A stretch of 39,557 nt of DNA from an uncultured Bacteroidales bacterium. Its GTDB lineage: Bacteria; Bacteroidota; Bacteroidia; Bacteroidales; Muribaculaceae. A model generated the notes under the pieces. It searched no databases and was not told where the DNA came from. It saw nothing but the letters and a program-made list of their open reading frames with translations. Location: positions 1 to 39,557 of the forward strand of contig CACYGX010000023.1 in NCBI GenBank assembly GCA_902774055.1, in the 5' to 3' direction. Of this stretch, positions 1 through 39,557 are shown piece by piece. Within the stretch, counting starts at the first letter, position 1; each line of letters begins with the position of its first letter. Both the position numbers and the translations under genes were made by a program.

Positions 1-28
1 AATGCTTGCCCAACCAATAGAGTCATTG
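1..28. repeat. Direct repeat copy 1 of the module array (period 399 bp)
   Basis: Bases 1-28 are identical to bases 400-427, which gives a 399-bp (133-codon) repeat period. After the shared 28 bases the sequences differ: copy 1 continues into the module interior, while copy 2 jumps straight to a sequence that matches 147 onward. Confidence 0.9.
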
Positions 29-356
29 GTCTCGGCGAGCTTCTTGGTGAAGCCGAAGTAAGCAATGCCCAGGTCGCCCTGGTTCTGAGTGGTGATGTTG
101 GCGGTGTAGATACCCTCGTTGAAGGTCATCTTCACACCATCGGTAGCGTTCCAACCAATGTTGTTCACGTCACCCAGGATGTAAACGTCAGCCTCGGGTT
201 CGGGAGTAATGGTGTCGGTAGGCCACTCGCCGTTGATGGTGAACTTGTTGTTCACGAGGTCAACGGTAACAGTCCAGGTACCCTCGGGGATAGCGATAGA
301 CTGGTAGCTGCCATCGGTAGCCAGAGAGCACTCATTGCCGAGCAGTTCCTCGGTCA

Positions 357-1604
357 TTACAAATGCGCCCTCGCTGACGGGACCAAAGCGGAAGGGAGCA
401 ATGCTTGCCCAACCAATAGAGTCATTGCGTTCCAACCAATGTTGTTCACATCACCCATGATGTAAACGTCATCGATGACGGGCTCAGGAGCCTGGCCAGC
501 GGTCAGTTTCAGCTTGCCATTCTCGCCAGCGCTCAGCACAACGGTGATGTTGTAGTAGCCAGGCTCAATCTTGAAAGCACCTATTGAGCCGAAACCACCC
601 ATGTCAACAAACTCGTCAAGAACAGCGTCGGTACCATCCTCGGCAGCGCCGATGCGGTAACCGTCAGCGGGATAGCTCTGAGCGTCTAAACCAAGCATGG
701 CCATGAAGCTAAAGTAGCCATAACCGTTACCAGAATCGGTGATATGAGCGTTAGCCAGGGTGAAGGTGTCGTCATCACCATCGTTAACCATCTCAATAGC
801 TTGAGAGGGATCCCAACCATTGCCGTTCACCTGACCTACCATATAGAGGTGGCCAGTGATAGGATCGATCTCGGGACCTACCTGGGTCTGAACTGCATCA
901 AGAGAAACTTCCTTGGTCTCAAGGTTGAACTTGAATGTCAGGTTGTAAGTGCCATTCTCGTTGAAAACGTAGTTCTGGTTGCCACTGGGGCCTTCAGGAT
1001 CACCCCAGCTTTCGGCCCAACCATGATTCTTAGCCACCTTGTAATAAAGGGTGCCAGCATCAATCACAACATTCTCCTTTACCAACTTGTACAGACCGTC
1101 GGTTGTGTCCAGAGTCATGTCGTTGGCGGTGTTTTCGGGATCCCAAGTGGTGCCGAAAATAGTTGCATTGTCACCGCAAACGGTATAGGACTCTTCGATG
1201 GGAGCAACATAACCCTCAACTTTGAAACGACTGTTTGTCTTGTCAAAGGTGAATACGTAGCTGTCGCCAGTGCCAGTAAAGAAATAGCAGCCATGATCGC
1301 CAGCCTTCTGGGTGGCAATCCAGTTGCCAGCTTGAATGGTTGTGTTGCCAGTGGCAGGACCATAGCGATAGTTGCTATTGAATGTGACCCAATTAGAATT
1401 CTGGCCATCGCCAAAAACGAAACCTACTTGACCAGTAAGCTCAACAGTGTAGGAGTAGGTACCGTCGCCGTTGTCGGTCATCTCGACACCTGCACCGGGA
1501 TTCCATCCACCGAAAGGTGCATCACCCACGATGTACATTGCCGCATTAGCATTTAAGCCAATGAGGGCAATCATCATAGATAAAATTAACGTTAATTTTT
1601 TCAT
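357..1604 (-). CDS. SusE/SusF-like modular secreted protein, reading frame broken near its 3' end
   Basis: This protein is probably exported and binds glycans at the cell surface. It starts with a Sec signal peptide (MKKLTLILSMMIALIGLNANA) without a lipobox cysteine. Beta-sandwich-like modules of about 100-130 residues follow, each opening with a Y-x-[VM]-G-[DQ] and G-W-[ND] pattern (residues about 23-34, 140-155, 254-265 and 379-390). Such modules resemble the starch-binding-type domains of SusE/SusF outer membrane proteins. After residue 393 the frame leaves the module consensus and ends 21 codons later at a stop. A paralogous repeat in the window shows that 118 bp are missing at 427/428, so this stop is an artefact of a deletion or an assembly collapse. 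On the minus strand a TAATTTTG -7-like box lies at 1687-1694. No SusC/SusD partner is visible, so the specificity is unknown. The export and module calls are firm; the family name is an inference. Confidence 0.7.
   Translation of the reverse strand: MKKLTLILSMMIALIGLNANAAMYIVGDAPFGGWNPGAGVEMTDNGDGTYSYTVELTGQVGFVFGDGQNSNWVTFNSNYRYGPATGNTTIQAGNWIATQKAGDHGCYFFTGTGDSYVFTFDKTNSRFKVEGYVAPIEESYTVCGDNATIFGTTWDPENTANDMTLDTTDGLYKLVKENVVIDAGTLYYKVAKNHGWAESWGDPEGPSGNQNYVFNENGTYNLTFKFNLETKEVSLDAVQTQVGPEIDPITGHLYMVGQVNGNGWDPSQAIEMVNDGDDDTFTLANAHITDSGNGYGYFSFMAMLGLDAQSYPADGYRIGAAEDGTDAVLDEFVDMGGFGSIGAFKIEPGYYNITVVLSAGENGKLKLTAGQAPEPVIDDVYIMGDVNNIGWNAMTLLVGQALLPSALVPSARAHL
400..427. repeat. Direct repeat copy 2, abutting the deletion junction at 427/428
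   Basis: This copy is identical to 1-28. From 428 on the sequence (CGTTCCAACCAATGTTGTTC) matches 147-166, so the equivalent of 29-146 (118 bp, not a multiple of 3) is absent here. The junction has at most 1 bp of microhomology. Confidence 0.9.
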
Positions 1605-1813
1605 TCTTGATAATTGGTTGTTAAGTTAAACAATATGAATAAAGTTGGTTTGTTCTGGTTTCCTGAAACTTTTTTTTAAAGTCGCTCAAAATTACTAACA
1701 ATTTCCAAGATACATTAATAAAAAAGCACAAATCCATTAATTATTTGCGCAATCGTTTGCACTTGACCGGTTGGCCAAGTGTCTCTATGCTAGCATCTTT
1801 TGCCTAAGAAAAG

Positions 1814-3109
1814 TTAAAGTTGAATGCCAATCAATTCAAACGGCAATGCTTGGGTGATTTGCACTTGGGCAAACTCGCCCAGATTGAGCTTTTTGTCTTT
1901 ACTGATAAGAACCTCGGGATCCACTTCGGGACTATCCCACTCGGTGCGTCCGACGTAGTAATCCTCCTCTTCGCGGTCCACCATGACGCGCAGTGTTTGC
2001 CCCACTTTTTGCTCTTGAATTTCCATCGAGATGTCCTCTTGTAGCGCCATGAGGCGTTGCAGGCGATCTTGTTTCACCTCCTGAGGGATGTCGTCGCTCA
2101 GGTGCTCGGCAGCCCACGTTCCGGCCTCCTCGCTATAGGCAAATGCGCCCATGCGCTCGAAGCGTGCCTCGCGCGTGAAGTCCATCAGCTCCTCAAATTC
2201 TTGTTCTCCCTCGCCGGGGAAGCCCACCATCAGGGTGGTGCGGATGTGTATGCCCGGCACCTCACGGCGCAGGCGTGCTAGCAGGTCGAGCGTCTCTTGG
2301 CGGCCGATGTGGCGGCGCATGTTGGCCAGCACCTTGTCGCTGATGTGCTGCAGGGCAATGTCCAGATAGCTGCACACGTTGGCGCGGTTGGCCATCACGG
2401 GAAGGATATCATAGGGGAATTGGGTGGGGTAGGCGTAGTGCAGCCTGATCCATTCCACACCGTCGATATCGGCCATGCGGTCGATGAGTTCGGGTAGCAT
2501 CATGCGCCCTTCCAGGTCCATACCGTAGGAGGACAAGTCTTGGGCAATGACATTGAACTCCTTGACGCCACCCTCGGCCAGCCGTCGCACCTCGTCGAGC
2601 AATTGCGGCATCGGTACCGATGTGTGGCGCCCCGTGATGAGTGGAATAGCGCAGAAGGCGCAAAATCGGTTGCAGCCTTCCGAAATCTTTAAGTAGCAGT
2701 AGTGGGATGGGGTAGTCAGGCAACGCTCGTGGGCCAGGTCGTCGCGATAAGCGTGTCCCAGATCGGCGAGCATCCCTTTCCAGTCAAACTTGCCGTAGAA
2801 ACGGTCCACCTCGGGCAGGGCCTCGATGAGGTCGGCACGAAAACGCTCCGACAGGCAGCCCATCACAAACAGGTTGCGGATTTTGCCTTGACGCTTGGCC
2901 TCGCCCAGGTTCAGGATGGTGTCGATAGACTCCTGCTGGGCATCGGCGATAAAACCGCAGGTGTTGACCACCACGGTCTCGCCGTCAACGCGGTTGCTGT
3001 TGTGGGCTACGCTATAGCCTGCCGCCTGCAGTTGCCGCATCAAGTGTTCGCTGTCCACCAGGTTCTTGGAACAGCCCAGCGATATGATGTCGATTTTGTT
3101 TCTCCTCAT
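1814..3109 (-). CDS. rimO: Ribosomal protein S12 methylthiotransferase RimO
   Basis: RimO is a radical-SAM enzyme that methylthiolates the conserved aspartate of ribosomal protein S12. The N-terminal MTTase domain carries the three cysteines of the auxiliary Fe-S cluster (Cys13 in SLGCSKN, Cys51 in NTCGFI, Cys85 in MGCLS). The radical-SAM motif CxxxCxxC is at Cys146, Cys150 and Cys153 (GCNRFCAFCAIP). The rest is a TIM-barrel-like core and a C-terminal TRAM domain. The length of 431 aa is normal. The LGCSKNxVDSE start and the CAIP after the radical-SAM motif favour RimO over MiaB. It lies 18 bp downstream of ftsY on the same strand, a pairing common in Bacteroidetes, and is probably cotranscribed with it. 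The ATG at 3109 fits the family start. Confidence 0.95.
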   Translation of the reverse strand: MRRNKIDIISLGCSKNLVDSEHLMRQLQAAGYSVAHNSNRVDGETVVVNTCGFIADAQQESIDTILNLGEAKRQGKIRNLFVMGCLSERFRADLIEALPEVDRFYGKFDWKGMLADLGHAYRDDLAHERCLTTPSHYCYLKISEGCNRFCAFCAIPLITGRHTSVPMPQLLDEVRRLAEGGVKEFNVIAQDLSSYGMDLEGRMMLPELIDRMADIDGVEWIRLHYAYPTQFPYDILPVMANRANVCSYLDIALQHISDKVLANMRRHIGRQETLDLLARLRREVPGIHIRTTLMVGFPGEGEQEFEELMDFTREARFERMGAFAYSEEAGTWAAEHLSDDIPQEVKQDRLQRLMALQEDISMEIQEQKVGQTLRVMVDREEEDYYVGRTEWDSPEVDPEVLISKDKKLNLGEFAQVQITQALPFELIGIQL

Positions 3110-3127
3110 GAGCTCCAGCCTGTTCGG

Positions 3128-4093
3128 TTAATCCTTGGTGACCCCGAACAGGGATTTCACAAACTCCCGCTTGTTGAAAATCTGCAGGTCAGTCATCTGC
3201 TCACCCAGGCCGATGTATTTCACGGGAATCTGGAATTGGTCGCTCACGCCGATGACCACGCCACCCTTGGCGGTGCCGTCGAGTTTGGTGATAGCCAGGG
3301 CGTTAACCTCGGTGGCTGCCGAGAATTGTTTGGCCTGCTCAAAGGCGTTTTGTCCTGTCGAGCCATCGAGCACGAGCAGCACTTCCTGCGGCGCATCGGG
3401 CAGCACCTTGCGCATGGTGTTCTTGATTTTGGTCAACTGGTTCATCAGGCTCACGTTGTTGTGCAAGCGGCCAGCGGTGTCGATGATGACCACATCAGCA
3501 TTTTGGGCTTTGGCGCTCTGCACAGCATCATAGGCCACGGCGGCGGGGTCGGTACCCATCTTGTGCTTGATGACGGGAACGCCCACGCGGTTGCCCCAGA
3601 TTTCCAGTTGCTCATCGGCAGCGGCACGGTAGGTGTCGGCAGCGCCAAGCACGACCTTATTCCCCGCCTGCTTGAACTGATAGGCGAGTTTGCCGATGGT
3701 GGTAGTCTTGCCCACACCGTTCACGCCCACGACCATGATGACATAGGGTTTCATGTCCTCGGGGACGGTAAAGTCCTCGAGTTCGGCGTTATTATTGTCG
3801 GCAAGCATCTGCGAGATCTCGTCACACAACAGCTCGTTCAGTTCATCGGTGCCCACATACTTGTCGCGGGCTACGCGAGCCTGCAGGCGGTCAATGATCT
3901 TGACGGTCGTATCGACGCCCACGTCGCTGGTGACAAACACTTCCTCCAGGTTGTCGAGCACGTCATCGTCAACCGACGATTTTCCGGCAACTGCATGTTT
4001 GATTTTCTCAAACACGCCCTGTTTGGTTTTCTCCAAGCCCTTATCGAGCGTCTCTTTCTTCTCGCGAGAGAATAATTTCTTGAACAGTCCCAT
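3128..4093 (-). CDS. ftsY: Signal recognition particle receptor FtsY
   Basis: FtsY is the SRP-receptor GTPase that docks ribosome-SRP complexes at the inner membrane. The NG domain is complete. A helical N domain covers about 20-100. G1 is GVNGVGKTT (123-131), followed by DTYRAAADEQL (about 153-163), G3 DTAGR (205-209) and G4 TKLDG (269-273) with the closing TAKGG. The acidic A domain typical of E. coli is missing, leaving a short amphipathic basic start (MGLFKKLFSREKK), as is usual in Bacteroidetes. It is the first gene of the ftsY-rimO unit. A TACCTTTG box lies 33 bp upstream of the start codon. A longer reading starting at 4128 would be out of frame with the conserved start and is rejected. 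Confidence 0.96.
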   Translation of the reverse strand: MGLFKKLFSREKKETLDKGLEKTKQGVFEKIKHAVAGKSSVDDDVLDNLEEVFVTSDVGVDTTVKIIDRLQARVARDKYVGTDELNELLCDEISQMLADNNNAELEDFTVPEDMKPYVIMVVGVNGVGKTTTIGKLAYQFKQAGNKVVLGAADTYRAAADEQLEIWGNRVGVPVIKHKMGTDPAAVAYDAVQSAKAQNADVVIIDTAGRLHNNVSLMNQLTKIKNTMRKVLPDAPQEVLLVLDGSTGQNAFEQAKQFSAATEVNALAITKLDGTAKGGVVIGVSDQFQIPVKYIGLGEQMTDLQIFNKREFVKSLFGVTKD

Positions 4094-4125
4094 ATAAATT
4101 CTTTTCGTTTTTTGATATTTGAGTA

Positions 4126-4133
4126 CAAAGGTA
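4126..4133 (-). promoter_or_regulatory. -7 box TACCTTTG for ftsY-rimO
   Basis: This is a perfect TAnnTTTG on the minus strand, read as CAAAGGTA on plus. It is followed by an AT-rich leader of about 30 nt before the ftsY ATG. A clear -33 TTTG is not visible at the expected spacing. Confidence 0.6.
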
Positions 4134-4171
4134 CAACATTTCTTGTGGATTTGTGACTACTGGGCTCTTTT

Positions 4172-4203
4172 TTTGCAGTTATGCGTAACTTTCACTACCT
4201 TTG
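4172..4203 (+). promoter_or_regulatory. Bacteroidetes promoter of the esterase-fucosidase operon
   Basis: TTTG (4172-4175), 20 bp, then TACCTTTG (4196-4203) matches the Bacteroidetes housekeeping consensus. The predicted start of transcription is near 4208, about 23 nt before the ATG at 4231. It diverges from the ftsY promoter. Confidence 0.75.
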
Positions 4204-4230
4204 TACTCATCAATTAGTATTATTTATGAT

Positions 4231-5988
4231 ATGAAACGAATCACTTTATATCTAATCTCACTGTTGCTGCTGGTGGCCTGCAGCTCCAAGCAGGAGGAGC
4301 AACAGCAGCCGCAGGAGCCATCGGCCTTGGAACAGGAGATGGCGGCGCTCTATGGCGAGAATAAGGTCATTGAGGGCGATTATCCCGATTCGCTGGCCGT
4401 CGAGGCCTCCAATGGCGTGTTTGTGGGTGAACGTGACAGCAATCTCCTGGCGTTCAAGGGTATCCCTTATGCCCTGCAACCCACGGGTGAGCGTCGGTGG
4501 CAGGTCGCCAAGCCCGAGCCTGATAGCCGATTGGTGCGCGAGGCCCGCTATTTTGGCCACACGGCTATCCAGTCGCGTTTCCAGAGCAGTGCCGCCTCAC
4601 TTTACCCGCAGGGCGAGGACTGCCTGACCCTTAACGTGTGGACGGCGGCTAGCGGCATGCGCGGCGCGCGACGTCCCGTGATGGTGTGGATTCATGGCGG
4701 CTCCTATGTGAGCAATGGCACGGCCAATCCTCGCGACTGGTGCAATAACTTTGTCAAAGCGCACCCTGAGGTCGTTTTCGTCTCGATTAACTACCGTTTG
4801 GGCCTGCTCGGCTTCCTCGACCTCTCCACGTTGCCCGACGGCAAGGCCTATAGTCGCAGTGGCAACTTGGGCATTCTTGACCAGGTAGAAGCGTTGCGAT
4901 GGGTTAAACGCAACATCGCAGGCTATGGTGGCGATCCCAACAACGTGACCATCGTCGGTCACTCGGCAGGGGCGGGTAGTGTGATGATTCTCGCTAGCAT
5001 TGACGAAGCTCAAGGTCTGTTTCATCGCGCGATTGCCCAGAGTGGTAGCGTGGCCCTTACCAGCGGCCGCGAGGACTGCCAGAGTCTGACCCAGCGTGTG
5101 ATTGACGCGACTGGTGCCAAGACTGTGGCCGACCTGCAGGCGCTCTCGACCGAGCTAATAATTGCCCTGAATGACGAGGTGGGCGAGTTCTTCCGCTTTC
5201 CCGAGCGCGATGGTGCCCTCCTCCCCGAGGACCCTTATAGCCGCTTCGACGGCTTTAATGCGGGCATCGATATGCTCATTGGTTCCAACAGCGATGAGAC
5301 CCGCTACTGGATAGATGCCATGGGCGGAGAGGAGAAATTTGGAGCGGCGGTACAGTTGTGGTATCGCTATATCGCCATGTCGCTCGATGCTGATCAGCGT
5401 GAGAGTACCAGCCAATTCCTTGACGTAGTGCCCGAGGACAATCCTTGGCCCGTCGGCGAACTGCTCAACGACCTGATGTTCCGTGGACCCGCCATCGAGA
5501 TGGCTCAGCGCCATGCCGCAGCAGGTGGAAAAACCTACATGTACTATTGGAACAAGTCCTTGAGTGACCCGATTTATGGCGCGTGTCACGGTTCTGAGGT
5601 GTCCTACGTCCTCAACACCGGCCGTCAGATCAAGTCGGGTGACCAACATAACCATGTCCTTGCAGCCGAGGTTCAGCAAATGTGGGTGAACTTTGCTACT
5701 ACAGGTAACCCCAGTACCCCTAGTCACTACTGGCCCGCCTATGAAACGACACAGCGCGCGACAATGGTGCTGGGCGACTCGATTTATCTTGTCAATGACC
5801 CCTTGCCCGAGCAGCGGCGCCTCATCGCCCCGCTCATGAGTGAATATATTTCTCCCATCTTCAGCGACTTGCTTGACAAGGCCCCCTGGTATGCGGGTAT
5901 AGCTGTCGGCACACTGGTGGCTCTTGTGTTGCTGCTCTGCTGGCTCATTGTGAAAATCCGCCGATTGTTCAAAAGAAAAACCAAATAA
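4231..5988 (+). CDS. Type-B carboxylesterase family lipoprotein with C-terminal membrane segment
   Basis: This is an alpha/beta-hydrolase of the carboxylesterase type-B family, likely cleaving ester groups such as sugar acetyl esters. The start at 4231 gives a lipoprotein signal peptide with lipobox LVAC (Cys17) after MKRITLYLISLLLL; an upstream TTG-start reading at 4201 would put the promoter inside the gene. Family motifs are EDCLTLNVW (129-137), oxyanion HGG (155-157), GHSAG with catalytic Ser245, the acidic-residue region GSNSDETRYW, and GACHGSEVSYV with the probable catalytic His. The length of 585 aa is typical. Oddly, the C-terminus holds a hydrophobic helix (about AVGTLVALVLLLCWLIV) followed by a basic tail, unusual for a lipoprotein. 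A GH29 fucosidase starts 1 bp after the stop, suggesting joint action on decorated host or plant glycans. The substrate is unknown. Confidence 0.88.
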   Translation: MKRITLYLISLLLLVACSSKQEEQQQPQEPSALEQEMAALYGENKVIEGDYPDSLAVEASNGVFVGERDSNLLAFKGIPYALQPTGERRWQVAKPEPDSRLVREARYFGHTAIQSRFQSSAASLYPQGEDCLTLNVWTAASGMRGARRPVMVWIHGGSYVSNGTANPRDWCNNFVKAHPEVVFVSINYRLGLLGFLDLSTLPDGKAYSRSGNLGILDQVEALRWVKRNIAGYGGDPNNVTIVGHSAGAGSVMILASIDEAQGLFHRAIAQSGSVALTSGREDCQSLTQRVIDATGAKTVADLQALSTELIIALNDEVGEFFRFPERDGALLPEDPYSRFDGFNAGIDMLIGSNSDETRYWIDAMGGEEKFGAAVQLWYRYIAMSLDADQRESTSQFLDVVPEDNPWPVGELLNDLMFRGPAIEMAQRHAAAGGKTYMYYWNKSLSDPIYGACHGSEVSYVLNTGRQIKSGDQHNHVLAAEVQQMWVNFATTGNPSTPSHYWPAYETTQRATMVLGDSIYLVNDPLPEQRRLIAPLMSEYISPIFSDLLDKAPWYAGIAVGTLVALVLLLCWLIVKIRRLFKRKTK

Positions 5989-5989
5989 T

Positions 5990-7312
5990 ATGATGACCGT
6001 GAAGAGAATAATATTGGCCCTTGTGCTGGCTCTAGCCTCAAGTGTGGGCATTCAGGCCCAGCAGGCCGCCTATGTGCCCAGCCAGGAGAATCTGAAGGCC
6101 CGTGAAGAGTTCCAAGACAACAAACTCGGTGTTTTCATCCACTGGGGCGTCTATTCCATGCTGGCCGACGGCGAGTGGGTGATGCTCAATAAGCGCATCG
6201 ACCGTGACGAGTATGCCCAGTTGCCCGCTGGATTTTATCCCTCGCGCTTTGATGCTGACGAGTGGGTGCGCGCCATCAAGGACGCTGGCGCCCGTTACAT
6301 CACCATCACTTCGCGTCACCACGACGGCTTCTCGATGTTCAAGAGCGCTGCCAGCGACTACAACATCGTCGATGCCACCCCCTTCAAGCGCGATGTCCTC
6401 AAGGAATTGGCCGATGCCTGCCAGCGCCATGGCATCAAGTTGCACTTCTACTATTCTCACTTGGACTGGCACCGCTTGGACTACCCCCTGGGGCGCCATC
6501 AGGAGCAAATGCCCCATGACCCCTCGACAACCAACTGGCCGCAATATTACAAGTTCATGAACGACCAGTTGACAGAGTTGCTCACCAATTACGGTCCCGT
6601 GGGGGCTATCTGGTTCGATGGCAAGTGGGAGCATGACACCGATCCCGTGCCCTTCGACTGGCAACTTGACGAACAATATGCCCTCATTCACCGCTTGCAG
6701 CCAGCCTGCCTCATTGGCAACAACCACCATGAGGTGCCTTTCCCAGGCGAGGATATTCAGATATTTGAACAGGACGTGCCGGGTGAGAACACCGCTGGCT
6801 ATTCTGGCGAGAACGGCATCAGCCAGTTGCCCCTGGAGACCTGCATGACCATGAACAACACTTGGGGCTACCGCATCACCGACAAGAATTATAAGAGTGG
6901 TGATGAAATTATCCGCACCCTCGTCCGCGCGGCAGGGCGTAACGGCAATCTGCTCATCAACGTCGGACCCCGTCCTGACGGCTGCCTGCCCACCGAGGCC
7001 CTTGAGCGCCTTCACCAGTTGGGCGAATGGATGCGGCAAAATGGCGAGAGCATCTATGGCACGCGAGGCGGCATCATTCCGCCACATGACTGGGGCGTTA
7101 CCACCCAGCGCGATAACACCCTCTATGTTCACATTCTCGACCTTCAGGACAAGGCGCTCTACCTTCCCTTGGATGGCAAGCGCATTAAGCAGGTGCGGCT
7201 CTTCGCTGGCAAAACCAAGTTGCACTACATATCGGCAGGCGGTGGCGTTACCATCCTCCTCCCCGCCGCCCCGACAGGTGTAGATACCATTGTGGAAATC
7301 CAGCTGAAGTAG
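5990..7312 (+). CDS. GH29 alpha-L-fucosidase, secreted
   Basis: This is a retaining alpha-L-fucosidase of glycoside hydrolase family 29 that removes terminal L-fucose, for example from mucin or milk-type glycans. A signal peptide (LVLALASSVGIQAQ) precedes the catalytic TIM barrel. Family landmarks are KLGVFIHWGVYS (45-56), SRHHDGF (108-114), the WFDG motif with the nucleophile Asp210, and a conserved NLLINVGPRPDG segment near residue 320. At 440 aa it consists of the catalytic domain plus a small C-terminal beta domain, with no carbohydrate-binding module. It starts 1 bp after the esterase stop codon (TAATATG), so cotranscription and probably translational coupling are expected. ATGs at 5990 and 5993 are both possible. 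The acid/base residue varies in this family and was not assigned. Confidence 0.93.
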   Translation: MMTVKRIILALVLALASSVGIQAQQAAYVPSQENLKAREEFQDNKLGVFIHWGVYSMLADGEWVMLNKRIDRDEYAQLPAGFYPSRFDADEWVRAIKDAGARYITITSRHHDGFSMFKSAASDYNIVDATPFKRDVLKELADACQRHGIKLHFYYSHLDWHRLDYPLGRHQEQMPHDPSTTNWPQYYKFMNDQLTELLTNYGPVGAIWFDGKWEHDTDPVPFDWQLDEQYALIHRLQPACLIGNNHHEVPFPGEDIQIFEQDVPGENTAGYSGENGISQLPLETCMTMNNTWGYRITDKNYKSGDEIIRTLVRAAGRNGNLLINVGPRPDGCLPTEALERLHQLGEWMRQNGESIYGTRGGIIPPHDWGVTTQRDNTLYVHILDLQDKALYLPLDGKRIKQVRLFAGKTKLHYISAGGGVTILLPAAPTGVDTIVEIQLK

Positions 7313-7432
7313 TGCTATTTAAACGTCGAATAGATTGTTTATGTGATTATGATTTGTAGCCTCGGCTGCTAAAAAAGTGACAATTTTATATTTTGTTAAC
7401 ACTTTTATTGTTCATTATTCAAATTTTTGTAG

Positions 7433-7440
7433 TAAATTTG
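7433..7440 (+). promoter_or_regulatory. -7 box TAAATTTG upstream of the MBG-like secreted protein
   Basis: TAAATTTG fits TAnnTTTG, with a weak TTG at 7408-7410 (spacing 22). It predicts a leader of about 115 nt before the ATG at 7559. The rest of 7313-7558 is AT-rich with no supported gene. Confidence 0.5.
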
Positions 7441-7558
7441 GGGCGTTACTCCATAGCGAGAATAGCTCAAGGGGACACCTTGTATGCTTGAAGGTATTAA
7501 TTATTAGTATGAGAATTCATTTTATTAACTTTTATAAACAACTTAAAAACATTCAGTT

Positions 7559-9310
7559 ATGAAAAAGATTACTATTCTTTTGTTGGCTTTGATTGCATGC
7601 TCTTTTGCATCGCAAGCCCAGGATGAGAAGCCGCCCATGAAGTCGGCTATCTTTAACAGCCTCCCCTCGGAGTTTACGCAGTTGGATCAAACCTCTATCT
7701 ATTACAGTATCCAGCAGCGTGAGGCCGCAGGTCCTGGCAATATTACTGCTGTCAGCATCCTCGGTAAAATCGGTAATCAGTACTATTCCTCAACCTATGA
7801 GGCTAATGGTTTCTTTTTTGGTTATCCCCAGAGGGCTGGCGCAGGTTTCCTTTCTGCATTCCAAGTTGAGGGTTACGATGCGGTTCAAGTGAATGCCGCC
7901 ACTGGTACCGAGTCCCATGGCGTTACCTGCACCACAAGTCTTGCTCCTCAGGGTGATGTTGCTGCTAGGATTATCTACACCTTCACCAACAATAATGATG
8001 AGGCTGTGAAGATTAATGCTGGTGTTTGGGGTGATATCATGATTGGTGATAATGACGAAGCTCCACTGGAGCGCCTGAAAAATTCTCTGGAGGCCGTTTA
8101 TGGCATCAAGATGAAATACTCGACCGCTCAGGGTGCTCCCCTGTTGTGTGCCCTCTTTGGTGAAGGCGTTACTGGTGCAACTCCCATCGATGACTACTGG
8201 TTCGGTTATTATCGTAATAACTACAATCCTAGCCAGATTGTTGGTAACTACAACACTAACATTAACAACTACATGCAGGAGAACGGCAACTATGACTGTG
8301 GTCTGGGCTTCTGCTGGAAGAATCGCGTGATTGAGGCAGGCGAGACCATCGAGTTGTCTTGGGTTATCAGCGTTGGTGAGATCGACATCGAGGAGCCCAT
8401 TGTTCCCGGTGAGGACCGCTTCGAGTATGAGGTTGAGGCCTTCGACTTTGATGGCTGGAACGACCTGAACGTTGCTCACCCCGCTCACATCTGGGGCTAC
8501 TATGAGCACCCCTATGGCCAGGAGGGTTACATCGAGTATCAGGTAGATGATGAGAACACCTGGCACCGCATTCCCACCGCATTGGTATCTGGTGAGAACT
8601 TCGACCTGCCCTTCGACATGATGTTCAACTCCGAGCGTGACACCGACCACGTGCTTGCCCTCCGCTTCAACGACGGTTTGGACAACACTGTAGATCTCGA
8701 CGGTCTCAGATGGATCGATGTTCGTTCAATTCCTGTTACCGGTCTTGAGGAGCGCGTTTACAATGGCGAGGCTCAGACCTATGAGGTAACCGTTGGCGAT
8801 AACGAACCGATTATCATCGGCGAGGATGGCGCTTACATCAATCCTGGTGTTTACAACTTCACCGTTGAGGGCGTATTTGCTGAGAACACCATTGGCGTGA
8901 ACGTTGTTGAGTTCGAAATCGTTAAGGGTCAGCCTGTGATCGATGTTGATTTCCCCGAGTCAGTAGAGTATGATGGCCAGGCTCATGGCGCTACCGTTGA
9001 GGTAATTGTTGGTGACAATGACTACATCGTAACCTACGTGAACGTAGAAACCGGTGAGGTTATGACCGAGGCTCCCGTTGAGATCGGCGTTTATGAGGTA
9101 TTCGTTGAGGTACTTGATTCCGAGCTCTATAATGGTATCGAGAACCAGTCCTATGGCGAGATCACGATCTTCAGAAAGCACACTGCTGTAGAAGAGCTGA
9201 CCATTGACAGTGAGGACAACGGCGCATGGTACACCATCGACGGTATCCGTGTTAACGCTCCCACTCAGCGTGGTATCTACATCCACAATGGCAAGAAGGT
9301 TGTGAAGTAA
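7559..9310 (+). CDS. Secreted multidomain protein with MBG-like repeats and T9SS-like C-terminal tail
   Basis: This is a secreted protein of unknown function. The signal peptide is MKKITILLLALIACSFASQAQ. Residues about 25-275 form a domain I do not recognise, rich in Tyr, Asn and Gly. Residues about 285-390 look like another beta domain. Two MBG-like modules follow (about 395-470 and 470-545), recognised by VYNGEAQTYEV and VEYDGQAHGATVEV, the YDGxxH pattern of MBG-type domains. The last 25 residues (WYTIDGIRV, GIYIHNGKKVVK) match the tail common on secreted Bacteroidales proteins, W-Y-x-[LI]-D-G-x-[RK] then GIYIxNGKKVxK, which resembles a type-IX-secretion C-terminal signal. It has its own promoter and a strong terminator. 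No enzyme motif is visible; a surface-exposed binding role is only a guess. Confidence 0.7.
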   Translation: MKKITILLLALIACSFASQAQDEKPPMKSAIFNSLPSEFTQLDQTSIYYSIQQREAAGPGNITAVSILGKIGNQYYSSTYEANGFFFGYPQRAGAGFLSAFQVEGYDAVQVNAATGTESHGVTCTTSLAPQGDVAARIIYTFTNNNDEAVKINAGVWGDIMIGDNDEAPLERLKNSLEAVYGIKMKYSTAQGAPLLCALFGEGVTGATPIDDYWFGYYRNNYNPSQIVGNYNTNINNYMQENGNYDCGLGFCWKNRVIEAGETIELSWVISVGEIDIEEPIVPGEDRFEYEVEAFDFDGWNDLNVAHPAHIWGYYEHPYGQEGYIEYQVDDENTWHRIPTALVSGENFDLPFDMMFNSERDTDHVLALRFNDGLDNTVDLDGLRWIDVRSIPVTGLEERVYNGEAQTYEVTVGDNEPIIIGEDGAYINPGVYNFTVEGVFAENTIGVNVVEFEIVKGQPVIDVDFPESVEYDGQAHGATVEVIVGDNDYIVTYVNVETGEVMTEAPVEIGVYEVFVEVLDSELYNGIENQSYGEITIFRKHTAVEELTIDSEDNGAWYTIDGIRVNAPTQRGIYIHNGKKVVK

Positions 9311-9341
9311 TCTCACAACTTCAACCATCACTAATTAACAG

Positions 9342-9368
9342 GGCGGCCCCGCATGACGCGGGGCTGCC
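9342..9368 (+). terminator. Rho-independent terminator after the MBG-like protein gene
   Basis: GGCGGCCCCGC pairs with GCGGGGCTGCC (11 bp with one G-T pair, loop ATGAC), followed by the T-rich stretch TTGCTGTTTTATT. Confidence 0.85.
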
Positions 9369-9428
9369 TTGCTGTTTTATTATGGGTATTAATCATAAGC
9401 CGTAGAATACTAGAAAAATAGGCGTCAA

Positions 9429-9461
9429 TTGGTTGGAAAACGCAAAAAAACACTACCTTTG
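9429..9461 (+). promoter_or_regulatory. Promoter of the exported Ntn hydrolase
   Basis: TTGG (9429-9432), 21 bp, then TACCTTTG (9454-9461). The ATG at 9493 follows after a leader of about 27 nt. Confidence 0.7.
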
Positions 9462-9492
9462 CGATAGATAATATAACTAAGACACGGATTAT

Positions 9493-10629
9493 ATGAAAAA
9501 GAGATTGTTGATTGCCCTGGTAGCAGTGTTGGGCGTGATTGTCGTGGCCGATGCCTGTACGTCGGCTATCGTGAGCGGCAAACTGACAGCCAATGGTCGG
9601 CCACTGATGTGGAAAAACCGCGACACCAACGACTTGAACAACCGGGTGGAGCGCATTGTGGCTCATGACGGCCTGATGGAGTTTGTCGCCCTGTTTGACG
9701 CTCGCGACCTGCGTGATACCGCCGCATGGATGGGATTTAACGAGGCAGGCTTCGCTGTCATGAACACGGCGTCTTATAACCTTAACGGCAATGACGGCGT
9801 GAAGAATATGGACCGTGAGGGCGAACTGATGCGTTATGCACTGGAGCGCTGCAAGACGGTTGATGATTTTGAGACGCTGTTGAAGACGCTGCCTAAACCC
9901 CTCGGCGTGGAGGCCAACTTCGGCGTCATTGATGCACAGGGCAACGGTGCCTATTTTGAGACGGGTAATTATAAATATGTGAAGTTTGACCTCGCTGATG
10001 CTCAGGATGGCATCCTCATGCGTACTAACTTTAGCTACAGTGGCGTGCAGGATAAGGGTATGGGATATGTGCGAGAAAAGAATGAAAAGACGCTGCTTGC
10101 TCCACACATCGCCGCACAAGATATCACCCCAGCGGTCTTTACCGAAGAATTGTCGCGTACCTTCTACAATTCGCTCCTCGGGAAAGACTTTACCCGTAGC
10201 GGCGACACATGGATTGTGGATCAGGACTTCATTCCGCGTCGCATTTCCACTGCCAGTGTAGTCATCGAGGGTATCGTGCCCGGTGAGAATCCGCGTTTGA
10301 CGACGATGTGGATTGCCCTCGGTTATCCGCCCTGTGCCGAAGTGTATCCCGTCTGGGTGGGTGAGGATGGCGTCGCTGTAGAACTGACCGGCACTACTGC
10401 CGAGAACCACTCGGTGCAGTGTGACAAGGTGAACAAACGCAAGGAGGAGGTCTTTCCTGTCGTGCGTGGAAATGGAAAGCAGTACTTGAACCTGTCCAAA
10501 CTCTACAATAACGAGGGAACGGGCTACTGCCAAAAGCTGATACTGAAGAACAAGCAGGCCTACAAGCGTGGATATGAAGAAATTGCCCGCCGCCGAGCTT
10601 TGTATAATAAGTCTAAGAAGAAACGTTAA
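9493..10629 (+). CDS. Exported Ntn-hydrolase, C45/choloylglycine-hydrolase-like
   Basis: This belongs to the N-terminal nucleophile amidohydrolases, close to the C45 (acyl-CoA:6-APA acyltransferase-like, carcinine-hydrolase-like) or choloylglycine hydrolase families, which cleave or transfer linear amide bonds. A signal-peptide-like helix (LLIALVAVLGVIVVADA) is followed directly by CTSAIVSGK, so Cys22 would become the free N-terminal nucleophile once the leader is removed. PLMWKNRDT (about 37-45) is the usual second motif of this group, placing Arg/Asp near the active site. AWMGFNEAGFAVMNT and EANFGVIDAQGNGAYFETG are also typical. The length of 378 aa is normal. It could act on bile-acid conjugates, N-acyl amino acids or beta-lactam-like amides; the sequence does not decide. 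A small membrane protein follows 33 bp later. Confidence 0.8.
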   Translation: MKKRLLIALVAVLGVIVVADACTSAIVSGKLTANGRPLMWKNRDTNDLNNRVERIVAHDGLMEFVALFDARDLRDTAAWMGFNEAGFAVMNTASYNLNGNDGVKNMDREGELMRYALERCKTVDDFETLLKTLPKPLGVEANFGVIDAQGNGAYFETGNYKYVKFDLADAQDGILMRTNFSYSGVQDKGMGYVREKNEKTLLAPHIAAQDITPAVFTEELSRTFYNSLLGKDFTRSGDTWIVDQDFIPRRISTASVVIEGIVPGENPRLTTMWIALGYPPCAEVYPVWVGEDGVAVELTGTTAENHSVQCDKVNKRKEEVFPVVRGNGKQYLNLSKLYNNEGTGYCQKLILKNKQAYKRGYEEIARRRALYNKSKKKR

Positions 10630-10662
10630 GGAATCACGGACACTACAAGCCAAAACCATAGA

Positions 10663-11136
10663 ATGACCCTCGAGAATTGCTGTGTGACATCAGGTGCCTA
10701 CATGAGGCACCTGTGCGCTATGTTTCTGGCCGACAACTGGCTGTGGATGCTGGCGCCAGTGGCGGTGTGCGGCATTCTAGCCGTGTGGGTGGACGTGAGG
10801 TTTGTCATCGTGGCAATGATGGTATTGTTCATCGTCTTGCCGATGCTGCTGGCATTGCTCTATTTTTACTATGGGTTGTCGCCTGAGGCTAGGTGGTCCA
10901 TCATGGAGAAAACTGTGACCCTAAATGAGGAAGACATGACCCTTGATTTTGTTGATGAGCGCATGAAAAAACACGTCATCCGTTGGGATGACGTGCACTA
11001 TATCATTGAAAAGGATGATGTTGTGACGCTGATGCTCGCTGGGGGCCGGCGTTACACTTGCCTAATGTTGCCCGCATCAGTTGTAAATCCAGACGTTGCG
11101 CAGCTTCTCAGGCAACTGGCTGCGAAGGCTCATTAA
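10663..11136 (+). CDS. Small membrane protein, YcxB-like
   Basis: This is a hypothetical 157-aa protein. Two hydrophobic segments (about residues 25-45, WLWMLAPVAVCGILAVWV, and 47-70, VIVAMMVLFIVLPMLLALLYF) are followed by a soluble domain with EKTVTLNEEDMTLDF, IRWDDVHYIIEKDDVVTLML and a closing leucine-rich helix. This layout is that of YcxB-like membrane proteins, whose function is unknown. The ATG at 10663 lies 33 bp after the Ntn hydrolase, so they may be cotranscribed; later ATGs at 10702 and 10720 are possible. Its last 60 bp overlap the 3' end of the convergent HU/SPOR gene, and both C-termini look genuine. Confidence 0.65.
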   Translation: MTLENCCVTSGAYMRHLCAMFLADNWLWMLAPVAVCGILAVWVDVRFVIVAMMVLFIVLPMLLALLYFYYGLSPEARWSIMEKTVTLNEEDMTLDFVDERMKKHVIRWDDVHYIIEKDDVVTLMLAGGRRYTCLMLPASVVNPDVAQLLRQLAAKAH

Positions 11137-12024
11137 CTGGCTGTAATCGTCGCTGCGTGCGACATACACACACATCATGCCCTTGTAATCCAGCATCTTC
11201 ATGTAAGGAACAAGGGAAGCATATTTGTTCTTGAAGGCGTCCAGTTCGTGCTGGTTCCTTAGGGTGGCAATCACCATATAGTATTTACCTGTCGTGTTAC
11301 CGACAGCGGCGATAGTGGGATTGGACTCAACCACCTCGATGGCTTGGGGTGTAACACCCTGTTGAACGGTCATGCCCAATTGTTGGGCTTGAGGTGCAGT
11401 GACCTCGGGTGCCATGCTTGCGGTATCATGGTTGCGGTCCACAATAATAGGAGTGCTCAACAGTATGCCGAGGCCTACCAGCACGGCAACTGATGCGGCA
11501 ATCTGCCCAGCCTTGCGCAGGAAGGGGTTGCGGCGCATGGGAACAGTAACGGCCGGAGCCTGGTCGTCGGCCTCTTGTGCCGCGAGTTCGCGTTCAAGCA
11601 CGTCAACCGACTGGATACTCAGGTCGGCTAAGCCGTAGTATTGGTCACAGGCGTTGTCGTGGGAGAAGGGCACAAATTCGATAAAGCGACCTTCGTTGCG
11701 GCGGAAATAGCCTAAACGTCCCATCGATACCTCGCAATCCATCGCAAGTTGCTGGCGGAAAGTGGTAACACTGTTAGCGATGAAACTCATGGCTTCGTCA
11801 TAGTTCATGCCCTCACGGCGCACCAGCGACTGGGCCAACAGCCCGTCGTTGTGGCTCACACTGGCATTAAAGCCGATGGCCCGTCGAGGACGCTCCATAA
11901 CCTCATCTGCCTCTTTGTAGAGGGATGAAGTGTAATTGGCGATAAACGCGCCCCAACCGGGAACGACCACACAATCGTGTTGGGTCGTCAAGTGTTCAAT
12001 ATGTTCAATAATCGAAAACATCAT
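11077..12024 (-). CDS. HU-CCDC81-type and SPOR-domain membrane protein
   Basis: This is a Bacteroidetes-specific protein, probably bitopic in the inner membrane, that joins a cytoplasmic HU-like domain to a periplasmic SPOR domain. Residues 1-120 (IIEHIEHLTTQHDCVVVPGWGAFIANY, then MGRLGYFRRNEGRFIEF) form the CCDC81-like prokaryotic HU pair. A transmembrane helix covers about 173-195 (AGQIAASVAVLVGLGILLS). Residues about 246-312 are the SPOR domain (YYMVIATLRNQHELDAF, closing with RNVWIYN), a fold that binds denuded peptidoglycan at division sites. A role linking nucleoid or division to peptidoglycan is an inference. A near-ideal promoter lies so close that the mRNA may be leaderless. The start could be either of the two first ATGs. 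Confidence 0.88.
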   Translation of the reverse strand: MMFSIIEHIEHLTTQHDCVVVPGWGAFIANYTSSLYKEADEVMERPRRAIGFNASVSHNDGLLAQSLVRREGMNYDEAMSFIANSVTTFRQQLAMDCEVSMGRLGYFRRNEGRFIEFVPFSHDNACDQYYGLADLSIQSVDVLERELAAQEADDQAPAVTVPMRRNPFLRKAGQIAASVAVLVGLGILLSTPIIVDRNHDTASMAPEVTAPQAQQLGMTVQQGVTPQAIEVVESNPTIAAVGNTTGKYYMVIATLRNQHELDAFKNKYASLVPYMKMLDYKGMMCVYVARSDDYSQLMSLRSQLPEKLRNVWIYN

Positions 12025-12025
12025 A

Positions 12026-12056
12026 CAAAGGTACTCAGATTGTTCTCCATGACAAA
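12026..12056 (-). promoter_or_regulatory. Promoter directly abutting the HU/SPOR start codon
   Basis: On the minus strand TTTG (12056-12053), 19 bp, then TACCTTTG (12033-12026) is an ideal match. The box ends only 1 nt before the ATG at 12024, so transcription should begin at or inside the first codons. Confidence 0.75.
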
Positions 12057-12098
12057 ATTTTTGGGCAAAAAATTATTAACAATCTGGCCAAATATGGG

Positions 12099-12680
12099 CT
12101 ACTGGCCTTCAAATACCATGCGGTAGGCTGCGGCCTTTTTCTCTAGGGATAAAGGATAAGCCCTTGAGGTGGATGGCATTCGCCATAATGTGATGTTATG
12201 AGAGCCAACGCGGCAATCGACAGGATGCCCGATGGCGGGAATGGCGATAGCGGCCTGGGTTGCAATGACACCTGTCGCTTTTTCTCCGGTAGTGATAATG
12301 GTCTTGATGGTTGGGTGGGCGTCCAGCAAGGCCTCGAGGTCGATAGGCTCGACAATCTCGAGGAATTTATCACTGGCGTTGTCCTTGAGGCGCCTGACGG
12401 CCATCGCTGTGTCCCACATTGCAATATGTTCGCGATCGAGAAAAGCCTTGATGGCGTCAAGGTCGAACCGTTTATTCTCGCTCACCCATAGGGCATCGCG
12501 GTCGCCAAAGAAGATGATGCCCATGACGCGCCAAAAGTCGTTGATGGGGTTTGGGTAGAAAAAAGGCATGGACCAACGGATGGGCTTCGGAGGGAATGTG
12601 CCTAGGAACAAATAACGTGCTCCTTTGGGGATGTAGGGCGGCCAAGGATGCCGTTCCAGTGGTGGTTGATTGCTGTTCAT
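12099..12680 (-). CDS. Uracil-DNA-glycosylase-superfamily protein
   Basis: This is a likely DNA repair glycosylase of the UDG fold, closest in my reading to the hypoxanthine/deoxyinosine type or another small UDG family. Motif A-like LFLGTFPPKP follows a proline-rich start, then FFYPNPINDFWRVMG matches the 'N-D-F-W' element of that branch. ITTGEKA and the final substrate-loop-like segment MPSTSRAYPLSLEKKAAAY (a P-S-T/S-S helix start) complete the fold. From 12680 it has 193 aa; an upstream ATG at 12749 would add 23 residues with no family look. The 3' neighbour HU/SPOR is on the same strand but has its own promoter. The substrate base cannot be told from the sequence. Confidence 0.75.
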   Translation of the reverse strand: MNSNQPPLERHPWPPYIPKGARYLFLGTFPPKPIRWSMPFFYPNPINDFWRVMGIIFFGDRDALWVSENKRFDLDAIKAFLDREHIAMWDTAMAVRRLKDNASDKFLEIVEPIDLEALLDAHPTIKTIITTGEKATGVIATQAAIAIPAIGHPVDCRVGSHNITLWRMPSTSRAYPLSLEKKAAAYRMVFEGQ

Positions 12681-12756
12681 GTTTGCAAAGAAAATGTTTT
12701 TTTGGCTCTGTTGACATGTTTTTCTTGAAAAAAACAATGAATGTCGCATTTTTTAT

Positions 12757-12764
12757 TAATTTTG
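12757..12764 (+). promoter_or_regulatory. -7 box TAATTTTG for the Wza-like gene
   Basis: TAATTTTG fits TAnnTTTG and lies 34 bp before the ATG at 12799. No convincing -33 element is seen. Confidence 0.55.
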
Positions 12765-12798
12765 CAGGTTAGAAATATCAACCAAAAAATAAAAGAAT

Positions 12799-13614
12799 AT
12801 GAAAATCAGAAACCTTTTTATACTCGCAGTTCTCTCGCTGATGTTGTATTCTTGTGGTACTACAGGCAGCGAAATCCCCTATGTGCAGAACATCGATGAG
12901 ATTCCGCCGGCTGCATTGGCTACCGTTGCTAGCCAGTCTGGCGATTTCACCATCAAGCCTGGCGACTTGTTGCAGATTAACGTTTCGGCTTCTAACTCCG
13001 AGTCTGTTGCTCCGTTCAATAAAATCCAATATGTGCCTACTCTGGGTTCAGGTTACGGTCTTAATTACGGTGCCATGTCATCAATCTTCTACCTTGTTGA
13101 TGACAATGGCAATATTGACTTCCCTGTGTTGGGCCGATTGCACATCAAGGGTATGACCAAGCGTGCACTGGAGGATTACGTTGCATCATTGATTTATCCA
13201 CGCTATCTGAATGAGAACCCTGGCGTGGAGTGCCGTATCCAGAACTTCCGCGTCTACTGTCTTGGAGAGTTTGGTCATCCTGGAGTGATTCAGGCCGAAA
13301 ATGGCCGTCTCAACCTGATTGAGGCTATTGCCATGTGCGGTGACCTGACGCTTCAAGGACGCCGTGACAATGTTCTGCTGATCCGCACAGACCCCAATGG
13401 CCTGCGTAATGTTAAGCGCATTGACCTGACCAATGCTAATTTCATGACCATGCCCGAATTTGAGTTGCAGCAGAATGACGTGCTCTATGTTGAGCCTAAC
13501 AAGTACAAGAAACGTACAGTATGGAGCCTGCCGCCAGTTTATGGCGCAGCCGTCAGCATCTTTGGCACTGCAGTTTCAGTCATAACTTTCGTTACAGTGC
13601 TGGCTACGAAGTAA
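12799..13614 (+). CDS. Wza-like polysaccharide export lipoprotein
   Basis: This is an outer-membrane polysaccharide export protein (Poly_export plus SLBB). The lipoprotein signal MKIRNLFILAVLSLMLYSC has its lipobox Cys19. The poly-export domain begins with FTIKPGDLLQINVSAS, with a conserved segment around DFPVLGRLHIKGMTKRALEDYV. An SLBB-like unit follows (VYCLGEFGHPGVIQAENGRLNL, then the basic VLLIRT region). The C-terminus ends in a hydrophobic helix (YGAAVSIFGTAVSVITFVTVLA), which in Wza homologues spans the outer membrane. At 271 aa the length is normal for Bacteroidetes. Unusually, no Wzc kinase or glycosyltransferase follows; clpB is next. rfbC and a GlmU-like gene about 3 kb downstream could supply sugar nucleotides. 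Confidence 0.9.
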   Translation: MKIRNLFILAVLSLMLYSCGTTGSEIPYVQNIDEIPPAALATVASQSGDFTIKPGDLLQINVSASNSESVAPFNKIQYVPTLGSGYGLNYGAMSSIFYLVDDNGNIDFPVLGRLHIKGMTKRALEDYVASLIYPRYLNENPGVECRIQNFRVYCLGEFGHPGVIQAENGRLNLIEAIAMCGDLTLQGRRDNVLLIRTDPNGLRNVKRIDLTNANFMTMPEFELQQNDVLYVEPNKYKKRTVWSLPPVYGAAVSIFGTAVSVITFVTVLATK

Positions 13615-13635
13615 TTTTCACCTGATATATATCAT

Positions 13636-13668
13636 CAAGCGGCTCATCCCATTGGGGTGGGCCGCTTG
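13636..13668 (+). terminator. Strong hairpin after the Wza-like gene
   Basis: CAAGCGGCTCATCCC (13636-13650) pairs with GGGTGGGCCGCTTG (13655-13668) with G-T pairs and a short loop. It is followed by AAATATATAAAA rather than a T-run, so it may act as a processing or weak termination site. Confidence 0.55.
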
Positions 13669-13678
13669 AAATATATAA

Positions 13679-13720
13679 AACTGACAAAATGGCAGTTTTG
13701 TGCTGTTGGCACAAGTGTTG
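13679..13720 (+). promoter_or_regulatory. Dyad and sigma54-like element upstream of clpB
   Basis: ACAAAA-TGGCAG-TTTTGT (13684-13701) is a perfect 6-bp dyad that overlaps a second imperfect dyad (AACTGAC/GGCAGTT, 13679-13697). It is followed by TTGGCAC-N5-TTG (13706-13720), which resembles a -24/-12 (sigma54) promoter except that the -12 GC reads GA. Its place 60-100 bp before a heat-shock gene suggests stress control. This is an inference. Confidence 0.4.
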
Positions 13721-13781
13721 AGAAGATGGAGATGAACGTCTTTATAGACCATGAATTAGCAAATGAAAGGAGAACAACTAT

Positions 13782-16370
13782 ATGAATTTCAACAACTTTA
13801 CTATTAAAGCACAAGAAGTAGTGCAGAAGGCCGTGCAACTGACACGAGCCAGTGGAAACCAGGCTGTGGAGCCTGAGCATCTGCTCAAGGCCGTCTTGAC
13901 CGAGGGCGATGCGGTAGTTCGCTTCATTTTCCAGAAACTGGATATCAATCCAGCCAATGTGGAGCGTCCGCTTGAAGCCGCTTTACTGCGCCTGCCGCGC
14001 GTGAGCGGTGGTGAACCTTACCTGAGTAATGACGGCAGCAAAGTCCTCGAGAAGGCCAATGATATCGCCAGCAAGGGTGGTGACCAGTATGTAACCGTCG
14101 AGGGTATCTTGATGGCTTTGTTCGAAGTCAAGTCAACGGTATCGACTATTTTGAAAGATGCTGGTATGACCCACGATGATCTCGTGGCTGCTATCGGCGA
14201 GTTGCGTAAGGGTAAGAATGCAACATCACAGAGTGCCGAGGAGCAGTACAACGCTCTGAGCAAATATGCCGTTAACCTTAATGAGCGTGCCCGTCAAGGC
14301 AAACTCGACCCGGTTATCGGTCGTGATGACGAGATTCGTCGTGTGCTGCAGATTCTTAGTCGTCGAACGAAGAATAACCCCATTTTGATTGGCGAGCCAG
14401 GTACTGGTAAAACCGCTATTGTCGAGGGTCTCGCACAGCGCATCGTGCGTGGTGACGTCCCCGAGAACCTGAAGATGAAACAGGTTTATTCTCTCGATAT
14501 GGGCGCCTTGATTGCAGGTGCCAAGTATCAGGGTGAATTTGAGGAGCGCCTGAAGTCGGTCATTAACGAAATTACTCAGGCTAATGGCGAAATCATCCTC
14601 TTTATTGATGAGATTCACACCCTGGTGGGAGCTGGCAAGAGCAGTGGCGCGATGGACGCCGCCAACATCTTGAAGCCTGCCTTGGCCCGTGGTGACCTGC
14701 GTAGCATCGGTGCCACAACCCTCGATGAATATCAGAAGTATTTTGAGAAGGATAAGGCACTGGAACGCCGTTTCCAGATTGTCATGGTCGATGAGCCCGA
14801 CGAGGAGAGCGCTATCGCTATCCTGCGAGGCTTGAAGGAGAAATATGAGAACCACCACAAGGTGAGGATTAAAGATGACGCGATTATTTCGGCTGTGCAG
14901 TTGAGTCAGCGCTATATCAGTGACCGATTCCTTCCCGACAAGGCCATTGACTTGATTGATGAAGCTGCAGCCAAGTTGCGCATTGAGATGGACAGTGTGC
15001 CTCAGGGACTTGATGAAATCTCCAGAAAGATTTCCCAACTCGAGATTGAGCGTGCGGCCATCAAGCGTGATGGCGATGAGGCACGTATTGCCGAGTTGGA
15101 CAAGCAGATTGCTGAGCTCAAGGACCGTGAGAGTGACTACAATGCCAAGTGGAAGAGCGAGAAAGAACTCATCAACAAGATCCAGCAGAACAAAATCGAT
15201 ATCGAACAGCTCAACTTTGAGGCCGAGCATGCCGAGCAGAGCGGCGACTATGCACGTGTTGCCGAGATCCGCTACTCGCTTATCAAGCAAAAGGAGGCTG
15301 AGAACGCCAGTATTCAGGAGCGTCTGCGCGAGATGCAGGGCGACAAGGCGCTGATCAAGGAAGAGGTTGATAGCGATGATATCGCCGAAGTGGTTTCCCG
15401 ATGGACAGGCATCCCCGTGACCAAAATGCTCCAGAGCGAGAAGGAGAAACTGCTCCACCTTGAGGAAGAACTTCACAAACGGGTTGTCGGACAAGATGAC
15501 GCGATCAAGGCTATCAGCGATGCCGTGCGTCGCAGCCGTGCCGGGCTGAATGACCCGCGCCGACCCATCGGCTCGTTTATCTTCCTGGGCACGACTGGCG
15601 TGGGCAAGACAGAACTTGCCAAGGCACTTGCCGACTATATGTTCAATGACGAGAACATGATGACCCGTATCGACATGAGCGAGTATCAGGAGAAATTCTC
15701 AGTGACCAGGCTCATCGGCTCGCCTCCTGGCTATGTGGGTTATGACGAGGGCGGACAATTGACCGAGGCCGTGCGCCGCAAGCCCTATTCGGTGGTTTTG
15801 TTCGATGAAATCGAGAAAGCTAACCCCGATGTGTTCAATGTCCTGCTGCAAGTCCTTGACGATGGACGGTTGACCGACAACAAGGGTCGCACGGTAAACT
15901 TCAAGAATACCATCATCATCATGACGAGCAATTTGGGCTCTAGCCTCATACGTGAGCGTTTTGAGCATCTGACGCCAGACAATCGTGATGAGGTCATCGG
16001 CCGGACGCGTGACGATGTGATGGAGATGTTGAAGAAGACAATCCGTCCCGAGTTCCTTAACCGTATCGACGAGATTATCATGTTCACGCCGCTCGACGAG
16101 GAGCAGATTCGACAGATTGTCGCCATGCAACTCAAGGGAGTGAAGAAGATGCTGGCTAAGAACGGTATTACTCTCGAAGCCACCGATGCCGCTATCCAGC
16201 TGCTGGGTAGGGCGGGCTATGATCCCGAGTTTGGTGCACGTCCCGTTAAGCGAGCTATCCAGGGCATGGTGCTCAACCAGTTGAGCAAGGACATCATCGC
16301 TATGCGCGTCAACCGAGACCGTCCCATCATCATCGATGCTCAAGACGGCAACCTGGTGTTCAAGAATTAA
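13782..16370 (+). CDS. clpB: ATP-dependent disaggregase ClpB
   Basis: ClpB is the Hsp100 chaperone that, with DnaK, extracts and reactivates aggregated proteins in the cytoplasm. The complete architecture is visible: Clp N domain (1-145), AAA1 with Walker A GEPGTGKT (204-211) and Walker [13 protein letters not shown] (274-285), then a long coiled-coil middle domain (about 405-525, with many Glu/Lys heptads). AAA2 has Walker A GTTGVGKT (603-610), the sensor/arginine region [15 protein letters not shown], and the C-terminal D2 small domain ([11 protein letters not shown]). The full 862-aa length and the middle domain separate it from ClpA/ClpC. A good Shine-Dalgarno (AAAGGAGA, 10 bp before ATG) is present, unusual for this group. 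Palindromic elements upstream suggest heat-shock control. Confidence 0.97.
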
Positions 16371-16390
16371 TGTTAAGAGTTAGTAAATAA

Positions 16391-16948
16391 TTAAAAACCT
16401 AGGAATTCAGGGGTCATTTCATCAATGGAGTGGCCCCTGAGGTCTTTTTCGCTCAGCACCATCTCGCTGCTGTCGATGCGCCAATCAATGCCAAGTGCCG
16501 GGTCGTCAAAACGCAGGGTGGCCTCGCTTTGGGGAGCATAGATGTTGTCCACTTTGTACTGGAATTGGGCCTCGTCGCTCAACACGACAAATCCGTGGGC
16601 AAATCCCTTGGGAATGAACAACTGGCGACCGGTTTCGGCGCTCAATTCAACGGCGATGTGCTTTCCCCACGTGGGGCTGCCGTTGCGCAGGTCCACTGCC
16701 ACGTCCAACACTGTGCCGCGTGAGACGCGCACCAGTTTGGCTTGGCTCCACTCGCCGCGCTGGAAATGAAGGCCGCGCAACACGCCACGAGTCGAGAAGG
16801 ACTCGTTATCCTGAACAAAGTCCACATGTCCCACATGCTCGTCAAAAGTTGCTTGTTTGAACACCTCACTGAAGTATCCCCGCTGGTCGCCAAAACGATC
16901 GGGCTCAATGACCCACACGCCTTTAATATCTTGTTCGATGAATTTCAT
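16391..16948 (-). CDS. rfbC: dTDP-4-dehydrorhamnose 3,5-epimerase RfbC
   Basis: RfbC is the cupin-fold epimerase of dTDP-L-rhamnose synthesis; it epimerises C3 and C5 of dTDP-4-keto-6-deoxyglucose. Motifs are DxRGYFSEVF (21-30), NESFSTRGVLRGLHFQ with catalytic His61, LVRVSRGTVLDVAVDLR (72-88), FIPKGFAHGF (111-120) and Tyr131 in YKVDNIYAP, then DPALGIDW (149-156). It has 185 aa from the ATG at 16948; a longer reading from 17104 would swallow the promoter and lacks family similarity. rfbA, rfbB and rfbD are not adjacent. It diverges from the GlmU-like gene, with both promoters in a 115-bp gap. Its 3' end overlaps the probable clpB terminator. Confidence 0.95.
   Translation of the reverse strand: MKFIEQDIKGVWVIEPDRFGDQRGYFSEVFKQATFDEHVGHVDFVQDNESFSTRGVLRGLHFQRGEWSQAKLVRVSRGTVLDVAVDLRNGSPTWGKHIAVELSAETGRQLFIPKGFAHGFVVLSDEAQFQYKVDNIYAPQSEATLRFDDPALGIDWRIDSSEMVLSEKDLRGHSIDEMTPEFLGF
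16407..16440 (+). terminator. clpB terminator lying inside the 3' end of rfbC
   Basis: TCAGGGGTCA pairs with TGGCCCCTGA (10 bp, one T-G pair, 14-nt loop), followed by GGTCTTTTTCG on the plus strand. It sits 37 bp after the clpB stop but within the convergent rfbC coding region. Confidence 0.6.
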
Positions 16949-16978
16949 TTCCTGTTGCTTGAGGTTAAAATAGATGTG

Positions 16979-17009
16979 CAAAGTTACCCATTTTTGACAA
17001 TCAATACAA
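16979..17009 (-). promoter_or_regulatory. rfbC promoter
   Basis: On minus, TTG (17009-17007), 20 bp, then TAACTTTG (16986-16979), giving a leader of about 25 nt before the ATG at 16948. Confidence 0.65.
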
Positions 17010-17029
17010 GATATTTCAAGAAAATCAAC

Positions 17030-17037
17030 TACTTTTG
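17030..17037 (+). promoter_or_regulatory. -7 box TACTTTTG for the GlmU-like gene
   Basis: This TAnnTTTG match lies 26 bp before the ATG at 17064 and is divergent from the rfbC promoter. No clear -33 element. Confidence 0.55.
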
Positions 17038-17063
17038 CCGCGCAATTAAAACAATGTGACGAG

Positions 17064-18260
17064 ATGAAGAAGACAACACGCAACGTCATCCTCTTTGATG
17101 ACAACGAGGTGAGAAAGCATTTGATGCCGTTTACCTATACGCGACCCACCGCGCTCCTGAGGGTGGGCATCACCACTATTGGCGAGAAGTGGCAAGCTAT
17201 GCTTGGTGAGGCGACCTACAGCTACCTCACCGTGCCTTATCTCAAGAAAAAGTTCCCCTTGCACGCGCGCCGCAGCAGCAACCTCATGGTTGCAGGGCAC
17301 GTTATTCCCACGCCCGAACTGGCCCAGCAGGTGCTTGACCTGCAACTGGGCGAGGCGTTGATGGTGGGCGAGGAACTCATCGCCTTCAACGGTAGTGCAC
17401 ATGATTATGATACGCGTCACTATACCCGTGTGCATTATCCCAAGAATTTACCGCTCGTTGTTAGACATCTGTATGATATCTTTGAGTTTAATGGCATTGT
17501 TTTGGCTCAGGATTTTGAGCGTCTCACAGCAGGACGTGAGTCCCAGCCATTGTCACCAACCAACACCGTTATCGGTGACCCTGCACGCGTTTTCATCGAG
17601 CAGGGAGCCTATGTCGAGGGTGCCATGTTAAATACCAACGAGGGTCCCATTTATATCGGCCCTAATGTGGAGATTATGGAGGGCGCTTGCATCCGCGGCG
17701 GTTTTGCAGCTTGTCATGACGCCAAGGTTAGAATCGGCGCCAAAGTCTATGGCGCAACGACTCTGGGCCCACATTGCAAAATTGGCGGTGAAGTCGAGAA
17801 TTCGGTCTTTATCGGCTATAGCAACAAGGCGCATGAGGGCTTCCTGGGTGATGCCGTGATTGGCGAGTGGTGCAATATTGGTGGTGGAACCACGGCTAGC
17901 AACCTCAAGAATGACTATGGCGAAATTAAGCTTTGGAACTACGCCAGCAAGCGTTTTGAGCGCACGGGTCTTCAGTTCTGTGGCCTCTTTATGGGCGACC
18001 ATAGCAAGATCGGTGTCAACGGTATGATTAACACTGCTACCGTCTTGGGCGTTGGCGTGAACATCCACGGCTCAGGCTTCCCGCGCAACTTCGTCGCATC
18101 CTTCCAGGAGGGCAGTGCCGCCGCCGGCTTCAAGAATGTGCCCCTTGAGACCTTCTACACGATTGCCGAGCGTGTCATGTCGCGCCGCAACATCGCATTA
18201 ACCGACGTTGACCGCAATATTTACAAGGCCATCTATAGCATCCGCGACCGCTACAAGTAA
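17064..18260 (+). CDS. GlmU-like sugar-1-phosphate nucleotidyltransferase/acetyltransferase
   Basis: This is the Bacteroidetes alternative GlmU family (putative UDP-GlcNAc pyrophosphorylase/GlcN-1-P acetyltransferase). The N-terminal part is a divergent nucleotidyltransferase: instead of the classical LAAGxGTRM loop it starts NVILFDDNEVRKHLMPFTYTRP, the hallmark of this variant. Residues about 180-340 form a left-handed beta-helix of hexapeptide repeats (IYIGPNVEIMEGACIRGG, VYGATTLGPHCKIGGEV, VIGEWCNIGGGTTASNL), typical of acyl/acetyltransferases. The C-terminal helices include MSRRNIALTDVD. The length of 398 aa is normal. The probable product is UDP-GlcNAc for peptidoglycan and LPS; the exact sugar is not proven. 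It has its own promoter and ends before a strong bidirectional hairpin. Confidence 0.88.
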   Translation: MKKTTRNVILFDDNEVRKHLMPFTYTRPTALLRVGITTIGEKWQAMLGEATYSYLTVPYLKKKFPLHARRSSNLMVAGHVIPTPELAQQVLDLQLGEALMVGEELIAFNGSAHDYDTRHYTRVHYPKNLPLVVRHLYDIFEFNGIVLAQDFERLTAGRESQPLSPTNTVIGDPARVFIEQGAYVEGAMLNTNEGPIYIGPNVEIMEGACIRGGFAACHDAKVRIGAKVYGATTLGPHCKIGGEVENSVFIGYSNKAHEGFLGDAVIGEWCNIGGGTTASNLKNDYGEIKLWNYASKRFERTGLQFCGLFMGDHSKIGVNGMINTATVLGVGVNIHGSGFPRNFVASFQEGSAAAGFKNVPLETFYTIAERVMSRRNIALTDVDRNIYKAIYSIRDRYK

Positions 18261-18286
18261 CTGAAGGGTACTATATGAAAACAATA

Positions 18287-18314
18287 CAAGCAGCCAAGAA
18301 GTCTTGGCTGCTTG
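18287..18314. terminator. Bidirectional terminator between GlmU-like gene and pepO
   Basis: CAAGCAGCCAAG and CTTGGCTGCTTG form a perfect 12-bp stem with the loop AAGT, followed by CTTGTTAAT on plus and TATTGTTTTCAT on minus. It serves two convergent genes. Confidence 0.85.
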
Positions 18315-18338
18315 CTTGTTAATAGGGTTTAGGTAGCA

Positions 18339-20363
18339 TTACCAGATGATGGCGCGGTCGGCGGGATCGAGCCACATCTTGTCGCCAGCCTTGATGCCGA
18401 AGGCGTCAAAGAAGGTGTCGATGTTCCTCAGCGTGGCGTTCACGCGGTAACGGCCGATGCTGTGGGGATCGCTCTTGGTCTGCTGGAAGATGGCCTCCTC
18501 GGTCATGTTGTCAGCCCAGATGCGGCCATAGCTCAGGTAGAAGCGCTGAGTGGGGGTAAAGCCGTCGATGCTTTTGCCCTCACGATATTGCTGAGTGGTC
18601 TTGAAGGCGTCATAGGCGATGCGCAGACCACCCTGGTCGGCGATATTCTCACCCAGGGTCAGGTGACCGTTGGCGTGCTGATCTTTCACAACGATAATCT
18701 GGTCAAATTGTGCAGCGAGCTTTTCGGCGGCCTCCTGGAATTTCTGGCTATCCTCTTCGGTCCACCAGTCGGTCATGTTGCCATACTGGTCGAACATGCG
18801 GCCCTGGTCGTCAAAACCGTGGGTCATCTCGTGGCCAATCACAACACCGATGGCACCAAAGTTGGTAGCATCGTCGGCTTCTACATCAAAGAAGGGAGGT
18901 TGCAGGATGGCGGCGGGGAAGCAGATCTCGTTAGTTGTCGGGTTGTAATAGGCGTTGACGGTCTGAGGAGTCATGCCCCATTCGTCCTTGTCAACGGGCT
19001 TGCCCATCTTGTCCAGGTTGCGGCGGGTCTCATACAGGCTGGCAGCCTTGATGTTGTCATAGAGGCTCTTGCTGGGATCTACCTGCAAGCCACTGTAATC
19101 GCGCCACTTGTCGGGATAACCGATCTTGACGGTAAAGGCGTTGAGTTTCACCAGGGCGTTGATCTTGGTCTGCTCGCTCATCCAGGTCAGGCCAGCGATG
19201 TGTGCAGCCAGCGACTTGCGCAGTTCGTTGATGAGCTTCATCATCTTCTCCTTGCTGCCGTGAGCAAAATACTTGTTGACGTAGATTTCGCCAACAGCCT
19301 CGCCCAGCAGTCCGTTGGGGGCGCTCAACGCACGTTTCCAGCGGGGCTTGCGCTCCTTTTGTCCGCTCAGCATGCGGCCATAGAAGTCAAACGAGGTCTC
19401 GCCGAACTCGTCGCTCAGGTAGCCAGCCGAGCCGCTGATGAGCAAACCAGCCATATAGTCGCGCATCTGCTGCTCGTTGAGCTTGGTCATCAGGTCATTG
19501 GCAACGGCCATCACCTTGGGCTCGGTCAGGATGACCCACTCCACGTTGGCAACGCCCATCAGGTTGAAGTACTGCTTCCAGTCGATGGCGGGATAGTCCT
19601 TCTGGAGCTGGTCCAGGGTGCGGATGTTGTACAGCTTGTTATAGTCACGGGCCTCGGCGCGGTCCATCTTGGCCTGGGCAAACTTGTACTCGATGTCATA
19701 GATGGTCTTGCTGGCGCGGTTAGCCTCTTTCTTGCTGTAACCGGCAAGCATTAACATCTTCACGAGGTAATCGCGATAGGCCTGCTGGATTTTCTTGCTG
19801 TCGGCGTCGGTGTTCAGGTAGTAGTCCCTGTCAGGCAGACCGCTGGTACCGGCGCTGAGCCACATCACGTTCATGTCACTGTTCTTGAGATCGGTCTCCA
19901 CGCCGATGCCGAAGAACGGGTTACCAATCTTCAGGTGCTGGTCAGCAATGAAACTGGTCAAGTCTTTCTTCTTGAAGGCCTTGATCTTGGCCAGGTCGGC
20001 CATCATGGGCTGAGCGCCCTCGCGGTTCAGGCGGTCGCTGTCCATCGCCATCTTGTACAGGTCGGCGACTTTCTGGTAAACGGTGCCCATCTTGTGATCG
20101 GTCTTGCCAAGTTCCAGAAACATGTCGCGCAGGCGGTTCTCATTCTCCTCGGCGATTACATTGAACACGCCATAGCTCGAATACTCGGGATGCTTGCTCA
20201 GCGGGTTGGCCTTCATCCAGCCACCGCCAGCATACTCATAGAAATCATCACCCGGCTTAATGCTCAGGTCCATGTCGGCACGGTTCACGCCGTGCGTAAT
20301 TTGTGCCTTCACACCAGGCACAGCAGCCATCATTATGGCCATAGCTAATAACATTTTCTTCAT
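18339..20363 (-). CDS. pepO: M13-family zinc metallopeptidase (PepO/neprilysin-like), exported
   Basis: This is a secreted or periplasmic endopeptidase of family M13 that cleaves oligopeptides. The signal peptide is MKKMLLAMAIMMAAVPGVKA. The N-terminal helical half begins with DLSIKPGDDFYEYAGGGWM, a signature of the family. The catalytic half carries VNAYYNPTTNEI (469-480, substrate backbone binding), zinc motif HEMTH (511-515) in GHEMTHGFDDQG, and GENIADQGGL with the third zinc ligand Glu572. The C-terminal SDPHSIGRYRVNATLRN and final W of a CxxW-like end (here RAIIW) fit bacterial members. The length of 674 aa is normal. A possible TATTTTTG -7 box lies at 20420-20427 on minus. Neighbouring dnaB is on the same strand but unrelated in function. 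Confidence 0.95.
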   Translation of the reverse strand: MKKMLLAMAIMMAAVPGVKAQITHGVNRADMDLSIKPGDDFYEYAGGGWMKANPLSKHPEYSSYGVFNVIAEENENRLRDMFLELGKTDHKMGTVYQKVADLYKMAMDSDRLNREGAQPMMADLAKIKAFKKKDLTSFIADQHLKIGNPFFGIGVETDLKNSDMNVMWLSAGTSGLPDRDYYLNTDADSKKIQQAYRDYLVKMLMLAGYSKKEANRASKTIYDIEYKFAQAKMDRAEARDYNKLYNIRTLDQLQKDYPAIDWKQYFNLMGVANVEWVILTEPKVMAVANDLMTKLNEQQMRDYMAGLLISGSAGYLSDEFGETSFDFYGRMLSGQKERKPRWKRALSAPNGLLGEAVGEIYVNKYFAHGSKEKMMKLINELRKSLAAHIAGLTWMSEQTKINALVKLNAFTVKIGYPDKWRDYSGLQVDPSKSLYDNIKAASLYETRRNLDKMGKPVDKDEWGMTPQTVNAYYNPTTNEICFPAAILQPPFFDVEADDATNFGAIGVVIGHEMTHGFDDQGRMFDQYGNMTDWWTEEDSQKFQEAAEKLAAQFDQIIVVKDQHANGHLTLGENIADQGGLRIAYDAFKTTQQYREGKSIDGFTPTQRFYLSYGRIWADNMTEEAIFQQTKSDPHSIGRYRVNATLRNIDTFFDAFGIKAGDKMWLDPADRAIIW

Positions 20364-20419
20364 TGTTACTAAAAAATAATATCTAGGTTAATCGGTTTAG
20401 CTTTTTCCTTTTCAGACCG

Positions 20420-20427
20420 CAAAAATA
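20420..20427 (-). promoter_or_regulatory. Possible -7 box TATTTTTG for pepO
   Basis: TAnnTTTG on minus, 57 bp before the start codon, with no good -33 element. AT-rich surroundings make a chance match possible. Confidence 0.4.
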
Positions 20428-20468
20428 GCAAAAACTCTCGATTGAACTCCCTTTAGGACGTATAATTG

Positions 20469-22040
20469 TTAGAAGGGGGTGCCTTTATCTTCGGAGTCTC
20501 TGAAGAAATCGACGTTGGGGGGTGGGGGAGTGAAACCGTCGTTGGCAGGCGATGCGCCACCAGCAGTGTCGGCGTTCATCTTGGACTCGTAGGTGGACTC
20601 GTTGGTGGTGAGGTCCTGCTCGCCCTGGTTCTCAAAGCGGGCGTACTTGCTGACGAAGTGCAGATTGATGGTTTCGGTGGCACCGCTGCGGTGCTTGGCG
20701 ACGATGAATTCGGCCAGGCCCTTGATGTTGTTGCCCGCGGCGTCCTCGCTAGAGTGGGTGTAGTACTCGGGGCGGTGGATGAAGCACACGATATCGGCAT
20801 CCTGCTCGATAGCACCCGACTCACGCAGGTCGCTCAACTGCGGGCGCTTACCCAACTTGTCGTCGGCAGCACGGGTCTCGACGCTTCGATTTAACTGCGA
20901 CAGCGCGATAATGGGGATGTCCAACTCCTTGGCCAACTGCTTGAGGTTACGGGAAATGGTGCTCACCTCCTGCTCACGGCTGCCGAACTTCATGCCTGTG
21001 GCATTCATCAACTGCAAGTAGTCGATGATGATGATTTTCACGCCATGCTCACGCACCAGGCGTCGCGCCTTGGTCCTCAACTCAAAGATGGACAGCGATG
21101 GAGTATCGTCGATAAACAGCGGGGCAGTGCTCAGGCTGCGGGTGCGCGTCATCAGGTTCTCCCATTCGGGTTGTGACAACTGGCCGCTCTTGATTTTTTC
21201 ACCTTCGAGCGAGCACACATTGCTGATGAGACGGTTCACGAGTTGCAGGCACGACATCTCGAGCGAGAACACGGCCACGGGGTAGTTATAATCCACAGCC
21301 ATGTTCTTGGCCATCGACAGGACAAACGCCGTCTTACCCATGGCAGGGCGTGCAGCGATGATGATGAGGTCGCTGTTCTGCCAGCCGCTGGTCAGGCGGT
21401 CCAGTTTGTGATAACCCGACTCTAGGCCGCTAAGGCCTTCGGGACGGTTAGCGGCCCACTCAATCTTCTTGATGGCGTCCTGTACGGCGTTCTCGATGGG
21501 GATGACGTCGCGCTTGAGGGTGTTCTTGCTGATTTCGAACAGTTTGCCCTCGGCCTCCTGCATGAGGTCATAGACGTCAATGGATTCATCAAAGGCCAGC
21601 GCTTGTACCTGACTGCTGTAGCTGATAAGCTCGCGCGCGAGGTACTTCTGGGCCACGATGCGGGCATGGAACTCGGCATTGGCGGCGCTTGACACGAGGC
21701 CCGTCAGTTCACTGATGCGCAGGGCACCACCCACCTCGTCGAGCACCTTGTTGGAGCGCAACTGGTCGGTAACGGTAAGCATGTCGATGGGCTTGCCGTT
21801 GGCTGCCAGCGTCTGGATAGCCTCATATATCTTCTGGTTGGCGGGATTGTAGAACGACTCGGGCTTGAGGATCTCGCACACGTTGTTGTAGGCGTCCCTC
21901 TCAAGCATCAGCGCGCCGAGGACGGCATCCTCGAGCGAGGTGTCCTGGGGCGGCAGTTTGCCGAACTCGCTCACGATCTCGGGCTCATGGGTTGGGCGCG
22001 TGCGGCGTCGCGCCTGTTTGCCGGTTTCAAATTCTTCCAT
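20469..22040 (-). CDS. dnaB: Replicative DNA helicase DnaB
   Basis: DnaB is the hexameric 5'-3' helicase at the replication fork. The N-terminal DnaB domain (about 30-135; PPQDTSLEDAVLGALML) is followed by a linker and the RecA-like core. Landmarks are Walker A ARPAMGKTAF (230-239), SLEMSCLQLVNRLIS, the Walker B-like IIIIDYLQLM, ISRNLKQLAKELDIPIIALSQLNR and SDLRESGAIEQDADIV. The length of 523 aa is normal for Bacteroidetes, with a Gly/Pro-rich disordered tail. There is no intein. A perfect DnaA-box 9-mer lies in its leader (22057-22065). A possible -7 box is at 22111-22118 on minus. Confidence 0.96.
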   Translation of the reverse strand: MEEFETGKQARRRTRPTHEPEIVSEFGKLPPQDTSLEDAVLGALMLERDAYNNVCEILKPESFYNPANQKIYEAIQTLAANGKPIDMLTVTDQLRSNKVLDEVGGALRISELTGLVSSAANAEFHARIVAQKYLARELISYSSQVQALAFDESIDVYDLMQEAEGKLFEISKNTLKRDVIPIENAVQDAIKKIEWAANRPEGLSGLESGYHKLDRLTSGWQNSDLIIIAARPAMGKTAFVLSMAKNMAVDYNYPVAVFSLEMSCLQLVNRLISNVCSLEGEKIKSGQLSQPEWENLMTRTRSLSTAPLFIDDTPSLSIFELRTKARRLVREHGVKIIIIDYLQLMNATGMKFGSREQEVSTISRNLKQLAKELDIPIIALSQLNRSVETRAADDKLGKRPQLSDLRESGAIEQDADIVCFIHRPEYYTHSSEDAAGNNIKGLAEFIVAKHRSGATETINLHFVSKYARFENQGEQDLTTNESTYESKMNADTAGGASPANDGFTPPPPNVDFFRDSEDKGTPF

Positions 22041-22056
22041 TGTACTTCATATTAAC

Positions 22057-22065
22057 TGTGGATAA
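22057..22065 (-). promoter_or_regulatory. DnaA-box-like 9-mer in the dnaB leader
   Basis: TGTGGATAA on plus is TTATCCACA on minus, the consensus DnaA box. It lies 17 bp upstream of the dnaB ATG. A second, degenerate copy (TGTGGATGC, 22103-22111) is 46 bp away in the same orientation. Confidence 0.5.
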
Positions 22066-22110
22066 CGCCAATCAGACTGATTCTTGCCATCCGCTCATTT
22101 TTTGTGGATG

Positions 22111-22118
22111 CAAAATTA
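22111..22118 (-). promoter_or_regulatory. -7 box TAATTTTG for dnaB
   Basis: TAnnTTTG on minus, 71 bp before the dnaB start; the degenerate DnaA-like site touches its downstream edge. No clear -33 element. Confidence 0.5.
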
Positions 22119-22221
22119 CAATGAAAACTTGGGATGTGCACTATTTTGATAGGGCTGTTATTTACATTCTATCGACACATTGTTGTTGATGGTTTCCATA
22201 AAAGTGTTAAATCGAGTTAAA

Positions 22222-22236
22222 GTGTAAAATTTACAC
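22222..22236. promoter_or_regulatory. Operator-like palindrome O1 upstream of the Nudix regulator
   Basis: GTGTAAA-A-TTTACAC is a perfect 7-bp dyad. It lies 8 bp before the TTTG -33 element of the same gene. It shares the consensus GYGTRAAAWWTACRC with three other sites at 22278, 23121 and 23174. Confidence 0.75.
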
Positions 22237-22244
22237 AAAGAAAT

Positions 22245-22275
22245 TTTGCAGTTTCCAAAACTGGCATTATCTTTG
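22245..22275 (+). promoter_or_regulatory. Promoter of the Nudix regulator gene
   Basis: TTTG (22245-22248), 19 bp, then TATCTTTG (22268-22275), a near-perfect Bacteroidetes promoter. Transcription should start near 22280, inside palindrome O2, about 29 nt before the ATG at 22309. Confidence 0.8.
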
Positions 22276-22277
22276 CG

Positions 22278-22292
22278 GTGTAAAAAATACAC
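22278..22292. promoter_or_regulatory. Operator-like palindrome O2 over the transcription start
   Basis: GTGTA-AAAAA-TACAC, a 5-bp dyad with the same outer arms as O1, centred 56 bp downstream of it. It covers the predicted +1, a typical place for repression. Confidence 0.75.
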
Positions 22293-22308
22293 AAAGGACT
22301 TTTTTGCA

Positions 22309-23040
22309 ATGAAATTCAACGAGAACACCAAGCAATGGGAATCTCCCTACTGGCACCCAGCCGTGACAACCGATGCGGTGGTCTTTGGCTTTGATGGCGA
22401 GGGACTTAATGTCCTTCTCATCCAGCGCGGCCTGGAACCCTACAAGAACATGTGGGCCTTGCCGGGTGGCTTCTTGCGGCTTGACGATAAGGACGCTCTG
22501 GCCTGTGCTTACCGCGAGTTGCACGAGGAAGCTGATGTGGATGATATCTACATGGAGGAGTTCCATACCTTCTCGCGTCAAGACCGCGACCCGCGTGAGC
22601 GTGTCATCACCATCGCCTTTTTTGCCCTGGTGGTGAAGGACAAGTATCACGTTAAGGGCGGTGACGATGCCAGTGCTGCCAAGTGGTTCTCGGTGAAGGA
22701 ATTGCCAGCCTTGGCCTTTGACCACAAGGAAATTGTTGAATTGGCCCTTGAACGGCTACGCCAGCGCATCCATTTTGAGCCTATTGGCTTCCACCTGCTG
22801 GACAAGGAATTTACAATGCCCCAATTGCACAATATATATATCGCCATACTGGATCCACCCGAGGATGACACAAAACTGCGTGACCGGCGCAATTTCCCCA
22901 AAAAGATGCTAAAACTCGGGTATATCAAGGAGACTGGTAAGAAAGTCACTGGAAACCCTCACCGCTCTCCCAAGTTATACACCTTTGACGAAGAAGCCTA
23001 CCACCGAGCCAAAAAGATAGGTATGCGCCTGGAATTCTGA
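22309..23040 (+). CDS. NrtR-type Nudix-domain transcriptional regulator
   Basis: This looks like an NrtR/AraR-family regulator: an effector-binding Nudix domain fused to a winged helix. The 243-aa protein starts at 22309 (MKFNENTKQWESPYWHPAV); an upstream reading from 22246 would include the promoter. Residues 20-135 are the Nudix domain. The Nudix box is degenerate: RELHEEADV (69-77) keeps the catalytic-type glutamates Glu70, Glu73 and Glu74, but the box is one residue longer and the final Gly is Asp, as in members that bind rather than cleave ligands. Residues about 150-243 match the NrtR DNA-binding end: FTMPQLHNIYIAIL, RDRRNFPKKMLKLGYIKETG and RSPKLYTF. Family members sense ADP-ribose, NAD metabolites or sugars. 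Two palindromes in its own promoter and two more before the next gene suggest autoregulation and a small local regulon. Confidence 0.85.
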   Translation: MKFNENTKQWESPYWHPAVTTDAVVFGFDGEGLNVLLIQRGLEPYKNMWALPGGFLRLDDKDALACAYRELHEEADVDDIYMEEFHTFSRQDRDPRERVITIAFFALVVKDKYHVKGGDDASAAKWFSVKELPALAFDHKEIVELALERLRQRIHFEPIGFHLLDKEFTMPQLHNIYIAILDPPEDDTKLRDRRNFPKKMLKLGYIKETGKKVTGNPHRSPKLYTFDEEAYHRAKKIGMRLEF

Positions 23041-23116
23041 CAAGGAGGCTGGTAACCGAATCAATCTCATCCCTTCATCTTAAAAGTATTGAGGGGATTC
23101 CTTAGAAGGCAATTAC

Positions 23117-23139
23117 CAATGCGTGAAATTTACGCATTG
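23117..23139. promoter_or_regulatory. Operator-like palindrome O3 upstream of the vWA-macro-like gene
   Basis: CAATGCGT (23117-23124), 7-bp spacer GAAATTT, ACGCATTG (23132-23139): perfect 8-bp arms. Its core GCGTGAAATTTACGC differs from O1 only by transitions at symmetric positions. Confidence 0.75.
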
Positions 23140-23169
23140 TATTGCTCCAGAGGACTGCACGTCAACCCT

Positions 23170-23192
23170 CAATGCGTAAAAAATACAAATTG
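23170..23192. promoter_or_regulatory. Operator-like palindrome O4 upstream of the vWA-macro-like gene
   Basis: CAATGCGT, spacer AAAAAAT, ACAAATTG: the left arm is identical to O3 and the right arm has two mismatches. The core GCGTAAAAAATACAA matches O2. It is centred 53 bp from O3, close to the 56-bp spacing of O1-O2. Confidence 0.65.
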
Positions 23193-23230
23193 CAAGGTTG
23201 CAGAAATAGAACATCCATTAGATTATGCGA

Positions 23231-23238
23231 TACATTTG
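23231..23238 (+). promoter_or_regulatory. Possible -7 box TACATTTG for the vWA-macro-like gene
   Basis: TAnnTTTG lies 79 bp before the ATG at 23317 and downstream of O3 and O4. No convincing -33 element is seen. Confidence 0.4.
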
Positions 23239-23316
23239 CATTGTCAACAAGAACAAGAAAACTTATATAAAAAGCATTAAATCATCGATTATTAACAATT
23301 TAACACAGTATTAACT

Positions 23317-24435
23317 ATGAACAATCCATTTAAGAACAACAAGAGCGAGAATCAACAGACCGCTGACCCCAAGAAAGCGCAGATCTACAATCTGATTATC
23401 GTCGATGAGAGCGGCTCAATGTCAGGGCTGGAAAGAGTGACCATCGGTGGCATTAACGAGACCATCGCCACCATCAAGAAGGCACAGAAAGACTTTGCCG
23501 ACACCCAGCAGCACTACCTCACCCTGGTATGCTTCGATGAACGTGGAGATGAAGTGCCTCCCATCCGCACACACATCGATGCCGAGCCGATATCATCTGT
23601 CGGCACCTTTGAGAACTACTGCCCCAATGGCTGCACGCCGCTATATGACGCGATGGGCGAGTCGCTGACCACCCTGCATGAGCGCATCAAGGACGATGAG
23701 AATGCCAGTGCCGTGGTGACCGTTATCACCGATGGCCTTGAGAACGCCTCCCGCAAGTGGACGGGCAAAGCCCTGCGCAGTCTCATCGAGCAGCTCAAGG
23801 AGGAGGGCTGGTCATTCTCCTACATGGGCTCGTGCCACGATGTGATGGAAGTAACAATGAAACTTTCTATCGACCATATCATGGAGTTTGACCACGACGT
23901 GGTGGGCGCGTCCAACACCTGGCACCGCGACAGTTCGTCCAAGCGCGCTTATTTTGAGCGCATGCACCACGACTTTAATCCCTGTAGCAGCCGCGAGGAG
24001 AAAATGGCCGTCCGCCAAGCCAATGCCCGCGCTTACTATGCCAATCGCATCACCCCCGAATGGATCGACCACCTGGAGGCGAACGAGGTCTTTGTCTTCG
24101 GCAGCAACGAGAGAGGCACCCACGCCGGTGGGGCAGCGGCCTATGCTGTGAAAAACTTCGGTGCCGTTGTTGGCCAGGGCGAGGGTATGCAGGGTCAGAG
24201 CTACGCCATCCCCACTACGGGTCATTTCGGCCTGTTAGCCCAGGCTGTTCAACGCTTTATCGACTATGCTGCCTATCACACCGACAAGCGCTTCCTGGTC
24301 ACGCAGGTGGGCTGTGGCAATGCGGGACGTGATGTCCGCGATGTAGCTCCGCTGTTCACTCCTGCTGTAAAAATTGAAAACATCAGCCTGCCCGAAGCTT
24401 TCTGGGAGGTCTTGGGCCTCAAGATGTTCCGCTAG
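23317..24435 (+). CDS. vWA-domain protein fused to a macro-like (ADP-ribose-type) domain
   Basis: This is a cytoplasmic 372-aa two-domain protein with no signal peptide or membrane segment. Residues about 20-220 form a von Willebrand A domain with a complete metal site (MIDAS): DESGS (Asp30, Ser32, Ser34), Thr107 in NGCTPLYDA and Asp139 in VITDG. Residues about 255-372 form a second domain beginning ANEVFVFGSNERGTHAGGAA, then FGAVVGQGEGMQGQSYAIPT and LVTQVGCGNAGRD. This Gly-rich pattern is the one seen in macro-domain-like proteins near NAD/ADP-ribose genes, so a nucleotide or ADP-ribose ligand is inferred. Operators related to those of the adjacent Nudix regulator precede it, which suggests a shared regulon. 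The biochemical job is unknown; candidate roles are ADP-ribose sensing or scaffold assembly with another protein through the MIDAS. Confidence 0.78.
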   Translation: MNNPFKNNKSENQQTADPKKAQIYNLIIVDESGSMSGLERVTIGGINETIATIKKAQKDFADTQQHYLTLVCFDERGDEVPPIRTHIDAEPISSVGTFENYCPNGCTPLYDAMGESLTTLHERIKDDENASAVVTVITDGLENASRKWTGKALRSLIEQLKEEGWSFSYMGSCHDVMEVTMKLSIDHIMEFDHDVVGASNTWHRDSSSKRAYFERMHHDFNPCSSREEKMAVRQANARAYYANRITPEWIDHLEANEVFVFGSNERGTHAGGAAAYAVKNFGAVVGQGEGMQGQSYAIPTTGHFGLLAQAVQRFIDYAAYHTDKRFLVTQVGCGNAGRDVRDVAPLFTPAVKIENISLPEAFWEVLGLKMFR

Positions 24436-24537
24436 TGAGCCAGGAAGGACGCCCTCAAGGTTACCAATAGTATTGAATAACTGTTTTTACCCTACGAGAT
24501 AGAAACACACACACACCGACTTATTTACCCCGATTGG

Positions 24538-24568
24538 AGGGCTTGCCACAACGACTATGGCGAGCCCT
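24538..24568 (+). terminator. Terminator after the vWA-macro-like gene
   Basis: AGGGCTTGCCA and TGGCGAGCCCT form an 11-bp stem with one G-T pair and a 9-nt loop, followed by TCGTTTTTTT. Confidence 0.88.
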
Positions 24569-24650
24569 TCGTTTTTTTGTTTCGTCTGGTATCTGGTTGC
24601 GTTATCTGTTTTTTTGCAACGATTATCATCGTTTTCTTGAAGATTTATTT

Positions 24651-24658
24651 TATCTTTG
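24651..24658 (+). promoter_or_regulatory. -7 box TATCTTTG of the GH31 gene
   Basis: TATCTTTG fits TAnnTTTG and gives a leader of about 36 nt before the ATG at 24698. The -33 region is weak. Confidence 0.6.
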
Positions 24659-24697
24659 CAACCACTGTACAAAGATAGTAAACGATTAAAAAGAGAT

Positions 24698-27073
24698 ATG
24701 ACTATGAAACTTTACAGGATGATGACAGCCGTTGCGGTCGCTATGCTGGCGTTGGTGGCCACGGCACAACAGGCGACTTTGACAATCAGCGACGAGGAAC
24801 GCCAACAGACCATCACGGTGACCGCCGTGGGTGATGACATTGTGCGTGTGGACGTGGTGCCCAATGGGTACGCCGGACAACGCTTGCCATCGCTGGCGCT
24901 GGATAAAAAGGTAAAGACCGAAGCCAAGGTCGAGAATCTGGGCGATGACATTAACGTGTTGCGCACCGCCAACGGCATGAAGGTGGTGTATGCCAACGGC
25001 AGCATCATGGTGGGCTGTGGAAATAATTTCTACATCACCGACTTGTGTGATCGCAGTTCCAACACGTTGCGGTTGCTCCATCAGGGTCAGGAATCGTTCT
25101 ATGGCGCTGGCGAACGCGGTTACTCGTTCAACCTGGCTGGCGACACGCTCATCAACTACAACGCCCAGAACTATGGCTACCAGATGGGCGAGAAACGCAC
25201 GAAGCAGATGGGCATCACCATGCCGATGGTGATTTCGTCCAAGGGCTATGGCGTGTTGTTTGACGACTTCTGCAAGTCCTCACTCTATTTGGGCGAGCAG
25301 GGCATCGAATATACCTCCACCTCGCCGCAGCCGCTGTCCTATTACGTCATCGACGGTAACGGTAAGGTCGAGAACGTTGTCAAGAACTTCACCTGGCTTG
25401 TGGGACGGCAGGAATTGCCGCCGTTGTGGACGCTGGGTTATATCACGTCCAAGTATGGCTACCGCGACCAGCGCGAGAGCGAGGGCGTGGTCGATACCCT
25501 CAAGCGCGAGGGCTACCCGTTGGACGGCATCGTGTTCGACCTGTACTGGTATGGCAAGGAAGAGGATATGGGGCGCCTGGAATGGGACAAGCAGCAATGG
25601 CCCGACCACCGCAAGATGCTGCGTGACTTCAAGTCGAAGGGCGTCAATGTGGTGACCATTTCGCAGCCCTACGTGCTGACCAACGGCCGCGCCATCGACA
25701 ATTACCGCCTGCTGGATCCTCAAGGCATCTTCTGCAAGACCGACGGCACCGACACAACGCACACGGTGACCATCTGGGTGGGCCAGGGTGGCATGTTCGA
25801 CGTCTCCAACCCCGCCACACGCCAGTGGCTGCGCAACCGTTACAAATCGCTCACCGAGGAGGGCGTGACCGGCTGGTGGGGCGATCTGGGCGAACCCGAG
25901 AAGCACCCGCTCGAGATCCGTCACTACAACGGCTTGACCGCCGAGCAGTATCACAACTACTACGGCAACGAGTGGAGCAGCATCATCTATGATATGTTCA
26001 AGGAGGATTATCCCGACCGCCGCCCAATGATCATGATGCGCGCCGGCACTGCTGGCCTGCAGCGTTATTCGGTCTTCCCCTGGTCAACCGACGTGTCGCG
26101 CTCGTGGGGTGGTTACCAGCCGCAGGTGACCATCATGCTCAACTCGGGCTTGAGCGGTATGGGCTATATGTCTCATGACGTTGGCGGATTTGCCGTCGAT
26201 CCCAATAACAAACGCGACGGCGAACTCTACATCCGTTGGCTGCAGTTGGGCTTGTTCTCGCCGGTATTGCGTACCCACTCGACCTATCAGGCTGAACCTT
26301 ATAATTACAAGGAGTTTGGTGACCTTACCTTGCGCATCATTAAGAGCCGTTACACTTGGCTCCCCTATAACTACACGCTGGCCTACGAGAACGCCCGCTA
26401 TGGTCTGCCACTGGTGCGTCCGCTGGGCTTCTATGAGGATGACAACGGCATCGCCCGCTATGACGGTATCACCGACCAGTATCTGTGGGGCCGCGACGTG
26501 ATGGTTGCTCCCGTGATGCAGCAGGGGGCTGTCAGCCGCAGCATCACTTTCCCCGAGGGCACTTGGGTGGACATCAACAACCCTGCCCGCCGCTACGAGG
26601 GCCACACGACGGTTAACTATGCTGCTCCCATCGAGGTGTTGCCGCTGTTTGCCCGTGCTGGTGCTTTTATCCCGCAGGCAAACTACGACATGGAGAATGT
26701 GGGCGACTATAACCCCGACCGCCTCGACATCGTCTATTATTGCAGTGACGCGCCATCGACGTTCACCCTGTTTGATGATGACCTCAACTCCACAGGCACC
26801 CTGGCCAGGGACAAGCACCGCGAGATTCAATTCACCGCCACCCCTCAGGGTAAGACGTGCTTCATCACCATCCAGGGCAAGGGCAACATCGTTGGCGATA
26901 CCCCCAACAAGGACTACCGCCTTATCATCCCTGCCACCAAGTCAATGAAGGTTAAAATCAACGGCAAGAAGGCTCAGGGTGTGACCTACGACAAGCGCAC
27001 TGCCACACTCACCATTCCCATTGCCATCGCCGACATCAGCAATACGACCATCATCGAACTCGCTGCAAAGTAA
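24698..27073 (+). CDS. GH31-family alpha-glycosidase, secreted
   Basis: This is a glycoside hydrolase family 31 enzyme (alpha-glucosidase or alpha-xylosidase type) of 791 aa. A signal peptide (MMTAVAVAMLALVATAQ) is followed by the N-terminal beta-sandwich with YGAGERGYSFNL. The TIM barrel begins at ELPPLWTLGYITSKYGYRD. The nucleophile motif is WWGDLGEPE (Asp396), the acid/base candidate lies in PWSTDVSRSW (Asp465), and YMSHDVGGF is a conserved substrate loop. Distal beta domains follow, the last with the DUF5110-like LDIVYYCSDAPSTFTLFDDD. Start codons at 24698 and 24704 are both possible; a TTG-start reading at 24656 would include the promoter. No transporter or regulator is beside it, so the substrate is open. 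Confidence 0.92.
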   Translation: MTMKLYRMMTAVAVAMLALVATAQQATLTISDEERQQTITVTAVGDDIVRVDVVPNGYAGQRLPSLALDKKVKTEAKVENLGDDINVLRTANGMKVVYANGSIMVGCGNNFYITDLCDRSSNTLRLLHQGQESFYGAGERGYSFNLAGDTLINYNAQNYGYQMGEKRTKQMGITMPMVISSKGYGVLFDDFCKSSLYLGEQGIEYTSTSPQPLSYYVIDGNGKVENVVKNFTWLVGRQELPPLWTLGYITSKYGYRDQRESEGVVDTLKREGYPLDGIVFDLYWYGKEEDMGRLEWDKQQWPDHRKMLRDFKSKGVNVVTISQPYVLTNGRAIDNYRLLDPQGIFCKTDGTDTTHTVTIWVGQGGMFDVSNPATRQWLRNRYKSLTEEGVTGWWGDLGEPEKHPLEIRHYNGLTAEQYHNYYGNEWSSIIYDMFKEDYPDRRPMIMMRAGTAGLQRYSVFPWSTDVSRSWGGYQPQVTIMLNSGLSGMGYMSHDVGGFAVDPNNKRDGELYIRWLQLGLFSPVLRTHSTYQAEPYNYKEFGDLTLRIIKSRYTWLPYNYTLAYENARYGLPLVRPLGFYEDDNGIARYDGITDQYLWGRDVMVAPVMQQGAVSRSITFPEGTWVDINNPARRYEGHTTVNYAAPIEVLPLFARAGAFIPQANYDMENVGDYNPDRLDIVYYCSDAPSTFTLFDDDLNSTGTLARDKHREIQFTATPQGKTCFITIQGKGNIVGDTPNKDYRLIIPATKSMKVKINGKKAQGVTYDKRTATLTIPIAIADISNTTIIELAAK

Positions 27074-27074
27074 T

Positions 27075-27162
27075 AAACGGCGAATTTAACGAATTTTACG
27101 AAAGCATCCGCACCCTGTTTCATCGGGGTGCGGATGTTTTCAATTCGTCTAATTCGCCGTTT
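27075..27162. terminator. Three-tier nested inverted repeat / bidirectional terminator between GH31 and ybjQ
   Basis: The inner stem CATCCGCACCC/GGGTGCGGATG (27105-27115/27126-27136) is perfect, the middle stem ACGAATT/AATTCGT (27089-27095/27142-27148) is perfect, and the outer stem AAACGGCGAATT/AATTCGCCGTTT (27075-27086/27151-27162) is perfect. TTTT follows the inner stem on plus. It separates two convergent genes; the repeat AATTCGCCGTTTA reappears at 34507-34519. Confidence 0.8.
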
Positions 27163-27168
27163 AAGAAA

Positions 27169-27486
27169 TTAGATGACCACGGCGGTGCCGCTAGTGGCGA
27201 CCATGAGCATGGAGTTGCTCTCGCCGATGGTCTCGTAGTCGATGTCGATGCCCACGATGGCGTTAGCGCCCATTTCGTGTGCACGCTGCATCATTTCCTG
27301 CATTGACGTGTCTTTGGCCTGGCGCAGCACTTTCTCGTAGCTGGCCGAGCGGCCACCCACGATGTCGCGGATGCCGGCAAAGATGTCCTTCATGAAGTTG
27401 GCGCCGATTATCGTCTCGCCAGTCACTACGCCCTTGTACTCCCGGATAGGGCAACCCTCGATTTGCGGAGTTGTTGATAGTATCAT
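27169..27486 (-). CDS. YbjQ/UPF0145-family protein
   Basis: This is a small cytosolic protein (105 aa from the ATG at 27486) of the YbjQ/UPF0145 family, sometimes called a heavy-metal-binding domain though its function is unproven; members assemble as pentamers. The full family pattern is visible: [34 protein letters not shown] opening, the [11 protein letters not shown] segment, and [23 protein letters not shown] near the end. The length is typical. A TTG-start reading from 27498 adds four residues without support. It is a single gene, convergent with GH31. Upstream, CATCTTTG (27565-27572 on minus) is a weak -7 candidate. Confidence 0.9.
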
Positions 27487-27572
27487 ATTCTTTATCAATT
27501 AAATGAGTTTAACACTTTATGTCATCATCTCCAGCAAATAATATGCCAACCGACAAAAACCGTGCAAAGATG

Positions 27573-27580
27573 TAATTTTG
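27573..27580 (+). promoter_or_regulatory. -7 box TAATTTTG for the first small membrane protein
   Basis: TAnnTTTG match, 53 bp before the ATG at 27634. It lies next to the weak divergent candidate for ybjQ. Confidence 0.5.
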
Positions 27581-27633
27581 TACTCTTGTTCACGTTAAAT
27601 AATTAAGCAATAACCTTATAAAAAAACAATAAT

Positions 27634-28155
27634 ATGGATAATGCGAGATTGAATATGGATGAATTGGAGCACTACAGCAAGGAAGAGTTGCTGCAGCGCA
27701 TGAAGGCCCGGTATGCCCATCATGCCAAGACATGCAAGGTTCATGTTGTGGTGTGGATGGCTTTTTTGTTCTTGTTGGTGGTTTTGTTTTTCACAGGACA
27801 TTTGACGGATTGGGAGCTGATGTTCGTGCCGTTGATGGTCGCAGGCTCGAATTTCTCTGACATGTTGTGGTATGGCAAGATGAGCCGGTGTGATGATGCC
27901 AAGACGCTGGTGGGCCTGTATGACAAAGGCTACAAATGGGGGAAAGTGGCTGCACTTCTTGCTCTCGTTTTTGTCGCTTTTTTCCTATATGAACTCGTTG
28001 TAAACACACTGATCGAGAATATGGGAATGGTCATGTTTGTGACACTGATCGTGTTGTTGTCAGCTTTCGCGTTTTTTGTGGTCAACTTTGTCTTTTTCAA
28101 GCACAGCATCATCAAGAATAAAGCCATTGAGCGCTTGCGAGAGCTCTCAAACTAA
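27634..28155 (+). CDS. Four-helix membrane protein, paralogue 1 of a tandem trio
   Basis: This is a 173-aa inner-membrane protein of unknown function. A charged N-terminal helix (MDELEHYSKEELLQRMKARY) precedes about four hydrophobic segments (residues about 37-54, 60-78, 103-123, 131-155). A cytosolic loop between the second and third carries MSRCDDAKTLVGLYDK (83-98), which recurs as MSKCEDAHQLVDMYAK in the third gene of the trio. The C-terminus KAIERLRELSN also matches that gene's end (KELDRLRDMISKE). It is likely a lineage-specific family. An alternative in-frame ATG at 27655 exists. Confidence 0.65.
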   Translation: MDNARLNMDELEHYSKEELLQRMKARYAHHAKTCKVHVVVWMAFLFLLVVLFFTGHLTDWELMFVPLMVAGSNFSDMLWYGKMSRCDDAKTLVGLYDKGYKWGKVAALLALVFVAFFLYELVVNTLIENMGMVMFVTLIVLLSAFAFFVVNFVFFKHSIIKNKAIERLRELSN

Positions 28156-28243
28156 AAAAATGGCGAGAAAAATTTTATCTGTCGTGTAGTTTTTCGGAAT
28201 CATTCTGCGTCTAAAAAGTAAAAAACGATAAAAACGATAGATT

Positions 28244-28777
28244 ATGGAACAGACAAAGCAGAACAGGGACCGGAGTCTAGAAGAGTTGCGTCACGACATT
28301 AATACCAAGGCCAAGACGATGTATGAAGATGGCTCGGATGCAACAAGCGTAATTATTTTTATGATCATACTGTATGTGGTGTTTGAGGGCTTGAACTTAT
28401 ACTTCGGTTGGTATTCTCACCACTTGTTGATTGGCTGCATGTTTGCACTTTTCGCGTTTTGGACAATTTCTTCTATACTGGTTATCGGTCATCAATTCAA
28501 AAAGATGACCAAAGCCGTTGATGTTCGACAGCATCAGCGTGAAGCCAAGCGATTTGTTTGGTGCTATCAGCTGGAGAAAGTACTGAGTTTTCCGATCGCA
28601 TTTTTTGTGGTTTCAATGATTATGGGGGGAGGATCCAGATGGTTTGACATCCTCATGGCTTCTCTACTAATCAGCGCATTTTATCTCGTGTGGTTATTAT
28701 TTAAGCATGATTCTTATATCAACACTGACTTTTATAACGATGTTCAGGAGCTGAACGAATACAAGATTGAGGATTGA
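28244..28777 (+). CDS. Four-helix membrane protein, paralogue 2 of a tandem trio
   Basis: This is a 177-aa membrane protein of unknown function with the same size and layout as its neighbours: a charged N-terminal helix (RSLEELRHDINTKAKTMYED), about four hydrophobic segments in two pairs (VIIFMIILYVVFEGLNLYF, LLIGCMFALFAFWTISSILV, FPIAFFVVSMIMG, ILMASLLISAFYLVWLLF) and a mid-loop of basic and acidic residues. It starts MEQxK like paralogue 3 but its loop motif has diverged (KAVDVRQHQREAKRFVW). The gap to the previous gene is 88 bp. It is AT-richer than the flanking glycosidase genes. No catalytic motif is seen. Confidence 0.6.
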   Translation: MEQTKQNRDRSLEELRHDINTKAKTMYEDGSDATSVIIFMIILYVVFEGLNLYFGWYSHHLLIGCMFALFAFWTISSILVIGHQFKKMTKAVDVRQHQREAKRFVWCYQLEKVLSFPIAFFVVSMIMGGGSRWFDILMASLLISAFYLVWLLFKHDSYINTDFYNDVQELNEYKIED

Positions 28778-28807
28778 AAAAAAATGAGATAAGTGCAACC
28801 TTTTGAT

Positions 28808-28849
28808 GTGTGAATTCATCTAACTAACAAAAACTAACTAAAACTCAAC
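28808..28849 (+). repeat. Leader repeat copy 1 (upstream of paralogue 3)
   Basis: The stretch around 28823-28849 holds ACAAAAACTAACTAAAACTCAA, and TGCAACCTTTTG with CATCTAAC lies just upstream. It resembles the leader of the next operon gene at about 29437-29500. Confidence 0.55.
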
Positions 28850-28853
28850 GATT

Positions 28854-29375
28854 ATGGAACAAGAGAATAAAGATTGGGTCGAGATATTCAGCAAGGATGA
28901 ACTGGTTGAGGACATTCAGCACGAATTTGCCACCGATGCAAAGAATAATATCGGCTGTGGAGGTTTTCTCCTGCTCCTTTTAGTGTACAATCTTGTCAAT
29001 GGCTTTATTACAGGCGATTGGTTGTCTCAACTATGGTCTATTCCGGTTCTTTTCCTTCCACTCTTTGTTTTTGAAATTTGGTGGAAAAAGAGAATGAGCA
29101 AATGTGAAGATGCTCATCAGCTGGTGGACATGTACGCAAAGTATAATAAGACTAATAAAATCTTGGGCTACATAGCAGAGCTTGCGTTGGTTTTGTACAT
29201 TAGTTATGACATCTACTCTGGTTTCGGAGAATTCGGCATGACAAGAACCATAGTGTTTGCCGCTATTGGTATTATCATTATTGGTGTTCTCGTTTGGTCC
29301 CTGTTTCGCAAGAGAGACAAGCAACCCGTTGAAAAAGAACTTGATCGCCTGCGCGACATGATTTCAAAAGAATGA
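28854..29375 (+). CDS. Four-helix membrane protein, paralogue 3 of a tandem trio
   Basis: This is a 173-aa membrane protein that resembles paralogue 1. Its N-terminal helix (DWVEIFSKDELVEDIQHEF) leads into hydrophobic segments at about 36-54, 58-76, 103-122 and 131-151. The loop holds MSKCEDAHQLVDMYAK (81-96), aligned with paralogue 1 without gaps, and the end is ELDRLRDMISKE. The leader before it, CAAAAACTAACTAAA then CTCAA, recurs before the next gene (29508). The function is unknown; no enzyme, channel or toxin signature is seen. Confidence 0.65.
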   Translation: MEQENKDWVEIFSKDELVEDIQHEFATDAKNNIGCGGFLLLLLVYNLVNGFITGDWLSQLWSIPVLFLPLFVFEIWWKKRMSKCEDAHQLVDMYAKYNKTNKILGYIAELALVLYISYDIYSGFGEFGMTRTIVFAAIGIIIIGVLVWSLFRKRDKQPVEKELDRLRDMISKE

Positions 29376-29436
29376 TTCCCGAAGAATTAAGAAATGGCGT
29401 CAAGCCATCAGGAACAACTTAAAAAACTGTTATTTA

Positions 29437-29500
29437 GTTGCAACTTTTTGTATGGCATCTACGTCTATTCTATAGGAACAAAAACTAACTAAACTCAAAT
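29437..29500 (+). repeat. Leader repeat copy 2 (upstream of the outer-membrane barrel gene)
   Basis: TTGCAACTTTTTG, CATCTACG and AACAAAAACTAACTAAACTC match the order of elements in the previous leader (28795-28850). This suggests a duplicated promoter/leader. Confidence 0.55.
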
Positions 29501-29507
29501 AAATAAT

Positions 29508-32069
29508 ATGAAAACTTTATTGGTAAAAAGATTGTTTTGCGCCGCTTTGGTCACCCTGATGAGTCTTATCACGGTGGCTCAAGACTATAGCGGAAAGTGG
29601 ACAGGCAATATCGAGGTGCCGGCCTATTCCCTCAAAATCGGTGTGATACTCCACATCGAGCAGAATGATGAAGGCATAACCGCATCAATCGATGTTCCCG
29701 AACAGGGCGCTTACGGCTTGAAGGCCCAGGCGAAGGTCAAGAATGAAAAGTTGAATTTGACTTTCCCCGATATGGGGGCTTCCTATGAGGCGAAGTTGAG
29801 TGGCGACGTGCTCGAGGGCACTTATAGCCAGATGGGCATGTCGATTCCCCTGAAATTGGCGCGCGAGGTGGTAGCAGCTCCCAGCGATGACGACGATTGG
29901 GTCAACGACTCGTTGTTGAGCGTGTTTGACAACATCCAGTTGAAGGATGTGGAAGTGACTGCTCAGCGCCAGCTCATCAAGCAGGAGGTGGACCGCATCG
30001 GCTACAGCGTCGCCGACGATGCCGACAGCAAGACCAACAACGTGTTGACCATGCTGCGCAAGGTGCCCATGGTCAGCGTCGATGCCAGCGACGAGATCCG
30101 CGTGAACGGACAGACCAATTTCAAGATCTTCCGCAACGGTCATCCCGACCCCTCGCTCTCGCGCAACGCCAAGGACATTCTCAAGGCGATGCCCGCCAGT
30201 AGCGTCAAGCGCATTGAGGTCATCACCGAGCCAGGCGCCAAGTATGATGCCGAGGGCACGACCATGATTCTCAACATCGTCATGGCCGACAACTCCACCA
30301 TCAAGGGCGCATCGGGCATGGCAACGGGCAGGGTGAACCACAGGGGCGCTTTTGGCGGCTCATTGAACCTGACCACCCAGCTCGACAAGGTGGTGCTGTC
30401 GGTCGATTATGGCATCGAGCATGACGGCAACAATGGCCAGAGGACCAGAACCACCACCTATAACCGTTACACCCAGGGCGGTAACGAACTGATGAGTGAC
30501 GGCATCTTTGACGTGGACAAGATGACGGTCCACTTTGGCGACGTGAGTGCCAGCTGGGAGCCTGACTCCTTGAACCTTGTCTCCTTGTCGCTGGGCGGAT
30601 TTGCCTACGACTACGGCGGCGACGGCAACACCAACACCATCATGAGGGATGCGGCCGGACAGCCCCTCTACAACTATGGCATTGCCAACCACACCAGCGC
30701 TGACAGCTATAGCTTTGACAGCCGCGTTGACTATCAGCATCGTACCCGCCTCAAGGGCGAGTCTGTCACGCTGAGCTATATGCTCTCGGCATGGCACAAC
30801 AAGAACAAGGACAACTCGCAATATACCGAGATCTTAAATCTGCCCGTGCCCTATTCTGGCATCTATCAGGACGGCAAGGAGGATTTCAACGAGCACACCT
30901 TCCAGCTCGACTGGACGCGCCCCCTGGCCGAGAAGCACACCATCGAAACCGGTGCCAAGTATATCTACCGCCTGAACAAGAGCCACAACATTCAGGACTA
31001 CATCGGTATTGATGAAAACATGGACATGCGCTATAAGCACGTGACCCAAGTGGGCGCTGCCTACTTGAGCTACTCCTTCCACAGTGGCAATTGGGATGCA
31101 CGTGCCGGATTGCGCTATGAGCACAGTTTCCTGCGCGCCACCTATCCTGGCGGTGACCAGCAGGCCTATGAAGCACACCTCAACGACGTGGTGCCCAGTG
31201 CCAGCCTGCGCTACAAGTTCGACTGGTCAAATAGCCTCAAGTTCTCTTACGCGGCCAGCATCAACCGTCCGGGTATCAGTTACTTGAATCCCGCTGTCAT
31301 CGAGACTCCCACGAGCCGCTCCTACGGTAACACCCACCTGGGCAGCGTTCACTACCATTCGCTGAGTTTGACCTTCATGCACGTGGGACCTAAGTTGACC
31401 TTTAATGTCACGCCCCAGTTCCAGTTCAGCAAGAACGGCATCGGTGCTGTGAAGTGGGCCGATGGTATGGTGCAGGTTTCCACTTATGCCAACACGCTCA
31501 GGACCTACTCGACAACCCTGTCGGCCTTCGTGCAGTGGATGGCGACCTCGAAGACCAACATCATGCTCAACGGCTCTATCGGCTACAACTACTACAAGAG
31601 CAAGGAACTCGGCCTGAAGAACGACCGCATCAGGAGCAACTTCTTTGCCAACGTTACCCAGTTCTTGCCCTGGAAACTGCAACTGTCGGGCTTCGCCGGC
31701 ATGTGGGGCGGCGGCATCAACGACCTGTATGGCCGCATGGGTACGGTCTTCTTCCACGGCTTCAGCCTGCAGCGCTCATTCCTCAAGGAGGACCGCCTGA
31801 CCGTCCAGTTACAGGCCATCGTGCCCTTCAGCGGCAAGTACATGTCGATGAAGAACTATATCACCCAGGGCGACGTGACCGGTTGGACCCGCTACGAGCA
31901 GCAGGCGCGTCAGTTCGGCATTTCGGTCAGCTACCGCTTCGGTTCGCTCAAGACCTCGGTCAAGAAGGCCGACAAGTCTATCGAGAACGACGACCTCATC
32001 GGCAGCGGCAAGCAATCGGGCGGTGCTGGTAATACCCCCACTGGAGGTGCCATGGGCGGCGGCAATTAA
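29508..32069 (+). CDS. TonB-receptor-like outer-membrane barrel with an N-terminal lipocalin-like domain
   Basis: This is an 853-aa outer membrane protein. A signal peptide (MKTLLVKRLFCAALVTLMSLITVAQ) is followed by residues about 27-112, a beta domain starting DYSGKWTGNIEVPAYSLKI with DVPEQGAYGL and LEGTYSQMGMSIPLKL. That domain is normally found in front of alpha/beta hydrolases of Bacteroidetes, not receptors. Residues about 135-260 are a plug-like domain (LKDVEVTAQR, VLTMLRKVPMVSVD, VKRIEVITEPGAKYDAEGT). Residues about 265-830 form the beta-barrel of the 'outer membrane beta-barrel protein' group. The C-terminus is a Gly-rich tail, so a T9SS signal is absent. No SusD lipoprotein follows, so this is not a classic SusC/D pair. 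The ligand is unknown. Confidence 0.82.
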   Translation: MKTLLVKRLFCAALVTLMSLITVAQDYSGKWTGNIEVPAYSLKIGVILHIEQNDEGITASIDVPEQGAYGLKAQAKVKNEKLNLTFPDMGASYEAKLSGDVLEGTYSQMGMSIPLKLAREVVAAPSDDDDWVNDSLLSVFDNIQLKDVEVTAQRQLIKQEVDRIGYSVADDADSKTNNVLTMLRKVPMVSVDASDEIRVNGQTNFKIFRNGHPDPSLSRNAKDILKAMPASSVKRIEVITEPGAKYDAEGTTMILNIVMADNSTIKGASGMATGRVNHRGAFGGSLNLTTQLDKVVLSVDYGIEHDGNNGQRTRTTTYNRYTQGGNELMSDGIFDVDKMTVHFGDVSASWEPDSLNLVSLSLGGFAYDYGGDGNTNTIMRDAAGQPLYNYGIANHTSADSYSFDSRVDYQHRTRLKGESVTLSYMLSAWHNKNKDNSQYTEILNLPVPYSGIYQDGKEDFNEHTFQLDWTRPLAEKHTIETGAKYIYRLNKSHNIQDYIGIDENMDMRYKHVTQVGAAYLSYSFHSGNWDARAGLRYEHSFLRATYPGGDQQAYEAHLNDVVPSASLRYKFDWSNSLKFSYAASINRPGISYLNPAVIETPTSRSYGNTHLGSVHYHSLSLTFMHVGPKLTFNVTPQFQFSKNGIGAVKWADGMVQVSTYANTLRTYSTTLSAFVQWMATSKTNIMLNGSIGYNYYKSKELGLKNDRIRSNFFANVTQFLPWKLQLSGFAGMWGGGINDLYGRMGTVFFHGFSLQRSFLKEDRLTVQLQAIVPFSGKYMSMKNYITQGDVTGWTRYEQQARQFGISVSYRFGSLKTSVKKADKSIENDDLIGSGKQSGGAGNTPTGGAMGGGN

Positions 32070-32097
32070 TGCCTCATAACCCTTCCTAACACTATCA

Positions 32098-32140
32098 CAC
32101 GAGGGAGTGTCATAATGTGAAATTATGGCGCTCCCTCGTG
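32098..32140 (+). terminator. Terminator after the outer-membrane barrel gene
   Basis: CACGAGGGAG/CTCCCTCGTG form a perfect 10-bp stem with an inner CATAAT/ATTATG pairing, followed by TTTTTTTAG. Confidence 0.9.
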
Positions 32141-32239
32141 TTTTTTTAGAGATTGTGCAAAGCGGGACAGGACGCAGCCACCCTAAATTCCGAAAAGTAA
32201 AATATTGCAAGCAGATATCATCCATTCAGAAAAATAATG

Positions 32240-32247
32240 TACCTTTG
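32240..32247 (+). promoter_or_regulatory. -7 box TACCTTTG of the peptidylarginine deiminase gene
   Basis: TAnnTTTG match, 27 bp before the ATG at 32275. No clear TTTG at the usual spacing. Confidence 0.55.
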
Positions 32248-32274
32248 CGCTAATTAATTCCTTCTATTACTATT

Positions 32275-33897
32275 ATGAAAAGTAAAAAATTATTATTCAC
32301 TTTATTTGTGTTTGCTTCGACGATGTCGATAATGGGCAATATGAACGCCCAAGCACAGACACGTGAAGCACCCGACTGGAGAAAACTTCATTACCTGTCC
32401 GAAGAAGAAATGCGAACCCCTGTGAGGAGCATCAACTTCGCGGAGACACCTGCGCCAACCGAGGCACCCCGCTTCGTGGCAGAGTTTGAGCCCATGCAGG
32501 GCGTGACGATTGCCTATCCGCTGGGCATACCACTTGACTTGGTTAAATCGTTGGCCGATAACTGCCAGGTATATTGCATCGCTCAGCAGTCCCAGCAGTC
32601 AACGGCACGGACGCGTTTCATCAACGCGGGTGTGAACATGGATCGTGTCACCTTTGTGGACGCGAGAACTGATTCCTACTGGGTGCGCGACTACGGCCCG
32701 TGGTATATCTTTGCCGGCAAGAGTCCCGCCATCGTCGATAACGTGTATAATCGTCCACGGCCCTACGACGATGAGATACCCTCGGCTTTTGCCACGTTCT
32801 GGGGTATCCCCCTGTACAGCATGAACCTGAAACACACTGGCGGCAACATGATGGAGGACGGACGCGGACACGCTGTTAGCGACGATTTGGTCATTTCAGA
32901 GAACAACAACGACGAGGCCAACGTGCGCAAGAAGATGCTCGACTACCTGGGCATCGACAACTACCACATCACCATTGACCCACAGAACGATTACATAGCC
33001 CATGTCGATTGCTGGGGAAAATACCTAGCCCCTGATAAAATCCTGATTGCTAAACTGCCGCAGAGCGACAGGAGATATGAGAACTATGAGTCCGTGGCCA
33101 ACTATTTCGCCTCGACCAACTGCTGCTGGGGCTATCCCTACAAGGTGTATCGCGTCGAAGAACCCGGTGGCAGCACCCTTGCTCCCTACACCAACAGCCT
33201 TATCCTCAACAAGCACGTCTATGTGCCGATGGGCAGCAACAGCACTTACAATGAGAAAGCGCTGCAGGTCTATAGGGAGGCCATGCCCGGCTACGAGGTG
33301 ACGGGCGTGTACAACACATCCAGCAGCATCCAGTGGCTCAACACCGATGCCCTGCACTGCCGTACGCGCGGAGTGATGGACTTCAACATGCTGTATGTCG
33401 ATCACAGGGACGTGCTCTTCGGCACGCAGCAGTGTACTGATTCCATCGCCATCACGAGCAAGTTCATCGCCTATAGCGGAAAGCCCCTGAAGGCCGACTC
33501 GCTCTTGGTCTATTACAGCATTGACAATGGCCCCTACCAGATTGCACATATGACACCCACCGGCGTTCCCGATGAGTATGTGGGCTACATCAAGGGTTAT
33601 TTCCAGGCGTCAGAGATTGACTACTACGTCTTCGGTGCCGACGAGTCAGGACACCGCTATCAGCAACCAGTGTTCGGCGAGCTGGATCCCCACCACTTCA
33701 CTGTCAACGTTTCCTTTATCCTGGGCGACGCTAACGACGATGGTCGTGTAGATATTGCCGACGTGGCTACGCTGATCGATTACCTCCTGGGCAGCAATCC
33801 TTCGCCATTTAACACCGCGGCTGCCGATGTAGAAAGCGACCGCGACATCAACGTGGCTGACGTCTCAGCCCTTATAGATATGCTTTTGGCGAATTAA
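32275..33897 (+). CDS. Secreted Porphyromonas-type peptidylarginine deiminase with C-terminal dockerin
   Basis: This is a 540-aa secreted guanidino-modifying enzyme of the agmatine-deiminase/PPAD fold, predicted to turn arginine into citrulline. A signal peptide ends near NMNAQAQ. The catalytic set known from P. gingivalis PPAD is all in place: Trp136-x-x-Asp139 (SYWVRDY), His243-x-Asp245 (AHVDCWGKY), Asn307 (YTNSLIL) and the nucleophile Cys362 (TDALHCRTR). Arg160 and Arg162 (YNRPRPYDD) match the pair that holds the carboxylate of a C-terminal arginine. A beta domain covers about 390-478. Residues about 484-538 are a type-I dockerin-like pair (GDANDDGRVDIADVATLID, then DVESDRDINVADVSALID). 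PPAD instead ends with a T9SS sorting domain. It is not agmatine deiminase, because it is exported and keeps the PPAD-specific segments. It stands alone with its own promoter and terminator. Confidence 0.92.
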   Translation: MKSKKLLFTLFVFASTMSIMGNMNAQAQTREAPDWRKLHYLSEEEMRTPVRSINFAETPAPTEAPRFVAEFEPMQGVTIAYPLGIPLDLVKSLADNCQVYCIAQQSQQSTARTRFINAGVNMDRVTFVDARTDSYWVRDYGPWYIFAGKSPAIVDNVYNRPRPYDDEIPSAFATFWGIPLYSMNLKHTGGNMMEDGRGHAVSDDLVISENNNDEANVRKKMLDYLGIDNYHITIDPQNDYIAHVDCWGKYLAPDKILIAKLPQSDRRYENYESVANYFASTNCCWGYPYKVYRVEEPGGSTLAPYTNSLILNKHVYVPMGSNSTYNEKALQVYREAMPGYEVTGVYNTSSSIQWLNTDALHCRTRGVMDFNMLYVDHRDVLFGTQQCTDSIAITSKFIAYSGKPLKADSLLVYYSIDNGPYQIAHMTPTGVPDEYVGYIKGYFQASEIDYYVFGADESGHRYQQPVFGELDPHHFTVNVSFILGDANDDGRVDIADVATLIDYLLGSNPSPFNTAAADVESDRDINVADVSALIDMLLAN

Positions 33898-33903
33898 TCA
33901 CGT

Positions 33904-33947
33904 CCGTTGGCAGAACCAAGCGAGCCCATGCTTGATTCTGCCAACGG
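33904..33947 (+). terminator. Terminator after the deiminase gene
   Basis: CCGTTGGCAGAA/TTCTGCCAACGG form a perfect 12-bp stem, with an inner CAAGC/GCTTG pairing, followed by CTCTTTTTTTTG. Confidence 0.93.
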
Positions 33948-34073
33948 CTCTTTTTTTTGTTTTTTTTTCGCTATCGTCTATAAAAAATGCAACACTGCAA
34001 TAGATGGTGCGGCAAGTAGGGCCTCGCCTTGGCGTGGCCGTACAGTCCTCAATTAGCATCCACACTCTTCAAG

Positions 34074-34257
34074 AAGGAAGACCATAAGTACAATAAAAAC
34101 AAATATAAACGATTGCTAATCAATATATTGTATTTATTATACTTATTGTTGTTTATTAATAGAACACGGATGCCGTAATAGTATTTATTGTATTTCTTGT
34201 TGTTGTTTTATTATGAATGCGGATGCCCTCAGAAAATTCAGACTATTCAGTTGTTTT
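34074..34257. repeat. Intergenic direct repeat, copy A (with internal insertion)
   Basis: 34074-34137 matches 34345-34408 with about 4 differences in 64 bp, and 34181-34257 matches 34401-34477 almost as well. Between these halves copy A has about 51 extra bp (34131-34180) that look like a further partial duplication of the TTGTTGTTT...CGGATGCC module. Confidence 0.85.
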
Positions 34258-34344
34258 AATAAAAAAGATGATTTGTTAGAATTTGTTTGAGATTTGTTTC
34301 AATTTTTCCGAGCGTAGAAAGAACCCATCCACGCTGATTATAAA

Positions 34345-34477
34345 AAGGAAGACCATAAGTACAATAAATACAAATATAAACGATTGTTAATCAATAAATT
34401 GTATTCATTGTATTTCTTGTTGTTGTTTTATCTGAACGCGGATGCCCTCAGAAAGTTCAGATTATTCAGTTGTTGTT
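34345..34477. repeat. Intergenic direct repeat, copy B
   Basis: This is the contiguous 133-bp version of the repeat seen as copy A. Landmarks are GGAAGACCATAAGTACAATAA, AATATAAACGATTG, TTGTATTTCTTGTTGTTG and CGGATGCCCTCAGAAA. Confidence 0.85.
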
Positions 34478-34485
34478 TTTTAATA

Positions 34486-34519
34486 GGATGCGGATGCCAT
34501 TCGTGGAATTCGCCGTTTA
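34486..34519. repeat. Dispersed repeat shared with the GH31/ybjQ hairpin region
   Basis: GCGGATG, ATTCGT and AATTCGCCGTTTA occur here in the same order and similar spacing as at 27130-27163. It is a fragment of an intergenic repeat family; here there is no matching left half, so no long hairpin forms. Confidence 0.6.
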
Positions 34520-34537
34520 TTATTGGTGGTTTCGTGG

Positions 34538-34567
34538 TTGTTGTTTGAGCCGTGTGTATTACCTTTG
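34538..34567 (+). promoter_or_regulatory. Promoter of the TPR/HTH lipoprotein
   Basis: TTG (34538-34540), 19 bp, then TACCTTTG (34560-34567); the ATG at 34587 follows after a leader of about 15 nt. Confidence 0.7.
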
Positions 34568-34586
34568 CAGGGAGATTTGAATTGGC

Positions 34587-36254
34587 ATGATGAACCGATT
34601 GCACATATTGGTCTTGGTCGCATGGCTCGTGGCGTTGGTCACGGGCTGTGGTGGTATACACCATTACGACGGACGGCTCACGGCGGCCGACAGCCTGATG
34701 ATGCCTTACCCCGACAGCGCCCTGGCGCTTGTCACGGCCATCCCTGACTCTGCACTCACCACTGAGGGCGACCGCGCCTACCGTGACCTGTTGCTCACCC
34801 AGGCCCGCTACAAGTGCTATGTGGAGATCACCGCCAGCGACGACAGCGCCATCTGTTGCGCCATGGACTACTACCGCCGCCACGACGGCGAGCGCGACAA
34901 GCTCACGCGCGCCTACCTCTACAAGGGCGCCGTCATGGAGGAACTTGGCCATGTGGACAGCGCCATGTTCTATTACAAGACCGCCGAAGCCGCCGCCGAT
35001 GAGAAAGACTACGCCAACCTCGGCCAGATCAACACCCGAATAGCTGGATTGTATCGCAACTATTATGCCGATTCTCAGATATGCTATGACAAGTATTATC
35101 AAGCACTGAAATATTACAAGTTGTCGGGGAATCAACAATTACAGCTGTCTAGCCTTATAGGTATGGCGGGTTGTAGCGGTATTACGAATAAAGGCGATGC
35201 TGAGCAACTATTGAATCAAGCCTCACAACTGGCAATAAATCTTAATGATAGTCTCAAATACTATCTGTGTCAGGAATTGTTATGCCGCCAACTCTCTTTT
35301 GAAGGCAGGTCTGTTGCAAAAGCCAAACTAATCGCCATGCATTGCCTTAACGATTACCGTGGCTATGTCAACCATAACCTCTTGCTCGATTTAGCCGACA
35401 TTTATGTTTACAGCGGAATGCCTGACTCTGCCCGTTATTATCTGGATATGGTGACTGAAAATGCTGAAATGTTCGATCTCGACCAAGTGCAGACAAGGAA
35501 ATATTTGACTTTGTCCAAGATTACACGTTTAGAAGGAGATACCGCCCTTAGCAGCCATTATGATGTGCTGTCCCATCAAGTTTCGGACTCAATATCTAAC
35601 AGCAAGGTAAAGTACCAGATTCAACAGATCGAGAATGATAATAATATTGAGCAGAAAAAATTTCATGTAAAGACTATTCATGACCTGCGCTGGCTATTGA
35701 GAGGCATTATTGTATTAGCATTCTTGGCCTTGATAGTATTCGCGTTTTATCATCAACGACGAGTGCATCGTATCAAGGCTATCATTGAAGAGTTAAAACG
35801 TTCAAGCGTCAATAAACATGAGTCATTGGTGGAACAAGTTCCTCAAAACAGCGAAATAACTGTATTTATCGAAAACTTGGTCACATTTATGCAAACATTA
35901 ATTGACTCAAGCCAGCACGAATCCCCTAGTGTGATCAGGAAACGCATCGAGGAAGGTATAGGAAGTATGACCGCTAATGAGGACTTCTGGAACGCCCTAA
36001 AGACACACCTTGACCAAAACCATGACGGACTTATAACACGACTAGCGCAAACACCCCGCATATCTGACAATGATGTGAAATTTATCGAGCTTTGCTGCTG
36101 TGGTTTTAACTACCTTGAGATTGCCATTATTTTGGGCTATGCCCCGAATTACATTAGCCAAAAACGCAAGGATGTTGCCCGAAAGCTGCACCTGAGGATG
36201 CCTCTTCAAGAATACCTCAATGATGCCATGAAACATACCTCTAGCCCTAAATAG
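34587..36254 (+). CDS. TPR lipoprotein with transmembrane helix and C-terminal HTH
   Basis: This is a 555-aa Bacteroidetes-type sensor/regulator-like protein. The N-terminus has a lipoprotein signal (LVLVAWLVALVTGC; lipobox Cys about 21). Residues about 30-330 are helical repeats of TPR type (AYLYKGAVMEELGHVDSAMFYYK, GMPDSARYYLDMV). A transmembrane helix (LRGIIVLAFLALIVFAFYH, about 370-390) is followed by a short coiled coil. The C-terminal 60 residues end in a LuxR-like helix-turn-helix (FIELCCCGFNYLEIAIILGYAPNYISQKRKDVARKL). Such proteins may respond to surface or peptide signals, but no ligand is known. Base composition changes within the gene: the first ~450 bp are GC-rich and the rest is AT-rich, which suggests recombination. 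ATGs at 34587 and 34590 are both possible. Confidence 0.78.
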   Translation: MMNRLHILVLVAWLVALVTGCGGIHHYDGRLTAADSLMMPYPDSALALVTAIPDSALTTEGDRAYRDLLLTQARYKCYVEITASDDSAICCAMDYYRRHDGERDKLTRAYLYKGAVMEELGHVDSAMFYYKTAEAAADEKDYANLGQINTRIAGLYRNYYADSQICYDKYYQALKYYKLSGNQQLQLSSLIGMAGCSGITNKGDAEQLLNQASQLAINLNDSLKYYLCQELLCRQLSFEGRSVAKAKLIAMHCLNDYRGYVNHNLLLDLADIYVYSGMPDSARYYLDMVTENAEMFDLDQVQTRKYLTLSKITRLEGDTALSSHYDVLSHQVSDSISNSKVKYQIQQIENDNNIEQKKFHVKTIHDLRWLLRGIIVLAFLALIVFAFYHQRRVHRIKAIIEELKRSSVNKHESLVEQVPQNSEITVFIENLVTFMQTLIDSSQHESPSVIRKRIEEGIGSMTANEDFWNALKTHLDQNHDGLITRLAQTPRISDNDVKFIELCCCGFNYLEIAIILGYAPNYISQKRKDVARKLHLRMPLQEYLNDAMKHTSSPK

Positions 36255-36311
36255 GTGCTTGGCAAGCTATGAGATTTGTACAGAACTACTGTTTTTAATG
36301 GGGCTTAAAAG

Positions 36312-36325
36312 CGGGTTACAACCCG
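36312..36325. promoter_or_regulatory. Short perfect dyad after the TPR gene
   Basis: CGGGTT-AC-AACCCG is a perfect 6-bp dyad 58 bp after the stop codon. No T-run follows, so it may be an operator or a weak terminator. Confidence 0.35.
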
Positions 36326-36457
36326 TTCATTATCAAACGATTTGCAATTATTAGGCATTCACGCTCAATATTTTTCTTTTTAGTTATATGTGTGTAACCA
36401 ATTGTTTTACAGATGATTATAATCTGTAAAATTTCTTTTTATTTATCTTATTATATT

Positions 36458-36490
36458 TTTGTTGAAACAATAAAACGCTCATTAATTTTG
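36458..36490 (+). promoter_or_regulatory. Promoter of the DUF3244-like gene
   Basis: TTTG (36458-36461), 21 bp, then TAATTTTG (36483-36490). The ATG at 36520 is 29 bp downstream. The region is very AT-rich, so chance matches are more likely. Confidence 0.6.
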
Positions 36491-36519
36491 TGCAATATCA
36501 ACGAATAATCCAAAATAAT

Positions 36520-36888
36520 ATGAGACGTTTTTTTATTATTTTCTTCGCTTTGTTTTGCCTGAATTCTTATGCAGATCAAGGACCAATTGTTTTAACACCA
36601 AAAGGATCAATTCATGATCGTGATGGACAACCAATTTACTTCGACATCCCACAGGCCTATTATGATGAAGATCCCAAGACACATGAGATAATCATCGTTG
36701 GTGGGGACGCTGTGAGTTATTATGATGTGGAGATTACCTCGCCAATAACCAACGCGGTTGAGATTTCGACGCAGGTCGACGGGACTTATGACACTTTTGA
36801 CGTGTCATCGCTGACCCCGGGCCAGCATGTCATTACCATCGAGTCACCATCGGGCAATATCTATGAGGGTACATTCACGACCCATTAA
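36520..36888 (+). CDS. Small secreted DUF3244-like Ig-fold protein
   Basis: This is a 122-aa exported protein. The ATG at 36520 gives a signal peptide (MRRFFIIFFALFCLNSYA); the in-frame TTG reading at 36490 would overlap the promoter. The mature part has the DUF3244 layout: a short strand region with GDAVSYYDVEITS, then NAVEISTQVDGTYDTFDVSSLTPGQHVITIESPSGNIYEGTF, where L-[TP]-x-G-x-H/Y-x-I-x-I and the final Y-x-G-x-F are typical. Its function is unknown; such small proteins often sit near secreted or receptor genes. About 100 bp separate it from the beta-helix gene. Confidence 0.7.
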   Translation: MRRFFIIFFALFCLNSYADQGPIVLTPKGSIHDRDGQPIYFDIPQAYYDEDPKTHEIIIVGGDAVSYYDVEITSPITNAVEISTQVDGTYDTFDVSSLTPGQHVITIESPSGNIYEGTFTTH

Positions 36889-36989
36889 CCTCATTATTCC
36901 GATACCATAAGGACAAAAAATGTCGATGAAATCGGCAAAATTTTAGTGTATTCTGAAGCATCGATTAATCATTTTAAATTTTGTTAATT

Positions 36990-38840
36990 ATGGGATACAA
37001 TCCTAATATCTCTAATCTTTTTTATTCTTATTCCTTGCCTTCATTTCTCGATACTAACACGTTTGACATCACAAATGGAGACACTGTTATTGAGCTTGGT
37101 GAAGGGATTTATACATTAGACTTTAGTATATCACTCAATCAGCACAACGTCACAATCAAGGGCCAATGTCGTGATAAAACGATATTGATCGTTCCTGCGA
37201 ATATCAATTATTCTGATGATGCAATCATTAACCTTCAAGGTTTGTATAAAACGCAAATAGGTCAGGAAGCGGATATAAGAATAGCTGTTAACATATCAGG
37301 CCTTACCATAATGACTGATGTCTCTAAGGCAGCAGCAGAGGCTCGAGTAAATAAGCTGACAGAAAATGAAACTTATATTATAAAGTGTTATAACGTTGGT
37401 TCTCTTGTCATGAGGGATGTACGCATATGCGCTGAGAATCTTGAGACTACTTGCCTGGATGTCCGCAGGGGTTTCAATATAGACATCCGCAATTGTGAGT
37501 TCATCAATAGGAACCGTCGGTGGACAGGCGGTAACGTCTGGCTGCGCGGTGACACTGAAAACGTGATTATTGAAGATAATGACTTCTATAAATACGGTAA
37601 CGATGAAATCATCGCACTCTACGGCTCCAATTCATTTGAGGACTACAACGTCTCAACCGCTATTACCAAGAGGAACGTGATGATCCGAAATAACCGCATA
37701 TTTTGTCAGGATACCACAGGAGGATCCAACCCATCAGATATCATCACTGAGAATAACGGCAACTGGGATGGCATCAACCAACGCCTCATCTGTTTCATAA
37801 CAAATCAGGATGACAACAAAGTTATTGTCAATAACCATACAGTCCAAAACCTGACGCCTTGCGCCTATACCATAGATGGCATTCACTTTGAGAACAATGA
37901 TATCCACATCAACGCCCCGATATCACATCTCATCACCGCAGCCTTTGACAAGAACACCGATTTCAAGGATGTAGTCATCAAGAATAACATCATTTCCTAT
38001 GGTAACTGGACGGTGGATAACAGTAATAATCCAGGATGGAATGAGCTGATGGATTTCTGCATATACTATGACACGCAGTATGGCACCTCCTTAGTGGATA
38101 CATACAACCAGTATAGTGATGAGCCATTACTTATCACAGGAAACACTATTACCTGTGGAACAAATGCAAGAAACTATTATAATCAGAGCACAGGAACCTA
38201 TGAAGATAACCACATTTGTGTCCATATCCGTGGCGCAAAGGTCATCTTTAATGACAATCATGTTTTATGCAGGCGCGAAGCGTTCACAATTGATGAGAAC
38301 ACCTTTGCCCAGAAAGGTATTGACATATTCCTTATTGACACTAAAAAGGGTACTGCCGTTTTCTATGGCAACTATTGTGAAGGAGTTAAAGCGCTTGCGA
38401 CTATTAAAGGGGCTACTGATAACAAGATTTCGGAGTCCTGGATTCACGGGAGCGGTAACCATCTTTATGGAAACATCAAGCTGATTTACGAGAATGTAGC
38501 TTCAAGCCATGTCTGGTTCTCCGGCAATAACATCATTAGCGATTATCCTATTATCTTTTTAAGTGAGTTTGCTGACTCTGGTACGGCCGTGTTTACAGAA
38601 AACAGGGTATATAGAGATATGTCAAGGGTAACCTATTTCCAGAATCCCGAGGGGATCATCTACTATACTGGAAATAACAATAATAACAATAACAACATTG
38701 TATCCATGAAGCTAATTTGCTGCAATAATGTGTTTGATAACTTGAACTTTTCTAATGCTATCATGTATGCATATGTGGATAACATCGATAACATCTCAAC
38801 AATTCACGATAACAACATTTTTGCTGATACAGTTGAATAA
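36990..38840 (+). CDS. Right-handed beta-helix protein without signal peptide
   Basis: This is a 616-aa protein with a pectate-lyase-like parallel beta-helix. The start at 36990 (MGYNPNISNLFYSYS) lacks a hydrophobic leader; a TTG at 36981 would add three residues. After an entry segment (TVIELGEGIYTLDF, VTIKGQCRDKTILI) many coils follow, visible as NVIIEDNDFYKYG, VMIRNNRIFC, VVIKNNIISYG, PLLITGNTITCG and IFNDNHVLC, with N-x-I or NN ladders. No catalytic Lys/Arg/Asp set is obvious, so it may be structural or an adhesin. The gene is AT-rich. It ends with TAA directly followed by the ATG of the CotH-like gene, so the two are coupled. Export without a classic leader is unexplained. Confidence 0.75.
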   Translation: MGYNPNISNLFYSYSLPSFLDTNTFDITNGDTVIELGEGIYTLDFSISLNQHNVTIKGQCRDKTILIVPANINYSDDAIINLQGLYKTQIGQEADIRIAVNISGLTIMTDVSKAAAEARVNKLTENETYIIKCYNVGSLVMRDVRICAENLETTCLDVRRGFNIDIRNCEFINRNRRWTGGNVWLRGDTENVIIEDNDFYKYGNDEIIALYGSNSFEDYNVSTAITKRNVMIRNNRIFCQDTTGGSNPSDIITENNGNWDGINQRLICFITNQDDNKVIVNNHTVQNLTPCAYTIDGIHFENNDIHINAPISHLITAAFDKNTDFKDVVIKNNIISYGNWTVDNSNNPGWNELMDFCIYYDTQYGTSLVDTYNQYSDEPLLITGNTITCGTNARNYYNQSTGTYEDNHICVHIRGAKVIFNDNHVLCRREAFTIDENTFAQKGIDIFLIDTKKGTAVFYGNYCEGVKALATIKGATDNKISESWIHGSGNHLYGNIKLIYENVASSHVWFSGNNIISDYPIIFLSEFADSGTAVFTENRVYRDMSRVTYFQNPEGIIYYTGNNNNNNNNIVSMKLICCNNVFDNLNFSNAIMYAYVDNIDNISTIHDNNIFADTVE

Positions 38841-39557
38841 ATGTGTATTTTAATCTTCAGGAGAGGTTGGCTTCCATTTCTTACAATACTCATTGCGTTC
38901 GGTGACTTCCTACCGGTTCATGCACAGTCGGGGATTCGTCCTCGAGGGGACGTTAACTGCGATTGGGAAGTGACCATTGCCGACGTGAACGTGCTGATTG
39001 CTTCTATCTTGAAGGGGACGGAGTACCATTCTTTCTATACCTATGACCTTGACATCAACAGCGACAAGGAAATCACAATAGCCGATATCAATCTGGTCAT
39101 CGATGCTATCTTGGGCGGGAAAACATTGGCTCCCATGCCTTCCTACTCGGGGACGCTGCCAGTGCTCTACATCAACACCGAGGGATACCGCGACATCGTC
39201 AGCAAGGAGAACTACCTCCAAGCCACCTGGTGGCTTGACGCAATGGATGTTGAGGGCTATGAGCCCCTCGGGTCGGCGCGTGAGTCCCTCGGGATGCTGG
39301 TCAAAGGGCATGGCAACTACACCTGGACCGATGTCAGCAAGAAATCATTGAGGCTCAAGTTGGATGACAAGCAACGGATGCTGGGCATGCCGTCCAACCG
39401 GCACTGGGTATTGCTGGCGTGCGCCGATAACTGGCCCGTGGGACTGGTGAGCAACGCCCTGCCGTTTGAGATCGGCAACCGGATGGGGATGCCATGGAAC
39501 CCCAAGATGGAACCTGTGGAAGTCGTGCTCAACGGCGAGTACATGGGCCTTTACCTG
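38841..39557 (+). CDS. CotH-family protein with N-terminal dockerin (partial, runs off the end)
   Basis: An open frame of 239 codons runs to the last base of the window without a stop. A signal peptide (about residues 8-32; LPFLTILIAFGDFLPVHAQ) is followed by a dockerin-like domain: GDVNCDWEVTIADVNVLIA (about 38-56) and LDINSDKEITIADINLVID (about 69-87), two Asp/Asn-rich calcium loops. From about residue 100 comes a CotH kinase-like region: LPVLYINTEGY, LLVKGHGNYTWTDV-like SLGMLVKGHGNYTW, KKSLRLKL, HWVLLACADNWP and GEYMGLYL at the edge, all typical of CotH proteins, an atypical kinase-fold family. It starts on the base after the stop of the beta-helix gene. Dockerin at the N-terminus is uncommon; the C-terminal part is unseen. 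Confidence 0.8.
   Translation, partial: MCILIFRRGWLPFLTILIAFGDFLPVHAQSGIRPRGDVNCDWEVTIADVNVLIASILKGTEYHSFYTYDLDINSDKEITIADINLVIDAILGGKTLAPMPSYSGTLPVLYINTEGYRDIVSKENYLQATWWLDAMDVEGYEPLGSARESLGMLVKGHGNYTWTDVSKKSLRLKLDDKQRMLGMPSNRHWVLLACADNWPVGLVSNALPFEIGNRMGMPWNPKMEPVEVVLNGEYMGLYL

Follow-up and report, generated by a model that had tools for sequence, protein, structure and literature searches.

The gene at positions 32275 to 33897 of the forward strand of the window, that is, of the whole stretch of 39,557 nucleotides from an uncultured Bacteroidales bacterium of the Muribaculaceae that we analysed, raises the question of whether it encodes a peptidylarginine deiminase of the kind known from Porphyromonas gingivalis (PPAD), and what a dockerin does at the C-terminus of such an enzyme. 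The parts of earlier papers cited here describe PPAD as without counterpart among prokaryotes and restricted to a single species (PMC5445135), as "unique to pathogenic Porphyromonas species" (PMC6147916), and as having P. gingivalis for its only known human-associated producer (PMC6367333); other excerpts add P. gulae and a further Porphyromonas (PMC12599369, PMC8840051), give P. intermedia and F. nucleatum as without a PPAD ortholog (PMC4487231), and separate the PAD and agmatine deiminase lineages within Porphyromonas (PMC10394638). From the analyses reported here we consider it highly probable that the gene encodes an exported PPAD-type exodeiminase of C-terminal arginine which carries a dockerin in place of the T9SS tail and which would most likely be docked on a cohesin.

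The gene is an intact single open reading frame of 540 amino acids without an internal stop, and its coordinates had been given correctly in the original prediction, the end coordinate counting the stop codon. All of its features lie on the + strand. A putative Sec-type signal peptide free of cysteine occupies approximately residues 1-28 (32275..32358, boundary placed by eye) and appears to be followed by a pro-segment-like stretch of about residues 29-59 (32359..32451), which lies just ahead of the region alignable with mature PPAD or coincides with its beginning, the PDB alignment starting at residue 55. The catalytic, guanidino-group-modifying domain (approximately residues 60-365, 32452..33369) was placed by phmmer and by the Pfam model PAD_porph (PF04371), which matches residues 88-364 above its cut-off with an E-value of 1.7e-27. 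When the protein was compared to PDB sequences by phmmer, the five top distinct sequences were all PPAD (E 1.6e-103 to 8.8e-101), followed in sixth place by 1xkn, a "putative peptidyl-arginine deiminase", at 8.8e-12. The top PPAD alignment spans residues 55-477 and so takes in both the catalytic domain and the Ig-superfamily domain of PPAD (about residues 376-477, 33400..33705, start approximate; the domain is named in the part of PMC4487231 cited here), which places the difference between the two proteins in the tail. There the Pfam model Dockerin_1 matches residues 483-538 (33721..33888; E 1.8e-9, 38.1 bits against a cut-off of 22.9), and both loop-helix repeats of a type I dockerin are present, the second loop being somewhat degenerate by eye; the two-loop dockerin originally described is thus confirmed, at the position where most relatives have a T9SS sorting domain. 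Pfam and NCBIfam scans recognised no T9SS C-terminal domain (PF18962, TIGR04183 or CHU_C) in the protein. Because that domain is a matter of export and not of catalysis, we label the protein a PPAD-type enzyme with another tail rather than PPAD. In 16 of 16 comparisons with relatives the core gave dN of 0.045-0.101 against dS of 0.333-0.627, a dN/dS of approximately 0.10-0.27, and this constraint together with the E-values excludes a chance likeness.

Active-site residues were mapped by alignment to the 4yt9 chain, in which the chain index plus 43 gives the PPAD number and reproduces the residues named in the consulted part of PMC4487231. All 14 mapped PPAD residues are identical in the window protein. 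The original prediction had rightly reported that the catalytic residues and an arginine pair are kept, although the numbers it gave for P. gingivalis PPAD, Trp136 through Cys362, belong to the window protein, the PPAD numbers being W127 through C351. The catalytic set, with the window number first, is W136/W127, D139/D130, H243/H236, D245/D238, N307/N297 and C362/C351, the nucleophile (33358..33360). According to the same part of PMC4487231, R152, R154 and Y233 of PPAD grip the free carboxylate of the substrate, which explains its exo-specificity; these correspond to R160 and R162 (32752..32760) and to Y240, the last within a segment (32992..33012) that also holds I241/I234, H243, D245 and C246/C239, comprising Michaelis loop and catalytic residues of PPAD. 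The further active-site residues T188/T180, T357/T346 and D358/D347 are likewise identical. One residue named for PPAD, N235, is replaced by alanine in the phmmer alignment. Since all mapped active-site residues are identical, the window protein would be expected to use the thiol of C362, together with H243, D139, D245 and N307, to convert, as the calcium-independent PPAD type does, the C-terminal arginine of peptides or proteins to citrulline with release of ammonia while R160, R162 and Y240 hold the free carboxylate; the signal peptide would take the enzyme through the Sec pathway, and the Ig-like domain is retained beside the catalytic one.

PF04371 spans both PPAD and agmatine deiminases, which belong to one superfamily and have the catalytic W, D, H, D, N and C in common, and the window protein might therefore be an agmatine or free-arginine deiminase that has been called PPAD through this shared model. 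We regard that as very improbable. The NCBIfam agmatine deiminase models TIGR03380 and NF010070 do match the window protein weakly, scoring 38.4 and 39 bits where the cut-offs lie at 381.8 and 483. These cut-offs alone are not decisive, since L001 (G000:C6, 351 aa), the agmatine-deiminase-like protein of the same genome, itself falls under them: it scores 385 bits with PF04371, and its best NCBIfam models are those same agmatine deiminase models, at 223 and 228 bits. Other evidence separates the two kinds. In alignment L001 has K, A and T at the positions of R152, R154 and Y233, and it is without the Ig domain and the tail, whereas the window protein keeps the carboxylate site, which L001 and L003 of the same genome both lack. 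The gap in the PDB ranking (1.6e-103 for PPAD, 8.8e-12 for the next sequence) argues in the same direction, and the signal peptide, Ig domain and dockerin indicate an exported protein. In a 75-row tree, the 72 PPAD-type rows, which include P. gingivalis PPAD, are separated with an SH-aLRT of 98 from L024 and the genome's two other PF04371 proteins, the outgroup branches being very long; the grouping with agmatine deiminases that would have contradicted the original proposal was absent. On the PDB ranking, the model scores far under the cut-offs, the R152/R154/Y233 site and this tree, we rejected the agmatine deiminase reading, and the assignment of the protein to the PPAD type, as first proposed, stands. 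The genome has a third PF04371 protein, L003 (G000:C12:47226-47969, 297 aa), with lysines at the R152 and R154 positions and only weak NCBIfam matches to agmatine deiminase models.

The PPAD-type family is far wider than its Porphyromonas reputation. The earlier statement that homologues occur mainly in Porphyromonas does not hold: matches at 1e-40 were found in 128 of 393 Bacteroidales genomes taken in an even draw, representing 76 of 207 genera, and strong matches (1e-80 or better) in 108 of the 393, the genome of the window counted. The other 20 of the 128 genomes hold a weaker class only, with best E-values of 1.6e-41 to 6.9e-51. Closer to the window, 20 of 61 genomes (its own and relatives) had matches at 1e-20: 14 of the 37 genomes in the genus, one of them with just a fragment at the end of a contig, and 6 of the 24 from other families. 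Named genomes, when scanned, yielded at least 584 relatives, of which the best 80 loci were kept; wherever the titles of these 80 name an animal it is a herbivore, in agreement with the gut Bacteroidales origin that had been suggested.

Residue conservation was counted over the order in 135 of the 139 listed matches besides our own, leaving out four of the weak class (G063, the second of G069, G177 and the second of G246); the 80 pattern-selected named loci were used in the residue-mapping alignment and kept out of these counts. Among the 114 strong relatives, defined by at least 37% core identity and lying outside the genus, H236, D238 and N297 are kept in all 114, C351 and R152 each in 113 (1 gap in each case), R154 in 112 (1 gap, 1 Y) and Y233 in 108 (3 S, 2 G, 1 T). 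The weaker relatives number 21, of which 18 (L275-L287, L289, L291-L294) keep both arginines but have glycine at Y233, methionine at C239 and glycine at D347; going by these sequences, they are a second PPAD-like subfamily across Bacteroidales with an altered pocket. The arginine loop is different in the remaining three weaker relatives and in L273, which sits at the boundary of the strong group. By eye the 18 proteins of the second subfamily mostly carry T9SS-type tails.

The argument that connects PPAD with rheumatoid arthritis leans on its being confined to Porphyromonas. If the present reading is true, a PPAD-type site in approximately a quarter of Bacteroidales genomes (108/393) would make citrullination of C-terminal arginine a common bacterial activity, and animal commensals would be available for studying its original role. 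Against the novelty of a wide PPAD-type family counts a passage in PMC8891310 stating that homologs are detectable in oral, intestinal and environmental microbes and that a functional one occurs only in P. gingivalis; that passage is silent on whether agmatine deiminases were excluded. Excerpts from two further papers report PAD/ADI homologs and citrullinated antigens, detected by antibodies, in some Firmicutes and Proteobacteria (PMC11121387) and mention P. copri strains encoding peptidylarginine deiminase (PMC12959208). Neither a wide PPAD-type family nor a dockerin-tailed PPAD is described among the literature matches listed, as far as their titles and the starts of their abstracts go, subscription journals being mostly outside their scope.

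The window protein resembles P. gingivalis PPAD (PDB 4yt9, 5ak7, 6i0x) in its catalytic and Ig-like domains, in the 14 residues and in having an export signal. It differs, besides the alanine at N235, in having a dockerin where PPAD has a T9SS C-terminal domain (PPAD is described as anchored by A-LPS in the part of PMC5997701 available) and in its host, a ruminant-type gut bacterium rather than an oral pathogen. Unlike in P. gingivalis, no gingipain-like Arg protease was found in its genome among the C25 and C11 families.

To follow the tail through the family, tails of the named loci and of the 114 strong relatives were classed by regular expression, and Pfam confirmed 34 proteins, two loci cut by contig ends (L130, L141) being left out of that check. 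The regular expression gave 25 dockerin ends, 54 T9SS-type tails and one with neither among the best 80 of at least 584 named loci. Of the 114 strong relatives, 98 are complete with a T9SS-type tail and 3 have a dockerin (L017, L120, L207); the rest are cut or unclassed, including 12 "other" proteins, 4 of them cut by an end and several sorting-tail-like by eye. Pfam found PAD_porph in all 34 proteins examined, Por_Secre_tail in 30 and Dockerin_1 in 3. In a 56-row tree the window protein falls in a dockerin-tailed clade of 10 rows (100/99) nested in a clade of 27 (100/98), the other 17 rows of which comprise 14 T9SS-tailed, 2 dockerin-tailed and 1 with neither tail. P. gingivalis PPAD joins L021 (100/93) within the wider Bacteroidales set, at a point where two long branches meet and the program issued a warning. 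Dockerin and T9SS tails are exchanged five times on both trees, with a 5%-95% range of 5-5 over 200 bootstrap trees of the 56-row set, and four of the five changes are forced by well-supported branches; the count is blind to gain versus loss, and L207 is absent from the trees. Among 16 relatives in the genus the dockerin is 39-69% identical to that of the window protein, compared to 83-91% for the core, and some of these relatives carry a visibly different dockerin (L041); a tail that diverges much faster than the core and is replaced by different dockerins behaves as a module.

Rumen Bacteroidales of family f101 have T9SS-tailed PPAD-like proteins (L116-L119, with L049-L055 of the same kind) that share the core and fall in the sister group on the tree. 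They are 65-74% identical to the window protein by whole-protein or best-segment comparison, and differ from it in that their tail is a T9SS sorting domain of type A (L116 matches TIGR04183) rather than a dockerin. Over the core the window protein is 70-73% identical to the proteins of four f101 genomes and at most 48% identical to those of the other families listed, while none of the 5 genomes from other genera of its own family has a match at 1e-40. The window ClpB was compared across 20 genomes. It is 75-76% identical to that of five own-family genomes and 63-66% to those of f2, f4, f48, f83 and f102; for f101 the value is 63% over the full length in two genomes and 71% over approximately residues 140-727, the sole matching part, in two others. 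In G323 and G236, two of the 20, only a remote ClpB paralog at 48-50% was recovered, and the genus genome G005 showed 47% identity over the full length and 78% over a fragment. Given a core close to f101, no match in the genomes sampled from other genera of its own family and a ClpB that shows no such closeness, the simplest account is that the gene passed between the genus and f101 and that its tail was swapped; it was thus probably exchanged horizontally with this T9SS-tailed rumen family. On the tree the genus is sister to the T9SS-tailed group, a topology compatible with either side as donor.

A gene of this history might be a recently acquired or decaying copy that has no function in the genus. 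Its presence in only 14 of 37 genus genomes (one a contig-end piece), its absence from all five genomes sampled from the family's other genera and the lack of conserved neighbours would fit such a copy, but the intact frame, the retention of all mapped residues and a core dN/dS of approximately 0.10-0.27 in every one of 16 comparisons make this a most unlikely account. With regard to the neighbours, nine further genes of the window, located between 20472 and 38837, gave 0 matches in 74 loci searched, and flanks are shared only between a few of 18 relatives and differ among most, for which reasons an operon or conserved neighbourhood was rejected.

The genus is rich in dockerins and retains the T9SS. 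Dockerins number from 29 to at least 89 per genome in all 37 genus genomes, whereas 23 of the 24 genomes from other families have 0-2 each, and the genome of the window, G000, has at least 151 dockerin matches with 150 of 247 candidates scored. Por_Secre_tail matches show the reverse, with 2-8 per genome in all 37 genus genomes and 26 to at least 77 in 20 of the 24 others, the remaining four having 0, 0, 1 and 5. The exception in the other families is G039, in which 38 dockerins coexist with 71 sorting tails and the PPAD-like protein likewise ends in a dockerin. SprA_N was detected in 34 of 37 genus genomes, and G000 encodes five C25 proteins of 1155-1189 aa (L111-L115; G000:C13:25387-39108, four in a row, and C20:45407-46525), all above the cut-off of the PorU model at 644-930 bits versus 420; loss of the T9SS as the reason for the dockerin was rejected on these grounds. 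G000 thus has several T9SS sortases and few tails that are recognised as T9SS. No clostripain of family C11 was found in G000, and since each of the five C25 proteins is scored as a PorU sortase, no Arg-specific protease partner was identified among C11 and C25; C-terminal arginines might be supplied by host trypsin or by other bacterial proteases.

Cohesins are few. Only 28 of 61 genomes have any cohesin match at 0.001, and the single match in G000 is weak, at 28.3 bits in one scan and 24.1 bits, exactly the cut-off, in another. The protein concerned is L026 (G000:C8, 644 aa), which combines BspA-type leucine-rich repeats, the cohesin and an internal dockerin with a tail-like end that Por_Secre_tail does not match. 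Of the 151 dockerin loci of this genome 20 were sampled, and in 16 of them the end of the protein lies no more than 8 residues beyond the dockerin; in the other four the dockerin directly follows the signal peptide (L187, L189) or is followed by at least 23 residues (L182, L183). A terminal position is thus the rule for the dockerin, though with exceptions.

Given the known role of dockerins, we infer that the C-terminal dockerin of the enzyme, with calcium, would most likely dock on a surface protein of the producing cell that bears a cohesin. The part of PMC8542988 available offers a parallel in Ca. Stygibacter, where exported enzymes carry C-terminal dockerins, T9SS-type anchoring of a cohesin protein is suggested and a cohesin-dockerin complex with a CTD-bearing scaffold is inferred; unlike that organism, G000 shows no large multi-cohesin scaffold, only the one cohesin match. 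The genome in the cited part of PMC5831590 is described there as without cohesins and dockerins, in line with other Bacteroidetes genomes, and a passage in PMC10266427 reports dockerins in a few Bacteroidales single-cell genomes. Counted against the docked exodeiminase are the alanine at N235, one weak cohesin match versus at least 151 dockerins, and the want of an Arg-specific partner and of a conserved neighbourhood. The main competitor is that the dockerin is itself a sorting tail, the T9SS of the genus with its several PorU proteins reading dockerin cargo and sending the enzyme out with no docking on a scaffold. The scarcity of cohesins fits this, as do SprA_N in 34 of 37 genus genomes, the five C25 proteins above the PorU cut-off, the inverse numbers of dockerins and sorting tails inside and outside the genus, the terminal position in 16 of 20 loci and the repeated swap of one tail for the other on the same enzyme. 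A sorting signal accords poorly, however, with dockerins that are non-terminal in 4 of 20 loci, internal in L026 and N-terminal at window position 38841; Por_Secre_tail may also miss divergent tails such as the end of L026, and G039 has its 38 dockerins alongside 71 sorting tails. We consider the sorting tail unlikely and are similarly doubtful of a broader proposal in which PPAD-type deimination of C-terminal arginine would be widespread and old in Bacteroidales, the P. gingivalis factor would be one specialised branch, and the dockerin would be interchangeable with the T9SS tail in dockerin-rich lineages, where the T9SS that they keep, with several PorU sortases, would recognise it. The natural tail swaps provide a test of the role of dockerins in Bacteroidota that keep the T9SS.

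Several smaller observations were made along the way. The N-terminal dockerin in the window belongs to a gene at 38841-39557 (+) that runs off the end, in which a signal peptide is followed by a dockerin and then by the start of a CotH kinase domain. L189 (G000:C12:15780-16860) likewise has its dockerin right after the signal peptide, and what follows resembles, in its motif, the start of a formylglycine-generating-enzyme-type domain. The gene next to L026 encodes a protein of 219 aa with a dockerin at its end. At five named loci (L030, L063, L066, L068, L079) the match ranges suggest a second PPAD-like copy near the first, and one MAG contains two PPAD-like proteins with different dockerins, L048 (JAEETL010000056.1) and L035 (JAEETL010000001.1), which are 66% and 84% identical to the window protein and which a binning error may have brought together.
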